Below are positions 1-64,000 of a stretch of DNA of 64,000 bases, piece after piece; positions within the stretch are counted from its first letter, which is position 1, and every line of letters starts with the position of its first letter. The stretch comes from Picosynechococcus sp. PCC 7003 (GTDB lineage: Bacteria; Cyanobacteriota; Cyanobacteriia; Cyanobacteriales; MRBY01), in contig NZ_CP016474.1 in assembly GCF_001693255.1 (NCBI RefSeq), positions 2,064,661-2,128,660 on the forward strand. Direction: 5' to 3'. The notes below the pieces were generated by a model. It was given only the letters and a program-made list of their open reading frames with translations, was not told the DNA's origin and did no database searches. A program made the translations under genes and the position numbers.

Positions 1-1
1 G

Positions 2-850
2 GCACAAGTTGCGGATCTGGTGCGGGAACAACTGCCCCAACTGCCCCAACGCAATATTTTGGTGGAACCGGAACGGCGGGATACGGCAGCGGCGATCGCC
101 TGGACTTGTTTAGAACTGGCGAAATATTACCCCGCAGATACGGTGGTGGCTTTTTTCCCCGCAGACCATTGGATTGGCGACCCAGACAAATTCCGGGCAA
201 CCCTCGACTATGCCGCGAATTTTGTCAAAGATAAATTGGCGATCGCCACCATCGGCATCAAACCAGACTATCCCGCCACGGGCTACGGCTACATCGAACA
301 GGGGGAAGCAGTCGAAACGGGCATTTTTAAGGTGAATCAATTCTACGAAAAACCTGGTACGGCGGTGGCAAAATCTTTCCTCGAAACGGGTAAATTTAGC
401 TGGAACAGTGGGATTTTCCTTTTTTCGATCCGCACGGCGCTCCAAGAACTCGCTAACTACGCCCCTGAAATCCTCGAACCTTTGCAAAATCAGGGAATCG
501 ACGCCTACAACACGCTGCCAAAAATCAGCATTGACTACGCCCTCATGGAAAAAACAGAACACGCCTATGTGTTGCCTGCCGAGTTCGGTTGGGATGATCT
601 GGGAGATTGGCGATCGCTCGAAAGATTACTCCCACCCGATGCAGTGACCAATGTTTGTGTCGGCACGCACCATGCCTTCGAGACGGAACGGGCGATTGTG
701 TACAGTGACAATCCCGGTGAAACGGTGGTGACCCTCGGTGTTTCCGATGTGGTGGTGGTGCGCCAGGGGGATGTGACCTTGATTGTGGATAAACATCGCA
801 CCCAAGATATTAAAAAAATTCTCGGCTATCTCCCGAAAAATCTTCTGTAA
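2..850 (+). CDS. manC: Mannose-1-phosphate guanylyltransferase, 5' end outside the window
   Basis: This enzyme makes GDP-mannose from mannose-1-phosphate and GTP in the cytoplasm, feeding sugar-nucleotide and cell-surface polysaccharide synthesis. The reading frame is open from base 2, so the gene starts upstream; about 282 residues are visible. Family signatures are VEPERRDTAAAIA, FFPADHWIGD (nucleotidyltransferase core), NSGIFLF and EFGWDDLGDW. The protein ends after the guanylyltransferase part (TAA at 848-850) and has no C-terminal cupin isomerase domain; a separate phosphomannose isomerase lies at 45135-45530. The stop shares one base with the next start (TAATG), so the two genes are probably translationally coupled. 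The family call is firm; the sugar specificity is inferred. Confidence 0.88.
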   Translation, partial: AQVADLVREQLPQLPQRNILVEPERRDTAAAIAWTCLELAKYYPADTVVAFFPADHWIGDPDKFRATLDYAANFVKDKLAIATIGIKPDYPATGYGYIEQGEAVETGIFKVNQFYEKPGTAVAKSFLETGKFSWNSGIFLFSIRTALQELANYAPEILEPLQNQGIDAYNTLPKISIDYALMEKTEHAYVLPAEFGWDDLGDWRSLERLLPPDAVTNVCVGTHHAFETERAIVYSDNPGETVVTLGVSDVVVVRQGDVTLIVDKHRTQDIKKILGYLPKNLL

Positions 851-1551
851 TGGCTGCAGTTTGGCACTATATTCCGCCCATCGAAGCGTCTGGGAAAACC
901 CAAATGGCGATCGATGCTTGGCTTCTCGATCAGCATCTCCAGGGTAAAATCCCTTCTGTACTACGGTTTTACACTTGGAAGCCCGTCGCAATTTCCCTCG
1001 GCTACCATCAGCGAAAATATCCTGATTTTTGGGACAATTTGACCTACAAAGGCGAAAAAGTGGATCTGGTGCGGCGTCCAAGCGGGGGGCGAGCGGTACT
1101 CCACCAAGGAGATCTGACCTACGCAATTATTACGTCTGGGTTGAAGGGGAGTCGCCAGGAAAATTATGAAACTCTCTGCCAATTTCTTATTGCTGGGTTT
1201 GGGGAACTGGGGATTCCTTTAAGTTATGGCCACCAGCAACGCAATTATGGGCATTTTGATAGCTGTTTTCGTACCCATACCAAGGCGGATCTGGTGACAG
1301 AAACGGGTTATAAACTGATTGGTTCCGCACAATTACGTCGCCAAGGGGCAATTTTGCAACATGGATCCATCCGCCTTACTCCTGATCTGGGTTTGTATGA
1401 GAAAGTTTTTAGCGAGGCTCTACAACCCATGCCAAACCTTGAACAGCATTCTTCCAGCCAAATAATTTCTACGCTTTCCCAAGCGCTGCAAAATTGTTTT
1501 GATCTTGTTTTTGTAGAGACAGTTGTGAGATCTGGTAGGGATCTACCATAG
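850..1551 (+). CDS. Biotin/lipoate A/B protein ligase family protein
   Basis: This 233-residue protein has the BPL/LPL catalytic fold, whose members attach lipoate, octanoate or biotin to carrier-protein lysines. The diagnostic motifs are RRPSGGRAVLH near residue 77, KLIGSAQLRR near residue 156, and the following LQHGSI. It lacks the C-terminal accessory domain of LplA and so resembles LipM-type octanoyltransferases or short ligases. Its ATG overlaps the guanylyltransferase stop by one base, although the pathways are not obviously related. It converges on the gene at 1566-2198. Whether it transfers octanoate or ligates lipoate cannot be decided from the sequence. Confidence 0.8.
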   Translation: MAAVWHYIPPIEASGKTQMAIDAWLLDQHLQGKIPSVLRFYTWKPVAISLGYHQRKYPDFWDNLTYKGEKVDLVRRPSGGRAVLHQGDLTYAIITSGLKGSRQENYETLCQFLIAGFGELGIPLSYGHQQRNYGHFDSCFRTHTKADLVTETGYKLIGSAQLRRQGAILQHGSIRLTPDLGLYEKVFSEALQPMPNLEQHSSSQIISTLSQALQNCFDLVFVETVVRSGRDLP

Positions 1552-1565
1552 CTTGTAAAAATCCG

Positions 1566-2198
1566 TTATTCACATTTGAGCAAAGCATCCAAATCCGCTG
1601 CGACAATTTTTTCTAAATTGCGGGTAATTTTCTCAATCTCCCAATCCCACCACGCTACTGATAGTAAGGTTTTAATCACTTCATCGGGAAAGCGTTGACG
1701 AATACATTTGGCTGGGTTACCGCCCACAATGGTATAGGGAGGAACATCATTGACCACAACTGATTTGGCGGCAATAATCGCACCATCTCCCACATGAACG
1801 CCGGGCATAATGACGGCTTCATAGCCAATCCAGACATCATTGCCGACGACTGTATCGCCTTTATAGGGAAAGTCACTGGGTTGCAGAGCGAGCTTATCCC
1901 AACCATCACCAAAAATCTGAAATGGATAGGTCGAAAAACCATCTACTTTATGGTTTCCCCCGTTCATGATGAACTTGACTCCCCTGGCTAAGGCGCAGAA
2001 TTTGCCAATAATTAGGCGATCGCCAATGAAAGGAAAGTGATACAAAACATTGCGCTCAAAATTTTCTGAATCCTCTGGATCGTCGTAATAAGTGTAATCA
2101 CCGATGATGATATTTGGATTTGTGACCGTATTTCGGATAAAACAAATCTGCGGAAATCCTGCCATGGGATGCGGATCATTGGGGTCTGCTCCGTACAC
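1566..2198 (-). CDS. Vat-like xenobiotic O-acetyltransferase (left-handed beta-helix)
   Basis: This 210-residue hexapeptide-repeat acyltransferase resembles the Vat streptogramin A acetyltransferases and related CatB-type xenobiotic enzymes, which move acetyl from acetyl-CoA to a hydroxyl group. Seen here: MYGADPNDPHP at the N-terminus, ILYHFP-like VLYHFPFIGDRLIIGKFC, the NGGNHKVDG segment with the family's catalytic histidine, hexapeptide repeats around VVGNDVWIGYEAVIMPGV, and the closing GGNPAK. The start is GTG, with AGGAG about 11 bases upstream. It stands alone, converging on the lipoate-ligase-like gene. A resistance role in this organism is not shown; the natural substrate is unknown. 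Confidence 0.83.
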   Translation of the reverse strand: MYGADPNDPHPMAGFPQICFIRNTVTNPNIIIGDYTYYDDPEDSENFERNVLYHFPFIGDRLIIGKFCALARGVKFIMNGGNHKVDGFSTYPFQIFGDGWDKLALQPSDFPYKGDTVVGNDVWIGYEAVIMPGVHVGDGAIIAAKSVVVNDVPPYTIVGGNPAKCIRQRFPDEVIKTLLSVAWWDWEIEKITRNLEKIVAADLDALLKCE

Positions 2199-2325
2199 AA
2201 CCGCGCGCTCCTATCATTACAAAATAATTTCTACCCCTTGAATCTTAGCGAGGAATTCCAAACGACAACTAAATTACAAAAGACCCTTAGAATATGTCCA
2301 AACTTGATCGCTTTGCCCAGATCCT

Positions 2326-2705
2326 TTAGCGGCTAAACTGCCAACCGGCGATCGCCAAACAGCCCCAACCGATTAAAAATGCGGCTCCACCCAGGGGAGT
2401 AATTGCCCCCAGAATTTTCACTTCACTTAAACTCAAGGCATAAAGGCTCCCGGAAAAGAGCACAATCCCGATGATAAAAGCAATTCCAGCCCCATTGAGC
2501 CAACTCTGGGGTAATGTCCCTGGACGGAAAATAGGCCTACCAGCAGCAAGGCGATCGCCTGGTACATTTGATATTTGGCCGCCGTCTCCCAGATGGCGAG
2601 GGCTTGGGGGTCGAGGGTAGTTTTGAGGCCATGGCTGGCAAAGGCACCAGCAGCAACGGCAAGGCCAGCGAGGATTGGCGCAATCACAAGGAAAAAACGG
2701 GTCAT
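2326..2705 (-). pseudogene. DUF423 (YgdD-like) small membrane protein, frameshifted
   Basis: DUF423 proteins are inner-membrane proteins of about 120-130 residues with four membrane segments and no settled function. The N-terminal part (from ATG at 2705: [20 protein letters not shown], then the family segment GAFASHGL) is in one frame. The C-terminal part ([17 protein letters not shown] through [16 protein letters not shown]) is in another, ending at 2326. The two join cleanly if one base is added to the CCC run at 2518-2520 (GGG on the coding strand). The defect is therefore a single-base deletion, or a sequencing or assembly error in a short homopolymer. The gene starts two bases after the stop of the upstream acyl-CoA synthetase fusion, so the two probably share a transcript. 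Confidence 0.8.
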
Positions 2706-2707
2706 GG

Positions 2708-5461
2708 TTATTCGTCGGTAAGGTCGAGGGTGGCTTTGACCACTTCAAAATTTTGACGCTTGAGGGTGAATCCAGCTTTCTCGGCAACCCGCTGCATCCC
2801 TTTATTTTCTGAAAGAATATCTGCAGTGATTGCCGTTAACCCTTCGTTGCGGCCAATTTCCACCAGGCGTCGCAGCAGTTCGGTGCCAAGTCCCTGGCGT
2901 TGGATCGGGTCGCTGACAATCATCGCAAATTCTCCCTCGCTGGTGCCATGGAGCTGACTCAAACGGGCGATCGCATAGACTTCTGTGACTTGGGTGTCGG
3001 GGTCGGTGTATTCCGCAACGAGGGCCATCTCCCGGTCGTAGTCAATGAAACAGAGGCGGGTTAAGCGTTCATGGGCAACGCGACTTTGCAGCGTGACAAG
3101 GTGAAAATACCGGAAGTAAACGCTTTGCTCCGAGAGGGTTTTGTGGAATTGAACAAGCATGGGTTCATCCTCAGGGCGGATCGGACGAATCATAAACTCC
3201 CGTTCATCGCTACTCGTCCAGGGTTTTTCGTATTGCAGGGGATAGGGACGGATCGCGGGTTTCGGTAAATCTTTTTCCGCGAGATCAAGGGGGTGCAACA
3301 CAATCCGCGCATCAAGGGCCACAAGGCGATCACCGGAGGCAAAGAGGGGATTGATATCCATTTCTTTAATCCAAGGCTGCTCAACGATCAAACGGCTAAA
3401 ACGCACCAGAATTTGTTCCAATTCGTCCAGATTAACGGCCTTACGACCCCGCACTCCTTTTAGGGCTTGGTAAATTTTCGTTTGTTCGATAGTCCGGCGG
3501 GCAAGGGTACTGTTCAACGGTGGTAAGGCGATCGCCCGGTCTTGGAACACTTCAACGAGTTGCCCCCCGGTACCAAAGACCATCACCGGCCCAAACTGTC
3601 GATCAATACTACTGCCGAGGATGAGTTCATAACCATCCTTAAGGTTGAGCATCGGTTGCACCGTCACCCCATGGAAATGTTCGGCACCGACTTTTTCTGT
3701 CACACTTTGACGAATCCGCTCGAAGGCTTTTGCAACATTCTCCGCGCTATTGAGATTTAATTCGACGCCCCCCACGTCGGTTTTATGGGTGATCGTGGTG
3801 GAGAGTAACTTCAAAACCACCGGATAACCCAATTCTTCTGCCAGGGCGATCGCCATTTCCGGGGTGCTGGCATTACCGGTGAGGACAATGGGGATCCCGT
3901 AGGCCGCGAGAATTTTCTTCGATTCCGATTCCGTCAGTAAGGTGCGCCCCTCTGCCCGGATCGACTCCAGAATAACGTTGACATTGTGGCGATCGATCAC
4001 CCCTTCGGTATCGGGGGCCAGGGTTGGTGTTTCGTAGATGCCCTCAAGGGTGTATTTGTACCGCCATAACAGTTGAAAAAGATAAGCAGCGGAATCAGGG
4101 TAACGGTAGGTGGGCACTTGCGAACGATTTAAAAACAGTTCCCCCTCGGTCACTTCATCCCCCCCCATCCAACTGGCAATCACCGGCTTATCGGTTTTTT
4201 CCACACATTTCTGTAAGGCGATCGCCGTCGCGGTGGGGTCGGTCATCGATTGGGGCGTAAGAATTACTAAAAATCCGGCACTATTAGGATCTTTAATCGC
4301 CACATCAAGGGTTTTCGCATAGCGTTCTGGTTCCGCATCCCCCAAAATATCAATGGGATTACTATGGCTCCAGTGGCTCGGTAAAAATTCATCCAACGCG
4401 GCGATCGTTTCCGGAGCCAGTGCTGACAATTCTCCGCCCCGCTGAATAATTGCATCCGTCGCCAAAACCCCAGGCCCCCCGGCATTGGTGATAATCGTCA
4501 GTTTAGGTTTTTTTGGCAAACGGGGTTGTTTCGCCAGAATTTCCGCCAAATTAAACAATTCCGAAATGCGATCTACCCTGAGCACCCCGCAGCGTCGAAA
4601 AGCCGCATCCAACACCGCATCACTCCCCGCCAAGGAACCTGTATGGGAAGCCGAAGCCTTGGCCGCCGCCTCCGTCCGTCCCGCCTTAATCACGATAATC
4701 GGCTTGGCGATCGCCACCTCCCGCGCCGCCGAGAGAAAAGAGCGAGCATTGCCCACCGACTCCATATAAATCACAATGCTTTTGGTGTTCGGGTCATCAC
4801 CAAGGTAAGTGATCAAATCGCCCCAGTCCACATCCAACATCGACCCCAGGGAAATAAAGGCACTAAAGCCCACATTCTCCGGAAAGCTCCAGTCCAACAC
4901 CGCTGTACAAAAGGCGCCACTCTGACTAATAAACCCCACATGACCCGGTTGTGCCATCGCGTGGGCAAAGGTGGCATTTAAACCACTATGGGGATTCATT
5001 AACCCTAAACAGTTCGGCCCGATAATCCGTAACTTCCCAGCGGCGATCGCCATAATTTCTTTTTCCAGGGCTTTTCCTTCTTCGCCAATTTCCTTAAAGC
5101 CCGCCGAGATGATAATCGCTGCCTTTACCCCCACATCAACACATTCCTGAACCACGGTTGGAACTAAACGGGCAGGAATGGCAATCACTGCTAACTCCAC
5201 TGGTTCCGGCACCTCGGCAATGCTTTTGTAGGCTTTGACCCCTAAAACGCTGTTTCGTTTAGGATTAACCGGATAGACCGTCCCCCCAAAGGGATTACTA
5301 ATGAGATTCCAAAGCAATGTCCGGCCCACGCTACCTTCTTTGTCCGTGGCACCAATGATCGCGACGGATTTGGGATTGAAAAAATAGCTGAGGGGCTGCT
5401 TTTCTGACCGGAGAATATCATAGGCCGGATCAATGGTGATAGTGAGGGGAGAAGTCGACAT
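2708..5461 (-). CDS. Acyl-CoA synthetase (NDP-forming)/GNAT fusion, Pat-like protein acetyltransferase
   Basis: This protein of about 917 residues has the domain order of bacterial Pat/PatZ lysine acetyltransferases. A CoA-binding Rossmann domain comes first ([17 protein letters not shown]), then succinyl-CoA-ligase-like domains, an ATP-grasp-like domain ([33 protein letters not shown]), and a C-terminal GNAT domain with the acetyl-CoA loop [10 protein letters not shown]. The catalytic histidine of active NDP-forming acyl-CoA synthetases is present near residue 273 (ASHTGSLAG). The open frame extends 32 codons upstream to 5557, but that would run into the sigma-factor terminator, so ATG 5461 (MSTSPL) is chosen. 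Its probable role is acyl-CoA sensing or synthesis coupled to protein acetylation. Confidence 0.85.
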
Positions 5462-5557
5462 AGGAACTCGCTGAACTGCTGCTGCCGCTATGCTACTGTG
5501 AACTACCCAAATTTTTACGGCTTTTTTACAGAATATTTCTCCGGGAAAATTGAGCAA

Positions 5558-5583
5558 TAAAAAACCCCACCAATGGGCAGGGT
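5558..5583 (-). terminator. Rho-independent terminator after the sigma factor gene
   Basis: On the minus strand an eight-pair stem with two G-T wobbles (ACCCTGCC with GGTGGGGT) closes a four-base loop and is followed by a run of six T. It sits about 55 bases after the sigma-factor stop. Confidence 0.7.
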
Positions 5584-5636
5584 ATAAAAATTCATGATCA
5601 AATTTTCAGCTTTTAAAGATTGCGGCTGAATGTAAT

Positions 5637-6764
5637 CTAGCGGATATATTCTTTCAAAATGCTGTTGCGGTTGGGGTGGCGCAGTTTACGGAGGGCTTTC
5701 GCTTCGATCTGGCGAATCCGCTCCCGGGTCACGTTAAAGATTTGGCCAATTTCTTCGAGGGTTTTCATGCGCCCATCATCCAAGCCATAACGGAGACGCA
5801 GCACATCGCGCTCCCGAGCACTGAGGGTATCGAGCACATTTTCAAGGTCTTCCCGCAGCAGACTCTTGGATACTTGATCTTCGGGGGTTTCGCCGTCGGC
5901 TTCGATGAAATCACCCAAGCGAGAATCCTCTTCTTTCCCAATGGGAGTTTCCAGGGAGATCGGCAACTGGGCAGATTTAGCAATGAAGCGCAATTTTTCG
6001 ATGGTCATTTCCATGCGCTCAGCGATCTCTTCCTCGGTGGGTTTGCGGCCTAACTCCTGGGAGAGAATCTTGGTAGTCTTTTTGATGCGGGAAATGGTTT
6101 CGTAGAGGTGGACGGGCAAGCGAATGGTGCGGGATTGATCGGCGATCGCCCGCGTAATGGCCTGACGAATCCACCAGGTGGCATAGGTGGAGAACTTATA
6201 ACCCTTTTCATGGTCAAACTTTTCAGCAGCACGGATCAAGCCCAAAGAACCCTCTTGGATTAAATCTTGGAACGACAAACCACGGTTCATATACTTCTTT
6301 GCAATGGAGACCACCAGACGGAGGTTCGATTGCACCATCTTGTCCTTTGCTCGGCGACCATGGAACAAGCGGCGCCGAAAATCCTTTAGGGGCATGCCAG
6401 CGGCTTCAGCCCATTCCTTATCGGTGGGAACACGGGATTCATGCTCGGTGAGTTGTTCCCGCATCCGCTCCAGTTCGAGCAAATCGGCAATTTTCCGGGC
6501 CAGCTCAATTTCTTCTTCAGCCCGCAAGAGACGAATCCGACCAATTTCTTGGAGATAAATCCGAATCGAATCTTCGGTGTAGGGTTTTTTCTTGGTAGCA
6601 GTTTCCTTGCGACGACTGGTTTTTGCTTTCCGACTTTTTTTGGTGGGGAGGGTAAGTTCTACATAGTCGGTACCTTCTTTAATTTGCGCTTCCGCAAGGG
6701 CACTGTAATCAATATCACCCTCATTCCGAGTCTGATCCAGTACGGGATTCGTCGCTTGGGTCAT
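5637..6764 (-). CDS. sigA: Principal RNA polymerase sigma factor (group 1, SigA/RpoD type)
   Basis: This is the housekeeping sigma-70 factor that directs RNA polymerase to vegetative promoters. The 375-residue protein shows region 1.2 ([16 protein letters not shown]), region 2 ([26 protein letters not shown] and [13 protein letters not shown]; given here as separate motifs), region 3, and region 4 with the helix-turn-helix [20 protein letters not shown]. The lysine-rich N-terminal segment is typical of cyanobacterial SigA. ATG 6764 is chosen over the in-frame upstream start at 6812 because AGAGGAAA lies seven bases before it. The gene stands alone after a long upstream region and ends at its own terminator. 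Confidence 0.93.
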
Positions 6765-7534
6765 GCCTATTTCCTCTTGTTCGTTTAAAAAAGCAACTAA
6801 ATGGACATTCAATGGGGACTTCTCGCAAACAGAATGATTCTGTCGAAGTCAAGGTTCTCCCTACCAAAGGCTATGTTTGATAGAAAAACTGTGGGTTTTG
6901 ATTGTACTAGTAGATGGGAATTTTCCTGCTACCTTTTGGGGGTTTTATTCCGTCTCTAAAACTAGTCAAAATCTGTAATGAGCTTCTCCGTCGAGATAGC
7001 TTGGAGCAAATCCTTAGCTATTCTAGTGAATTTGTCTTTTATTGCCCACATGGTTATAACAAAATCTATAAACTTCGCCTACCCATAGTTTTTTGTTAAG
7101 TACAAATATTCTAGTGCCCAGGTAAAGTGACTGTAGATGGCGATCGCCTCTAGTATTGCCAGTCGCAAGAACTACTCTTAACTCTAGGTGGGATGTAACC
7201 CTTGTCAAGGGCTATCCAGAAACTTGATGCTAATAGGTTAACTGATCTTTTCTAAAAATGTTCACCATGGGCAAAATTTTCTGCGCCAAAGGTTTTCAAA
7301 CCAAGACATCTATGATTCGGTAATGCGATCGCTGCAAGATCTCCAGTCAACGATTCACGGCTCCTACTGTTTTTGATCATCCACTCAAGCAAGGCGCACT
7401 GCAAAACAGATCTCGGAGAGATCGCCCTATGTTGGTGGGGAAAGATTCTGCTATGGTATTAAACCAGTTTAACCATCAAAACCTCTGGTTGACGGTTTTC
7501 CCAGATCTCTACTTCCAAAAACATCTCAGGCCAT
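6765..7534. other. Long intergenic region between divergent sigA and the nitrilase gene
   Basis: This 770-base stretch separates two divergent genes and must hold both promoters. I find no credible coding region: the open frames near 6914 and 7023 are short, lack ribosome sites and have no recognisable protein features. HIP1 palindromes occur at 7139-7148 and 7325-7332. A short perfect inverted repeat (CCCTTG, one-base centre, CAAGGG) lies near 7199. A TGCTATGGT-like extended -10 occurs near 7447 upstream of the nitrilase gene, without a clear -35. No tRNA-like structure was seen. Confidence 0.5.
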
Positions 7535-8347
7535 ATGAAATCCTATCTCGCGGCAGCGATCCAAATGACCAGTAAGCCCGACTTAGACCACAACTTGGGC
7601 GAAGCAGAAGACTTGATTCAATTGGCTGTCAACCAAGGCGCGAAACTTGTGACGCTTCCGGAAAACTTTTCCTTCCTCGGTGAAGAAGCCGCTAAGTTGG
7701 CCCAGGCCAGTGTCATTGCCCAAAAAAGCGAAAAATTTCTCAAGACCATGGCCCAGAGATTTCAAATCACCCTCCTCGGTGGTGGTTTTCCGGTGCCTGG
7801 CGGCGAAAATAAAGTCTTTAACACAGCCCTGTTGATTTCCCCCGAAGGCCAAGAATTAGCCCGCTATCACAAGGTGCATTTGTTTGATGTGAATCTGCCC
7901 GATGGGAATACCTACAAAGAATCCAGTACAGTCCAGGCGGGCCACACACTCCCCCAAATCTTTGCTTCGCCTGAGTTGGGCAAAATTGGTTTATCCGTTT
8001 GCTATGATGTGCGCTTTCCGGAGTTATATCGGTCGTTATCGAAGCAAGGGGCCGAAATTCTTTGCATTCCCGCTGCATTTACCGCCTATACCGGCAAAGA
8101 CCACTGGCAAACTTTGATTCAAGCCAGAGCCATTGAAAATACTTGTTATGTGATCGCGCCGGCGCAAACAGGTAATCATTATGGAATGCGCTATTCCCAC
8201 GGTCACGCGATGATCGTTGATCCTTGGGGAACCGTGCTGAATGATGCAGGAGTTCACCCAGGGGTGGCGATCGCCGAAATTAATCCCAACCGCCTAGCCC
8301 AAGTGCGCCGTCAAATGCCATCTCTCGAACACCGGGTTTTCGGTTAG
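7535..8347 (+). CDS. Carbon-nitrogen hydrolase (nitrilase superfamily, Nit1/deaminated-glutathione-amidase type)
   Basis: This cytoplasmic amidase of 270 residues belongs to the nitrilase superfamily. The catalytic triad is visible: Glu43 in LVTLPENFSF, Lys113 in RYHKVHLFDV, and Cys156 in GLSVCYDVRFPELYR. The HLFDV and DVRFPELYR forms are those of the Nit branch that hydrolyses deaminated glutathione or short omega-amides, so metabolite repair is the best guess. Its TAG overlaps the TAA of hicB on the other strand by two bases (8345-8346), giving a convergent end with no room for a separate terminator. Confidence 0.87.
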   Translation: MKSYLAAAIQMTSKPDLDHNLGEAEDLIQLAVNQGAKLVTLPENFSFLGEEAAKLAQASVIAQKSEKFLKTMAQRFQITLLGGGFPVPGGENKVFNTALLISPEGQELARYHKVHLFDVNLPDGNTYKESSTVQAGHTLPQIFASPELGKIGLSVCYDVRFPELYRSLSKQGAEILCIPAAFTAYTGKDHWQTLIQARAIENTCYVIAPAQTGNHYGMRYSHGHAMIVDPWGTVLNDAGVHPGVAIAEINPNRLAQVRRQMPSLEHRVFG

Positions 8348-8565
8348 GCTGCGACCAAAACAGCGGTGGGCTCCGGTAAGGTTTCTCCTGCCGCTTCGTA
8401 GTCTTCGATTAAGCTTTCTAGGCACTCAACACCATTTTGAACAGCCTCTTGATAACTCTCGCCATGGGTGCGCCAGGTTTGACCAATAAAATCTGGAAAG
8501 CCAACCAGATAACAATTATCAAGGTCGCTCCACTGAATTACCATTTGATATTTGAGTTTATCCAT
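8344..8565 (-). CDS. hicB: Short HicB-family antitoxin
   Basis: This 73-residue protein has the HicB N-terminal fold: YQMVIQWSDLDNCYLVGFPD, then GESYQEAVQNGVECLESLI. It is expected to bind and neutralise the HicA toxin encoded just upstream, which it overlaps by eight bases. It ends after ETLPEPTAVLVAA and lacks the C-terminal helix-turn-helix or ribbon-helix-helix DNA-binding domain found in longer HicB proteins. Autoregulation by this protein alone is therefore not expected. ATG 8565 is preferred over an in-frame start at 8640 that lies inside hicA. The order is toxin first, antitoxin second. Confidence 0.85.
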   Translation of the reverse strand: MDKLKYQMVIQWSDLDNCYLVGFPDFIGQTWRTHGESYQEAVQNGVECLESLIEDYEAAGETLPEPTAVLVAA

Positions 8566-8770
8566 CGTCCTTTGCCTCGTTAACCTGTTGAATGGCATCC
8601 AGGATCGTTCGTTCCTGATAGGGCCTCGCATCTGTCCCATCTTTTCCAGCTAAGGTTATCCTGCCTGCATATTTTGGATGTGTCCAGTTGGTATGACTTC
8701 CTTTGCCGGGCCGCATCGTAAACCCAGCCTGACGCAAAAGTTTTTTTAACTCACGAATCTTTTTCGGCAT
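8558..8770 (-). CDS. hicA: HicA-family mRNA interferase toxin
   Basis: This 70-residue protein has the double-stranded-RNA-binding-like HicA fold: REIKKLL-like IRELKKLLRQAGF, then GKGSHTNWTHP with the catalytic histidine at residue 26, and a basic C-terminal half. HicA toxins cleave mRNA and arrest growth until bound by HicB. The gene starts ten bases after the stop of the methyltransferase gene on the same strand, so the pair may be transcribed from that gene's promoter as well as its own. The histidine is intact, so the toxin appears functional. Confidence 0.87.
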   Translation of the reverse strand: MPKKIRELKKLLRQAGFTMRPGKGSHTNWTHPKYAGRITLAGKDGTDARPYQERTILDAIQQVNEAKDDG

Positions 8771-8780
8771 CCTTTACTGC

Positions 8781-9980
8781 TTATATTTTAGGTGTCAGCA
8801 TAATCAATTGTCTGGCCTGGAGCGATCGCCCTATTTCTAGATCCATCCCTAAACTTGTAGTAATCTCACCAATGGTCTTGGCTCCATCACAAGCCTGCAT
8901 AAACTGAAATTCGGCATCACTGAGGCTAACGAGTTGATAGTCGTAGTCAAAGAGAGACTGACTGGGCCAACCGTTCAAACAAGGATGCACTTCTGCTGTT
9001 GCTTGGGCAAGGGTTTGATCGTCAGACCAATCCATTTTCTCTAGGGGTGGTTTGCAGAGGAAAAATTCGTAGTGACTGATGGTAGTATCCAACAATTCGA
9101 TTAAGCGATAACGGGAACGCTCATCTAAGTTTTTCGCCCGCTCAATCAATTCTGGTTCTTGGCCCACGAGTCGCTCCAAATTCCAAAACTGGGGATTAGA
9201 AAAGCCGACGAATTCTAAACCTGAGGCATCAATAAGTTCAAATAAAGTCTTGATGTTGTAATCCACTTCCTGGGGATGGACATACATATCCGCGAAGGAT
9301 GCATCCCGGTGATTTTCTAAAGACCAACGTTCTTTGTCGTATTGAACAAGGCGATTATTTTCCGGTAAGTTCGCGAAAATCTGACGGCCCACCTTCACTC
9401 CGTCAATATAATCACCACGCTTGTCGGCCTGCAAAATGGCGATCGCCTCCTGCATCAGTTGAATCTCCCAACGGCCCAACTCCGCATAGACAAAAATATG
9501 AAAAATGCCGCCGGGGGCTAGTTTTTTCGCCAAGGCTTGAATCCCCTGAATTGGGTCGGGCATGTGGTGCAAGACCCCGACACAATTGATCAGATCAAAT
9601 TCCCCTTCCAGTTCCGTTGCTTGTTCAATGGGTAAACGTTTAAAAGTAACTGGTGCGGTGTGGCGATCGCGTACCCCAGACTGCTGACAACGTTTTTCCG
9701 CAACTTCTAAGGCCCCTTCACTGAGGTCAATTCCGACAATCTCAGCGGCTGGATTCAGATGAATTAAATATTCCGTACCGACCCCTGTGCCACAACCTGC
9801 ATCGAGGATGCGAATGTTATCGGTGCTCGGTTTGCGTCCGGTGCAAAAGTTATAGGCTGCTTGCCAATGCCAACGCCAGTTGTACCCTGGGGGCGGTTCA
9901 TCCAACAGCGGTTCCGGTGGAAAAGGATAGGTATTGTAGAGGTTACGGACGGCTTGTTGGCGATCGCTGGGGTGAGTCAT
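8781..9980 (-). CDS. Class I SAM-dependent methyltransferase, unknown substrate
   Basis: This 399-residue protein carries a Rossmann methyltransferase domain at about residues 50-165: motif I ILDAGCGTGVGTEYL, acidic loop VGIDLSEGALEVAEK, and motif IV-like DLINCVGVLHHMPDP. The N-terminus (VRNLYNTYPFPPEPLLDE) is a conserved lead seen in cyanobacterial relatives. The C-terminal half, about residues 200-399, has no domain I can name. Genes downstream on the same strand are hicA and hicB. The substrate (small molecule, protein or RNA) cannot be inferred. A CDS of this length with intact motifs is certain; the function is not. Confidence 0.8.
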   Translation of the reverse strand: MTHPSDRQQAVRNLYNTYPFPPEPLLDEPPPGYNWRWHWQAAYNFCTGRKPSTDNIRILDAGCGTGVGTEYLIHLNPAAEIVGIDLSEGALEVAEKRCQQSGVRDRHTAPVTFKRLPIEQATELEGEFDLINCVGVLHHMPDPIQGIQALAKKLAPGGIFHIFVYAELGRWEIQLMQEAIAILQADKRGDYIDGVKVGRQIFANLPENNRLVQYDKERWSLENHRDASFADMYVHPQEVDYNIKTLFELIDASGLEFVGFSNPQFWNLERLVGQEPELIERAKNLDERSRYRLIELLDTTISHYEFFLCKPPLEKMDWSDDQTLAQATAEVHPCLNGWPSQSLFDYDYQLVSLSDAEFQFMQACDGAKTIGEITTSLGMDLEIGRSLQARQLIMLTPKI

Positions 9981-10219
9981 AGGGGGAAGGTCGCTAATCG
10001 ATTAACTGGCTTGAAAACAGTACAGGTCACATTGTGCAACCTTGATCCCCAGTTTTTCTGAATTTTTGACATACTTCTTAATAAATTTCGTGTCCGGGCC
10101 GGAAACGTTCTACCCTAAAGTCTAGCTAACTGATAAACATCTCATTTAATAAAGCATTTGGGAGAAGCGATCGCCAAAGGGAACCCGAAAACTCTTGCTG
10201 ACTTTCTCCCCAATTTCGC

Positions 10220-10225
10220 TATAAA
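10220..10225 (+). promoter_or_regulatory. Candidate -10 element of apcE
   Basis: TATAAA lies 34 bases before the apcE ATG in an AT-rich stretch. GGAG at 10242-10245 is the only ribosome-site-like sequence before the start. A TTGCTG about 19 bases upstream is a poorly spaced -35 candidate, so the call is weak. Confidence 0.35.
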
Positions 10226-10253
10226 TTGAACATTTTTGATTGGAGATAGTTGA

Positions 10254-12920
<2,667 letters not shown>

Positions 12921-12952
12921 AACACGAAAATTCGATTAAGACCATAAATATT

Positions 12953-12992
12953 GCCCCCCTTTCAAAATTAAGAGAGGAGGGCAGTTTTTTTA
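12953..12992 (+). terminator. Rho-independent terminator of apcE
   Basis: GCCC pairs with GGGC, then after one mismatch CCTTTC pairs with GAGAGG, around an eight-base loop. A run of seven T follows shortly after. It lies 30 bases beyond the apcE stop. Confidence 0.75.
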
Positions 12993-13036
12993 TCGGTTTT
13001 CAGAGGATTATTTGAGGGAGCCGACGGTCGTTAATG

Positions 13037-13531
13037 CTACTGGGAAATTTGTAAAACGTAGGGGGCGCTGCCAGCGTTACCAGCCTGTTCAAAGTTGCCG
13101 ATAAAGACTTGGTAGCGACCTGGATTCCAAACGCCACCAATTTCAGCAGGAATCCCACTCAATGGATCGGCGATCGCACAGAAAGGATCAGCGTTGGGAT
13201 CATCAGCATTTTTTATGAGCAGTGTAAAGGGTCTGGAAACGCCACCGTTAGGATCGACGACGCTGAGGTTGAGAGACATCAGACCGTTGCCATTGATGCG
13301 AAAGGTGTGGTTGGGGCGATTGGCAATCCAGCCACAAAAATTGCTATTGGTTGATCCCCCGGCTTGGCCGGTGATCGTGCCGTTAAAGACTTCATTGGAG
13401 GTAATGGATCCGTTAGCGGCGATCGCGAAGGTTTCCGGGCCGGCGATCGCCCCTTGGATTCCGCCAAGACCAGCGGCAATGGTCAGGAGCGTTGTTGCCC
13501 CAATAATGGTCGGTGCATAAAATTTTGTCAT
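13037..13531 (-). CDS. Small exported protein of unknown function
   Basis: This 164-residue protein starts with a Sec-type signal (FYAPTIIGATTLLTIAAGLG, likely cleaved after AIAG near residue 31). The mature part is glycine- and asparagine-rich with beta-strand character (HTFRINGNGLMSLNLSVVDPNGG, GRYQVFIGNF) and two cysteines (SNFCGW and DPFCAI) that could form a disulfide. The layout resembles small bacterial beta-sandwich domains of the pre-peptidase type, but I cannot assign a family. ATG 13531 is chosen over an upstream in-frame start at 13582 because GGGAGGGGG lies directly before it. Confidence 0.72.
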   Translation of the reverse strand: MTKFYAPTIIGATTLLTIAAGLGGIQGAIAGPETFAIAANGSITSNEVFNGTITGQAGGSTNSNFCGWIANRPNHTFRINGNGLMSLNLSVVDPNGGVSRPFTLLIKNADDPNADPFCAIADPLSGIPAEIGGVWNPGRYQVFIGNFEQAGNAGSAPYVLQISQ

Positions 13532-13870
13532 GGTTGTCCCCCTCCCCAGTTGGGTTGTACCGTCAGATGCTCCCTCGATCAAGTGAGCGTCTAGGCTCTA
13601 TGAAAGAAAAAAGGCTAGGAAAGTTCCACTACTCCTGTTTTGTGAAGGCTTGTTAAGCAAAAAGGCCCTGGTACAGCGATGGCGATCGCCACCTTTAAAA
13701 TCGATACCAAGCAAAAATAAACCATGGTTAAGCATGGGAAGATTCGCAATTTGCCAATCGAGCGGTACCATTTTAAAGGGTTTGAGCGGAATTTCCCGCC
13801 CCCTCATCATAACAATTTGATCACCCTCCCCCAGAAGGAGACGATTAGTAATCACCTAAGGAGAAAGCCC
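13532..13870. other. Intergenic region between divergent exported-protein and DUF3110 genes
   Basis: This divergent spacer of about 340 bases contains a HIP1 palindrome at 13681-13690 and the strong ribosome sites of both flanking genes. Open frames that cross it (13598-13855 minus; the upstream extension of the DUF3110 frame from 13724) lack protein-like features and I do not call them. Confidence 0.5.
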
Positions 13871-14263
13871 ATGAGTCGCGTGTATGTCTTGCTGTTTAAT
13901 GCCCGGACAGAGAATGAAGGGATTCACACACTCCAAACTGGCGATCGCAACAAGATTTTAATGTTTGAAGATGAAGATGACGCTACCCGGTTTGGGCTAA
14001 TGTTGGAGGCCCAAGATTTTCCGCCCGTCTCCATCGAAGCCATGGATGAAGAGGACATTATCGAGTTTTGCCGGGATGCAGATTATGATTGGCAGCACAT
14101 TGCTGCTGGCGAATTGGCCACGCCCCCCGAAGCAAACGTGAAAGATTTAGCTTGGGATCCAGAAGGAAAGCAACAACAAGCGCCCGAAGCAAAAGAATCA
14201 GAAGACGATTTGTCGGCTACAGAATTAGATCGCATTCGACGTCAATTAGAAGGACTTTTGTAA
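13871..14263 (+). CDS. DUF3110 domain protein
   Basis: This 130-residue cytoplasmic protein carries the cyanobacterial and plastid-lineage DUF3110 domain: it opens with SRVYVLLFNARTENEGIHTL, then NKILMFEDEDDATRFGLMLE and a strongly acidic segment (EDIIEFCRDADYDW). The C-terminal quarter is charged and probably unstructured, ending in a short helix (ELDRIRRQLEGLL). No enzyme activity is known for the family. The frame opens at 13724, but ATG 13871, preceded by AAGGAGA, matches the family's start. It converges on mntP 1 with 26 bases between the stops. Confidence 0.82.
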   Translation: MSRVYVLLFNARTENEGIHTLQTGDRNKILMFEDEDDATRFGLMLEAQDFPPVSIEAMDEEDIIEFCRDADYDWQHIAAGELATPPEANVKDLAWDPEGKQQQAPEAKESEDDLSATELDRIRRQLEGLL

Positions 14264-14289
14264 TGGGTTTGGGCAAGGCAATAAAAGAT

Positions 14290-14853
14290 TTAGATCGACA
14301 GCATTTTAATGCCTAAGGCGATCAAAACCCCACCGCCAAAAAATTCTACTTTTTCACCTAAATGTCCTGAAATGAGCTTGGCAAAAAATAGGCCCACATA
14401 GGTGGCGCAGAAAGCAGCCAGGCCAATGCTGAGGGAGTAGGGCACAAGTGGTTTACCAATTAGGCCAAGGGAAACGCCCACCCCTAAGGAGTCGATGCTG
14501 GTGATACTAGAAATAAATAAAATTTTCCACAGACTATGGATTTTGACGGGTTCGTCATCGTCATTATCTGGTTTAGCTCGCATTTCTTGGTAGGCGTTGT
14601 AGCACATGTGACTGCCCACCAAAAGCAGTAAACCAAAGGCAACCCAATGGTCATAGGCCATAATCATTGTCTGGGCAAAGTTTCCCAAGATGAAACCAAA
14701 GGCGATCGCCGCCCCCTCAGAAATCCCTGAACTGACCGCAAAAAACAAAGCCCGTTGTCCAGAAAAGTGCCGTGTACCAAGGGCTAAGGCGGCGGAAAAA
14801 GAATCAATACTGAGTACGAGGGCAAAAATGATGATATCTACTTCAAAACCCAT
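14290..14853 (-). CDS. mntP: MntP-family manganese efflux pump, copy 1
   Basis: MntP proteins export Mn2+ across the plasma membrane. This 187-residue protein has six predicted membrane segments in two related halves, each with the family's acidic motif: LSIDSFSAALALG near residue 17 and TSIDSLGVGVSLG near residue 120. A hydrophilic loop (PDNDDDEPVK) joins the halves. A close paralogue lies immediately upstream on the same strand (15165-15722), with roughly two-thirds to three-quarters of residues shared by eye. Length and motifs are intact. Copy 1 has SISEG-like GISEG where copy 2 has GFSGG, so the copies have begun to diverge. Confidence 0.87.
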   Translation of the reverse strand: MGFEVDIIIFALVLSIDSFSAALALGTRHFSGQRALFFAVSSGISEGAAIAFGFILGNFAQTMIMAYDHWVAFGLLLLVGSHMCYNAYQEMRAKPDNDDDEPVKIHSLWKILFISSITSIDSLGVGVSLGLIGKPLVPYSLSIGLAAFCATYVGLFFAKLISGHLGEKVEFFGGGVLIALGIKMLSI

Positions 14854-15164
14854 AAATGCCGTGGCGATCGCCTCTCCAAAAAGCTTGTAACTATCACTGT
14901 AAACGAAAAATCACCAGTCGATTTATCATAGTTTTTTCATCATTCTCAAAATTCACACAATTGTTTTAAATCTCTCTAAAAAAGGCGATCGTCTACAGAT
15001 AAATTGAACTCTTTTTTAGTTTGATGCAAACAGGAATGCGCTTTCTACAGGCGGCATTTAGACAAAAATAAAGATATCAATCTAGAATGACTCAAGAAAA
15101 CTTTTGGCAATTGGTGGTGATTGAAAATAATTTTAAACTTCAGCAAGCCGGGGTCAAGTGACGC
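14854..15164. other. Spacer between the two tandem mntP copies
   Basis: This stretch of about 310 AT-rich bases is large enough for copy 1 to have its own promoter. On the minus strand GGAGAGG lies near the copy 1 start, overlapping a HIP1 palindrome. I looked for a yybP-ykoY manganese riboswitch and did not recognise its conserved loops. No gene is called. Confidence 0.45.
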
Positions 15165-15722
15165 TTAAACGGAGAGCATTTTAAGGCCCACAGCAATCAA
15201 GATGCCGCCGCCAAAAAACTCAACTTTTTCTCCGAGTTGACTAGAAATTAATTTCGCGCAAAAGAGGCCCACATAGGTGGCGAAAAAAGCAGCAATCCCG
15301 ATCCCCAGGGAATAGGGAATGAGGGGTTTCCCCATTAAACCGAGGGAAATGCCAACGCCCAAAGAATCAACACTGGTAATGCTAGAGACCAAGAGAATTT
15401 TCCAAAGGCTGTGGATCTTTCTGGGTTCCTCGTTATCATCTGGGAGCTTTTGCATTTCTCGGTAGGCGTTGTAACACATATGAACGCCAATGAGAATCAA
15501 GAGTACAAAGGCAATTCCTTGATCATAGAAAGTGATGTATTGGGCGAAATTACCCAGGAGAAACCCGAAGGAAATAGCACCGCCCCCGGAAAAGCCAGAA
15601 CTGAGCGCAAAGAATAAGGCCCGCTTTCGGGAGAAATGACGTGCTCCAAGGGCTAAGGCCGCGGAAAAACAGTCAATACTTAGTACTAAGGCAAAAAGAA
15701 GAATATCTAAGTCAAAATCCAT
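15165..15722 (-). CDS. mntP: MntP-family manganese efflux pump, copy 2
   Basis: This 185-residue membrane protein is the tandem paralogue of the gene at 14290-14853. It has the same six-segment layout and the same acidic motifs, LSIDCFSAALALG and TSVDSLGVGISLG, and the nearly identical ending GEKVEFFGGGILIAVGLKML. Both copies keep the residues that in characterised MntP are needed for manganese efflux. Tandem duplication with retained motifs suggests either dosage benefit for a manganese-demanding phototroph or a split in metal or regulatory specificity; the sequence does not say which. Confidence 0.87.
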   Translation of the reverse strand: MDFDLDILLFALVLSIDCFSAALALGARHFSRKRALFFALSSGFSGGGAISFGFLLGNFAQYITFYDQGIAFVLLILIGVHMCYNAYREMQKLPDDNEEPRKIHSLWKILLVSSITSVDSLGVGISLGLMGKPLIPYSLGIGIAAFFATYVGLFCAKLISSQLGEKVEFFGGGILIAVGLKMLSV

Positions 15723-15821
15723 AAAATTCCTCGTGGTTTCCCCCTACAAAAATTGTGGAGATCACCATTTATGAAAAAAAAGAAAATAAATTTGAGTCTT
15801 GTATTTGACGATGCTTACAGC

Positions 15822-16868
15822 CTAAAAATCGCCCTTTAAATTCTCAGAAAGATAGTCTGCTGTGGCTTCTACTAAGGCGATCGCATTTTCATAAAACATC
15901 CGCGTCGGGCCAAGCACCGCAACACTGCCAACGGGCGTTTTTTCCTGGTAATAGTAGGTGGAAATGAGGGCGCAGGTTTTCATCGGTTCCAGGGGATTTT
16001 CGGTGCCAATGTGAATCAGCGTTGGGCGATCGCCTGGCAAACCACTAAAGACCACCGGAAGCAGTTGTTCTTGTTTCGCCTCGAGCAAGTGCAATAGGGT
16101 TTGTAACTGTTCAATTTGAGAAAATTCAGGTTGTCGCAGCACTTCTGAAATGCCTCGCACCAGAATTGGTGTCGCAATTGTATTGGGCACAATCTGCGCA
16201 ATCTTGCCTAAAATCGTCTCCAATAGCAGCTGACAATGCTGAAAGTCCTCGTCCAAAGCCTGGGGATCAAGACTGGCAATTTCTTGGAGCGATCGCCCCT
16301 GGAGATGGTGATTTAAAAAATTCGACAAAACGGCTAGCTCATCAGGGTCACAATCTAGGGTCAAGGGCAACGATTGGGGTTGATAACTATCCATCACCAC
16401 AATCATCATCACCTTTTGGTCGCCTAGGGGGAGCAACTGTAGATAACGTAGGCGAGCATAGTTTTGATGGGGCACCGTAATCAGAGCAATATAACCACTT
16501 AACGTCGCTAAAATTTGCGTTGCCCGTTGGAGGGTCGCTTCGAGTCCCCAAGATTTTGCGGCGGTTTGTTCCTGTAGCGTTTGGCTAGCTCGTTTCCGGG
16601 TCTGGAAATTGGGCGTAACCAGTTCATCCACATAAAAACGGTACCCAGAATCCGAGGGCACCCGTCCTGCGGAAACATGAGGTTGATACAAAAAACCTGC
16701 CTTTTCTAATTTTCCCATCACATTACGAATGGTTGCGGAGCTAACCTGAAAGTCGTATTCCTCCACAAGGGTCTTGGAGCCCACGGGTTCCGCCGTGGAA
16801 ATGTAATGGTTGACCGTTGCTCGAAAAATATTTTGGTGACGGGGATTAAGAATTTTCTGAGCAACCAT
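15822..16868 (-). CDS. hrcA: Heat-inducible transcription repressor HrcA
   Basis: HrcA represses chaperone operons (groESL, sometimes dnaK) by binding the CIRCE operator and is kept active by GroEL. The 348-residue protein has the N-terminal winged helix (ILNPRHQNIFRATVNHYIST, VSSATIRNVMGKLEKAGFL, HVSAGRVPSDSGYRFYVD) and the central and C-terminal GAF-like dimerisation parts ending with LGPTRMFYENAIALVEA. No chaperone gene or CIRCE repeat is near, so its targets are elsewhere in the chromosome. It is probably a single-gene unit. Confidence 0.95.
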   Translation of the reverse strand: MVAQKILNPRHQNIFRATVNHYISTAEPVGSKTLVEEYDFQVSSATIRNVMGKLEKAGFLYQPHVSAGRVPSDSGYRFYVDELVTPNFQTRKRASQTLQEQTAAKSWGLEATLQRATQILATLSGYIALITVPHQNYARLRYLQLLPLGDQKVMMIVVMDSYQPQSLPLTLDCDPDELAVLSNFLNHHLQGRSLQEIASLDPQALDEDFQHCQLLLETILGKIAQIVPNTIATPILVRGISEVLRQPEFSQIEQLQTLLHLLEAKQEQLLPVVFSGLPGDRPTLIHIGTENPLEPMKTCALISTYYYQEKTPVGSVAVLGPTRMFYENAIALVEATADYLSENLKGDF

Positions 16869-16981
16869 ACGCAGACAGTAACGCTTTCAATACTAAGAAA
16901 TATAAAAAAATAGTAAAAAAACTTGGCTCAACTTAAGAAAGATTTAAGGTCTAAGTTTGGGTTAGTATAGCTCATTCTCTC

Positions 16982-17338
16982 CTAGTAGCGCGGTAGGCTT
17001 TGATCCATAGAGAGAGTGTAAAAGTGAATCCCACCTTCAATGTTGATCACTTGGGTAAATCCTTGTTGTTGCAGCCAATAACACATTTGCGCTGAACGCA
17101 CACCGTGGTGACAGAGCACATAGGTTTCTGCCTGGGGGTCAAAGTCCACGGCAATGCGGGGAGCCCATTGTTCAAATTGACTCAGAGGTAAATTAGTAAA
17201 GCCTGGGAGCGCGACGATATCCAGCTCATAGGGCTCACGCACATCAATGAGTTGCAAAGCTTCGGTCGTGGCGACCCGCTGGGCAAAAACCGTAGGACTG
17301 ACGGCCTGGAGTTGTGGGTTAGAACTGGGGTTTGTCAT
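16982..17338 (-). CDS. Single-domain rhodanese
   Basis: This 118-residue cytoplasmic rhodanese carries one sulfurtransferase domain: LQLIDVREPYELDIVALPGF (CH2A-like) and the active-site loop LCHHGVRSAQM with the catalytic cysteine, followed by INIEGGIHFYTL. Such proteins carry persulfide sulfur for cofactor or tRNA thiolation or bind other oxyanions. It lies upstream of hrcA on the same strand with a gap of about 110 bases. A specific partner cannot be named. Confidence 0.85.
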   Translation of the reverse strand: MTNPSSNPQLQAVSPTVFAQRVATTEALQLIDVREPYELDIVALPGFTNLPLSQFEQWAPRIAVDFDPQAETYVLCHHGVRSAQMCYWLQQQGFTQVINIEGGIHFYTLSMDQSLPRY

Positions 17339-17655
17339 GGTTAAGCTGGCAGGGTAAAAGAAATGAACATTTTTAGCATTTTCTGACTCTATTTGGGAAC
17401 GCTAAGGCTGAATTGCTAGGGGATCTTCACCTTAGGGGGGTTCAAGGTTAAGGAGTATTGCAGTTCCCCCGGAGAGTCGGTCAAGGCAATTTGGGAATGG
17501 TACAAGTAACGGTAGAGGCGTTAGATCTTCTGTCCCACTTTTTTGAAGATGGTACAGGGTAACGCATTCTGCTTGGCGATCGCCTTTGTTCTGCGTTAAC
17601 GATTTATATAAATATTCCATTTTTAAGAAACAGCCGTTAATTTTTTTGAGTTTGT
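17339..17655. other. Intergenic region upstream of ndhD and the rhodanese gene
   Basis: This divergent spacer of about 320 bases has a HIP1 palindrome near 17575. A 62-codon open frame (17432-17620, minus) has no ribosome site or protein-like features and is not called. I see no convincing -35/-10 pair. Confidence 0.4.
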
Positions 17656-19239
17656 ATGAACTTTGCGAATTTTCCGTGGTTATCCACGATTATTTTATTT
17701 CCCATCATTGCGGCATTATTTTTGCCCATCATCCCCGATAAAGATGGGAAAACAGTGCGCTGGTATGCCTTGACCATTGGCTTAATTGACTTTGTGTTCA
17801 TCGTGACAGCCTTTTACACGGGCTACGATTTTGGCAGCCCGAACCTGCAACTGGTAGAGAGCTACACCTGGGTCGAAGCAATCGATCTGCGGTGGTCAGT
17901 GGGGGCCGATGGCCTCTCCATGCCCTTGATCCTTCTGACGGGGTTTATTACAACTTTGGCGATCTTGGCGGCCTGGCCCGTGAGCTTTAAGCCGAAGCTA
18001 TTTTATTTCCTGATGCTGCTGATGTATGGCGGTCAAATCGCTGTCTTTGCCGTGCAGGATATGTTGCTATTTTTCTTTACCTGGGAACTGGAACTGGTTC
18101 CGGTTTACCTGATTTTGTCCATTTGGGGCGGTAAAAAACGACTCTATGCCGCAACGAAATTTATTCTTTATACCGCTGGCGGCTCGTTATTTATTCTGAT
18201 CGCTGCCCTGACCATGGCTTTCTATGGAGATACGGTCACCTTTGATATGACGGCGATCGCCCAGAAAGACTTTGGCATTAACCTCCAACTGCTGCTCTAT
18301 GGCGGCCTCCTGATCGCCTACGGGGTGAAGTTACCGATTTTCCCTCTGCATACCTGGCTCCCCGATGCCCACGGTGAAGCCACGGCCCCAGCCCACATGC
18401 TCCTGGCAGGCATCCTCTTAAAAATGGGTGGTTACGCCCTGCTGCGGATGAATGCCGGGATGCTCCCCGATGCCCACGCCCTTTTTGGCCCGGTTCTCGT
18501 CATCTTAGGGGTCGTCAATATTGTCTATGCGGCTCTAACTTCCTTTGCCCAACGGAATCTCAAACGAAAAATCGCCTATTCCTCCATTTCCCACATGGGC
18601 TTTGTGCTGATTGGGATGGCTTCGTTTACCGATTTGGGCACCAGCGGCGCAATGTTGCAGATGATTTCCCACGGACTCATTGGCGCAAGCCTCTTCTTTA
18701 TGGTTGGTGCCACCTATGACCGTACCCACACCCTAATGCTCGATGAAATGGGTGGAGTCGGCAAAAAGATGAAGAAAATCTTCGCCATGTGGACGACCTG
18801 CTCGATGGCATCTTTGGCGTTGCCGGGGATGAGTGGTTTCGTCGCTGAATTAATGGTGTTTGTTGGTTTTGCCACCAGTGACGCCTATAGCCCCACCTTC
18901 CGGGTGATCATCGTTTTCCTCGCGGCAGTGGGTGTTATTTTAACGCCGATTTACCTGCTTTCAATGTTGCGGGAAATTCTCTATGGCCCCGAAAACAAAG
19001 AGCTTGTGGAGCATGAAAAACTGATCGACGCCGAACCCCGCGAAGTTTTTGTGATTGCTTGTCTGTTGATTCCGATTATTGGGATTGGTCTGTATCCGAA
19101 GGCGGTTACCCAGATCTATGCTTCTACTACAGAAAATCTGACGGCGATTCTACGCCAATCGGTGCCGAGTCTCCAGCAAACAGCAAAAGCACCTAGTTTA
19201 GATGTAGCGGTGCTGCATGCTCCAGAGATTCGTCCCTAG
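17656..19239 (+). CDS. ndhD: NAD(P)H-quinone oxidoreductase chain 4 (NdhD)
   Basis: NdhD is an antiporter-like proton-pumping membrane subunit of the thylakoid NDH-1 complex, which drives cyclic electron flow and respiration, and CO2 uptake in some variants. The 527-residue protein has about 14 membrane segments and the family's conserved residues: the glutamate in [11 protein letters not shown], a lysine in [20 protein letters not shown], and [17 protein letters not shown]. It stands alone, without ndhF or cup genes nearby, so whether it belongs to the NdhD1/D2 (respiratory, cyclic) or NdhD3/D4 (CO2 uptake) group cannot be settled here; the absence of ndhF3/cupA neighbours mildly favours the former. 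Confidence 0.93.
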
Positions 19240-19264
19240 GCGTAATAACCTCTAGTGATCTTTA

Positions 19265-19293
19265 GGCGGTGTGACTGGACACCGTCTTTTTTT
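19265..19293 (+). terminator. Rho-independent terminator of ndhD
   Basis: GGCGGTGT pairs with ACACCGTC (eight pairs, one wobble) around a six-base loop, followed directly by seven T. It begins 25 bases after the ndhD stop. Confidence 0.82.
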
Positions 19294-19343
19294 GTCCTCA
19301 ACAAATCTTAAACAAAGGCGATCGCCTACCGATTTTATTTATA

Positions 19344-19799
19344 GTTATAGTTGATTCGAATAAGTTCTAGAGGATTAAGGGTCATCGCAATAATCTCTAA
19401 TAAGCTGGTCAAGACTGGTTCCCTCCGGCAAATATTCCCTTCTCTTCTTGAGAGCAGCAATCATGTTCTATTTTGTTGAAATCTGGGGAGTACTTTGGCA
19501 GAAACTTGACGATGTGCCCCTTCTGGTCGGCAAGTTCCCTTATCCTGCTTTTGCGGTGAATTGGAGCATTATCCGTGACTAATATTGAGTTCTCCTTCAA
19601 CTGCGGCATCAACCAATGGGATAACCATGTCTCAAAACAGATGGCATTCACGCTTCCTGTAACCAACATCGGGGCAATCATCATAGCGTCTTGCTGCTTC
19701 TGCTTTGCTGCCGCCAGAGCGGACAAAGTTCACCACTCTTGTTCTGAGGTCTAAGCCATACATCTTTTCCCTCCATTCTTTATTCGAATTTACTATAAC
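19344..19799. mobile_element. Internally deleted IS630-type element with intact ends
   Basis: The 456-bp element has terminal inverted repeats of about 21 bases: the left end begins GTTATAGTTGATTCGAATAA and the right end, read inward, GTTATAGTAAATTCGAATAA. Both ends are flanked by TA (19342-19343 and 19800-19801), the target duplicated by IS630/Tc1-type elements. Complete relatives are roughly twice this size. The interior holds only the first and last parts of a transposase. It sits between the ndhD terminator and the rpoC2 terminator, where insertion would do little harm. Confidence 0.8.
19375..19763 (-). pseudogene. IS630-family DDE transposase remnant
   Basis: The N-terminus (MYGLDLRTRVVNFVRSGG, start of the helix-turn-helix) runs from 19763 to about 19690, then jumps directly to the C-terminal catalytic half (NSILVTDNAPIHRKSRI, FLPKYSPDFNKIEHD), in another frame. 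This shows deletion of the middle of the gene, including part of the DNA-binding and first DDE region. A second defect follows HD: one G is missing near 19460, after which LKKRREYLPEGTSLDQLIRD continues in the next frame to the stop at 19375. No functional transposase can be made. It could still be mobilised in trans if an intact relative exists. Confidence 0.82.
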
Positions 19800-19803
19800 T
19801 ACA

Positions 19804-19836
19804 CAAAAAAGTGGGCCAGTCCACAGACTAACCCAC
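19804..19836 (-). terminator. Rho-independent terminator of the rpoB-rpoC1-rpoC2 operon
   Basis: On the minus strand GTGGGTTAGTC pairs with GACTGGCCCAC (11 pairs including two wobbles) around a four-base loop, then six T. It starts 34 bases beyond the rpoC2 stop and ends just short of the IS630 element. Confidence 0.85.
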
Positions 19837-19869
19837 ATTATCTAACGATTTTTGGTGATCAGATCGCCA

Positions 19870-22800
19870 TTATTGATCCTTCATCCAGTTATCATCAATC
19901 ATCGCATCATCATCAATTACAGGCGCTTTCCCCTGAACGTCCGACGGAATCGGCGTATCATCAGAAATTAGTTCATCGCCAGAGATAATGTCCTTGCGAT
20001 TCGATTTTCCTTCCGTAAAGGCTCGCGCTGTTTGATCATCAAGAATTTCGCTGCCATCAAGATCATCGTAGGAGCGGCTCGACAACCCAGCACCATTGTC
20101 ATTAGTCACAACATTGCTGTAGCCATTGGGAGACCGTGAAGTCCCTTCGTCTACGAAATCATTTTGGCTTGCAAACCCCGTTCCCGCCGGAATCAAGCGA
20201 CCGATAATCACGTTTTCCTTGAGGCCCCGCAACCAGTCAGATTTCCCTTCAATAGCTGCTTCGGTGAGTACCCGTGTGGTCTCTTGGAAGGAAGCCGCAG
20301 AGATAAAGCTGTCGGTGTTCAAGGAAGCTTTAGTAATCCCCAGGAGTACCGGAGTATAACGAGCCGGCGCGCCACCAGTAATCGACATTGCTTCGTTAAC
20401 CTGTTCTACTTGACGTAGCTCGATTAACTCCCCTGGCAACATTGTGGTGTCGCCACCATCATCGATGCGGACTTTTGCCGTCATCTGGCGCACGATCACT
20501 TCGATGTGTTTATCAGAAATGTCAATGCCCTGGGACTGGTAAACCCGCTGTACTTCTTCTACCAAGAACCGTTGGGATTCCCGGAGACCAATCAAAGCCG
20601 CGTCGTAGATCCCCTTACTCTCAGCGTAGTAATCGAAGAAAATTTCCAGGATTTCGTGGGGATTATTCAAGCCATCGGTGAGGGCTTCTGCGGGGCCAAC
20701 CCGTTGACCATCGACCACCATCACACTTTGGTTTAGGCTGACCGGATATTCGCTAATGACACCGTCATCTTCGATGACTTTGACATCCACGGTTTCATCA
20801 TCAAGGTATTCGACTTGGCAGGTACCAGGACGACGGGCGAGCACTGCTGCTTCCTTGGGTTTCCGGGCTTCGAGCAATTCTTCGATCCGGGGGAGACCCT
20901 GGATGATGTCCCCGGTTTTTGCCCGCTCAAAGACGAGTAGAACAAGATTGTCACCCCGTTGGACGAGATCACCTTCGTCGATGTGCAGGACTGCACCACC
21001 GGACACACGGTAAGGCCGAGCGTGACGGAGGACAATTTCTTTGTCGCTGACTTTGAGGACTTGGGCGGAATCTTCGATCACAACGCCTTCAGCAATTTCG
21101 GTGCCAGCAACCACCAGGGTATTTTCTTTGACCTTGGCTTTGCCGTCGATAGCTAGGGTTTGGCGATCGCTATCGCGCACAATCAATAAACGACGAATCG
21201 CTTCTTGACCAGAGCGAATCCCCCGAACTTCACCGGGTTCTTTACATTGGATTTCCGTGCGGGCCACCACTGCACCGGGTAAAATCTCTTGGCCGTCTTC
21301 GACCATGAGTCGGGTCTGAACTTGGCCGCCAAAGGGATCACTATCGGAATCACGGCGGAGAATCAAGGATTCAAGAATCACCAACTGCAGACGTTTAACT
21401 TCGTCATCGGTGGGATCATCTTGAAGTTCAATGTCCGCATAGAGGTTTGCGAGGACGTCTTCATCTTCCCCTTCAATAGCGCCAATTTCGATAATCAATT
21501 GGGTGCTCAGGAGAGAAACGCCATCCACGGATTTAACCCGTTCGCCATCTTTGAAAAATAGGCGCTGGACGGAATGGAGTTCGATATTCCGGCCGGCTCC
21601 CTGTTCGTTAATGGAACCTTGGGACGGTTCAACCGGAGTATCCTCGACTTGGAATTCCTCGACGGGACGGACAAGAAGGGCCACCCCTTCGGTGCTGATC
21701 ACTTTTTCACCGTAGCTTAGTTTGTCGATGGTCACCCCAGGGATAACTTCTTCACCGGGCTGAATCAGTTGTTCGTGATATTTGTCGGCGATCGCCTCTT
21801 CGGTGAGGTGCAATTCACCCGGCTTAATAATCACTTCCCGGAGAATGTCATTCTTTTCGATGACCTCTGCCACCCCAGCCGATTGGGAGAAAATGTCCTT
21901 AACGACTTCCGTTCCCGCTTCGACATACTGGCCATCTTCGACGATACGGAGCGAGCTATCTTTGTTGACCTCGTGGGTTTCTTCCGGGATCCAGAGGAGT
22001 GTGCCCCCTTTCAGGACTTCATAACCCTGTTTTTTCGTGCCTTTGGCCACCTCTACGCCAGCATATTTGATGATCCCCCCGGTGGTCGTCCGGTAGCGAT
22101 CATCGATGAGTTCGGCGATGTTGGCATTGTTTTGAACCTTCGTGCCAGGGGCTGTTTTCAGGAGGAACTGATCCCCTTTAGAGGTTTCAATGACGTATTG
22201 CTCTGAGCCGCCGCCAGTTTCATGGAGCACCTTCGCCTCATCTAGGAGCACCGAAGCCGTGACAATTTCAATCTCTCGGCTATTGGGAATGAGTCGTACA
22301 ACACCACCGGAGAGGGAAACTAATTTGGTCTCAGCCAGAATATCGCCCACATTGACATGGGTGCCGTTTTCAACGACAGGTTCAGCCCCAGCCGGCAGAT
22401 TATAGACATCCCCAGCTAGAACCCACATCAAACCACTTCTTTGGGCGGAGCGGGTTGTATTGCCTTGACGGTCAGTTTTTTCTTCTGCGATGAGGTTGTC
22501 AAACAGAACTTCCCCAGCTAGATCGGAAGAAACGTCTTTGGTCGCTCTCTCGGTAGATTTTTGGGTTTTCTGACCCGCGCCAACCTCAACCAGCAGATCG
22601 CCTTTCTTGACAGAAGCGCCTTCTGCTACCAGGACAAAGGAACCAGGGGAGAGGGCATGGCTCACCATTTTGCCGTTATCACTGGGCTTCAGTACCAGGG
22701 TGCCGGCTACTTCTACCTGTTCTACTTCATCCCCGTGGGGCGTCCGCATCCGTCGAGTGCTGAGGCCATCTTTAAACTGAATCGTACCAGCTTTGGAAGC

Positions 22801-23865
22801 CTTGATCGTCCGGGCTGCTTCCTTGGTAAATACCCCCCCTGTGTGGAAAGTCCGCATGGTTAACTGGGTGCCGGGTTCCCCAATGGATTGGGCCGCAATA
22901 ATCCCGACGGCTTCTCCCATATCAACCATGTGACCATGGGCGAGACTCCAACCATAGCACTTGCGACAGACGGAACGGGCTGCTTCACAGGTCAAAGGCG
23001 ATCGCACTTCTACTTCCTTTACCGTTGTTGCAATTTTCTTTGCCAGATCCGCGTCAATATCTTGATTCCGCTGGGCAATGACTTCTCCTGTTTTGGGATC
23101 GACCACATCGGCATTGAGCACCCGACCAAAGAGGCGGTCTTCGAGGGAAATCTGTTCGCGTTCACCATCGGTCATGGCGCGGAGTTTGAGGCCCCGGGCG
23201 GTGCCGCAGTCTTCTTCGCGAACAATCACATCCTGGGAAACATCCACCAAACGTCGGGTCAAATAACCAGAGTCTGCTGTACGAAGGGCGGTATCTACCA
23301 GACCTTTACGGGCACCATAGGAAGAAATAATGTATTCCGTGACTGTGAGACCTTCCCGGAAGTTGGTTTTAATCGGCAAGTCAATGATTTCCCCTTGGGG
23401 ATCCGCCATCAAACCACGCATCCCAACCAACTGACGCACCTGGGAAAGATTACCCCGGGCACCACTGAATGCCATCATGTAGACGGAGTTGAGGGGGTTG
23501 GTTTCCCGGAAGTTTTTGACCACTTCATCTTTGAGGGATTCGGAAGTACTGTTCCAGGTGTCAATTACTTTTTGGAAACGTTCAACCTCAGTGATTTCAC
23601 CACGGGAATAGCGAGCTTCTGTGGTTTTAATTTCTTGTTCGGCACTGTCTAGCATCTGCCGCTTGATGGGAGGCACCTGGAGGTCATCGACACTAATCGA
23701 CACACCAGCCTGGGTTGCGTAACGAAAACCAAGGGTCTTCAATTCGTCGGCCATGGTGGCACAGTGGGCAGAACCAAAACTGGTGTAGGCCCAGGACATC
23801 AGTTTTTTCAGGCGTCCTTTATCGATGATGCGGTTATAAAAAACGGCGGGTTTTTCCTTTGTCAT
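19870..23865 (-). CDS. rpoC2: RNA polymerase beta'' subunit (RpoC2)
   Basis: This is the C-terminal half of the split beta' subunit of cyanobacterial RNA polymerase (1331 residues). It includes the bridge-helix and trigger-loop regions: zinc-site cysteines around [35 protein letters not shown] near residue 330, and the trigger loop completed far downstream by [19 protein letters not shown]. Between them lies the very large cyanobacterial SI3 insertion (about residues 345-980), built of repeated barrel-sandwich folds. The acidic C-terminal tail (about 1250-1331) is variable. It follows rpoC1 with 91 bases between, and is the last gene of the operon. Confidence 0.97.
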
Positions 23866-23956
23866 GGTTTTTTGTGGTCTCTGGTGTTAATAACTTAAGA
23901 AGAAAAACTAAAGAAAGAAAAAGGCGATCGCCCTTTTCTTTCCATTTACAGTCGCC

Positions 23957-25867
23957 TTACACAGGCAGGCCCTCTGGGAGCGTTCGTCCTGTCAAATCAA
24001 GGGCATCCTGGATTGTCTTGTTGTAGATAATTCGTCCCGGTGTCGTGCGGATAAACTGACTAATCATTTCACCCTCTGCCGTTTCCCGAACTTTCCGCTC
24101 ACGGTAAATTTTCAAAATAGAACCGTCCTCTAACGTTTCAGATTCCAACACCCGATCATCTGCCTCATTGGTCTCAACATCACCGAGGTAGCGTAACCAT
24201 ACATAGGCATGTAAATCCACATCTCCTTGCTCATAGGCCCGCAACGCATCATCCATACTGCTAAAGTAGCGTCCCGCACCCCGCTGCGCCCCTGGATTTT
24301 CCGCCGTCAAATAATAACAACCTAAAACCATATCCTGGGACGGAGCCACAATGGGCTTACCCGTAGCTGGCGAAAGAATATTATGACAAGCCAACATCAA
24401 CAGACGCGCTTCCGCCTGGGCCTCCAAAGATAAAGGCACGTGCACTGCCATCTGGTCACCGTCAAAGTCAGCGTTAAACGCAGGACAAACCAGCGGGTGC
24501 AATTGAATCGCCCGGCCCTCTACGAGAATGGGTTCAAAGGCCTGAATCCCTAATCGGTGTAGCGTTGGTGCCCGGTTAAGTAGCACAGGGTGACCCGTAA
24601 TCACTTCGGCGAGCACATCCCAAACACTTTCATCACCCCGTTGAATTAGCTTCTTCGCCGCCTTGATATTGCTGACGATGGTGCTCTTAATCAATCGCTG
24701 AATGACAAAAGGCTGGAATAGCTCAATGGCCATTTCACGGGGTAGACCACACTGATAAATTTTTAGCTTTGGCCCAACCACGATGACAGAACGACCGGAA
24801 TAGTCAACCCGTTTCCCAAGAAGGTTTTGACGGAAACGACCTTGCTTCCCTTCAATAATGTCCGACAAAGACTTAAGGGGACGGTTATTGGCACCGACGA
24901 CTGTCCGACCACGACGGCCATTATCAATTAACGCATCCACCGCCTCTTGTAACATCCGTTTTTCGTTGCGGACGATAATTTCTGGCGCAAGAATTTCCTG
25001 TAATCGAGCCAAACGGTTATTTCGGTTAATAACGCGGCGATAGAGATCATTCAAATCAGAGGTGGCAAAACGTCCCCCATCAAGCTGCACCATGGGACGC
25101 AGATCCGGTGGAATGACAGGAATGCTGTTTAAAACCATCCATTCAGGACGTGCCCCAGTCGCAATAAAGTTATCAATAACGCGTAAACGTTTAATTAACT
25201 TCGCCCGTTTTTGCCCCTTAGAATTGGCAATCCCTTCCCGTAGTTCCTCGGCGATCGCCTCTAACTCGAGCTCTTGTAACAAACGTTCAATGGCCTCGGC
25301 TCCAATGCCAACTTCCACATCCTCTAACTGAGAATCTTCACTGTAGAGTTGCTCTTCAATTTCTAACCACTGATCTTCCGTCAACAGTTGCTTGTAGCTG
25401 AGGTTAGTCGCATTACCCGGATCAAGGACGACATAGGCGTTGAAATAAACAATTTGTTCCACATCCCGTAGTGCCATGTCCAGCAAAATGCTGAGGTAGC
25501 TGGGAATTCCCTTGAGATACCAAACGTGGGTAACTGCCGCCGCGAGTTTAATGTACCCCATGCGATGACGACGTACCCGGGATTCAGTCACCTCTACGCC
25601 ACAACGTTCACAGACAATACCCCGGTGTCTGACCCGCTTGTATTTACCACAGTGACATTCCCAGTCCTTAGCTGGGCCAAAAATTCGCTCACAAAATAAA
25701 CCATCCATTTCCGGCTTTAATGTCCGGTAGTTAATGGTTTCTGGTTTCGTGACTTCACCGACGGTTTGACCATTTGGTAAAGTCCGCTCTCCCCACTGGC
25801 GGACCCGTTCAGGGGAGGCAATACCAATTTTGACGTAATCGAAATGTTGCTCTTGTTGACTTTTCAT
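23957..25867 (-). CDS. rpoC1: RNA polymerase gamma subunit (RpoC1)
   Basis: This is the N-terminal half of the split beta' subunit (636 residues) and carries the catalytic magnesium loop [12 protein letters not shown]. The zinc ribbon near residue 72 has four cysteines (CHCGKYK and CERCG). The lid, rudder and switch regions are recognisable ([20 protein letters not shown], shown as the family's conserved block, and [17 protein letters not shown]). The start ATG 25867 gives [15 protein letters not shown], as in other cyanobacteria. It is the middle gene of rpoB-rpoC1-rpoC2; the split from rpoC2 is a cyanobacterial and plastid hallmark. Confidence 0.97.
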
Positions 25868-25980
25868 GCCCGTAACTGCTCTTTAAAAACGACTCGACGA
25901 ATACAATTTGGCCTGTGCAAGCTTGAAAACGCGTGGGGCACATTTTGAAAATTCTGGCCCCACTACACTTTTAAGCATGC

Positions 25981-28900
25981 TTACTCTGCTGCCTCTTCTA
26001 CTAAATCCTCTTGGTCTTCATTGTTAACTGACTCATAGGTCGGCCGGTTAGGAGCACGACGTTGGTTATCCATCATCAAATCTACTTCCACATCACGACT
26101 GGTACCGTCATCGGCTGCTTCCACTTTATGAACAGCAATATCTAGACCCAAGGACTGTAGTTCCCGCATTAGAACTTTGAATGATTCGGGAGTGCCTGGA
26201 CGAGGAATTGGCTTCCCTTTGACGATTGCATTTAACGCTTCGTTACGTCCTTGCATATCGTCGGATTTCACCGTGAGCAACTCTTGGAGAGTATAGGCGG
26301 CTCCGTAGGCTTCGAGCGCCCAAACCTCCATTTCTCCGAATCGTTGACCACCCTGCTGGGCTTTACCACCAAGGGGCTGCTGGGTAACCAGAGAGTACGG
26401 CCCCGTAGAACGGGCGTGGATTTTATCGTCAACCAGGTGAACGAGCTTAAGCATGTACGCTTTACCGACGGTCACGGCGCGATCAAAGGATTCTCCAGTC
26501 CGGCCATCGTAAACTTGGATTTTACCGGGTTCATCTTCATTGAAAACCCAGTCTTTGTTTGGTTTTTTTGCCGCTTCGCGAATTTTGCCATGTACCGTTT
26601 CCCGCGACGCTTCAGCCCCATGCATTTCGTCGAAAGGCATCATCTTAAAGCGGGCATTGAGATGTTCACCGGCCCAGCCTAGAAGACATTCAAAAACTTG
26701 ACCCACGTTCATCCGGGACGGTACCCCAAGAGGATTGAGCACAATATCGACAGGGGAACCGTCGGGTAAATAGGGCATATCTTCAATCGGGAGAATGCGA
26801 GAAATAATCCCCTTATTCCCGTGGCGGCCTGCCATTTTGTCCCCGACCTGGATTTTTCGTTTTTGAGCTACATAGACTCGAACCACCATATTGGCGCCAG
26901 GGGGCAATTCATCGCCCTGCTCACGGGTAAAGACGCGGACATCAACAACACGCCCCTTTTCACCGTTGGGAACCCGGAGAGAGTTATCCCGTACATCCCG
27001 GGCTTTTTCTCCGAAGATTGCCCGTAGGAGTTTTTCTTCCGGTGGCTGATCAGATTCCCCTTTAGGAGTCACTTTACCCACCAAAATATCACCCGATTCT
27101 ACCCAAGCACCAATGCGGATAATCCCTTGTTCATCGAGGTGGCGTAGTGCCTCTTCCCCGACGTTGGGAATTTCCCGGGTGATTTCTTCAGGCCCTAGTT
27201 TTGTTTGACGGGCTTCAATTTCGAATTTTTCGATGTGAATACTGGTGTACACATCGTCATACACAAGACGCTCACTGATTAAGATTGCGTCCTCATAGTT
27301 GTAGCCTTCCCAGGGCATATAGGCGATCGTCACGTTTTGGCCGAGGGCGATTTCCCCCCCTTCGGTGGCAGAACCATCTGCGAGGACTTGGCCAGCGACG
27401 ACATCTTCGCCAATGTCCACGAGGGGACGTTGATTAAGGCAAGTGTCTTGGTTAGAACGCTGGTATTTTTGCAGGGGATAAACAATTTCGGCTGCATCTT
27501 CCGTGCCTTCACCCGTCGGCTGCACGCGGATTACAGTGGCGTCAACAAAGGTGACAACACCGTCGCACCGGGACACAATTACCATCCCGGAGTCGCGGGC
27601 TGCTTGGGCTTCCAAGCCAGTACCGACAAGGGGACGCTCAGGGCGTAATAGGGGAACTGCCTGTCGTTGCATGTTAGAGCCCATCAGAGCACGGTTTGCA
27701 TCATCATGCTCAAGGAAGGGAATCAGTGAGGTTGCAACAGAGACAATCTGTAGGGGGGAAACTGCCACGTAGTCCACCTGTTCGGGGGTTGTGGTCGAGA
27801 ATTCCCGACGATAGCGGACAGGAACCGTTTCACCGAGAATGTTACCGTCTTCATCCCGCGGTACATCCCCGGGGGCAACCCGTAGATCGTCTTCTTCGCC
27901 TGCAGTGAGGTAAACAGAGCCTTGGTCAAAAAGGATTTTACCGTTCTCGACTTTGTAATAGGGCGTTTCAATAAAGCCATATTCGTTGACGCGGGCATAG
28001 GTTGCGAGGGAACCAATGAGACCTGCGTTGGGACCTTCTGGAGTTTCGACGGGGCAGATACGACCGTACTGGGTGGGGTGGATATCTCGGACGGCAAAGC
28101 CGGCTCGTTCACGGGTTAGACCACCAGGGCCGAGGGCAGATAGACGCCGCTTGTGGGTCAATTCTGCCAGTGGATTGGTTTGATCCATAAACTGAGAAAG
28201 CTGGGAGGAACCGAAGAATTCCTTAATTGCAGCGACCAAGGGCTTCGGGTTAACCAAGGAGGCTGGTGTTAAGGTGTCGGCTTCGCTGACGGTCATACGT
28301 TCACGAATGATGCGCTCTAGACGGTTTAGACCAACACGCACTTGGTTTTGCAATAGTTCACCGACGGAGCGCACACGACGGTTGCCCAGGTGATCGATGT
28401 CGTCAATATTTCCGGTATCGAACTCTAGGTTAATGAGGTAGTCGATCGCCGAGAGAATGTCGGTGGGGGTGAGTACCCGTACGGTGTCGGGGATATTGAG
28501 CCGCAACTTTTTATTAATTTTGTACCGACCCACTTTACCTAAGTCATAGCGCTTGTTATCAAAGAAGCGGGATTCTAAGAGCTGCTGACCACCGCTAACC
28601 GTGGGGGGTTCACCGGGGCGGAGCTTGCGATAGAGTTCGAGGAGCGCTTCTTCTTCGCTGGGATTGCCTTCTTTTTCAAGGGTTTTTTGGTAGAAGTCGG
28701 CATGGCGGAGGGCATCAAGGATTTCGCTGTCGGACAGCCCCATGGCCTTGAGGAGTACCTGGGCCGAAAGCTTACGGGTTTTGTCGATCCGTACCCAGAC
28801 AATGTTATTTTTGTCGGTTTCAAATTTCAGCCATGCGCCTCGGTTCGGAATAAGGGACGCGGAGTAGGTGCGACGGCCATGTTTGTCGACTTCGGATTTG

Positions 28901-29292
28901 TAATAAACCCCAGGCGATCGCACAATTTGGTTGACGATGACTCGCTCTGCACCATTGATAATGAAGGTGCCACGGTCTGTCATCAGCGGCAGGTCTCCAA
29001 TGAAGACTTCCTGTTCTTTGATTTCGCCGGTTTCTTTGTTAATAAGCCGGGTGGGCACATACATCTGGACACCATAGGTGCTATCCCGACTCTTTGCCTC
29101 ACTCATGCTGTACTTGGGTTCTTTGAGACGATATTTTTCCCCAATGAAGTGCAGCTCTAATTTGCCGGTATAGTCGGTGATGGGCGAGAAACTGTTGAGC
29201 TCCTCAATTAACCCTTTTTCAAGGAACCAACGAAAGCTTGACCGTTGAATATCAATTAGATCAGGAAGCAGGCTTTGGGTGATATGAGTCAT
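25981..29292 (-). CDS. rpoB: RNA polymerase beta subunit (RpoB)
   Basis: This 1103-residue catalytic beta subunit forms the polymerase core with alpha, gamma (RpoC1) and beta'' (RpoC2). Family blocks are evident: [14 protein letters not shown] at the N-terminus, the rifampicin region ([38 protein letters not shown]), the catalytic lysine block [13 protein letters not shown], and [28 protein letters not shown]-type C-terminal clamp sequence (only the family name of that block is relied on). The short acidic tail is usual. It is the first gene of the operon; the 113-base gap to rpoC1 holds no terminator I can see. Confidence 0.97.
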
Positions 29293-29501
29293 AGGTATTA
29301 TCTTGGGTCGGGATAACTGGGAGGCAATGTGGCGCAGCAGATGGCAGGCGATCGCCTTGGGTTAGGTAGAGAGTTGGCGTAGAAGTCAAAGGCCCTTCAA
29401 TGGTAGTCCGGGACAAAAGCTCCTACAGCAGAATGCGACCTTCTCTGAGCCCTAGGTTTAACCCTGAGGTAACGAGAATGCCGACAAAATAAAAAAGATA
29501 T

Positions 29502-30281
29502 TTAGAAGTGCAGTCGAAACAGCTGACGGGCATTAGCTGTCGTTTGTTGGGCAAGGGTTTCCAAAGAAGTTTCCCGTAATTGGGCAAGGTATTCTGCCAC
29601 ATGGCGGACAAAGGCTGGTTCATTTCGCTTTCCCCGTTTGGGTACAGGGGCGAGAAAAGGACAATCTGTTTCGATCAAAAGACGATCATCAGGCACTAGA
29701 CGAGCGGAATCCCTGACCTGTTCAGCATTTTTGAAGGTCACCACACCACTAAAGCTCACGAAAAAACCGAGGTCAAGAAACCATTGAGTTTCTTCGGGAG
29801 TGCCACTCCAGCAATGCATTACACCACGCACGGGCCGGTTGCCAGCTTGAAACTCCTTAAAGATTGCCAACAACTCCGCTGCCGCATCACGACAGTGGAT
29901 GATCACGGGCAAATCGAGTTCTGTTGCCAGCTCAAGTTGCGCCCTAAGCACCTTTTTTTGGTGGTGATGGTTATCCGCCTTAAAAAAGTCTAGGCCCATT
30001 TCCCCAAGGGCAACGATTCGCGGATCACTCTGGGCCAGGGTCTTGATTTCTGAGGCCATGGTCTCTGTCCATTTATCTGCATCGAGGGGATGCAGGCCAA
30101 CAGAGAACTTTAGCTCCGGAAACCGATCAACTAAGGCTTGGATTTCAGTGAACTCTCGCGGTTCGACGCAGGAATGGACCAAATGGGCAACACCAGCGGC
30201 ACGCCAACGGCTGGCGATCGCCTCGATATCCTCTTGGAAAACATCGAAGTTGATGTGCACATGGGTGTCAACAAGTTGCAT
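29502..30281 (-). CDS. tatD: TatD-family metal-dependent nuclease
   Basis: This 259-residue TIM-barrel hydrolase belongs to the TatD DNase family, linked to DNA repair, 3'-5' exonuclease activity and quality control. Metal ligands are visible in order: [11 protein letters not shown] (His-x-His), LGEMGLDFF (Glu), [10 protein letters not shown] (His), GVMHCWSGT (His) and [11 protein letters not shown] (Asp). Length is standard. It lies between rpsT upstream and rpoB downstream, all on the minus strand, with a spacer of about 200 bases before rpoB where the polymerase operon promoter is expected. Confidence 0.93.
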
Positions 30282-30356
30282 GGTAAAAGTGACAGCGGCT
30301 CCTTTAAATAGTTAGCAAACAGGGAAAACCCTAGAGAACACGACCGCTCCCTAGTC

Positions 30357-30656
30357 CTAGGCTGCCACTTGTCCAGTCGCCTGCTTAAATTCCTTCGCGA
30401 GTTGTGCCTTTTTCCGGGCAGCCGTATTGTGATGGTAAACTCCCCGTTTCACAGCTTTGTCAATTTTGCTGTAGGTTGCAGAGAGATATTTTTGTGCTTC
30501 TGCCTGGGCATCTGCAGAGGGAGCCGCTGCATATTGTTCAATCGCTTGGAGGCATTTTTTGGTGAGGGTCTTGACCGCAGACTTATAGGATTTGTTGCGG
30601 AGACGATTACGTTCAGCAATTTGGATACGCTTAATCGCAGATTTAATATTAGCCAC
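30357..30656 (-). CDS. rpsT: Small ribosomal subunit protein S20
   Basis: S20 is a primary 16S rRNA-binding protein of the 30S body. The 99-residue, lysine-rich, all-helical protein shows the family pattern: [20 protein letters not shown] near the start, then [14 protein letters not shown] and [20 protein letters not shown]. It is in the same orientation as tatD, 75 bases upstream of it, and the two may be co-transcribed. No defects are seen. Confidence 0.96.
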
Positions 30657-30895
30657 AGTGGTCTAGGTTAATTTAGGTGGACAGATAAATATAGATGATC
30701 AAAAATCTCATTGTAGCAAAAGTTGCCCCACTGAGATCAATCACCGCAGAATTTAGGTTAGGAGTTGGATGTCTCTAATTTCAGAGGTGAAATTTTACCA
30801 CGAAAACCGAGGCTAAACGCGGAATGGCTGCCATTGGTTAGGAAAATTCAGTAGAATGAAGCAAGATTTTAAGCAATGAGTGATTGATATTTTCT

Positions 30896-32209
30896 ATGCT
30901 GCGCATTCTCTATCAGCAGACTGATGCCCCTTCTGAGTTACAACGTATTGCGAACCGCACCTCCCATGATGTAGCTCTAACCCAAGAGGCGGCGGTGAAA
31001 GAGATTGTCACAGCGGTGAAAAATAGTGGTGATCGCGCGTTGGTTGATTTCACAGCAAAATTTGATCGCCAAACCCTCACCCCCGAAAAATTAAGGGTTT
31101 CCGCCGCCGAGCTAGATGCGGCCTACCAACAAATTGACCGTCCCCTGCTAGAGGCGATCCAACTGGCGAGTCGGCAGATTGAAGCCTTTCACCGTCAACG
31201 GGTACCCAAGTCCTGGGTGCAGTTTGGCCAGCATGATGTTGTTTTAGGGAAACGTTATACTGCTGTGGATCGGGCGGGTCTGTATGTGCCAGGGGGCCGC
31301 GCTGCCTATCCGAGCACGGTACTCATGAATGCCATTCCGGCGAAGGTCGCTGGCGTGCCCAAAATTGTGATGGTGACGCCCCCAGGGCCAGATCTCAAAA
31401 TTAATCCAGCGGTTTTGGTTGCGGCTCAAGAAGCAGGGATTGAGGAAATTTATCGTGTTGGTGGTGCCCAGGCGATCGCCGCCCTCGCTTACGGTACGGA
31501 GACAATTCCAGCGGTGGATGTAATCACCGGGCCAGGGAATATTTTCGTTACCCTCGCCAAAAAAATGGTCTATGGCCGCGTGGGGATTGATTCTTTGGCG
31601 GGGCCTTCGGAAGTGCTGGTCATTGCGGACAATAGTGCGAACCCGACCCACGTGGCGGCGGATCTCCTTGCCCAGGCAGAACATGACCCCTTGGCCGCAG
31701 CGATCTTACTCACCCCTGATCAAGAATTTGCCGAACAGGTACAGGCAGCGGTGGCCCAACAGTTAGAAAATCATCCCCGCCAGGAACTTACTGAAAAAGC
31801 GATCGCCCACTACGGCTTAGTGGTGGTGGTTGACTCCCTCGAAAAAGCCGCCGAACTGTCTAATCTCTTTGCCCCAGAACACTTGGAATTGGAAGTGGCG
31901 GAACCCTGGGAACTCTTGCCCTTCATTCGCCATGCTGGGGCTATTTTCCTGGGTCACTCGACCCCAGAAGCGGTGGGGGATTATCTCGCGGGGCCAAACC
32001 ATACCCTGCCGACGGCTGGTGCGGCTCGCTATGCCTCAGCCCTCGGCGTGGAAACCTTTATGAAGCACTCCAGTATTATTCAATATTCGGCGAAAGCACT
32101 CCAAAACGTTGCCAGTGCCGTACAAACCCTCGCCGAAGCTGAAGGCCTCCCCTCCCACGGGGAATCAGTGCGGTTGCGTACCCAGAAAGGTCAAACCCTA
32201 GATTCCTAA
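30896..32209 (+). CDS. hisD: Histidinol dehydrogenase
   Basis: HisD performs the last two oxidations of histidine synthesis, L-histidinol to L-histidine, using NAD+ and a zinc ion. The 437-residue protein contains GLYVPGGRAAYPSTVLMNA, IYRVGGAQAIAALAYGT, DVITGPGNIFVTLAK, SEVLVIAD, and the catalytic/zinc histidine region FAPEHLELEVAEPW plus VGDYLAGPNHTLPT. The frame opens at a TTG four codons earlier (30884), but ATG 30896 (MLRILYQQ) is the family start. Its last 12 bases overlap the convergent gene at 32198-32623. No other his gene is near, as usual in cyanobacteria. Confidence 0.96.
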   Translation: MLRILYQQTDAPSELQRIANRTSHDVALTQEAAVKEIVTAVKNSGDRALVDFTAKFDRQTLTPEKLRVSAAELDAAYQQIDRPLLEAIQLASRQIEAFHRQRVPKSWVQFGQHDVVLGKRYTAVDRAGLYVPGGRAAYPSTVLMNAIPAKVAGVPKIVMVTPPGPDLKINPAVLVAAQEAGIEEIYRVGGAQAIAALAYGTETIPAVDVITGPGNIFVTLAKKMVYGRVGIDSLAGPSEVLVIADNSANPTHVAADLLAQAEHDPLAAAILLTPDQEFAEQVQAAVAQQLENHPRQELTEKAIAHYGLVVVVDSLEKAAELSNLFAPEHLELEVAEPWELLPFIRHAGAIFLGHSTPEAVGDYLAGPNHTLPTAGAARYASALGVETFMKHSSIIQYSAKALQNVASAVQTLAEAEGLPSHGESVRLRTQKGQTLDS

Positions 32210-32623
32210 CCCCAAAAATTTACGGAGGTACAGGCCCCATTGGGCGGCCAATTCAATTTGGGTAAAGGGAATTTCGATCGTTTCTTGATTCTGAGTTTCG
32301 AGTAATAAAAATGCTTTTCCTTGCCGGGGAAGATCTTCTGGTTCGTCTAAGCGATCAATGATTTGCTGATCAACACGTAGGGCAATCTTTTGGATTGAGG
32401 CGATCGCCACCGTTTGCAGATCCACCATCCCCCGTCGGGTCGCCTTGCCGTAGGTGATCTGACCATTGCGATAGCCCAGGATTGAATACAGATCATATTT
32501 CGCTTGATCAAAACCCTCCGCCCACCGTTGATAGGCTTCGATTTTTTGATATTCGGCCCAACCAGCCCAGGCTAAGCCAATGAACAGCGCCAAGAGCGGC
32601 AGCCACAATAATCCCCTTTCCAT
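32198..32623 (-). CDS. Membrane-anchored protein of unknown function
   Basis: This 141-residue protein has one N-terminal membrane segment (GLLWLPLLALFIGLAWAGWA) and a soluble domain of about 115 residues. The soluble part has a hydrophilic helix (YQKIEAYQRWAEGFDQAKYD) and a beta-rich region (KAFLLLETQNQETIEIPFTQ). I do not recognise a family; the composition resembles conserved cyanobacterial hypothetical proteins. It converges on hisD with a 12-base overlap and follows the SRPBCC-like gene on the same strand by about 24 bases, so those two may form a small operon. Confidence 0.65.
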   Translation of the reverse strand: MERGLLWLPLLALFIGLAWAGWAEYQKIEAYQRWAEGFDQAKYDLYSILGYRNGQITYGKATRRGMVDLQTVAIASIQKIALRVDQQIIDRLDEPEDLPRQGKAFLLLETQNQETIEIPFTQIELAAQWGLYLRKFLGLGI

Positions 32624-32647
32624 AAATGATTCACACAGAAATTTTGT

Positions 32648-33037
32648 TTACGGTTGTGCTGCTTTGGTTTCGATAAAACGACGTAAACTGAGCAGCGTTA
32701 CTGTCTGACCCAAATTTAACGGTAACAGAGAAACGCCTTCTAAATGGGACTGGAGCCAGCCATCATCCCAAGACCACCCATGGAAACCGTCAATCCCCTG
32801 ACGCAACAGAAACCGGATACCGTGGTCATGGAGCGTCTCAACGGTGTGGTGAATGGGCACAATCCCAATCTGGGTCGTAAAGGTCGTTCCCGCAGTCAAT
32901 TGGGCAGGCATCTCCGGCCAGCGTTGCAACCAGAGCCATTGTTTGAGTTGCTGGGGCTGGGTCAGGCTTTCGCGGATGGTCTGGCTAGACGCGTTGATTT
33001 CGAGGCGAATATTACTCTGCTGAAACTGTCCAAACAT
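32648..33037 (-). CDS. SRPBCC-like (START-fold) protein, unknown ligand
   Basis: This 129-residue protein has the pattern of a small helix-grip (SRPBCC) domain: an opening strand with LEINASSQTIRESLTQPQQL, then KQWLWLQRWPE, and alternating strands that shape a hydrophobic pocket (IGIVPIHHTVETL). Such proteins bind lipids, pigments or hydrophobic metabolites. The call rests on fold-like pattern only. ATG 33037 (MFGQFQQ) is preferred over the in-frame start at 33109, whose added residues look like random translation. Confidence 0.55.
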   Translation of the reverse strand: MFGQFQQSNIRLEINASSQTIRESLTQPQQLKQWLWLQRWPEMPAQLTAGTTFTTQIGIVPIHHTVETLHDHGIRFLLRQGIDGFHGWSWDDGWLQSHLEGVSLLPLNLGQTVTLLSLRRFIETKAAQP

Positions 33038-33190
33038 GCAAAAATTCTGGGCCTTCTCAAGGGAATGTCTATAGATTATAACGAGGGATGCCTGGGCCAT
33101 TGGAAACAAACGACCCCAAGCTCGCGTCTTTAAAGACTGACCTCTGTAAATTAGTTTTCAGTTTAATTATTCAGTAAAGGGATATTTGCC

Positions 33191-33943
33191 ATGTCTACTA
33201 CTTCAATCTCTCCTGGGAAAACCGGCACCATTACTTGTTTGAGTGCCTTGCTCTTGAGTACGGCGATCGCCCCCTTTGCTGCACTAAATCCAGCCCAGGC
33301 CCAACTTTTCCCACGTCAGTCAAACCGCAACACGACCATTCAGCGTCAGGGCCAATACTATGGCCAAACGATCACCATTGCGCGGGGCACGAGTATTCCG
33401 GTGATGTACCCTGATGCAGAGCGCATTTTGGTGTCCTCTGAAGAAACCCTTGATGTGACCGTGGAAGTGGCCGCCAACCTGCGGGATCGCAATGGCCAAA
33501 TTTTAATTCCCTACGGCACAGAAATTGAGGGGCAAATTCGGCCTGTACGGGGCGGTTCCCAATTCATTGCCGAACGGTTGGTTTTTGATAATAATGACAG
33601 CCAGCGCATTTATGCTGAATCCCGGGTCAACAATCGGGTTGAAAATATCAATGAAGGTGCCGATGGCGGTGATCTCCTGGAAGGAGCGGCGATCGGGGCT
33701 GGGGCGGCGACGATTATTGCGTTGATCACAGGCGATCGCAGCATTGATTTCGGGGAAATTCTCCTGGGTGGTGGCCTCGGTGCCCTGGGTGGTTGGTTGC
33801 TTGGCGGCAACAGTAGCGGTGAAGTAATCGCCTTTGATGCTGACCGTGACCTGGATTTAATCCTCAGTAGTGCCCTGAGCATTGAGCCTTATAACTACCG
33901 CACCCCCCAAACCGTGCGTAACGATAACTATTACTGGGAGTAA
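33191..33943 (+). CDS. Exported glycine-zipper protein of unknown function
   Basis: This 250-residue protein has a long N-terminal signal (ITCLSALLLSTAIAPFAAL, probable cleavage near AQAQ at residue 38). A beta-rich domain follows (ITIARGTSIPVMYPDAERIL; YGTEIEGQIRPVRGGSQF), resembling the TrbI/FlgI-like modules often annotated as conjugal-transfer-like. A glycine-rich hydrophobic stretch (LLEGAAIGAGAATIIALITG and ILLGGGLGALGGWLLGG) near residues 160-210 could insert in a membrane or act as a glycine zipper. No conjugation genes are near, so a transfer role is unlikely. Envelope location is the main inference. Confidence 0.7.
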   Translation: MSTTSISPGKTGTITCLSALLLSTAIAPFAALNPAQAQLFPRQSNRNTTIQRQGQYYGQTITIARGTSIPVMYPDAERILVSSEETLDVTVEVAANLRDRNGQILIPYGTEIEGQIRPVRGGSQFIAERLVFDNNDSQRIYAESRVNNRVENINEGADGGDLLEGAAIGAGAATIIALITGDRSIDFGEILLGGGLGALGGWLLGGNSSGEVIAFDADRDLDLILSSALSIEPYNYRTPQTVRNDNYYWE

Positions 33944-33957
33944 CTGACTAGGAATAA

Positions 33958-34584
<627 letters not shown>

Positions 34585-34590
34585 GGTGTG

Positions 34591-35214
34591 TTAGTGCTCA
34601 AAAACATTGTCGTAAAAGGCCAAATCTAAGCTGATAAAAGTGGGGAGACAACGGAGACATTCTTCCATCAGAGGCCAACGGTTTTCGCGCTGGAGCATGG
34701 CCGTTAATTTATGCATCATCGGAATGAGATAACGCACATCGTTTGAGGCGTATTTGAGTTGTTCTGTGCTGAGGGCTGCCACATTTCCCCAGTCGGAACT
34801 TTGGGCTGATTTGTCTAGTTCAACGCCCATTAATTCTTTGACCAATGCTTTTAGGCCGTGGCTAGAGGTGTAGGTGCGGGCTAATTTGCTGGCGATTTTG
34901 GTGCAGAAAAAAGGCTGGGTTTCGATGCCAAAGACATGGCGCAGTTGGGCAATATCAAATCGCGCAAAGTGAAAAACTTTTGTGATTTCAGGGGCTTCCA
35001 TCAAGGTTTTTAAGTTGGGGGCGGCAGTTTGACCCTGGGCAATACGAATGGCACTGACGTCACCATCGTCATCACAGAGTTGCACCAGACAAAGGCGATC
35101 GCGGTAGGGATTGAGGCCCATGGTTTCGGTGTCGATGGCGATCGCCCCAGACTTTAGGTAACGCTCTAAAATTTCGGGGCTGAGGTCTTGGTCGAAGAGT
35201 GCAAATTTATCCAT
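34591..35214 (-). CDS. RNase D-like 3'-5' exonuclease
   Basis: This 207-residue protein consists of a single DEDDy exonuclease domain. The motifs are complete: Exo I AIAIDTETMGLNPYRDRL (Asp, Glu), Exo II KVFHFARFDIAQL (Asp) and Exo III YASNDVRYLIPM (Tyr and Asp). The C-terminal HRDC domains of full RNase D are missing, as in many cyanobacterial and alphaproteobacterial short forms. It probably trims tRNA or other RNA 3' ends in the cytoplasm. It converges on the CpcS-like gene with six bases between the stops. Confidence 0.9.
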   Translation of the reverse strand: MDKFALFDQDLSPEILERYLKSGAIAIDTETMGLNPYRDRLCLVQLCDDDGDVSAIRIAQGQTAAPNLKTLMEAPEITKVFHFARFDIAQLRHVFGIETQPFFCTKIASKLARTYTSSHGLKALVKELMGVELDKSAQSSDWGNVAALSTEQLKYASNDVRYLIPMMHKLTAMLQRENRWPLMEECLRCLPTFISLDLAFYDNVFEH

Positions 35215-35272
35215 GGTTTTAGTCTAAGTTTTAAATAAAAAATGGCGTAATTATTATCATCAGGATAGCCTG

Positions 35273-35854
35273 TTAAAAGGAGGAGCCTGGTCGAGTCAAA
35301 AATGCTAATTCTGCCTCGGTGCTGTCGCGGCCTAAAATTTGATTGCGGTGGGGAAAACGCCCAAACTGCTGAATAACGCCAAAATGGCGCTGGGCATAGG
35401 CCAAAAAATCACCGCCCAGCTCAGTATTTTTTTCCAGTTGACGAAACAACGCTAGAGATTGATGTTGATCAGCGAGATTTTCACTGTGCTCAAAAGGGAG
35501 ATAAAGAAAGACCCGTTGGACTGGCAAAAGATCTTGATCAAACTTTTCGGCGATCGCCTGTTTCGCTAGGGCTAAGGCCTGGGGATCGGTGGCAAAGGCT
35601 TGGGGATCACCGCGAAAAAGATTACGGGGCACTTGATCCAGCAGCAAAATTAAGGCCAAGCAAGATTGAGGGGCCTCACACCAGGTACTAAATTCTGCGG
35701 CGATCGCCCGTTGGTGTAGAGGCCCTAGGGTTTCAGCAACGACAGTGTCAAAGGCCTGACTTTTAGTGAACCATTCTTTGCGGGGCTGACCATAATGCGG
35801 CTCACCGGGGCGACCGAACCAAAAATTCAAGACTGTTTCCCATCGTTCAGCCAT
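35273..35854 (-). CDS. DUF924 family protein
   Basis: This 193-residue protein belongs to DUF924, helical proteins with a tetratricopeptide-like layout and no settled function. Recognisable elements are VLNFWFGRPGEPHYGQPRKEWF at the start (family pattern W-F), LALILLLDQVPRNLFRGDPQAFA-like segment (LLLDQVPRNLFRGD), YLPFEHSENLADQHQSL, and AQRHFGVIQQFGRFPHRNQ. Length is standard. It sits on the same strand as the RNase D-like gene, 58 bases upstream of it. Confidence 0.88.
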   Translation of the reverse strand: MAERWETVLNFWFGRPGEPHYGQPRKEWFTKSQAFDTVVAETLGPLHQRAIAAEFSTWCEAPQSCLALILLLDQVPRNLFRGDPQAFATDPQALALAKQAIAEKFDQDLLPVQRVFLYLPFEHSENLADQHQSLALFRQLEKNTELGGDFLAYAQRHFGVIQQFGRFPHRNQILGRDSTEAELAFLTRPGSSF

Positions 35855-35921
35855 TAAGAGCCGTTTCTCCCACTGAAAATATGCCAGAATCTTACCATTA
35901 ATGTAAGCAAGGAGAGAGGGT

Positions 35922-36860
35922 GTGCCGTTCTATCAAAGTTGCGATCGCCTTACGGAACTAGGACAGCAAATTTTACAGACGACCTGGCGAAAATTTCCCA
36001 GCCTGAGTCCCGAACAAATCGCTTTAACGTGGTTGGTTTACGACAATCCAGTGGTGGTCAATACCGACGGTGCCCTTTCCCCAGAAGCCTTTTGGGAACA
36101 TCCGATCCGGGGGTTTCAATACCGGGGTGATGTGCGCCTTTATCCAGCAAGTGTGGTGAAACTTTTTTATTTAGTGGCGATCCATGAATGGTTAGAAGGA
36201 CGCATGCTCCAGGACAGCACCGAGCTAGAACGGGCGATCCAGGACATGATTGTTGAGTCGAGTAATGATGCCACCAGTTACATTATCGATAGCCTTACAG
36301 GAACCACCAGCGGCCCAGAACTCCCCCCGGAACCCCTGCAAACCTGGAGCCACCAGCGCAACATTATCAACCGTTATTATCACTCTCTCGGTTGGGAGGA
36401 ACTTACCTCGATCAACGTTAACCAAAAGCCTTGGAGTGATGGCCCCTATGGTCGGGAACGGCAGTTTTTGGGGGCAAACTACGAAAATCGCAATATGCTC
36501 ACCACCAATGCGATCGCCCGGTTATTTCATAGCATTATGGGCGGCGTCGCCGTCTCCCGGGAGCGTTGTCAAAGCATGATCCGTTTATTGAATCGCTCCC
36601 TTGAGCCGGCGGATCTGCAAGAATTTGACGAGGAAAACCAAGTGACAGGCTTCTTGGGGGAAGTGCTCCCGGAAGATAGTCAACTATGGTCAAAGGCGGG
36701 TTGGACAAGTCGTGCCCGCCATGATGCGGCTTATATCGAAGTGCCGGGGCAGCAACCCTATTTATTAGTTGTGTTTACGGAAGGGGAAGCCAACGCACAA
36801 AATCGCGCCATTCTCCCCTTTATTTCCGAGCAAATCCTGGGGGCGATCGCCAAGATTTAA
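35922..36860 (+). CDS. Class A beta-lactamase-related serine hydrolase
   Basis: This 312-residue penicillin-binding-fold serine hydrolase has the catalytic triplets of the family: SxxK at Ser77-Lys80 (YPASVVKLFYL), an SDN-like SND at 114-116 (VESSNDATSY), and a KTG-equivalent SKAGW near residue 245. No signal peptide is evident, so it may act in the cytoplasm on small peptides or esters rather than as a true antibiotic resistance enzyme. The start is GTG at 35922, supported by AAGGAG eight bases before it. The last four bases overlap the convergent osmC-like gene. Confidence 0.8.
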   Translation: MPFYQSCDRLTELGQQILQTTWRKFPSLSPEQIALTWLVYDNPVVVNTDGALSPEAFWEHPIRGFQYRGDVRLYPASVVKLFYLVAIHEWLEGRMLQDSTELERAIQDMIVESSNDATSYIIDSLTGTTSGPELPPEPLQTWSHQRNIINRYYHSLGWEELTSINVNQKPWSDGPYGRERQFLGANYENRNMLTTNAIARLFHSIMGGVAVSRERCQSMIRLLNRSLEPADLQEFDEENQVTGFLGEVLPEDSQLWSKAGWTSRARHDAAYIEVPGQQPYLLVVFTEGEANAQNRAILPFISEQILGAIAKI

Positions 36861-37297
36861 CGTACCTGAATGGCAGTCTCAAGGGAGACAGTGCCCGAAA
36901 GGGAATTTGTAATCAAACAATTGGCTTCTGCTTTATGGAGGAGGCGATCGCCCTTGGTGGGATCACTCTCCGGAGGGATCGTGAGGGTTGCTGTAATTTG
37001 ATAATGGGTAAATTGGGTCAAACGATCCGCTTTTTCTAGGGTGCCCGCCACCGAACAATGCAAAGATTCCCAGGCAAAATTAGAGGCCCGGGCCGTTCCC
37101 CGGAAACTGAGGATAAAACAATCGGCGATCGCGGCTACCAAAAGAGTTTCCGGTGACCAGTATCCTTCCGGCCCGCCAAAGTCTACGGGGGGAGCAGACT
37201 CAATGGTGTTCAGGCCAGCACTTTCGAGGGTGACATTGCTAGCGCTGGTGGCCCTAGCTTGGACAGTGTAGTGATGGGGAAGAGGTTGGCTTGTCAT
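36857..37297 (-). CDS. OsmC/Ohr-family protein
   Basis: OsmC and Ohr proteins reduce organic hydroperoxides by means of two cysteines. Both are present in this 146-residue protein: Cys in IADCFILSFRG (near residue 58) and Cys in AEANCLITNSLSG near the C-terminus. The conserved glycine-proline approach GPEGYWSPETLLVAA fits the OsmC branch. The protein is cytoplasmic and acts as a dimer. It overlaps the convergent serine hydrolase gene by four bases. Confidence 0.87.
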   Translation of the reverse strand: MTSQPLPHHYTVQARATSASNVTLESAGLNTIESAPPVDFGGPEGYWSPETLLVAAIADCFILSFRGTARASNFAWESLHCSVAGTLEKADRLTQFTHYQITATLTIPPESDPTKGDRLLHKAEANCLITNSLSGTVSLETAIQVR

Positions 37298-37359
37298 TTT
37301 TTACTAGGGAATTATATACCGATATAATCACTATCTTAGCGGTACCTTTTGGGGGCGCT

Positions 37360-38775
37360 CTATTGAGGCTGTAATTTAGCCGTGAGTTCTTGGCGCAACC
37401 GGTGCAAAATCGAGTCTCGATCCAAAGATTCAATGATGTTTTTAACGACAACTTTTGGATCAGCGTCTCCCCAGGAACCACCATTGGCTAAATAGATTTG
37501 GGTACTTTTGCCGATGATGTTGGTCGTCAGTCCGGCGATCGCCCCTTGGGTCACTGCCACGGAAAGGTAAGGCATTACCGATAAGCCTCCCGTAAAGGGC
37601 GCGCTGACGCCTAAAGCTGTTTTCAGGGAGCTTAGGCCAAAATTCGCCAGCACTTCCCCAAGGCTAATGCCACCCATACTCAACACAATTTTTTGGAGCA
37701 GGGCGATCGCCTCCCGCTGATTTAAAGGCAGACCATACCACTGGGCTAAACGGATAATCAGGGCCACATCCACCACCGCCCCACTAAACACATCCATGAC
37801 CGTCACGGGATTTAAAGCCACAGCAACCGCCTTGGTGAGCATCGCCCGTTCAATGAGGCGATCGGCGGCCTGGGTGCGCAGCAGCAGTTTGCGTTGGGTC
37901 AGTTGGCCATGGAGCCGATCCACAAAGAGCATGGAGTTGAGGGCGAGGAGAGCTTTCCCTTCTCGGTCGAGGATTTCGAGGATTTTTAACTTGAGATCAA
38001 TCACATTCGCTGGCCCCCGTTCCCGAATGACATGGCGTTGTCCTGTGGCATCGGTGGTGATTTTAGTCACGAGGGGAGCCGCTGAAACCATGACAATTTC
38101 TGCGGGGGAGAGTAATTCTTTCACCCGGCGATCGCAAATGGTTTGATAAATTAAATCTCGGTCAGTGCTGGGATATTGGTCTACTTTGTTAAAGACCAAG
38201 AGCATCGGCTTGCCCACATCCCGGAGTTGGGACAACGCTTCAAATTCGACCCGTGACATGTCCCCAGCGATGACAAACAGCAATAAATCCATTTGCTTGG
38301 CAATCAGTTTAGCGAGCTGTTCGCGGGTTTCGCCGTTCACTTCGTCAATACCTGGGGTATCGATTAGTTCTAAACGTCCCTGGCCTTCCCGAAAAAAAGT
38401 GGCCCGCTGAATTTCGCTATTGGCGATCGCCTCCGTTTGCAACGTCCAAGGTACCTGCTGAATATCCGTTGTGACACCATGGAGGGCTCCGGTCTGAAAA
38501 ATTTCTTTCCCTAGTAGGGCATTTAAAACCGAGGACTTGCCGCGCCCCACCAAACCAAAGGCCGCGATCTGCAGACGGGTTTGCTCAAGTTTATCCAGCA
38601 TCTGTGAAAGCTGGGCAATTTCTCCCTCTAGGCCCCGTTGTTCCGTCTGGGTGAGATCCAAATGTTGCAACGCGTGGCGGAGGACATCCTGGGCATGTTG
38701 ATAATTGATTTCCGTTTGAATTTCTGAAAAGTTGGCGATCGCCCCTTCTAAATCTGTCTGTGACCAGTCCACCAT
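37360..38775 (-). CDS. Era/dynamin-like GTPase with hydrophobic C-terminal domain
   Basis: This 471-residue protein has an N-terminal helical lead, then a GTPase domain: P-loop AAFGLVGRGKSSVLNALLG, switch I region ALHGVTTDIQQV, G3 LELIDTPGIDEVNG, and G4 LLVFNKVDQYP. The C-terminal part (about 300-450) is hydrophobic and resembles the membrane-associated DUF697-type domain of YcjF-like GTPases (VKAVAVALNPVTVMDVFSGA; LGVSAPFTGGLSVMPYLS). It likely cycles at the plasma or thylakoid membrane; the cellular role is unknown. It precedes the osmC-like gene on the same strand. Confidence 0.82.
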   Translation of the reverse strand: MVDWSQTDLEGAIANFSEIQTEINYQHAQDVLRHALQHLDLTQTEQRGLEGEIAQLSQMLDKLEQTRLQIAAFGLVGRGKSSVLNALLGKEIFQTGALHGVTTDIQQVPWTLQTEAIANSEIQRATFFREGQGRLELIDTPGIDEVNGETREQLAKLIAKQMDLLLFVIAGDMSRVEFEALSQLRDVGKPMLLVFNKVDQYPSTDRDLIYQTICDRRVKELLSPAEIVMVSAAPLVTKITTDATGQRHVIRERGPANVIDLKLKILEILDREGKALLALNSMLFVDRLHGQLTQRKLLLRTQAADRLIERAMLTKAVAVALNPVTVMDVFSGAVVDVALIIRLAQWYGLPLNQREAIALLQKIVLSMGGISLGEVLANFGLSSLKTALGVSAPFTGGLSVMPYLSVAVTQGAIAGLTTNIIGKSTQIYLANGGSWGDADPKVVVKNIIESLDRDSILHRLRQELTAKLQPQ

Positions 38776-38818
38776 CGCTTTAATACAATTTCCATGCCCT
38801 ATCGAGGGACAATCTCAA

Positions 38819-39457
38819 TTATTCAAACACGTCTTTCAACGCCGTTCTGGCCGCCAAATGATTTCTAGTCGAAGTCAAAATTTCCACCTCCCGCCGGAGT
38901 CTTTCTTGGGTGTCTTGTAATTCCAAGAGAGCCTGTTGCTCCTCAGCGACCCCATATAAACTACCCGCAATCCAAAAAGACAATTCCCGTGGCAGATCAG
39001 GCAATTCCTCTGGTAACTCTAAGTCTTGCCCTGCTAGCTTTGCCGATAACCCAACCACATCCATCAGTACTTGTTTCGCATCTACCGCCAAAGAAGACAG
39101 ATTGCCCGTCGTGGGATCATCTTCAATCCATTCCACTAAGCCGACTCGGTAGGGTTTTTCACGAACATAATCTAAAACCCGAAACCGCTGTTGGCCAATC
39201 GTCAACATTTTCATCCGGCCATCGGGTAATTTTTCGCAGTGGACAATTTCTGCACAACAGCCCACATTGGCGATCGTGCCATCCACAGGATTGACCATTA
39301 ATACCCCAAAACGCCGATCATGCTCCAAAATCGTGTTCATCATAATGCGGTACCGAAACTCAAATACATGGAGCGGTAAAGGCCGCGATGGAAACAGTAC
39401 CAATTCCGGCAAAGGGAAAAGGGGGAGTTCTCGGACAGCAACGGAAAAAGAGGTCAT
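38819..39457 (-). CDS. Lon substrate-binding (N-terminal) domain protein
   Basis: This 212-residue protein consists of a Lon N-terminal substrate-binding domain without AAA+ or protease parts: ELPLFPLPELVLFPSRPLPLHVFEFRYR opens in the classic way (only LPLFPLPELVLFP and LHVFEFRYR are relied on), followed by FGVLMVNP, VGCCAEIVHCEKLPDGRMKM and QQRFRVLDY. A coiled-coil tail (EEQQALLELQDTQERLRREV) follows. Such stand-alone domains are common in cyanobacteria; a role in protein quality control is assumed from the family only. It lies 43 bases upstream of the GTPase gene. Confidence 0.88.
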   Translation of the reverse strand: MTSFSVAVRELPLFPLPELVLFPSRPLPLHVFEFRYRIMMNTILEHDRRFGVLMVNPVDGTIANVGCCAEIVHCEKLPDGRMKMLTIGQQRFRVLDYVREKPYRVGLVEWIEDDPTTGNLSSLAVDAKQVLMDVVGLSAKLAGQDLELPEELPDLPRELSFWIAGSLYGVAEEQQALLELQDTQERLRREVEILTSTRNHLAARTALKDVFE

Positions 39458-39511
39458 GGGCGATGATAAATACTATCTATTTATACTGTAGCGGATATAC
39501 AAAATCTAAGG

Positions 39512-39554
39512 GAAACAGAAAGGGTCTTCTCCGAAACAAATTCAGAAAAGACCC
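39512..39554 (-). terminator. Rho-independent terminator after rpsJ (end of the str cluster)
   Basis: On the minus strand GGGTCTTTTCT pairs with the GGAGAAGACCC arm (about 11 pairs with wobbles) around an 11-base loop, then TTTCTGTTT. It lies 57 bases after the rpsJ stop. Confidence 0.72.
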
Positions 39555-39610
39555 AGATTGAAGATCATTAAAAAATGAATTTTTTAAAGGTTGAAAATAC
39601 TAGCTTGAGC

Positions 39611-39928
39611 CTAGAGTTTCACTTCGATATCTACCCCAGCAGGCAGATCAAGCTTCATCAAAGCGTCGATGGTTTTAGAAGAAGGCTGGTAAATATCAAT
39701 AATGCGACGATGAGTCCGGGTTTCAAAGTGCTCCCGAGAGTCCTTATCAACGTGGGGAGAGCGGAGCACACAATAAATCTTACGCTTAGTGGGGAGAGGA
39801 ATCGGGCCGATCGCCGTTGCATTAGTACGGTTCGCAGTATCAACGATTTTTTCGCAAGATGTGTCGAGTAAGCGACGGTCAAATGCTTTCAAACGAATCC
39901 GGATTTTTTGCTGTTGCAGAGTTGCCAT
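39611..39928 (-). CDS. rpsJ: Small ribosomal subunit protein S10
   Basis: S10 belongs to the 30S head and, as NusE, to transcription antitermination. The 105-residue protein shows [20 protein letters not shown], then [38 protein letters not shown]-type core (motifs GPIPLPTK and [13 protein letters not shown]) and a closing [10 protein letters not shown]. It follows tuf by about 150 bases, the usual cyanobacterial arrangement in which rpsJ closes the str cluster rather than opening S10-spc. A terminator follows it. Confidence 0.97.
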
Positions 39929-40015
39929 TGTTTTTATTTGTCAAGGTGCAGGATAGATTACAAATCACACGCTAAAAATCGCTATGTGATTTTACCAAGT
40001 CAGATTTTGAGGCTA

Positions 40016-40055
40016 AATGGGGAGTAGGCGTATTGGCTTAAACCCGCTCCCCATT
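40016..40055 (-). other. Intercistronic hairpin between tuf and rpsJ
   Basis: AATGGGGAG and CTCCCCATT form a nine-pair stem with a 22-base loop about 20 bases beyond the tuf stop. No T run follows on the minus strand, so it looks more like a processing or attenuation structure than a full terminator. A second, weaker repeat (ATCACA with TGTGAT) lies nearby at 39963-39989. Confidence 0.55.
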
Positions 40056-40075
40056 AATGAATTCAGCCGCTAGGC

Positions 40076-41305
40076 TTACTTCAGGATCTTAGAGACGGTA
40101 CCAGCACCGATGGTGCGGCCACCTTCACGGATCGCAAAACGCATTCCTTGCTCAATCGCAATGGGGTTGATGAGTTCTACAGTCATCTTGATGCGATCGC
40201 CGGGCATAACCATTTCAGCGCTGGAGCCATCATCGGCGGTAAACGCAGAAATCGTACCAGTTACGTCAGTTGTCCGAACGTAGAACTGAGGACGGTAGTT
40301 GGGGAAGAAAGGCGTGTGACGACCACCTTCTTCCTTAGTCAAAACGTAAACCTCAGCTTCGAAGTTGGTGTGGGGGGTGATAGAACCGGGCTTAGCAAGT
40401 ACCATGCCGCGCTCGATATCATCCTTTTGTACACCACGGAGAAGTACACCAACGTTGTCCCCAGCCATCCCTTCATCAAGGGTCTTCTGGAACATTTCAA
40501 CACCAGTAACGGTGGTGCTGCGGGTGTCTCTGATCCCAACGATTTCGATGGTTTCGCCAACTTTAACACGACCGCGCTCGATCCGACCGGTGGCAACAGT
40601 GCCACGACCAGTAATGGAGAAGACATCTTCAACAGCCATCAAGAAAGGCTTGTCAACATCCCGCTCAGGCAGGGGCATGTATTCGTCAACGCTGTCCATC
40701 AGGGCCAAAATTTTGTCAACCCACTTATCTTCGCCACGTTTGATGTTGGGGTTAGCAACAAGAGCTTCTACAGCCTTGAGCGCAGAACCAGTGGTGATCG
40801 GAATATCATCGCCAGGGAAGTCATATTCACTTAGCAATTCACGAACTTCAAGTTCAACCAACTCAAGGAGTTCTTCGTCGTCAACTTGGTCTTCTTTGTT
40901 CAAGAAAACAACAAGGCTAGGTACACCAACCTGCTTCGCCAAGAGGATGTGCTCCCGGGTCTGGGGCATCGGACCGTCAGCAGCAGAAACCACGAGGATA
41001 CCGCCATCCATTTGGGCTGCACCGGTGATCATGTTCTTTACATAGTCAGCGTGGCCAGGGCAGTCAACGTGAGCATAGTGACGATTTTCTGTCTCGTACT
41101 CCACGTGGGCAGTGTTGATGGTGATACCACGCGCTTTTTCTTCAGGAGCCGCGTCGATATCTTCATAGCTCTTCGCTTTACCGCCACCTTGAGCCGCTAA
41201 AGCCATAGTGATCGCTGCGGTTAGCGTTGTTTTACCGTGGTCAACGTGGCCAACAGTACCAATATTGGCGTGGTCTTTGTTTCTTTCAAACTTAGCGCGT
41301 GCCAT
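40076..41305 (-). CDS. tuf: Elongation factor Tu
   Basis: EF-Tu delivers aminoacyl-tRNA to the ribosome as a GTP complex. The 409-residue protein has G1 [14 protein letters not shown], switch [17 protein letters not shown]3 [15 protein letters not shown]4 NKEDQVDD and G5 [10 protein letters not shown], followed by the two beta-barrel domains ([38 protein letters not shown]). The insertion near [14 protein letters not shown] is usual for cyanobacterial and plastid EF-Tu. It follows fusA by 22 bases, so the two are co-transcribed. Confidence 0.98.
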
Positions 41306-41327
41306 GAGTTTCGTTATTCCTTAATCG

Positions 41328-43409
41328 TTAAAAGTTTGCGTTCCCTTTGTTTTTTGCGATGATAGCTTCAGCCACATGGCGAGGCACCTCATCGTAGTTG
41401 CTGAATTCCATCGAAAAGATACCACGTCCTTGGGTTTTTGAACGGATATCGGTGGCGTAGCCAAACATTTCTGCCAGTGGAACCTTTGCAGAAACTTTGG
41501 CAAGGCCTTCTTCGGAACTCATACCTTGGATGTTGCCCCGACGGGCATTGAGGTCACCCATGATGTCCCCAAGAAAATCTTCGGGCACTTCAACCTCAAC
41601 CTGCATGATCGGTTCTAGCACGACAGGAGATGCTTGATCAACGGCATTGCGAATTGCGATAGAACCGGCAATCTTAAATGCCATTTCTGAGGAATCTACA
41701 TCGTGGTAGGAACCATCAATTAGGGTGGCTTTGAGATCGATCATGGGGTAGCCTGCGATGATACCAGATTCGCATGCTTCTTTCATCCCCTGCTCTACGG
41801 AAGGGATATATTCGCGTGGAATGGTACCACCGACAATCTTTGATTCAAACGCAAAGCCACTGCCTTCATCTCCAGGTTCAATCTGGATGACAACATGGCC
41901 GTATTGGCCTTTGCCGCCACTCTGACGGATAAATTTACCTTCGGCATTTGCTTTCTGGCGAACTGTCTCCCGGTAGGCGACTTGGGGTTGACCGACATCT
42001 GCTTCAACTTTGAATTCTCGCAGCATACGGTCCACAAGGATTTCGAGGTGAAGTTCTCCCATCCCTGCGATTACTGTTTGGTTGGTCTCCGGATCGACAC
42101 TGACACGAAAGGTCGGGTCTTCATCGGATAGGGCTTGGAGCGCTTTAGAGAGCTTCTCCATATCTTGTTTAGTCTTCGGCTCGACAGCGACGGAAATGAC
42201 AGGCTCTGGAATGTAGAGGGATTCGAGGATAATCGGGTCATTTGCCTCGCAGAGGGTGTCGCCGGTCATCGTGTCACGCATACCAATGACCGCACCTAAA
42301 TCGCCAGCTCGAAGTTCGTCAACTTCAATCCGTTCATTGGATTTGAGGACGATCAAACGGGAAATTCGTTCTTTTTTGTCTTTTGTGGAGTTGTAGATAT
42401 AGCTTCCTTTTTCGATGACACCGGAGTAGACGCGAATAAAGCTAAGCCTACCGTAGGGATCAGAGGCGATCTTAAAGGCCAAAGCGGCAAAGGGGGCTTC
42501 GTCATCGGCTGGGCGATCGCCTAGGGTTCCATCGGGAAGTTCCCCCTGAATCGCGGGGACATCTAGGGGGGAAGGCAGATAATCAACAACGGCATCGAGG
42601 AGGAGCTGCACGCCTTTGTTTTTGAAGGCAGAGCCACAGAGCAGGGGCACAATCATGCCGGCAATGGTTCCTTTCCGGAGCGCAGCCATGATTTCTGCTT
42701 CGGTAAAGGCTTCTCCTTCTAGATATTTTTCCAGGAGGCTTTCGTCACTCTCGGCGATCGCCTCGATCATAATCGTGCGGTATTCATCGGCTTTATCTTG
42801 CAGCGCCGCAGGAATCTCTGCTATCTCAATATCCTGCCCAATATCATCTTTGTAGATGTGGGCTCGCATTTTCACGAGGTCGATGATGCCTTGAAATTCA
42901 TTTTCGGTGCCAATGGGAATCTGAATCGCAATGGCATTAGCTTTGAGGCGATCGCGAATTTGTTCGTAAACCTTGAAGAAATTTGCCCCAGTGCGGTCCA
43001 TTTTGTTGACGAAGGCGATCCGGGGGACTCGGTACCGATCGGCCTGACGCCAAACGGTTTCTGATTGGGGCTGCACACCGCCCACAGAACAGAAAACTGC
43101 GATTACACCATCGAGCACCCGCATCGAGCGCTCTACTTCAATGGTGAAATCAACGTGTCCAGGGGTATCGATAATATTAACTTTGTGGTTGCGCCAGCTT
43201 GTGCTGATCGCGGCGGCGGTAATGGTAATGCCCCGCTCCCGTTCTTGTTCCATCCAGTCGGTCACTGCGTTGCCATCGTGAACCTCTCCGATTTTGTGGA
43301 CAATCCCGGAGTAGAACAAAATTCTTTCAGTTGTCGTGGTTTTACCCGCATCAATATGCGCGGCAATGCCAATGTTACGGACTTGTTCTAGGGCGATGCT
43401 GCGTGGCAC
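41328..43409 (-). CDS. fusA: Elongation factor G
   Basis: EF-G drives ribosomal translocation with GTP hydrolysis. The 693-residue protein has G1 [18 protein letters not shown], switch [13 protein letters not shown]3 [19 protein letters not shown]4 [12 protein letters not shown], and the later domains ([20 protein letters not shown]-type domain [12 protein letters not shown] in domain V). The frame opens at 43451, but GTG 43409 is chosen because GGAGG lies five bases before it and the resulting length and start match the family. It is the third gene of the str operon. Confidence 0.97.
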
Positions 43410-43563
43410 GATGACCTCCTGCAAACTGGTTTTCTTGGGGCGATCGCACAATTAAAATTTCTTTGAAGTGCACGCGCCGAAACAGATAATGAAAACAGTT
43501 GCTTAATACTTCTTAGCAATGGCGACTCATTATTATAGTCTTGCTGTTTCGTTTCGTCTAGCA

Positions 43564-43607
43564 CCGGGAAATTTTTTGTCGTGAAAAACAAACGAAAAAT
43601 TCCCCGG
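43564..43607 (-). other. Intercistronic hairpin between rpsG and fusA
   Basis: Two arms of 15 bases (CCGGGAAATTTTTTG and CGAAAAATTCCCCGG) match at 13 positions around a 14-base loop, 17 bases after the rpsG stop. There is no following T run in the direction of transcription. It could stabilise or separate the upstream message. Confidence 0.5.
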
Positions 43608-43623
43608 CATCGATTTTTGAACT

Positions 43624-44094
43624 TTAGTAGCGGTAGTGGGCGAAAGCCTTGTTTGCTTCTGCCATCCGGTGGGTATCTTCCCGCTTCTTGATTGCGCCAC
43701 CTGTTTCGTTAGCGGCATCCATCAATTCGTTGGCAAGCTTGATGGCCATGCTTTTACCGGAGCGTTGCCGGGCATAGCCGATCAACCAACGGAGAGCCAA
43801 AGCAGTACCCCGGCCTTGGCGTACTTCCATGGGTACCTGGTAGGTTGCACCACCAACACGACGGGCCTTAACTTCCACGAGGGGAGTCAGGTTACGGATC
43901 GCGGTTTCAAAGACTTCGATGGGATCGCTGCCAGTTCTTTCTTTGATGATGTCGAGGGCATCATAAACAATCCGTGCTGCCAAGGATTTTTTACCGCTTT
44001 TCATCACACGGCGGATAGTCATGCTGAGAAGGCGGTTGTTGTACACGGCATCAGGCGGTACAACACGCTTTTTAGTAACTGAGCGACGAGACAT
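43624..44094 (-). CDS. rpsG: Small ribosomal subunit protein S7
   Basis: S7 nucleates assembly of the 30S head and contacts tRNA in the E site. The 156-residue protein shows [60 protein letters not shown] and [19 protein letters not shown], the standard blocks. It lies between rpsL and fusA in the str operon, with unusually roomy spacers on both sides (about 220 and 215 bases). Confidence 0.98.
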
Positions 44095-44314
44095 ATTTTT
44101 CTATGCTTTTACAGATAGAGGGTTTTCTTAGGGTGGTTGCGCTAGGTGGCCTAGACGCTGTTTTTTAAAATAGGGGCAGCAATTTTATATAACTGGAACA
44201 CTCCACTGTTAGTCGTGAGCTTTGGGAGGTTCGCAACAAGCTTAAATAAATTCAATGGAGAATCTTAGGGAAAATTGGCGATCGCAACTCTTGCCAATCA
44301 TTCAACCAGATAGA

Positions 44315-44689
44315 TTACTCTTTAGGACGTTTAGCACCATATTTGGAGCGACCTTGCTTCCGATCCTTAACGCCAGTCGCGTCGAGGGTACCACGAACAA
44401 TGTGATAACGGACACCAGGTAAATCCTTAACACGACCGCCCCGGATGAGAACAACGGAGTGTTCTTGGAGGTTATGGCCGATGCCAGGAATGTAAGCAGT
44501 CACTTCAAAACCAGAAGTCAAACGCACACGAGCTACCTTCCGAAGCGCAGAGTTCGGCTTCTTAGGGGTGGTGGTGTACACACGAGTGCAAACGCCACGA
44601 CGCTGGGGGCATTGCTTGAGGGCAGGGGACTTAGTCTTTTTCTTGAGCTTGTAGCGCTCTGAACGAATAAGCTGTTGGATAGTTGGCAT
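44315..44689 (-). CDS. rpsL: Small ribosomal subunit protein S12
   Basis: S12 sits at the decoding centre and controls accuracy; streptomycin resistance maps to it. The 124-residue protein shows [45 protein letters not shown] (motif [15 protein letters not shown]), [20 protein letters not shown] and the conserved [14 protein letters not shown]. Wild-type lysines at the streptomycin sites appear present (PKKPNSA and PGVRY regions). The ATG at 44689 is preferred over a TTG two codons upstream. It is the first gene of the str operon and has its own promoter. Confidence 0.98.
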
Positions 44690-44745
44690 GGACAATTGCC
44701 CTACGCGGATGGTTTAACGTAGGTCATTAACATTGACAAATTACA

Positions 44746-44775
44746 ATCTTAGTGACAAAGATCGGCTACTGTCAA
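44746..44775 (-). promoter_or_regulatory. Promoter of the str operon
   Basis: On the minus strand TTGACA (44775-44770) and TAAGAT (44751-44746) are 18 bases apart, 56 bases before the rpsL ATG. The -35 overlaps the TGA stop of the upstream IscA-like gene, so no terminator separates the two genes. Confidence 0.68.
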
Positions 44776-45101
44776 GGTTCTTTCTGAAAGGACTGACCGC
44801 AATTACAGGTTTTAGTCGTGTGGGGGTTTTTAAAGCGAAAGCTTCCGCCCATTAAATCTTCGGAGTAGTCAATGCTGAGATCCTTGAGCTGCTCGGCATC
44901 ACCAGGAGGGATCAAGATATTGATATTGCGGATTGTTTCTTGGCGATCGCCGCTCTGGGGTTGAGAATCTAGGGAAAATTGATAAATGTAATCTAAACAG
45001 CCACCGGACTGCACGGTGATCCGGAGATAACTATCGGTCGCTTGGCGACTGCGCTGGATGCGTTTAATTTCTTGGGCGGCGCTGGGGGTGATTTGAATCA
45101 T
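44772..45101 (-). CDS. IscA/SufA/HesB-type iron-sulfur carrier
   Basis: A-type carriers bind iron-sulfur clusters or iron and pass them to target proteins. This 109-residue protein has the three family cysteines: one in SGGCLDYIYQF and two in the closing CNCGQSF. MIQITPSAAQEIKRIQRS at the start is typical. The start is ATG 45101; an upstream TTG (45131) would add only hydrophobic residues with no family match. It stands between the isomerase gene and the str promoter. Assignment to IscA or to a cyanobacterial variant is not possible here. Confidence 0.87.
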   Translation of the reverse strand: MIQITPSAAQEIKRIQRSRQATDSYLRITVQSGGCLDYIYQFSLDSQPQSGDRQETIRNINILIPPGDAEQLKDLSIDYSEDLMGGSFRFKNPHTTKTCNCGQSFQKEP

Positions 45102-45134
45102 TTCAAAAAAGAAAAAGCCAATGGGAACCAAGCT

Positions 45135-45530
45135 CTACTGGCGAGCATAGTCATCCTGGAAGCGAATAATATCATCTTCGCCTAGGTACTCACCATTTTG
45201 CACTTCGATCAGAATCAGGGGCACAACGCCAGGATTCTGGAGGCGATGCTTCGTACAGGCCGGCACATAGGTGGACTGGTTTGGGGTCAGGAGTTCGGTT
45301 TTGTCGCCACATTCAACGTGGGCCGTGCCCGACACAACGATCCAATGTTCACTGCGATGGTGATGCATCTGGAGACTGAGGCGATGACCTGGGTTCACTT
45401 CGATGCGTTTGATTTTGTAGCCTGGCCCTTCGTCAAGAATTGTAAAAGTGCCCCAGGGTCGAGAATCGGTGGGGCATGGCTGTGTTGGGGCCGTGGTTAG
45501 GGGGCTGGTGGATTGTCCCGTCAAGATCAT
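45135..45530 (-). CDS. Stand-alone type II phosphomannose isomerase (cupin)
   Basis: This 131-residue cupin corresponds to the C-terminal isomerase domain of bifunctional PMI-GMP (ManC/AlgA) proteins, which interconverts fructose-6-phosphate and mannose-6-phosphate. Conserved elements are RPWGTFTILDEGPGYKIKRI (PWG motif), the metal-ligand strand LSLQMHHHRSEHWIVVSG, and VPACTKHRLQNPG then LILIEVQNGEYLGEDDIIR. The separate guanylyltransferase at the start of the window lacks this domain, so the two activities are encoded apart. It is cytoplasmic and 33 bases upstream of the IscA-like start. Confidence 0.9.
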   Translation of the reverse strand: MILTGQSTSPLTTAPTQPCPTDSRPWGTFTILDEGPGYKIKRIEVNPGHRLSLQMHHHRSEHWIVVSGTAHVECGDKTELLTPNQSTYVPACTKHRLQNPGVVPLILIEVQNGEYLGEDDIIRFQDDYARQ

Positions 45531-45582
45531 GGGCGTTCAAAAACCGTAGATGACAACAAGAATAATTGTCTTCCATTATGGG

Positions 45583-46059
45583 TCAGGGACGGCAATTGTG
45601 TTGAAACCAATCCTGGAGCAAGCAGCGGCATTCTTTTGCCGCAATCCCACCAATGACCGGGACAGGGTGATTTGAAAAGGACGCATCGGGAAAATTAGCC
45701 ACACTACGCAGAGCACCGGTCTTGGGATCGTCGGCTCCGTAAATGACTTGTTTTAGCCGGGCTTGGATAATGGCCCCGGCACACATCGGACAAGGTTCTA
45801 GGGTGACATAGAGGGTGCAGTCCTGGAGGTGCCAATCTTGACGAATATGGCCAGCCGCACGGAGCACCAGAATTTCAGCGTGGGCGGTAGGATCTTGGGT
45901 TTTTTCTTTGCGATTACCGCTCTGGGCAAGGCATTGATTTTTGCCATCGACGAGGATGGCACCAACAGGAATTTCCCCAGACTGTCCGGCAATTTTTGCG
46001 AGGGCGATCGCCTTTTGCATCCAGTGGTAATGGCGTTGATATGCCGCTTGGGTAATCAC
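45583..46059 (-). CDS. tadA: tRNA-specific adenosine deaminase TadA
   Basis: TadA converts adenosine 34 of tRNA-Arg(ACG) to inosine. The 158-residue protein has the zinc and catalytic motifs TAHAEILVLRAAG (His, Glu) and LEPCPMCAGAIIQARL (two cysteines). GEIPVGAILVDG and the typical C-terminal tail are present. The start is GTG at 46059, overlapping the stop of grxC by four bases (GTGA), so translation is probably coupled to it. The redox gene upstream has no known link to the enzyme. Confidence 0.93.
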   Translation of the reverse strand: MITQAAYQRHYHWMQKAIALAKIAGQSGEIPVGAILVDGKNQCLAQSGNRKEKTQDPTAHAEILVLRAAGHIRQDWHLQDCTLYVTLEPCPMCAGAIIQARLKQVIYGADDPKTGALRSVANFPDASFSNHPVPVIGGIAAKECRCLLQDWFQHNCRP

Positions 46060-46361
46060 TGGCGCAGTAATACGTTTAGCTCGCCTTTTCGGTCAAGGGC
46101 AAATAAATCTGTGCAGCCGCCGATGTGGGCGTTGTTGATGAAAATCTGGGGGACCGTGCGTTTGCCGTTGGCTCGTTCTGCCATTTTTTTACGGGCAATC
46201 CCATCCCCATCAATTTTGTATTCCGTGAAATGCACCCCTTTAAAAAAGAGCAACATTTTCGCCGCGATGCAGTAGGGACAAGTCCGCCAAGTATAAATTT
46301 CAACCTTGGCATTAATCCCCGTGGCCTTTTTTCCAAATAGCGACTTTAGGCAATCAAACAT
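46056..46361 (-). CDS. grxC: Glutaredoxin (GrxC type, CPYC)
   Basis: Glutaredoxins reduce disulfides and mixed glutathione disulfides. The 101-residue protein has the dithiol site RTCPYCIAAK, the cis-proline in KRTVPQIFINN and the glutathione site GGCTDLFAL. It starts with a short lead (FDCLKSLFGKKATG) that has a third cysteine. No clear ribosome site precedes ATG 46361, and only about 20 bases separate it from the left end of the tnpB element, so its native upstream region may have been displaced by that insertion. tadA overlaps it downstream. Confidence 0.92.
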   Translation of the reverse strand: MFDCLKSLFGKKATGINAKVEIYTWRTCPYCIAAKMLLFFKGVHFTEYKIDGDGIARKKMAERANGKRTVPQIFINNAHIGGCTDLFALDRKGELNVLLRQ

Positions 46362-46390
46362 TTTTGACCAAAAATAATGGGATACAAGCC

Positions 46391-46414
46391 CCGTCCTTCT
46401 AGGACGGCTTTTTC
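46391..46414 (+). other. Left-end hairpin of the tnpB element
   Basis: CCGTCC and GGACGG form a six-pair perfect stem with a five-base loop, followed by CTTTTTC. In the plus direction this would also terminate transcription coming from outside; the stop codon of the small RHH gene lies in its loop and stem. Confidence 0.7.
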
Positions 46415-46539
46415 TTAGATTTTAGACTCCTGATCAGCTCCCTTAATACATCCGTCTTGGTTCTGCCAACAGCATTGCAATACTCTTCTAGGAGCTCAAA
46501 CTCGTATTGCTCGATTCTAAAATCTAATCGTTTCTTCAT
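46399..46539 (-). CDS. 46-residue ribbon-helix-helix protein inside the tnpB element
   Basis: This small gene is divergent from tnpB, with 34 bases between the two ATGs. The protein begins KKRLDFRIEQYEFELLEEYC, with a DNA-contacting beta strand followed by two helices (second: TKTDVLRELIRSLKSK), the Arc/CopG ribbon-helix-helix pattern. The stop TAG is in the left-end hairpin. The likely role is as a dimeric regulator of the short shared promoter region, limiting tnpB or its own expression. It reads through without defects although tnpB is broken. It is too short for usual gene-calling limits, so may be missed in annotations. The fold is judged from pattern only. Confidence 0.72.
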   Translation of the reverse strand: MKKRLDFRIEQYEFELLEEYCNAVGRTKTDVLRELIRSLKSKKKPS

Positions 46540-46573
46540 GCCAATACCCGGTTTTATGCTGTACAATATTAGC
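46540..46573. promoter_or_regulatory. Shared divergent promoter spacer of the RHH gene and tnpB
   Basis: This 34-base spacer contains TACAAT (46562-46567) close before the tnpB ATG and no room for separate promoters. Operator sites for the RHH protein would be expected here. Confidence 0.4.
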
Positions 46574-47712
46574 ATGAAAGCAAAATATCAGTACCGATTC
46601 TATCCAACAGACCAGCAACGCTAGAGTTTAGCCCAGGTGTTTGGTTGTGTGCGGGTAGTTTGGAATGATGCCTTGGCGATTTGTCGGCAGTCTGAAAAGC
46701 TGCCCAGTAACAACGACTTGCAAAAATTGGTGATTACTCAGGCCAAGAAAACGGAAGAACGAAAATGGTTATCGACCGTTTCTAATATTCCGTTGCAGCA
46801 ATCGGTTGCTGATTTGGGTGTTGCCTACAAAAACTTTTTCGCCTCGCTCAAGGGCAAGCGAAAAGGAAAAAGAGTCGGTACTCCCAGGTTTAAAAAGAAA
46901 ACTGGGAAGCAATCGGCACGGTTCAGGATTGGTGGCTTTTCCATCAAGGGTGCTGAGGTATATCTTGCGAAAATTGGTAATGTGAAGCCGATTTGGTCAA
47001 GAGAATTACCATCCAATCCGAGTTCAGTCACGGTGATCAAGGACGCCGCTAACCGCTACTTCCTGAGCTTTGTAGTGGAGATTGAGCCTGTTCAAGTTGA
47101 TGCTAAAAACCACAGTATCGGCATTGATTTGGGTATCAAGACCTTTGCGGCAATGAGTAACGGGGAAATGATCAAAAGTCCAAGTTATTCGAAGCTGGAT
47201 AAGCGCCTGAGACGCAAGCAAAAGCAGTTTGCTCGTCAAGTGAAAGGCTCTAATCGTCGAGAGAAGACTCGGTTACAGATTGCCAAGCTGCACAACAAAA
47301 TCACTGATACCCGTAAAGATTTTCTGCACAAGCTATCGACTCGCGTGGTCTATGAGAACCAAGTGATCACGCTAGAAGATTTGAATGTGTCAGGCATGGT
47401 CAAAAACCGCAAGCTAGGCCGTGCGATCAGTGTGCAGGGATGGCGTGAATTTCGGGTGTTATGTGAGGCTAAGTCTGATAAATTTGGGCGGCAATTCAAT
47501 GTGATCAGTCATTGGGAGCCGACCTCTCAAGTCTGCTCAGACTGTGGCTACAACTGGAGCTCTCGGTTCGCTCTGTGCTTTGCCTCAATTGCGGCGCGGA
47601 ACACGACAGAGATGTAAATGCAGCCAGCAATATAAACAAAGTCGGGATAGGGCATTGCCACGACTTTAAACGGGCACGGCTCGACCGTAAGACTACTGCG
47701 GTAGCAAGTTGA
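46574..47712 (+). pseudogene. tnpB: TnpB RNA-guided nuclease, decayed
   Basis: TnpB is an RNA-guided DNA nuclease of the RuvC type and the ancestor of Cas12. The frame starts at ATG 46574 (KAKYQYRFYPTDQQR) but has an in-frame TAG at codon 17 (46622-46624), then continues from VFGCVRVVWNDAL. RuvC residues are present: Asp in GIDLGIKTF (47126-47128), Glu in TLEDLNVSG (47375-47377), and Asp in HDRDVNAASN (47611-47613). The last is in another frame after a shift near 47557. Zinc-ribbon cysteines (CSDCG, CLNCG) are likewise split. The shift fits loss of ten bases between two CTGG repeats. No full-length protein is expected unless the stop is read through and the frame restored. Confidence 0.88.
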
Positions 47713-47722
47713 AATGATGTGT

Positions 47723-47757
47723 CAAGAATCCCCGCGCCTTCAGGCCGGGGAGTATGT
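47723..47757 (+). ncRNA. Right-end hairpin and probable 3' part of the omega RNA
   Basis: CCCCG and CGGGG arms with an inner GCC/GGC pair frame the end of the element. In active relatives the guide (omega) RNA covers the tnpB 3' end and this hairpin, and the bases just outside form the guide. Here that outside sequence would begin near 47758. The RNA itself is inferred, not seen. Confidence 0.45.
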
Positions 47758-47768
47758 CAACAGAGTCG

Positions 47769-48686
47769 TTAGTCCGGGATGGTCAAAGGATAGTTGATCA
47801 GCGCCTCGGAAGTCTCCCATAATTGTTTGGCGATCGCCTCGTCCTTGGCTTGGTCTGATTTTTCGACTAGCCCTGGTTTGCCGGACATCTCCCCGAAGCC
47901 CTGGGGGCCAAAATAATCGCCTCCGGTTGCCGTGGGTTCGAGGGCCGCCATTAATGTTGGCAAGGCTCCTTGTGCGACGGAATTCGCGAAGAAAGGCACA
48001 AAAATCAAGCGGATGAGACCCGCTAAAAATGCCGGGATGTAGCGTCCAAGCTCTGTGGGGGCGATGCCTGGGTGAGCCGCGACCGAGAGAATTTTCTTGT
48101 TCTTTGCCGCTAACCGCCGTTGTAACTCCACCGCAAACAGTAAACAAGCCAGTTTACTTTGGCCATAGGCCGCCGTCGCCGAATAGTTTTGCTCGGACTG
48201 TAAATCTTGAAAATTAATTTTGCCAAATTTGTGGGCGTTGCTACTGAGAGAAACAACCCGTGATTCTGTTGTGTCGGGCATCAAGTCAATTAAGAGCGCC
48301 GTTAAAAGAAAATGGCCCAAATAATTGACGCAAAACTGGCTTTCAAAACCCTCTACTGTTTGGCCATAGGGGGGAAACATAATGCCCGCATTGTTGATGA
48401 GGAGATTTAAGGCTTGCTGTTGTTGGCGGTAGGTCGTCGCAAATTCTTTGACAGAGGCTAATCGACTTAGGTCTAGCTCCATTGTCTCCACATTGGCATC
48501 GGGAAGCTGCTGTCGGATTTCGGTTGCGGCCGCTGTTGCTTTTTCCATATCCCGACAGGCCAAAATCACATGACACTCTGTTTTTGCTAAACCGAGGGCT
48601 GTTTCAAAGCCAAGGCCTGTATTTGCGCCGGTAACAATGGCTTTTTTGCCCTGTTGTGAAGGTAGACTATCGAGCTTAAAGGTCAT
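47769..48686 (-). CDS. Short-chain dehydrogenase/reductase
   Basis: This 305-residue SDR enzyme uses NAD(P)H to reduce or oxidise a carbonyl or alcohol. Visible motifs are AIVTGANTGLGFETALGLA (cofactor glycines), DLSRLASVKEF, LLINNAGIMFPP (NNAG), and the catalytic YGQSKLA with a preceding serine in VVSLSSNAHKF. The overall pattern resembles the retinol dehydrogenase/protochlorophyllide oxidoreductase-like group of SDRs, but POR-specific cysteines are not evident. Its start overlaps the end of the metal-hydrolase-like gene by 11 bases, implying coupled translation. Confidence 0.87.
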   Translation of the reverse strand: MTFKLDSLPSQQGKKAIVTGANTGLGFETALGLAKTECHVILACRDMEKATAAATEIRQQLPDANVETMELDLSRLASVKEFATTYRQQQQALNLLINNAGIMFPPYGQTVEGFESQFCVNYLGHFLLTALLIDLMPDTTESRVVSLSSNAHKFGKINFQDLQSEQNYSATAAYGQSKLACLLFAVELQRRLAAKNKKILSVAAHPGIAPTELGRYIPAFLAGLIRLIFVPFFANSVAQGALPTLMAALEPTATGGDYFGPQGFGEMSGKPGLVEKSDQAKDEAIAKQLWETSEALINYPLTIPD

Positions 48687-49848
48687 TCAAAAATATCTCC
48701 ATTAAGTTTTGCTGAAACGGCACTGGTTCAAAGTCGATTGTAACGGGTTGAATTTCTGGGGGGTGGGTATCGAACCGGGTATGGGGTGAAAAATCCGCCA
48801 GGCGATCGCAGCTCATAATTCCTTGGCCTGCTGCCCTTAATGCCGGGTCTGGGTGATAAGTCTGCAAAAAATCCGTTAATGTCGTTTCCAGCTCAGCTTG
48901 CAAAACCTCTTGGTGCCAGAGGGCATGGTTCAAAAAAGGCACTAATAGGGCCAGCAAATCCCGCGTGACAATCACAGCCATCTGGGTTTCATCTTTCAAG
49001 CAGGCAAAACTTTTGAGCAATTGACCATCCGCCCCTATTTCACAGCCAGTCTGACCCCGATCCCACACCTGATCGTCGATGAACAACGACCCACCGCCAA
49101 AATCTTCCTCGAAAGGAAAATGAGTGTGGACACAACCCACCGAATAGCCAGAAGGCCTATTGCGACCGAAGTAAGCAAAGCGATAACTACAAATATCTTC
49201 GATGAGCCATGTATCCGGGTGTCTTTGGGTATGGGCTTTGGAAAAAGAATCTTGCAAGGTATGGAGGGCAGCCCCAATGAATTTTAGACCCGTCATTTTT
49301 CGGTGTCGCTGCTCGCCAATTTCGGAGTCGCGTTGTGGGGATAATGGCCCGGCCATGGAGGCAACACCATGGATAATCGTATCTTTGATGAAATTATGGG
49401 ATAACCCACAGGATTCATGGGCACTGATGGATTCTTCCTGGGAATCCCCCAGATAGTTGCGGGTAAATTGTGTAATTTGGGAGCGATTGTCATCATGACG
49501 AATCATGCCCGCTAATAATTCATCCCGTTCCGCCTGAGATAAAGCATCCCAATCTTCTGGCCCCACTAAAATTTGCATCAACTGCTCCGCAAAGGGACGA
49601 TCCAACCCGGGAAAATCTACTAGGGTATTGCCATTAAATAAAGGATGGGCCTGACGATCCATGGAGCCGACGGGCGTGCCGTAGAAATGACGTGTCAGGG
49701 GATCCGGGCTTGCTTGCAGTTGTTCAAGGGCAAAAAGGGTGAGGTATTCATGGCCAGGAATTAGGTGAGTCATAAAGGCTTCAACTTTGGTTCCCTTGGC
49801 CAGCCAGACCACCACCAGACCCCAAAGGACTCGATTCAATAATTTCAT
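48676..49848 (-). CDS. Exported protein with zinc-phospholipase C/P1-nuclease-like motif
   Basis: This 390-residue protein has an N-terminal signal (LLNRVLWGLVVVWLAKG, probable cleavage at KVEA-FM). The start of the mature part HLIPGHEYLTLFALEQL and the segment GAALHTLQDSFSKAHTQRH (with His-xxx-Asp and a further His) recall the zinc sites of phospholipase C/S1-P1 nuclease proteins. Several other histidines and aspartates (MIRHDDNRSQ; SCGLSHNFIKDTI) could complete a three-metal site. Cysteines (about seven) suggest periplasmic disulfides. Family membership is tentative and the substrate unknown. The SDR gene follows with 11 bases of overlap. Confidence 0.62.
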   Translation of the reverse strand: MKLLNRVLWGLVVVWLAKGTKVEAFMTHLIPGHEYLTLFALEQLQASPDPLTRHFYGTPVGSMDRQAHPLFNGNTLVDFPGLDRPFAEQLMQILVGPEDWDALSQAERDELLAGMIRHDDNRSQITQFTRNYLGDSQEESISAHESCGLSHNFIKDTIIHGVASMAGPLSPQRDSEIGEQRHRKMTGLKFIGAALHTLQDSFSKAHTQRHPDTWLIEDICSYRFAYFGRNRPSGYSVGCVHTHFPFEEDFGGGSLFIDDQVWDRGQTGCEIGADGQLLKSFACLKDETQMAVIVTRDLLALLVPFLNHALWHQEVLQAELETTLTDFLQTYHPDPALRAAGQGIMSCDRLADFSPHTRFDTHPPEIQPVTIDFEPVPFQQNLMEIFLNDL

Positions 49849-50337
49849 GATCTCAAGCTATTTTTTCCCCAGGATGCAGGACTTATTCTTTATTTTCTAC
49901 CAGGAATGGATGGGGGTGAGAAAAATGTTTAGGGGGATGGGCTTCGACTAAGAGTTGCTGGGTGATCACACTGGCGATCGCCAAGATAAAACCTGCGTAC
50001 ACTTTTCCTCGAATGATCGCCTAATCGCCATAGAATTTTTTCCATAAGCATTAGGACTATGGCCAAAGGATAAAAGAAGAAACTTTTCCCGGTAGAAAAC
50101 CGAAACAACAATTTAAAGTTTAGTTGCAAAATCTCCAGAAAAAGGCACTCGATCCCTGCTTTCTCTGTCGGTTAAAAACAGATCCATGCCAGGCATTACC
50201 CTGTAGCTCTTTTCAGTTTTGCGCCCCACGCTGCTTGAAGCCATTTATCACTGGGTCACATTGCATAAGTATCAATACGCTGCAACTAGTCCTTAGTATC
50301 TACTGTTTTACAACTGAATAAAAAGAGGTAGCATTCG
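49849..50337. other. Intergenic region with a possible decayed membrane-protein gene
   Basis: This spacer of 489 bases lies between divergent genes. On the minus strand a hydrophobic reading (FFFYPLAIVLMLMEKILW, to about 50030) is followed in another frame by VYAGFILAIASVITQQLL and a histidine-rich end (stop near 49890). Joined, they look like the end of a membrane protein broken by a frameshift or stop near 50020-50040. No family was recognised. A HIP1 palindrome lies at 49973-49982. The right half (50135-50337) holds nothing I can identify beyond the upstream region of the next gene. Confidence 0.35.
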
Positions 50338-50682
50338 ATGAAAACGCTTACTTTCCTAATGATTCCGGCAATGGCATTGTCCTTAATTCCACAGTCTGTT
50401 CTGGCCTGGAATGCTTACCATCTCTACAACAAAGATGGGACAGACATCTGGGCCATTGAATGTGCAGACGGCACACTCCACAGCTACGCAGGCAGCTCCG
50501 GTGGCCTTGGTACTGTGGGGCCAGCCCTTTGTGAAGATCATGGTGGCATTGCCAATCCTGATGGTGACCTGAAACCAGTCCCTGCAACGGTTCACGAAGT
50601 CGATTCATCCTTGGGCGCTCCAAAACCAGAACCGACCACTCCCAATTCCCGACCCCAAACCTTTGAAAATTGGCATTTCTAA
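50338..50682 (+). CDS. Small exported protein of unknown function
   Basis: This 114-residue protein has a classic signal peptide (MKTLTFLMIPAMALSLIPQSVLA, cleaved before WNAYHLY). The mature part of about 90 residues has a central region WAIECADGTLHSYAG and GLGTVGPALCEDHGG with two cysteines that may pair, and a proline-rich tail (PKPEPTTPNSRPQ). AAAGAGG lies about eight bases before the ATG. I do not recognise the family. It is followed at once by a 13-base perfect inverted repeat. Confidence 0.7.
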   Translation: MKTLTFLMIPAMALSLIPQSVLAWNAYHLYNKDGTDIWAIECADGTLHSYAGSSGGLGTVGPALCEDHGGIANPDGDLKPVPATVHEVDSSLGAPKPEPTTPNSRPQTFENWHF

Positions 50683-51013
50683 ACGTGAATAGTGTCAGTC
50701 TAAAACAAGAACAAGGAATCTAGACTGACACTACTTGATCTCACTTGGAAAAATTCTTTGTATTTTCTACTTTTACTTTGAGTGATTTCATCAATAAAAC
50801 TTATTTCTAGAGGTTGTATGCCTCTTTTTGAATAATCAATAAGCTGCGCTAAAAAGGCCAGAATGATTTTTTCTATAGGAAACTTACTGTGACTTGCAAC
50901 AATCGTTAATATATATGGTCTAAATGGGAAAGAAGTGGTAAAAAACGTAAAGAAATCCATAATTACGTATCCACAGCTCTTGATGATTGCTGGTGGTCTG
51001 CTCTAAATTAAAA
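50683..51013. other. Intergenic region upstream of the DUF3769 gene
   Basis: This AT-rich spacer of 331 bases contains the inverted repeat at 50690-50733 and otherwise nothing I can identify. A minus-strand open frame (50700-50960, 86 codons) has phenylalanine- and isoleucine-rich composition typical of random AT-rich DNA and is not called. Confidence 0.4.
50690..50733. repeat. Perfect 13-base inverted repeat
   Basis: TAGTGTCAGTCTA and TAGACTGACACTA are separated by 18 bases and lie eight bases after the stop of the small exported protein gene. No T run follows on either side, so a simple intrinsic terminator is not evident. It could act as a message-stabilising hairpin. Confidence 0.75.
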
Positions 51014-53917
51014 ATGACAATTAAACAGTCAATTGCGCCACTTTTAGTCACTTTTTGCTTAGGGTATTTAGGCACCAACCAAACCTTAAGTATCGCCGCA
51101 AATTATCCTTTAGAGACAGACAGACCATCTTACGGAAATGGGCGAAGTGACCAAGGCAAGACTCAAAAAAAGCTATCTGGCTATGAAGCAATAGAATTCA
51201 TTGCGCAATCCCCTTTGAGTTCGGAATTATTTAATGATAGTCAAATCAGTCCAGAACAAATAGATCTCGAAGAAGGGATTTTCCCAGAACTACCGATTCG
51301 CCAAGATTTAGAAGATCAAGATACAGAAGAGCTAGAACAAGATTTCAAAGAGGCAGCAAGTGAGTCCGAAAATCTTGATAGAAGGAAAGAATTAATAAGA
51401 CGGTTTATGTTGCGTTCTCTTGCGATTAGCTCACAAAGATATCCATTTCTAATCGATCCAACTGACAATGTAACGTTCGAACCGCTCCAATTTAATCCTT
51501 TCGAGCTAGAAAACTATGGTCAATTTGATCTGCAAATTAACAACAGTGATTTTGTAATTGATAAAATTACCTATGGCCTCTTTCCTAAAGAAAATCAGTT
51601 CTACTGGGTTCTCCCTAATAATAGAATTGTATTTGAAACCCAAGGCTGGGTTGGTGGTCTTCGATATCAGGGACAGACTACAGATATCCGAGAAATACGA
51701 GATGCTCGCCAGGAAGTCTCATTTTGGGGATTACAAGCAGTTTGGAATATCCCAAGAATACGTACTAACGGTTCTGACGTTGTGGATATTTTGCCCATTG
51801 AAGAATTACGCCAGGCAGACATCACAACATTTGCTGGACAAGTCACTTCAAATGATGGCTTTCCTGGTCAAGTGATTATTAATAGCGGTATTGATCTCAA
51901 TGATCCCAACATTATTGATATTAGTGAACTTTTAAATTCTCCACCAGGCTTAGGAGAAACATCAACTAATTCTACCCAGGGGGGCAAAAATCTTTTCGAA
52001 GGACTAGAAGATGAACGGACACCAATTATTCTACAGGCATTTCCAACCAGTGACTTAAGTAAATTATTGGAAAACAACGTCGATCTCCGTGAAGGTGAGT
52101 TTATCCCTAGAGAAAATTTGACAAATACAGGCATTGTTTTTGGAGATGTAATCAAGGGCGACAGAATTGAGATTGACCTTGATTTCACTTCAGTACCGGG
52201 TGTTAAGTTTGCTCGTCCCTTTGATGACTTCAAAAATCTCGATCTTTTGAATGTTTTGGTTAATCCAGATTTAACAGGAAAAGAATATGACCGACGGTAC
52301 TTAAATTCATTACTCTGGAATGGGATTCGTCGTAGCCCAAGAATTGATAATGCTAGAGTCACTACAGAAACGACTAGTTGGTATCAAGGATATCTAAGTC
52401 GTCCTCATAAGCGCGCAGCCATCACCTACCATGCTGAAGAGCCTTCAGCCACTTTTACAGAAATTTTTGCTAACCCTGGCCTTGGCTTCACAGTCGGCAG
52501 TTGGGGAGATAAATTTGACGGGATTCAGTCTCTTAATATTACAACGGGTTTGCTTTTAGGAGGAATTTTCGAAGCAGTTGATGAGGATGGTGTTCAGGAC
52601 TCATTAAATACAGCAAAAGAGCTCTTTGAGCAGGGAAAACTTACTTCCGGATTAAATACAAAAGCAACTCCCCAGGAATTACGAGAGCTTGGTTTACGTT
52701 TAGATAAAAGTCTCTTATATGCTGATTTTAATACTAATATTGCACAAACATCAGGACGCCTAACGTCTGATAGCTATGTTACACCCAAAACTTCAGAACT
52801 ATGGCAACTCCGTACTGGATTATTTCCGCGTCGTGTTCAAGTGATCGAAGAACAACAGTTAAGCTCAACCGCAGGACAACCTTTTTTCTCCAAAGTTGAT
52901 ATCTCACAATTTGGGCAACTGACTTTTATTGGTGTTCCTACTTCAGAAGATCGCTTATTTGAAACACCAGAAGAAACAAATAGTACGCCTGCATCTTCTT
53001 TTCTCTCTCTTGGAACGCCACGAACAACTTTTGGCACTGAAGTTCTTTTAACAACACCCAATGGACAGCGTTTTCTACAACGCTTTTCGACGGATTCTAC
53101 CCAATTTAGTAGTTTACCGAATGCAATTAAAAGTTTTGACATTGCTTTTGATCGGGTTAATATCGCTCAAATTGATCAGATTCAATCTCTTACTTCAATT
53201 TATGAAGGTATCGCTTATGTTCCAGCTATTGAATTGGCCTATGCAGGTTCTTCCGATCTTTGGTATTACAATCTTAATGCGGGTGTTTGGGCTACCTTTA
53301 ATAGTCAAGTAGCTCCTGGTGTCACAGAAAAAGTTATTGATAATAACGAGCCAACAATTGGTGCTTATTTAAAGGGTTTTGCAAACGCGATTCAAGAAAC
53401 TCCTATTCTTAGTGGCAACTCGATGGCCATGGGAGTCAAAGCCTATGGCCCCACATTTCGTTTTAATGCAGATACTCAAAGTCGCTTTAATTTAACTTTA
53501 GGTTATGAATATGGTGAACGGCGTCCTGGGCTGGGTTGGACTCTGCGACCAACGCTATTTTATTCTCAGGGTACTAGTGTTGATGAAGAGGAAAGTCTGC
53601 AAAACTGGGTAGGACTACTAGATGGACAAATTGGTTGGCAATCGGGTTTAAGCATCATTAATCGTTTAGAGGTTGGAGAACAGCTTTTTGCAAGTTTAAC
53701 AGCACGACAGCGGCTCAATCCTAATATTTCAATTGGCATTTACACGCAAAATTTTGATAATGAGATTTCTGGTTTAGGTCAGCGGATAGAGGGGAATTCA
53801 ACAGGATTAATCTTGCGCTATGATTCGACTAGAAGTCGTACGTCTTTCTATGAAGGCCGGATTGGGACAAGTGATGCAGGTTTAGATTTCGAATTTCGCA
53901 GTCGCTTTGTTTTCTGA
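51014..53917 (+). CDS. DUF3769 outer-membrane-type protein
   Basis: This 967-residue exported protein starts with a signal (IKQSIAPLLVTFCLGYLG). A long acidic linker follows (about 60-140; DLEDQDTEELEQDF), then a domain reminiscent of LptD/OstA-type lipopolysaccharide transport (FVIDKITYGLFPKENQFYWV). The C-terminal third is rich in alternating strands and ends in aromatic phenylalanine (EFRSRFVF), the outer-membrane beta-barrel signature. Function in cyanobacteria is not established; envelope transport is the main guess. ATG 51014 is chosen over 50987. Base composition is more AT-rich than the flanks and there are no HIP1 sites in the gene. Confidence 0.78.
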   Translation: MTIKQSIAPLLVTFCLGYLGTNQTLSIAANYPLETDRPSYGNGRSDQGKTQKKLSGYEAIEFIAQSPLSSELFNDSQISPEQIDLEEGIFPELPIRQDLEDQDTEELEQDFKEAASESENLDRRKELIRRFMLRSLAISSQRYPFLIDPTDNVTFEPLQFNPFELENYGQFDLQINNSDFVIDKITYGLFPKENQFYWVLPNNRIVFETQGWVGGLRYQGQTTDIREIRDARQEVSFWGLQAVWNIPRIRTNGSDVVDILPIEELRQADITTFAGQVTSNDGFPGQVIINSGIDLNDPNIIDISELLNSPPGLGETSTNSTQGGKNLFEGLEDERTPIILQAFPTSDLSKLLENNVDLREGEFIPRENLTNTGIVFGDVIKGDRIEIDLDFTSVPGVKFARPFDDFKNLDLLNVLVNPDLTGKEYDRRYLNSLLWNGIRRSPRIDNARVTTETTSWYQGYLSRPHKRAAITYHAEEPSATFTEIFANPGLGFTVGSWGDKFDGIQSLNITTGLLLGGIFEAVDEDGVQDSLNTAKELFEQGKLTSGLNTKATPQELRELGLRLDKSLLYADFNTNIAQTSGRLTSDSYVTPKTSELWQLRTGLFPRRVQVIEEQQLSSTAGQPFFSKVDISQFGQLTFIGVPTSEDRLFETPEETNSTPASSFLSLGTPRTTFGTEVLLTTPNGQRFLQRFSTDSTQFSSLPNAIKSFDIAFDRVNIAQIDQIQSLTSIYEGIAYVPAIELAYAGSSDLWYYNLNAGVWATFNSQVAPGVTEKVIDNNEPTIGAYLKGFANAIQETPILSGNSMAMGVKAYGPTFRFNADTQSRFNLTLGYEYGERRPGLGWTLRPTLFYSQGTSVDEEESLQNWVGLLDGQIGWQSGLSIINRLEVGEQLFASLTARQRLNPNISIGIYTQNFDNEISGLGQRIEGNSTGLILRYDSTRSRTSFYEGRIGTSDAGLDFEFRSRFVF

Positions 53918-53990
53918 TCTGAATAGATGCAGTCAAAAAAAATATTTAACTAGAGTGAGTAAAACTTCAAAAAATAGCTATACATAGCAT

Positions 53991-54025
53991 AAAAAAAGAG
54001 AGGTAATAAAGGTTCATTACCCCTC
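53991..54025 (-). terminator. Terminator of the exported protein gene 54087-55046
   Basis: On the minus strand ten-base arms GAGGGGTAAT and ATTACCTCTC pair at nine positions around an eight-base loop, followed by seven T. It begins about 60 bases after the stop. Confidence 0.75.
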
Positions 54026-54086
54026 CAATTTAATTTCATAAACAAATAGCTTCTAATAGCAAAAATTATTCAAGAATTAAGCTCAT

Positions 54087-55046
54087 TTAAGGTACCGCTA
54101 GAATGCCTGCTGCTACCTCAACATCACTTATGTCAAAGCCCAGTAAGGTTTGAATATCATCAACATCGCCGGCAACGCTAGATAGATTATCAAGATATCC
54201 TCCTTCAGCAAGGGCCTGGAAGATAGCGTTTTTGGTGTCAGTGGTAAGGCTAGGATTGTTATAGACAGTGGCGATTACCTGTTCTAGAGATCCACCACCT
54301 TGAATTGTTTGCTGAATTGCATACTGAAGGATGCCGTCGATATAGGGGGCAACATCTGCTGCATTCAATGACAGTTGATAGACAGGGGAGTTATTAACAT
54401 CTTGGAAAATAAACTCAGCGTATTTGAGGAAGTCAGAGAGAATGACAGTGGGATCGAAAGAACCAGTTAACTCAACATTGGCCGCAACAAACCCTTCATC
54501 AGTAACTGTCAGTGGAGCAACTGCCTCTACTTCAAAACAGATAGGATCTTCTGCTGGTTCTAGACTTGCTAGGTCACCGGCACAAATGCTATTTGCTGTA
54601 GCCAATGTCCATTGGATAGTATCAAGGTTTACCCCAGTACCATTGACATCATTGAGTTCTGCGAGGACTTCTTGAATTTTGGGAGCACCACCCACTAGGG
54701 TTAAGTTATTCAGAGCGAGGAAAGATCCCAGAGTCCCAACACCAGTATTTCCAGGAAGAGCAAGCCCAGGAAGAGTACTAGGCAAAATACCAGGCGGGAA
54801 TAAAGTCTGACCAGTATTAAAAAGTTGAGGTGTATTTAAGGGTCTATAGCCCAAGCTGATCTCTGCAGAATTGAAGCGGCTACCGGGACTGTCTACCTCA
54901 ACTGCATAGGCAGAAATTGCTTCGCCCGCAGAGGTAAAAGTGACAGAACCAGAAACGGTATCTGCAGCAGCAGGATTAATCGCCATCAAGGAAACAGTAG
55001 CCATAGTGGCTGTTCCACTTAAAAGCTTTACAGAAAGGTTTTTCAT
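54087..55046 (-). CDS. Exported protein of unknown function (alpha-helical, acidic)
   Basis: This 319-residue acidic protein has a signal peptide (VKLLSGTATMATVSLMAIN, cleaved near AAADT). The mature part has a glycine/threonine-rich beta start (VSGSVTFTSAGEAISAYAVE), a proline-rich middle (PPGILPSTLPGLALPG), two cysteines (NSICAGD; DPICFEV) and an amphipathic helical C-terminus (LSSVAGDVDDIQTLLGFDI). It resembles no family I know; it may be an abundant secreted or surface protein. It is monocistronic with its own terminator and lies in the HIP1-free block. Confidence 0.68.
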   Translation of the reverse strand: MKNLSVKLLSGTATMATVSLMAINPAAADTVSGSVTFTSAGEAISAYAVEVDSPGSRFNSAEISLGYRPLNTPQLFNTGQTLFPPGILPSTLPGLALPGNTGVGTLGSFLALNNLTLVGGAPKIQEVLAELNDVNGTGVNLDTIQWTLATANSICAGDLASLEPAEDPICFEVEAVAPLTVTDEGFVAANVELTGSFDPTVILSDFLKYAEFIFQDVNNSPVYQLSLNAADVAPYIDGILQYAIQQTIQGGGSLEQVIATVYNNPSLTTDTKNAIFQALAEGGYLDNLSSVAGDVDDIQTLLGFDISDVEVAAGILAVP

Positions 55047-55354
55047 CGGAATAATCTTTTATCCATGATAATTAGGCAAACTCTAAGCTGAAAACCAAGA
55101 ATTCTAAGCTATTAGAGCTAGATATATTGACGAAGAGTTAGAGTTTTCAGAATATTAACAAACTTTTTAGAAATGTGAACAAAGAAAAATGTGAAGTTTC
55201 ATTGAAATATTCAATATGCATACTCATTTTCTCAAAAGTTATAAGTTAATGGCTCTGGCTCATAAAATCAGCTCAAAAACAAATTTTGTATTGGTATATT
55301 GTTTTGTACTTTTGGAGTGATATTTAAACTTTATTGTGTTTTAATTGGCTCGAC
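55047..55354. other. AT-rich intergenic region
   Basis: The spacer of 308 bases upstream of the exported protein gene at 54087-55046 is AT-rich. It contains short imperfect repeats of CTCTAAGCTGAAAAC-like sequence and no gene I can support. No clear promoter pair was found. Confidence 0.4.
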
Positions 55355-55882
55355 CTATTGGCATTTTGAATTGAAATCACGCAACCAAAGCCTAATGGCT
55401 TGGCCAACGGAACCTTGGGAAGCATCACGGGGTGGGTTGGCTGGTTGACTAGGATCGGGGTTGGCAAGGCTAGAAACTACATTGGCGATCGCCCAACCGT
55501 TTTTTGTGGGCGTTAGAAACAACCAATAGTAGTTTTCAAAGCTAATTTTTTGGGTGTCGCTGTATTGGGTTTCTAGGGTAGTGAAAAAAACTTGCTCCGT
55601 AGTATCAGGCACCGTAGGCGTATATTGACGATTTTTGAGGGGCAGAGGATTAAAATTGCCTGGGCTAGCGATGACAATATAATTAAAACTATCTTCGGTG
55701 CGGTCTAAATTGCGCGCCCGTTGGATCACCCGATTGCCGTAGCTGGGTAGATCTTCTAGGAGTTGGGGCACGATTTCTGTTAATGGTGCGTTGCACTTGG
55801 ATTGGGCGATCGCCTGCGTTGAGCAGATTCCGAAACTGCCGCAAATTAATGTGAAATAAATGGCGAAGGAGCGGTTAATCAT
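55355..55882 (-). CDS. Exported protein of unknown function
   Basis: This 175-residue protein has a signal peptide (SFAIYFTLICGSFGICS, cleavage near AIAQSK). The mature domain has two cysteines (SKCNAPLTEIVPQLL; final NSKCQ) that may pair, and a strand-rich centre (FNYIVIASPGNFNPLPL; YYWLFLTPTKNGWAIANV). I do not recognise the family; the layout is typical of small cyanobacterial periplasmic proteins. ATG 55882 is chosen over an upstream start at 55918 because it begins the signal sequence. It lies just after the phosphohexomutase gene in the same direction. Confidence 0.68.
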   Translation of the reverse strand: MINRSFAIYFTLICGSFGICSTQAIAQSKCNAPLTEIVPQLLEDLPSYGNRVIQRARNLDRTEDSFNYIVIASPGNFNPLPLKNRQYTPTVPDTTEQVFFTTLETQYSDTQKISFENYYWLFLTPTKNGWAIANVVSSLANPDPSQPANPPRDASQGSVGQAIRLWLRDFNSKCQ

Positions 55883-55980
55883 CGTGTTTTTGGAGATGTG
55901 AATAGATGACCCATGCAATTACCCCGGGCAAAACAGGGAGAAAAATTATTCTCCCCTGTCTGTTTAGTTTAACTCTCGGC

Positions 55981-57441
55981 TTAGTCGGCAGCCTCAGCCC
56001 AGGTTTTCGCCCAGGCGAGGATCTCCTGGACAGCTTCAGGGTTGGCCGCTTCACTATATAACCGCAGTACAGGTTCAGTGCCGCTAAAGCGAATCAACAA
56101 CCAACTTTGATCAGCGAGGCGGAATTTATAGCCATCTTTGGTGTCGCAGTGAAGCACCTCACGGTTGGCAATCGCCTTGGGGGGATTAGTCGCAAGCAGC
56201 TTTAAAAGGCGATCGCGGCTGGAGAAGTCCCGCAAATGTAGATCAATGCGGTCGTAAGCTCCATGGAAATCAGCTTTGGTTTGCAGAGAATGGTAAATCT
56301 CGCCGAGGTCTTGATCGAAGGTGGCGATCGCCTCCAGTAAATATAAAGCTGCAAGGAGAGCATCCCGTTCGGGAATGTGATGGCCGTAGCCAATGCCGCC
56401 GGACTCTTCTCCACCGAGGAGAACCTGAGTCTGTTGCATCCGTTCGGCGATGTATTTGTAGCCAATGGGCGTTTCAAAGACTGGCAAATCGTAGTATTTG
56501 CTCAAACGTGGGATTAAATCAGAGCCGCTGACAGTTTTAACAACCTCTCCCTGATATTTGCGGTTTTGAGACAAATGGGCCAATAAAATTGGGATTAACT
56601 TTTGGGAACTGAGAAACGAACCATCTCCGGCCACAGCGGCAATGCGATCGCCATCGCCATCAAAGACAAACCCCACCTGAATTGCGTTTGAATTTTGATC
56701 ATGGGCGGTGCGGATTGTGCGTTGGAGCTGGGACAAATGCTTTTCTAAAGGTTCCGGTGGCCGCCCCCCAAACAAAGGATCTGGCTCGCTGTGGATTTCT
56801 TGGATCGCAGTATTGAGCAGTTGAGTGAGGCCGCCCGCCGCCGCCCCATACATTACATCGGCAAAAACCTGTAAACGGCCACTGGCGATCGCCTGACGAA
56901 TTTTTTCGAGATCCACCAGTTGCTGTAACCCGCTGCAATAGTCCTGCCACGGGTCGAAATAGTCTAGGCTGCCCATCGTTAAAGCTTGAGGTTCACTGTC
57001 CGCCTCTAGGCACGCCTCAATTTGAGCGGTAATTTCCTCGGAAACCGAACCGCCGAAAGCCCCTTTCACCTTCAAACCCAGATAACCCGCCGGATTATGG
57101 CTAGCCGTTAGGGCGATCGCCCCCAGAGCCTTTTGGTGATGGGCTGCATAACTGAGGGCCGGGGTGGGTGCATAGCTATTGGCCAGGAGCACGCGAACGC
57201 GAAACCCTGCCCCCTGGATCGCCTCTGCGGCGGCGAGGGCAAACTCATCTGCAAGAAACCGCCGGTCATAGCCGACAATCACTGTATTATCGTCAGCCTG
57301 ATCCGCGAAATTTTCTTTTAAAACATGGGCCGTGGCGATCGCCACCCGTTGCACCCGTTCAAAGGTAAAATCCGCTGCAATAATGCCACGCCAACCGTCT
57401 GTGCCGAACCGAATCGGCTGTTGATTTCCAAACGCCAACAC
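55981..57441 (-). CDS. Phosphoglucomutase/phosphomannomutase family enzyme
   Basis: Alpha-D-phosphohexomutases interconvert hexose 6- and 1-phosphates by means of a phosphoserine. The 486-residue protein has all loops: IRFGTDGWRGIIAADFT at the N-terminus, the active serine in ALTASHNPAGYLG, the metal loop VFDGDGDRIAAV, the sugar loop GGEESGGIGYG, and the phosphate loop RFSGTEPVLRLY. The start is GTG 57441. It could supply mannose-1-phosphate to the guanylyltransferase or glucose-1-phosphate to glycogen synthesis; sequence alone does not separate these. The gene lies next to the PulC-like gene. Confidence 0.93.
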   Translation of the reverse strand: MLAFGNQQPIRFGTDGWRGIIAADFTFERVQRVAIATAHVLKENFADQADDNTVIVGYDRRFLADEFALAAAEAIQGAGFRVRVLLANSYAPTPALSYAAHHQKALGAIALTASHNPAGYLGLKVKGAFGGSVSEEITAQIEACLEADSEPQALTMGSLDYFDPWQDYCSGLQQLVDLEKIRQAIASGRLQVFADVMYGAAAGGLTQLLNTAIQEIHSEPDPLFGGRPPEPLEKHLSQLQRTIRTAHDQNSNAIQVGFVFDGDGDRIAAVAGDGSFLSSQKLIPILLAHLSQNRKYQGEVVKTVSGSDLIPRLSKYYDLPVFETPIGYKYIAERMQQTQVLLGGEESGGIGYGHHIPERDALLAALYLLEAIATFDQDLGEIYHSLQTKADFHGAYDRIDLHLRDFSSRDRLLKLLATNPPKAIANREVLHCDTKDGYKFRLADQSWLLIRFSGTEPVLRLYSEAANPEAVQEILAWAKTWAEAAD

Positions 57442-57480
57442 AATCTCTGCCTCAACAACTTAAAAACGTCCTTTAGCAGT

Positions 57481-58470
57481 TTAGTTGCTGGGGAAGTCCT
57501 GACCAACATAAATGGTGCGCGTCTGACCAGCTCGCTCCAGGATGACTTGGTTACTCTGGGCACCAATCAGCTTCCAACTGCCACTGCCCAACTCTTCCCC
57601 AAGGCGAAACCGTTGGGTGGTGCCATTAATTTTGAACAAGGCTTCAGAGCGATCGCCCGCTTCCAAAACTCCCACCAGGCTATACATCGTCTTCGGCGCA
57701 GCAGGAGGCGCAGGCACATTACTAATGCTTGGGGTTGCTGCACTGGGTGCGGGGGGAGGCACGATGGCTAAGGGGGCTGGCTTTGTTGGTTGTGGTGGCG
57801 GGGGAGGGGCGATCGCCATTGGTGGTTCCACGCTGGGGGGCGGCGGTAATAAGGCTAGACCTTGAGATAAATTCGCACTGCCATTGGTGCCCGCATTGGG
57901 CGGATAGACCGGAATATAAATGCGTTCAATGACCTGTGGCCCCGAATTTGTCTCTGATTCTGGTGTTTCTGCATCCCCTTGGCGATCGATATTGTCGAGG
58001 GCCCGTTGAATATAGTTCGCAAATTCTGTTCCCGGCTCTGGGTTTTCTGGGGGGACTGTCTCCGTCGCAGGGGGCGTAGAACGACCGAGGAATTGCGGCA
58101 TTTTTAACTGATCATTCGCCGCTAACCACAAAACACCTCCCACCAAAGAGGCACAGGAGCAGATAAATAGGAGTCGCTCTGTGTAATAGCCCCAGCCCCG
58201 TTTTACCACCAATTCTGCGTCGATTTCCTCTGGCGGAAAGGGGGGTTCCTCTGGCGGAGGCCCCATGAGATCTCCCTGGGTGACTAATACCGATTGCATC
58301 GGTCTGACTTCCGGTTCTGGCGATCGCCTAAAGGATTGGGGCGGTTGGCGATCGCCTAAGAGCTGATCAATATCCGCAAACACATCATCCATGAGACGGT
58401 TAGCCTCTGCTTCAGCAGACCAAGAATCAGATTCTAGGGAATCCAAGGAAGTTGTGCGCAGTTCGTTCAT
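57481..58470 (-). CDS. Membrane protein with a PulC/GspC-like C-terminal domain
   Basis: This 329-residue protein has a short cytoplasmic N-terminus with an acidic helix (RLMDDVFADIDQLLGD), one membrane segment near residues 104-120 (LLFICSCASLVGGVLWLA), then a long proline-rich periplasmic linker (PPPPSVEPPMAIAPPPPPQP). A small beta domain ends the protein (SLVGVLEAGDRSEALFKING, then RFRLGEELGSGSWKLIG). That domain resembles the homology region of type II secretion GspC/PilP-like proteins. No secretion or pilus genes are adjacent, so the system it serves is unknown. It lies 39 bases upstream of the phosphohexomutase gene. Confidence 0.65.
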   Translation of the reverse strand: MNELRTTSLDSLESDSWSAEAEANRLMDDVFADIDQLLGDRQPPQSFRRSPEPEVRPMQSVLVTQGDLMGPPPEEPPFPPEEIDAELVVKRGWGYYTERLLFICSCASLVGGVLWLAANDQLKMPQFLGRSTPPATETVPPENPEPGTEFANYIQRALDNIDRQGDAETPESETNSGPQVIERIYIPVYPPNAGTNGSANLSQGLALLPPPPSVEPPMAIAPPPPPQPTKPAPLAIVPPPAPSAATPSISNVPAPPAAPKTMYSLVGVLEAGDRSEALFKINGTTQRFRLGEELGSGSWKLIGAQSNQVILERAGQTRTIYVGQDFPSN

Positions 58471-58815
58471 ATCACCAAGAGGGGGGCAGAAAAATTGCTT
58501 TTATTGTAATCAGGATCTCGCCACCTAACCGTGCCGAAATTAGCGATCAGTCCAGGGTAAAGCGTCGAGATTGGCGCCACATACTCAAGACGTGGGAATA
58601 TCTCTACAATCCTAATGCCCTTTGGCCAGGACGCAACCCCAAGCTTGCTTTTTTTCACAATTGGCAGTTTTGAGGAGATTTAGCAGCAATAGAAAAAAAT
58701 CTCTGAAAATGCTGCTGATGTTTTTCAGAAAAGAACCAATGCAGGGAGATAAATTTCAAAAAAACCCTTCTCCCATTAAACTGTTTATGTTTTGTTTCTG
58801 AGGGAAAAAAGTCAC
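58471..58815. other. Intergenic region between the PulC-like gene and cysC
   Basis: A plus-strand open frame ends at 58673 (RRDWRHILKTWEYLYNPN, then LWPGRNPKLAFFHNW). It has a somewhat protein-like aromatic composition but no ATG, GTG with ribosome site, or known family. It is left uncalled. The 140 bases before cysC are AT-rich. Confidence 0.4.
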
Positions 58816-59349
58816 ATGGAGCATCGTGGCGTCACAGTTTGGTTCACCGGTCTGAGTGGTGCAGGGAAAACCACCATTAGCCATGCCCTAGCGGAACGTT
58901 TAAAAGCGGCTGGGTGTAAGTTAGAAATCCTGGATGGCGACATTGTCCGGACAAATCTCACCAAGGGCCTGGGCTTTAGCAAAGAAGACCGTGATGAAAA
59001 TATTCGTCGGATTGGCTTTGTTTCCAACCTGCTCACCCGCAATGGTGTGATTGTCTTTGTTTCTGCCATTTCCCCTTACCGGGAAATCCGCGAAGAAGTG
59101 CGGCAACGGATTGGCGATTTCGTTGAAATTTTCGTTAATGCTCCCCTCGAAGAATGTGAACGACGGGATGTCAAAGGTCTTTATCAACGGGCAAGAGCGG
59201 GTGAAATTAAAGGCTTTACCGGGATTGATGATCCCTATGAAGCGCCCACCAATCCTGAAGTGGAATGCCGCACCGACCTCGAAGAACTTGAAGAAAGTAT
59301 CGAAAAAGTGATGGCGAAGCTCACTGAACTAGGCTACATCACCCCCTAA
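58816..59349 (+). CDS. cysC: Adenylylsulfate kinase
   Basis: CysC phosphorylates adenylylsulfate (APS) to PAPS in the cytoplasm, the second step of sulfate assimilation. The 177-residue protein has the P-loop [43 protein letters not shown] (motif [15 protein letters not shown]), the substrate loop [15 protein letters not shown], and the lid [23 protein letters not shown] 58816 is chosen over a TTG at 58792; GAGGGAAA lies before it. cysH, which uses PAPS, is 2.5 kb away on the same strand but not in the same operon. Confidence 0.95.
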
Positions 59350-59380
59350 ATTTTTGTTGAAGTCTCAATTTCATACTCTG

Positions 59381-59417
59381 AAATGCAGTCCAGAATTATG
59401 CTTGGCTGCATTTTTTT
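59381..59417 (+). terminator. Rho-independent terminator of cysC
   Basis: AAATGCAG pairs with CTGCATTT around a loop that itself contains CCA/TGG, followed by a T run. It begins 31 bases after the cysC stop. Confidence 0.78.
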
Positions 59418-59436
59418 ATGTTGGGTTTATGTTGGG

Positions 59437-60669
59437 CTATGTGTGCAACTGCGATCGCCCCCACTCGATGGCTTCGGCTTTGGTGTGGATTTTTCCTTCG
59501 AGGTGGGCCACTTGAATTTCGGTGAGTAAATGGCCAATTTGGGGACTGGGAGAAAGATGCAACTCACGGATGAGATCCTTCCCCGATAGGAGAGAAACCG
59601 GATGGGCGACGGGATCGCTGGCGGTGAAGTATCGTTGCAATAATGGCGCTAACGTGGCAGCGCTGAGGCCAAAACTCCGGGCCACCAGGGCAAGGATGGG
59701 AAAGGCCCCTTTAACCGTTTGGAAGAAGAAATATTGTTCCCGCAGGCTCAAGGGTTGCGCTTGGCTGGCCAACAGTTGGGGGAGCATTTCGATGACAGTG
59801 CTGACGGTGCGCAGTTCGTACCGGGGATATTTTAAGCGGGCGATCGCCTGTTGGGCCTGTTCTGGATCGGTGCCCACCAAACAGGCCAATTTCCCCAGGG
59901 CGAGCCATCCTGTCTCCGTGGCAAATTCAGGGTGAATTTCGGCCAATTCCTGACCAATGGCCGTTAACCGTTGCACACGATCTAAGCTTTTTTGATCTGC
60001 TGCGGGCAACCAATACGCCAGCAAGCCATCCTGAAAGGCCAGCTCTAGCCAGCGATCGCCCCTCGGGTGGTGCAACAAATAATTCAACTCATGCTGAATC
60101 CGTTCTGCCGCAATATTTTTGATCAAAGGGGCTAGTTCCCGGATCTGTGCCCTGGTGTCAGCATCTAAAGAAAATCCCAACTGCGCCGCCTGGCGATAGG
60201 CCCGCAACAACCGCAGGGGGTCATCGGCTAAATTTTCCGGCGTCACCATCCGCAACACTTTATTTTCTAGGTCGGCGAGGCCATTGAGGGGATCAACTAA
60301 ACAATCAGAACGAATATGATAGGCGATCGCATTCACACAATAATCCCGCCGCCGCAAATCCCGCTCGAGGCTTTCCCCTTCCTGTTGAGCAAAATCCAAC
60401 GTCCCCTGCCGGAAGACCACCCGGGCAATTTGACGCATCTCATCGAGTACCACAAAACCCGCTTGATATTTTTTCGCAATGGCACGGGCTGTTTCCACTG
60501 CCTTTTTGGGGACGACAAAATCAAAATCAATATAATCACTCTGGCGCTGCAAGAGGGCATCTCGCACGGCACCTCCCACCAAGCAAGCCTCCGCTGGTAA
60601 TTCCGCCACAGAAAATGGCAAAAGGCGTAAAAATTCAGCTAAACGCTCCTTGGGAGAGTCCAAAACCAT
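59437..60669 (-). CDS. cca: tRNA nucleotidyltransferase/poly(A) polymerase family (CCA-adding type)
   Basis: Class II nucleotidyltransferases of this group add CCA (or the C or A parts) to tRNA 3' ends. The 410-residue protein has EACLVGGAVRDALLQR, the catalytic DxD in YIDFDFVVPK, LERDLRRRDYCVNAIAY, and the nucleotide-recognition block DDPLRLLRAYRQAAQLGF. The frame extends upstream to 60747 but ATG 60669 (MVLDSPKERL) is preferred. No HD phosphohydrolase domain is seen. Whether it makes full CCA or only part, as in organisms with separate CC- and A-adding enzymes, cannot be told without a second copy search. Confidence 0.9.
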   Translation of the reverse strand: MVLDSPKERLAEFLRLLPFSVAELPAEACLVGGAVRDALLQRQSDYIDFDFVVPKKAVETARAIAKKYQAGFVVLDEMRQIARVVFRQGTLDFAQQEGESLERDLRRRDYCVNAIAYHIRSDCLVDPLNGLADLENKVLRMVTPENLADDPLRLLRAYRQAAQLGFSLDADTRAQIRELAPLIKNIAAERIQHELNYLLHHPRGDRWLELAFQDGLLAYWLPAADQKSLDRVQRLTAIGQELAEIHPEFATETGWLALGKLACLVGTDPEQAQQAIARLKYPRYELRTVSTVIEMLPQLLASQAQPLSLREQYFFFQTVKGAFPILALVARSFGLSAATLAPLLQRYFTASDPVAHPVSLLSGKDLIRELHLSPSPQIGHLLTEIQVAHLEGKIHTKAEAIEWGRSQLHT

Positions 60670-60800
60670 CAATGACGAAACCCGATTAGAATAAGCACGA
60701 TTAATGAGAATATCATTCCCCCTCCGATTATGGGCAGGGAAATTCAAAAGCGCAAAAACACAGGCTAAAATAGGGTCTGCTGTTTGAGGGCACCGACCAA

Positions 60801-61697
60801 ATGAAGGATTTTGTTGTCATCACCTTTTATCAATTTTTCGACTTTCCTGACTACAAAGAACGGCAACAACCCATTTTCAACTTCGCCGACGAACAAAATA
60901 TCATTGGCACCATTCTATTGGCCCACGAAGGGATTAACGCCACCATTGCGGGCACCCAAACGGCCCTTGATGCCATGGTGAACTTTCTGCGCCAAGACCC
61001 TCGTCTCGCGGATCTCACTTACAAAGTTTCTACGGCCCCTAAACAGCCCTTTAAACGCCTCAAGGTCAAACTCAAAAAAGAAATTGTCACCCTGGGTCAA
61101 CCGAACGTTGATCCGAATAATACCGTCGGCACCTACATTGATCCCCAGGATTGGAATGATTTGATCCAAAACCCGGATGTGACCCTCGTGGATACCCGCA
61201 ATGATTATGAAGTGGGCATTGGTACTTTTAAGGGGGCCATTAACCCCAACACCCAATCCTTCCGCGAATTTCCCGATTATGTCGCCGAAAATTTAGATCC
61301 CCAGAAAAATGCGAAGGTGGCGATGTTTTGCACGGGGGGCATTCGCTGTGAAAAGGCGACCTCCTACCTTCTAAACCAGGGGTTTCAGGAGGTTTACCAT
61401 CTCAAGGGTGGCATTTTAAAATATCTCGAAGAAATCCCCGTTGAAGAAAGCCTCTGGGAAGGGGAATGCTTTGTATTTGACGAGCGGGTCACGGTCAAGC
61501 ATGGCCTAGAAACGGGTCACTATGAACTGTGCTACGCCTGTGGCCATCCCATTGATGCGGAGGATAAAACATCGGCGGACTATGAGATTGGCGTGTCTTG
61601 TCCTTACTGTATTGAGGCCTTGACCCCGGAACGGCGATCGCGCTTTGAAGCAAAATGGCAACAACGGCAACAGATGAAAGCCTGCCAGGCCAGTTAA
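60801..61697 (+). CDS. trhO: tRNA uridine-34 hydroxylase TrhO (YceA-type rhodanese)
   Basis: TrhO uses oxygen to hydroxylate uridine 34 of some tRNAs, the first step to (m)cmo5U-type wobble bases. The 298-residue protein has the N-terminal domain (GTILLAHEGINATIAGT; FKRLKVKLKKEIVTLG), a rhodanese domain (LVDTRNDYEVGIGTFKGA, active loop MFCTGGIRCEKATSYL) and a C-terminal region with four metal-type cysteines (LCYACGHPID; SCPYCIEAL). Length and motifs match. It diverges from the CCA enzyme gene, whose chosen start is 131 bases away, making the shared spacer a promoter region for two tRNA-maturation genes. Confidence 0.92.
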   Translation: MKDFVVITFYQFFDFPDYKERQQPIFNFADEQNIIGTILLAHEGINATIAGTQTALDAMVNFLRQDPRLADLTYKVSTAPKQPFKRLKVKLKKEIVTLGQPNVDPNNTVGTYIDPQDWNDLIQNPDVTLVDTRNDYEVGIGTFKGAINPNTQSFREFPDYVAENLDPQKNAKVAMFCTGGIRCEKATSYLLNQGFQEVYHLKGGILKYLEEIPVEESLWEGECFVFDERVTVKHGLETGHYELCYACGHPIDAEDKTSADYEIGVSCPYCIEALTPERRSRFEAKWQQRQQMKACQAS

Positions 61698-61883
61698 ATC
61701 GTCAGGGAATCTACAGCAGAATTGGGGAACTTCTCGACTACAATGGGGCTAATTCTTTGCCAGCATTCATGACGTAACGACTAAAAGCGTTGATTTTTAG
61801 CGACCCCAAGGGCTTAATGCTTTGGCGATCGCCCCCAGTCAACCGCACCATTTACTAAATCACCCTTACTTACCCGTAAAAGT

Positions 61884-62720
61884 ATGCCACAACTGCATCT
61901 TTCCCACCTCGACCCCCGCGCGCAAACCGCCAATCCCCAAGCACAATCGATGCCAATGGGAGACGTTCAAATGGGTGGGATGATGCCAGATCTTGATTTA
62001 GCTGCCGTTAACGAAAAACTCAGCGAGGCCAATGCCGTCGAAGTTGTTCAGTGGGCCTCCCAAACCTTTCCCGAAGGGCTGATCATGAGTACCAGTTTCG
62101 GGATTCAGTCGGCGGTGATGCTCCACCTCGTCACCCAGGTTATCCCGGATATTCCCGTCGTTTGGATTGACACTGGCTATCTACCAAACGCCACCTATCG
62201 CTTTGCCGAAGAATTAGGCGATCGCCTCAACCTGAATTTAAAAGTTTACCAATCGCCCCTCAGTCCTGCGCGGATGGAAGCCCTCTACGGCAAACTCTGG
62301 GAACAAGACAATATTGAAGCCTTTAACCGCTACGATTACATCCGCAAAGTCGAACCCATGCAACGGGCCCTCAAGGAGTTAAACGCCAAAGCCTGGCTTG
62401 CTGGACTCCGCAAAGGCCAAACCGACCACCGCAAGACCCTCGGTTACGTAGCAAAACAGGGCAAACAGTATAAAATCCACCCGATTTTGACTTGGACATC
62501 CAAGGACGTTTATGAGTATCTAATGGCCCACGATCTCCCCTACCATCCCTATTTCGATAAAGGCTATGTCACCGTAGGCGATTGGCATTCTAGTCGGCCC
62601 TTGATGGCTGGTGATGAAAGCGAGCGAGATACCCGTTTCCGGGGCCTGAAACAAGAATGTGGCCTGCATCTTCCCAGCACCTCCGAAGAAGCCCAGAGTC
62701 TAGACTCCAGCGGCCTCTAG
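61884..62720 (+). CDS. cysH: Phosphoadenylylsulfate (PAPS) reductase
   Basis: CysH reduces PAPS to sulfite with thioredoxin. The 278-residue protein has the PP-loop-like [31 protein letters not shown], the [13 protein letters not shown] block, and the single redox cysteine motif ECGLH near the C-terminus. It lacks the paired cysteines of iron-sulfur APS reductases, so PAPS, made by CysC, is the expected substrate. An N-terminal extension of about 30 residues ([20 protein letters not shown]) has no known role. Neighbours are trhO upstream and rplI convergent. Confidence 0.94.
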
Positions 62721-62760
62721 GAACATTTGCCGGGTCTTTGTTGTAGCGTCCTAGGACAAT

Positions 62761-62786
62761 AAAAAAGCGGATCAATGATGATCCGC
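62761..62786 (-). terminator. Rho-independent terminator of rplI
   Basis: GCGGATCA and TGATCCGC form a perfect eight-pair stem with a four-base loop. On the minus strand six T follow. The stem is also downstream of convergent cysH, so it may serve that gene partly. Confidence 0.82.
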
Positions 62787-62814
62787 TTGCTAAATTTTTG
62801 ATTGAAGAGCAATT

Positions 62815-63273
62815 CTAGAGGGCAATCACGTCGAACTGAACCGTTGCGATCACTTCGGGGTGCAGTTTAACCTGGGCTTCGTAGCTACCAGTTTTGCCAA
62901 TTTCAGGGAGCGTAATGCCACGACGATCCACATCTTGGCCTGCTCTTTCTTTGATGGCGTCTGCCACATCCTGGGTTGTTACGGTACCGAAAATTTGATT
63001 TTCTTCACCAACTTGCTTGCGGATAATTAGTTTACCCACAGTTTTGAGAGCAACTTTACGCGCTTCGGCGTCCTGGAGTTCTGCAAGCAGACGTTGACGT
63101 TCTTTTTCGCGGCGCTGTTCAACTTGGCGAAGAATGCCGGGGGTGGCGAGGGAGGCAATGCCTTGGGGGAGGAGGTAGTTACGGGCATAGCCGGGGGCAA
63201 CTTCAACGAGGTCACCATTGTTGCCTAGCTTGCGCACGTCCTGATTAAGGACTACCTGTAAACGCTTACTCAT
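62815..63273 (-). CDS. rplI: Large ribosomal subunit protein L9
   Basis: L9 binds 23S rRNA near the L1 stalk and helps keep reading frame. The 152-residue protein has the N-terminal RNA-binding domain ([36 protein letters not shown]), the long connecting helix ([20 protein letters not shown]) and the C-terminal domain ([14 protein letters not shown]). No defects. It precedes a strong terminator. Confidence 0.97.
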
Positions 63274-63330
63274 AATATTGACAGAATAATTTTTTCTATA
63301 GAAATCTGTTAGCTTCCAGAACTTTAAATT

Positions 63331-64000
63331 CTACAAGTTAAGGGATTGTTTAGGCAAATAGTCCGGATCTCTGTTCTGTTTTGTGGTATTGGAAAGAGGG
63401 CTGTCGTCACAGGCAGATTGTCGCCCTTGTTTCCGACGCTGCTTATCTCGATACATTTTTTCGTCGGCCTGTCTCAACAGGGTGCGGAGGGACGCATCGG
63501 CTGGAAATTCTGCGTAACTCGTGTAGCCAGTGCTGATTGAAAGTTGGTAGGGGCGCTGTTGTTGTTGGTTGAAGGTGGCGATCGCCGTTTGTAGTCGTTG
63601 GTAAATCAGCTGTGCCTCTGTTTGATTCACCGGCGCAAAACAGGTAAATTCATCACCCCCCAGACGTGCCAGAATATCCGCCTTTCGGAAACAGTCCCGC
63701 AGGATTTGGGCGGCATCGACAATGACGCGATCGCCCGTCGCATGGCCCAGGCGATCATTGATCACCTTCAGATTATCCACATCAAAGAAGAAGAGCGAAA
63801 AAGGCAACTTTTGGCGCTCTAGCAAGGATAATTCCTGTTCGACGAGCATAAAGAAACCCCGACGATTGTAAACGCCCGTCAACTCATCCGTGAGAGACAG
63901 TTGACGAATGCGATGTTCGGCTTTTTTTCGCTCTTGGACTTCCTGACGCAGTTTTTGATTGAGGCGATCCAGTTCCCGGGTGCGCTCTTGGATTTGCTGC
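63331..64000 (-). CDS. GGDEF-domain diguanylate cyclase, N-terminus outside the window
   Basis: Diguanylate cyclases make the second messenger cyclic di-GMP. The visible C-terminal part has about 222 residues: a coiled coil (about 63890-64000; ELDRLNQKLRQEVQERKKAE) leading into the GGDEF domain with LTDELTGVYNRRGFF, FFFDVDNLKVINDRLGHATGD, and the active loop LGGDEFTCF. The inhibitory site RxxD (RKAD) lies five residues before GGDEF, so product inhibition is expected. The tail after YRDKQRRKQ is unstructured. The frame is open to the window edge, so the sensor domain is not visible. Its stop is 57 bases upstream of the rplI start on the same strand. Confidence 0.93.
   Translation of the reverse strand, partial: QQIQERTRELDRLNQKLRQEVQERKKAEHRIRQLSLTDELTGVYNRRGFFMLVEQELSLLERQKLPFSLFFFDVDNLKVINDRLGHATGDRVIVDAAQILRDCFRKADILARLGGDEFTCFAPVNQTEAQLIYQRLQTAIATFNQQQQRPYQLSISTGYTSYAEFPADASLRTLLRQADEKMYRDKQRRKQGRQSACDDSPLSNTTKQNRDPDYLPKQSLNL

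What the first reader, a model, noticed from the sequence alone, without database searches (positions are those of the whole stretch)
46399..46573. 46-residue ribbon-helix-helix gene divergent from tnpB with a 34-base shared spacer
A small intact RHH-type gene starts back-to-back with tnpB and stops inside the left-end hairpin. The spacer is too short for independent promoters, so the RHH protein is a candidate built-in repressor of tnpB. The small gene is intact while tnpB is broken. It is short enough to be missed by gene callers, so such companions may be under-reported in tnpB elements.
Basis: partly seen in the sequence, partly recalled or inferred. Interest (0 to 1): 0.68.

Follow-up and report, generated by a model that had tools for sequence, protein, structure and literature searches.

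The report
Built-in repressor cassette for jumping-gene nuclease
A 46-amino-acid DNA-binding gene that gene finders can miss sits back-to-back with the RNA-guided nuclease gene tnpB inside a cyanobacterial jumping gene; comparison of dozens of relatives suggests it is a conserved built-in off-switch that binds a matching DNA site between the two genes and is swapped, together with that site, between different nucleases.

Summary
On the minus strand, 46399-46539 encodes a 46-aa CopG-like ribbon-helix-helix (RHH) protein. It diverges from tnpB (ATG 46574) across 34 bp and stops inside the left-end hairpin. The window's tnpB carries a premature stop and a frameshift. The RHH family occurs in 59 of 291 sampled cyanobacterial genomes; its best-matching members lie mostly back-to-back with tnpB, inside the mobile unit, where IS605 elements carry tnpA. 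It is a subset feature: about 26 of 218 tnpB in nine selected genomes, 0 of about 29 top-scoring tnpB elsewhere. The spacer holds a 23-bp imperfect inverted repeat, 4 bp from the RHH start and overlapping the tnpB -10 box. Its inner bases covary with the predicted DNA-contacting residues, and its two arms change together. RHH plus operator is exchanged as a cassette: TnpBs 88% identical can have RHHs 60% identical, and RHHs 88% identical sit with TnpBs 28% identical. The RHH is under purifying selection. Best explanation: a cis-encoded autorepressor of an RNA-guided nuclease element; repression itself is inferred, not measured. No description was found in the open literature searched. New variant of known kinds (CopG-type repressor; tnpA-less IS200/IS605 element).

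The parts
46399..46539 (-). 46-aa ribbon-helix-helix (CopG-like) gene including stop; beta strand KKRLDFR (residues 4/6/8 = R/D/R), helices 11-24 and 28-42
46544..46566 (.). predicted 23-bp operator (minus strand TTGTACAGCATAAAACCGGGTAT), 4 bp from the RHH ATG; asymmetric variant shared with L132, L138, L099, L121, L082, L084
   Evidence: position worked out
46562..46567 (+). putative tnpB -10 box TACAAT, 6 nt upstream of the tnpB ATG and overlapping the operator arm
46574..47712 (+). tnpB (IS1341-type), disrupted: TAG at 46622-46624 and a frameshift near 47.54-47.56 kb; RuvC D and E motifs readable before the frameshift, third D in the next frame
46391..46407 (.). left-end hairpin CCGTCC/GGACGG; its loop holds the RHH stop codon
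   Evidence: LE-like matches elsewhere in the genome
47730..47750 (.). right-end hairpin CCCCGCGCCTTCAGGCCGGGG
   Evidence: same kind of end in the multi-copy element
46366..47760 (.). whole element (approximate ends); left-flank homology with five congeners ends at 46363-46368

Best explanation
The gene is an element-encoded autorepressor. A dimer (probably dimers of dimers) of the 46-aa RHH protein inserts its two-stranded beta sheet into the major groove of a 23-bp dyad between the two start codons. Because the operator arm is also the tnpB -10 box, and in symmetric family members the other arm is a -10-like box for the RHH gene, occupancy shuts off both divergent promoters. That keeps TnpB, an RNA-guided nuclease, and the RHH itself at a low set level, and allows a burst of TnpB when the element enters a cell without repressor. 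Shown by sequence: conserved gene, divergent arrangement, location inside the mobile unit, predicted RHH fold, dyad, coupling of the dyad with recognition residues, cassette exchange, purifying selection. Inferred: DNA binding, repression, the leaderless promoter, and the benefit. In the window the tnpB frame is broken, so this copy could act only on itself or in trans on operators of the same type.
For: Divergent RHH-tnpB arrangement at fixed distance in most high-scoring RHH loci, with TnpBs as low as 25% identical. Three near-identical copies in Nostocales HT-58-2 share 1374 bp that includes RHH, spacer and tnpB and ends about 36 bp past the RHH stop, so the RHH is inside the transposed unit. 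AlphaFold2 pLDDT 88.6; best PDB matches are CopG, some in complex with DNA; the family profile aligns to CopG MKKRLTITL (weak). Dyad at gap 4 bp: 46 representatives, mean 6.09 of 11 symmetric pairs against 4.59 in dinucleotide shuffles, z 8.2. Inner half-site bases depend on residues 4 and 6: 0 of 2000 permutations for each arm; the arms of one site match each other more than swapped arms, 0 of 2000. Strong dyad in 34 of 65 RHH-linked against 2 of 35 RHH-less tnpB upstreams. -10-like TAYAAT exactly 6 nt before the tnpB ATG in 37 of 52 that have one. Operator tracks RHH rather than TnpB: partial Mantel 0.39, 0/2000, against 0.09, 65/2000. Exchange as a unit. dN 0.06 against dS 1.8-3.0 to nearest relatives; median omega 0.28 over 509 pairs. 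RHH-linked TnpBs mostly keep the D/E/D catalytic motifs.
Against: No binding or expression data. Adjacency alone can make RHH and operator travel together, so the Mantel result is weaker than the arm-to-arm and residue-to-base coupling. About half of the RHH-linked spacers do not show a strong dyad, and the window's own site is asymmetric. Permutations do not fully remove relatedness. dS for the window is saturated.
Confidence: 0.82

Rival explanations
1. Antitoxin-like partner: the RHH binds and neutralises the TnpB protein, as type II antitoxins do their toxins, and the operator is secondary.
For: RHH folds are common in antitoxins (paper PMC8987985); weak RelB-like NCBIfam matches; it sits next to a potentially harmful nuclease.
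Against: The protein is only an RHH with no toxin-binding extension. Nearly the same RHH sits with TnpBs only 26-32% identical. No PADLOC match.
Confidence: 0.06
2. Transposition accessory factor: the RHH, at the tnpA position, binds element DNA to help or direct transposition by a TnpA supplied in trans, like RHH relaxosome proteins (NikA, TraY).
For: It occupies the slot of tnpA; weak Pfam NikA-like and TraY matches for some members; elements are multi-copy without their own tnpA.
Against: The dyad is at the promoters, not at the ends. Recognition residues covary with the promoter dyad. RHH-less elements are also multi-copy.
Confidence: 0.07
3. Activator or anti-silencer of tnpB rather than a repressor.
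For: Same anatomy: a DNA-binding protein at a divergent promoter.
Against: The predicted site overlaps the -10 box rather than lying upstream; the closest structural relative is CopG, a repressor.
Confidence: 0.04
4. Captured passenger gene or chance frame without function in the element.
For: Most tnpB elements lack it; solo relatives exist in hosts.
Against: Low dN/dS, conserved geometry, coupled operator, repeated exchange, and a second, diverged RHH in the same slot in seven element copies.
Confidence: 0.01

Closest known systems
CopG plasmid copy-number repressor (PDB 2cpg, 1b01, 1ea4)
   Same: Size (45-46 aa), predicted RHH fold, N-terminal MKKRL beta strand, inverted-repeat operator over a promoter region.
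   Different: Sequence similarity is marginal (profile E 0.47); here it regulates (inferred) an RNA-guided nuclease gene of a transposon and is divergent from it, with operator specificity that varies among elements.
IS200/IS605 family, IS1341-type (tnpB-only) elements
   Same: tnpB with RuvC motifs, hairpin left and right ends, no tnpA of its own.
   Different: Carries an extra RHH gene and operator in the tnpA slot; no such companion was found in the papers searched.
IS605-type elements with divergent tnpA and tnpB (for example L166 in the same genome)
   Same: Small gene back-to-back with tnpB at the left end.
   Different: The small gene there is the Y1 transposase tnpA, not a regulator.
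TldR, nuclease-dead TnpB repressors
   Same: Regulation linked to TnpB lineages.
   Different: In TldR the TnpB itself lost catalysis and is the RNA-guided regulator; here TnpBs keep the catalytic motifs and a separate RHH is the predicted regulator.

Membership tests
CopG-like RHH repressors | RHH fold: one beta strand and two helices, about 45 aa | tested here: met
   AF2 helices 11-24 and 28-42, Foldseek CopG prob 0.97, TM about 0.7; the strand itself is not called by DSSP in the monomer
CopG-like RHH repressors | Pfam RHH_1 above gathering score | tested here: inconclusive
   window protein 14.9 bits against cut-off 20.5; 30 of 38 family members match RHH_1 at E<=0.1, best 2e-7
CopG-like RHH repressors | dyad operator at its own promoter, contacted by beta-strand residues | tested here: met
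   by sequence statistics only
CopG-like RHH repressors | binds DNA and represses transcription | not testable with these tools
   needs binding and reporter assays
IS200/IS605, IS1341-type element | tnpB of the OrfB_IS605 family, tnpA absent | tested here: met
   PF01385 match at C1:2111726-2112070; no tnpA in the element
IS200/IS605, IS1341-type element | subterminal hairpin ends; mobile unit | tested here: met
   hairpins by sequence; unit boundaries shown for a relative and by left-flank homology
IS200/IS605, IS1341-type element | omega RNA at the right end | tested here: inconclusive
   no Rfam match; Rfam does not cover most omega RNAs (own knowledge)
Type II toxin-antitoxin | RHH antitoxin with a toxin-binding C-terminal segment and a toxin gene in operon | tested here: not met
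   no extension beyond the RHH and divergent arrangement
TldR (nuclease-dead TnpB) | loss of RuvC catalytic residues | tested here: not met
   D/E/D motifs kept in the RHH-linked TnpBs aligned, few exceptions such as L031 and truncated L015

The most novel reading that the evidence does not exclude
RHH-operator pairs act as exchangeable immunity groups. A resident element's RHH silences in trans every incoming or sister element with the same operator, and elements escape by swapping in a cassette of another specificity (R/D, S/F, N/N and others), as temperate phages change immunity type. This would explain why near-identical TnpBs carry different RHH-operator pairs and very different TnpBs carry the same one.
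Probability: 0.3. Interest if true: 0.82.

Novelty: new variant of a known kind. Interest (0 to 1): 0.66.

Why it matters
TnpB nucleases are the ancestors of Cas12 and among the most abundant prokaryotic proteins, yet how their transcription is held in check is little known (own knowledge). A built-in repressor with a readable recognition code would give a direct, testable answer for a subset of elements and a small set of orthogonal repressor-operator pairs. It also shows that 40-60 codon frames at transposon ends deserve a look.

Tried and rejected
Chance frame: rejected by homologues and dN/dS. 58-aa start: rejected, the extension is the operator region. RHH universal in tnpB elements: rejected. 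Nuclease-dead TnpB: a first motif search seemed to show lost motifs, but the alignment showed the variants GFDFG, FETLN and GRDENA. RHH-tnpB outside cyanobacteria: none in seven plasmid loci of other phyla, and the top 80 of 215 hits in 84,980 species genomes are nearly all named cyanobacteria, one MAG labelled Tatlockia aside; a diverged RHH elsewhere is not excluded. Phage records: none. A clean empty site for the window copy was not found: in the nearest congener homology stops at the left end. Unconstrained inverted-repeat search was noisy; the fixed-geometry test replaced it.

Full report
What is there. The minus-strand frame 46399-46539 encodes 46 residues, starts 34 bp from the tnpB ATG at 46574, and stops in the loop of the left-end hairpin. 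The tnpB frame has a TAG at codon 17 (46622-46624) and changes frame near 47.54-47.56 kb. The window lies in a 3.35-Mb cyanobacterial genome at C1:2064661-2128660.

It is a real, conserved gene. tblastn finds it in 59 of 291 cyanobacterial genomes, often in several copies. A scan of 84,980 species genomes confirmed 215 relatives; the 80 kept are almost all from named cyanobacteria. The nearest relatives differ from the window gene by dN 0.06 and dS 1.8-3.0; 509 pairs with usable dS give a median omega of 0.28. AlphaFold2 gives pLDDT 88.6, and the best solved matches are CopG. Pfam RHH_1 is below its cut-off for the window protein (14.9 against 20.5 bits), but 30 of 38 relatives match it.

Its place. 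In 17 of the first 30 loci the RHH is directly divergent from a tnpB found by tblastn; the TnpBs are 25-80% identical to the window's. The pattern holds over the enlarged set, with low-scoring RHHs being mostly solo genes. In HT-58-2, three copies at different places share 1374 bp that runs from the right end through tnpB and RHH to about 36 bp past the RHH stop: the gene is inside the mobile unit. In the window's own genome, 17 tnpB were found. Two carry this RHH, seven copies of another element carry a diverged 45-aa RHH in the same slot, one carries tnpA in that slot, and seven carry neither. The feature is not general: 0 of about 29 top-scoring tnpB of other genomes have it, and about 26 of 218 in nine genomes chosen because most had it.

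The operator. Spacers hold a dyad of constant 23-bp span with a TTGTA...TACAA outer frame, about four bases from the RHH start. With the position fixed, 46 representatives have 6.09 of 11 symmetric pairs against 4.59 in shuffles, z 8.2; the peak is at gap 4. The inner three bases differ by the residues at CopG positions 4 and 6: R/D goes with CAG or CAC, S/F with TAT, N/N with ATG or ACG, Q/S and Q/N with TAG, I/N with GTG. Neither arm's association was reached in 2000 permutations, and the two arms of a site match each other far more than swapped arms. RHH-less tnpB rarely have such a dyad (2 of 35 against 34 of 65), and a TAYAAT box lies exactly 6 nt before the tnpB ATG in 37 of 52 sites. 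In the window the site is 46544-46566 and the -10 box is 46562-46567. The window's site is asymmetric (TTGTACAGC...CCGGG), but so are those of its closest relatives, so it is a subgroup form rather than decay.

Cassette exchange. L083 and L113 have TnpBs 88% identical but RHHs 60% identical, with R/D and S/F operators; L132 and L082 have RHHs 88% identical but TnpBs 28% identical. Identity changes abruptly at the operator-tnpB border in both directions. Operator distance follows RHH distance when TnpB distance is held constant, and much less the reverse. Physical linkage contributes to this, so the arm-to-arm and residue-to-base coupling carries more weight. The exchange argues that the RHH's partner is the DNA site, not the TnpB protein. 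The linked TnpBs mostly keep the RuvC D/E/D motifs, so the predicted target of repression is a live nuclease gene in most copies, though not in the window copy.

Mechanism. The simplest account is an autorepressor: RHH dimers on the dyad cover the tnpB -10 box and, in symmetric members, the RHH gene's own -10-like box. Steps shown: gene, fold prediction, position, dyad, coupling, exchange, selection. Steps inferred: binding, repression, leaderless transcription, benefit.

Known or new. Searches of the open library for TnpB or IS605 with ribbon-helix-helix, CopG, repressor and accessory terms found no description; subscription papers and preprints are not covered. NCBIfam, Pfam and PADLOC returned no model dedicated to it. 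Two plasmid copies have no gene listed at the RHH, though the plasmid gene table is incomplete. I rate it a new variant of known kinds.

Noticed in passing
L168-L170, L172-L175 (own genome, seven copies): A second IS1341-type element carries a diverged 45-aa RHH (MNKSEVLKIRLTSEDLARLKAF...) divergent from a 455-aa tnpB frame; relatives of this RHH in 30 of 386 cyanobacterial genomes.
   Followed up: partly
L003 and L004, around 1501-1700: Short elements of about 190 bp with the left-end and right-end hairpins but no tnpB or RHH, MITE-like derivatives in the same genome.
   Followed up: no
L253:607-786 (Nostoc sp. ATCC 53789 plasmid pNsp_c): A TnpB 78% identical to the window's has a different 59-aa divergent small gene (MTFQKKHKLGFISDKPLAKDPICLKLKPGM...) that the RHH profile does not match; perhaps another small regulator in the same slot.
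   Followed up: no
L022, L023, L054, L149: N/N-type RHH genes with clear TTGTAATG dyads but no tnpB detected nearby; possibly tnpB-less derivatives of the element.
   Followed up: no
G118:C1:2576626-2576712 and 3512823-3512912: Truncated RHH remnants beside tnpB, suggesting loss of the RHH in some elements.
   Followed up: no
L236, L237, L238 (IMG/VR contigs): RHH next to TnpBs 57-80% identical to the window's on contigs classed as viral.
   Followed up: partly
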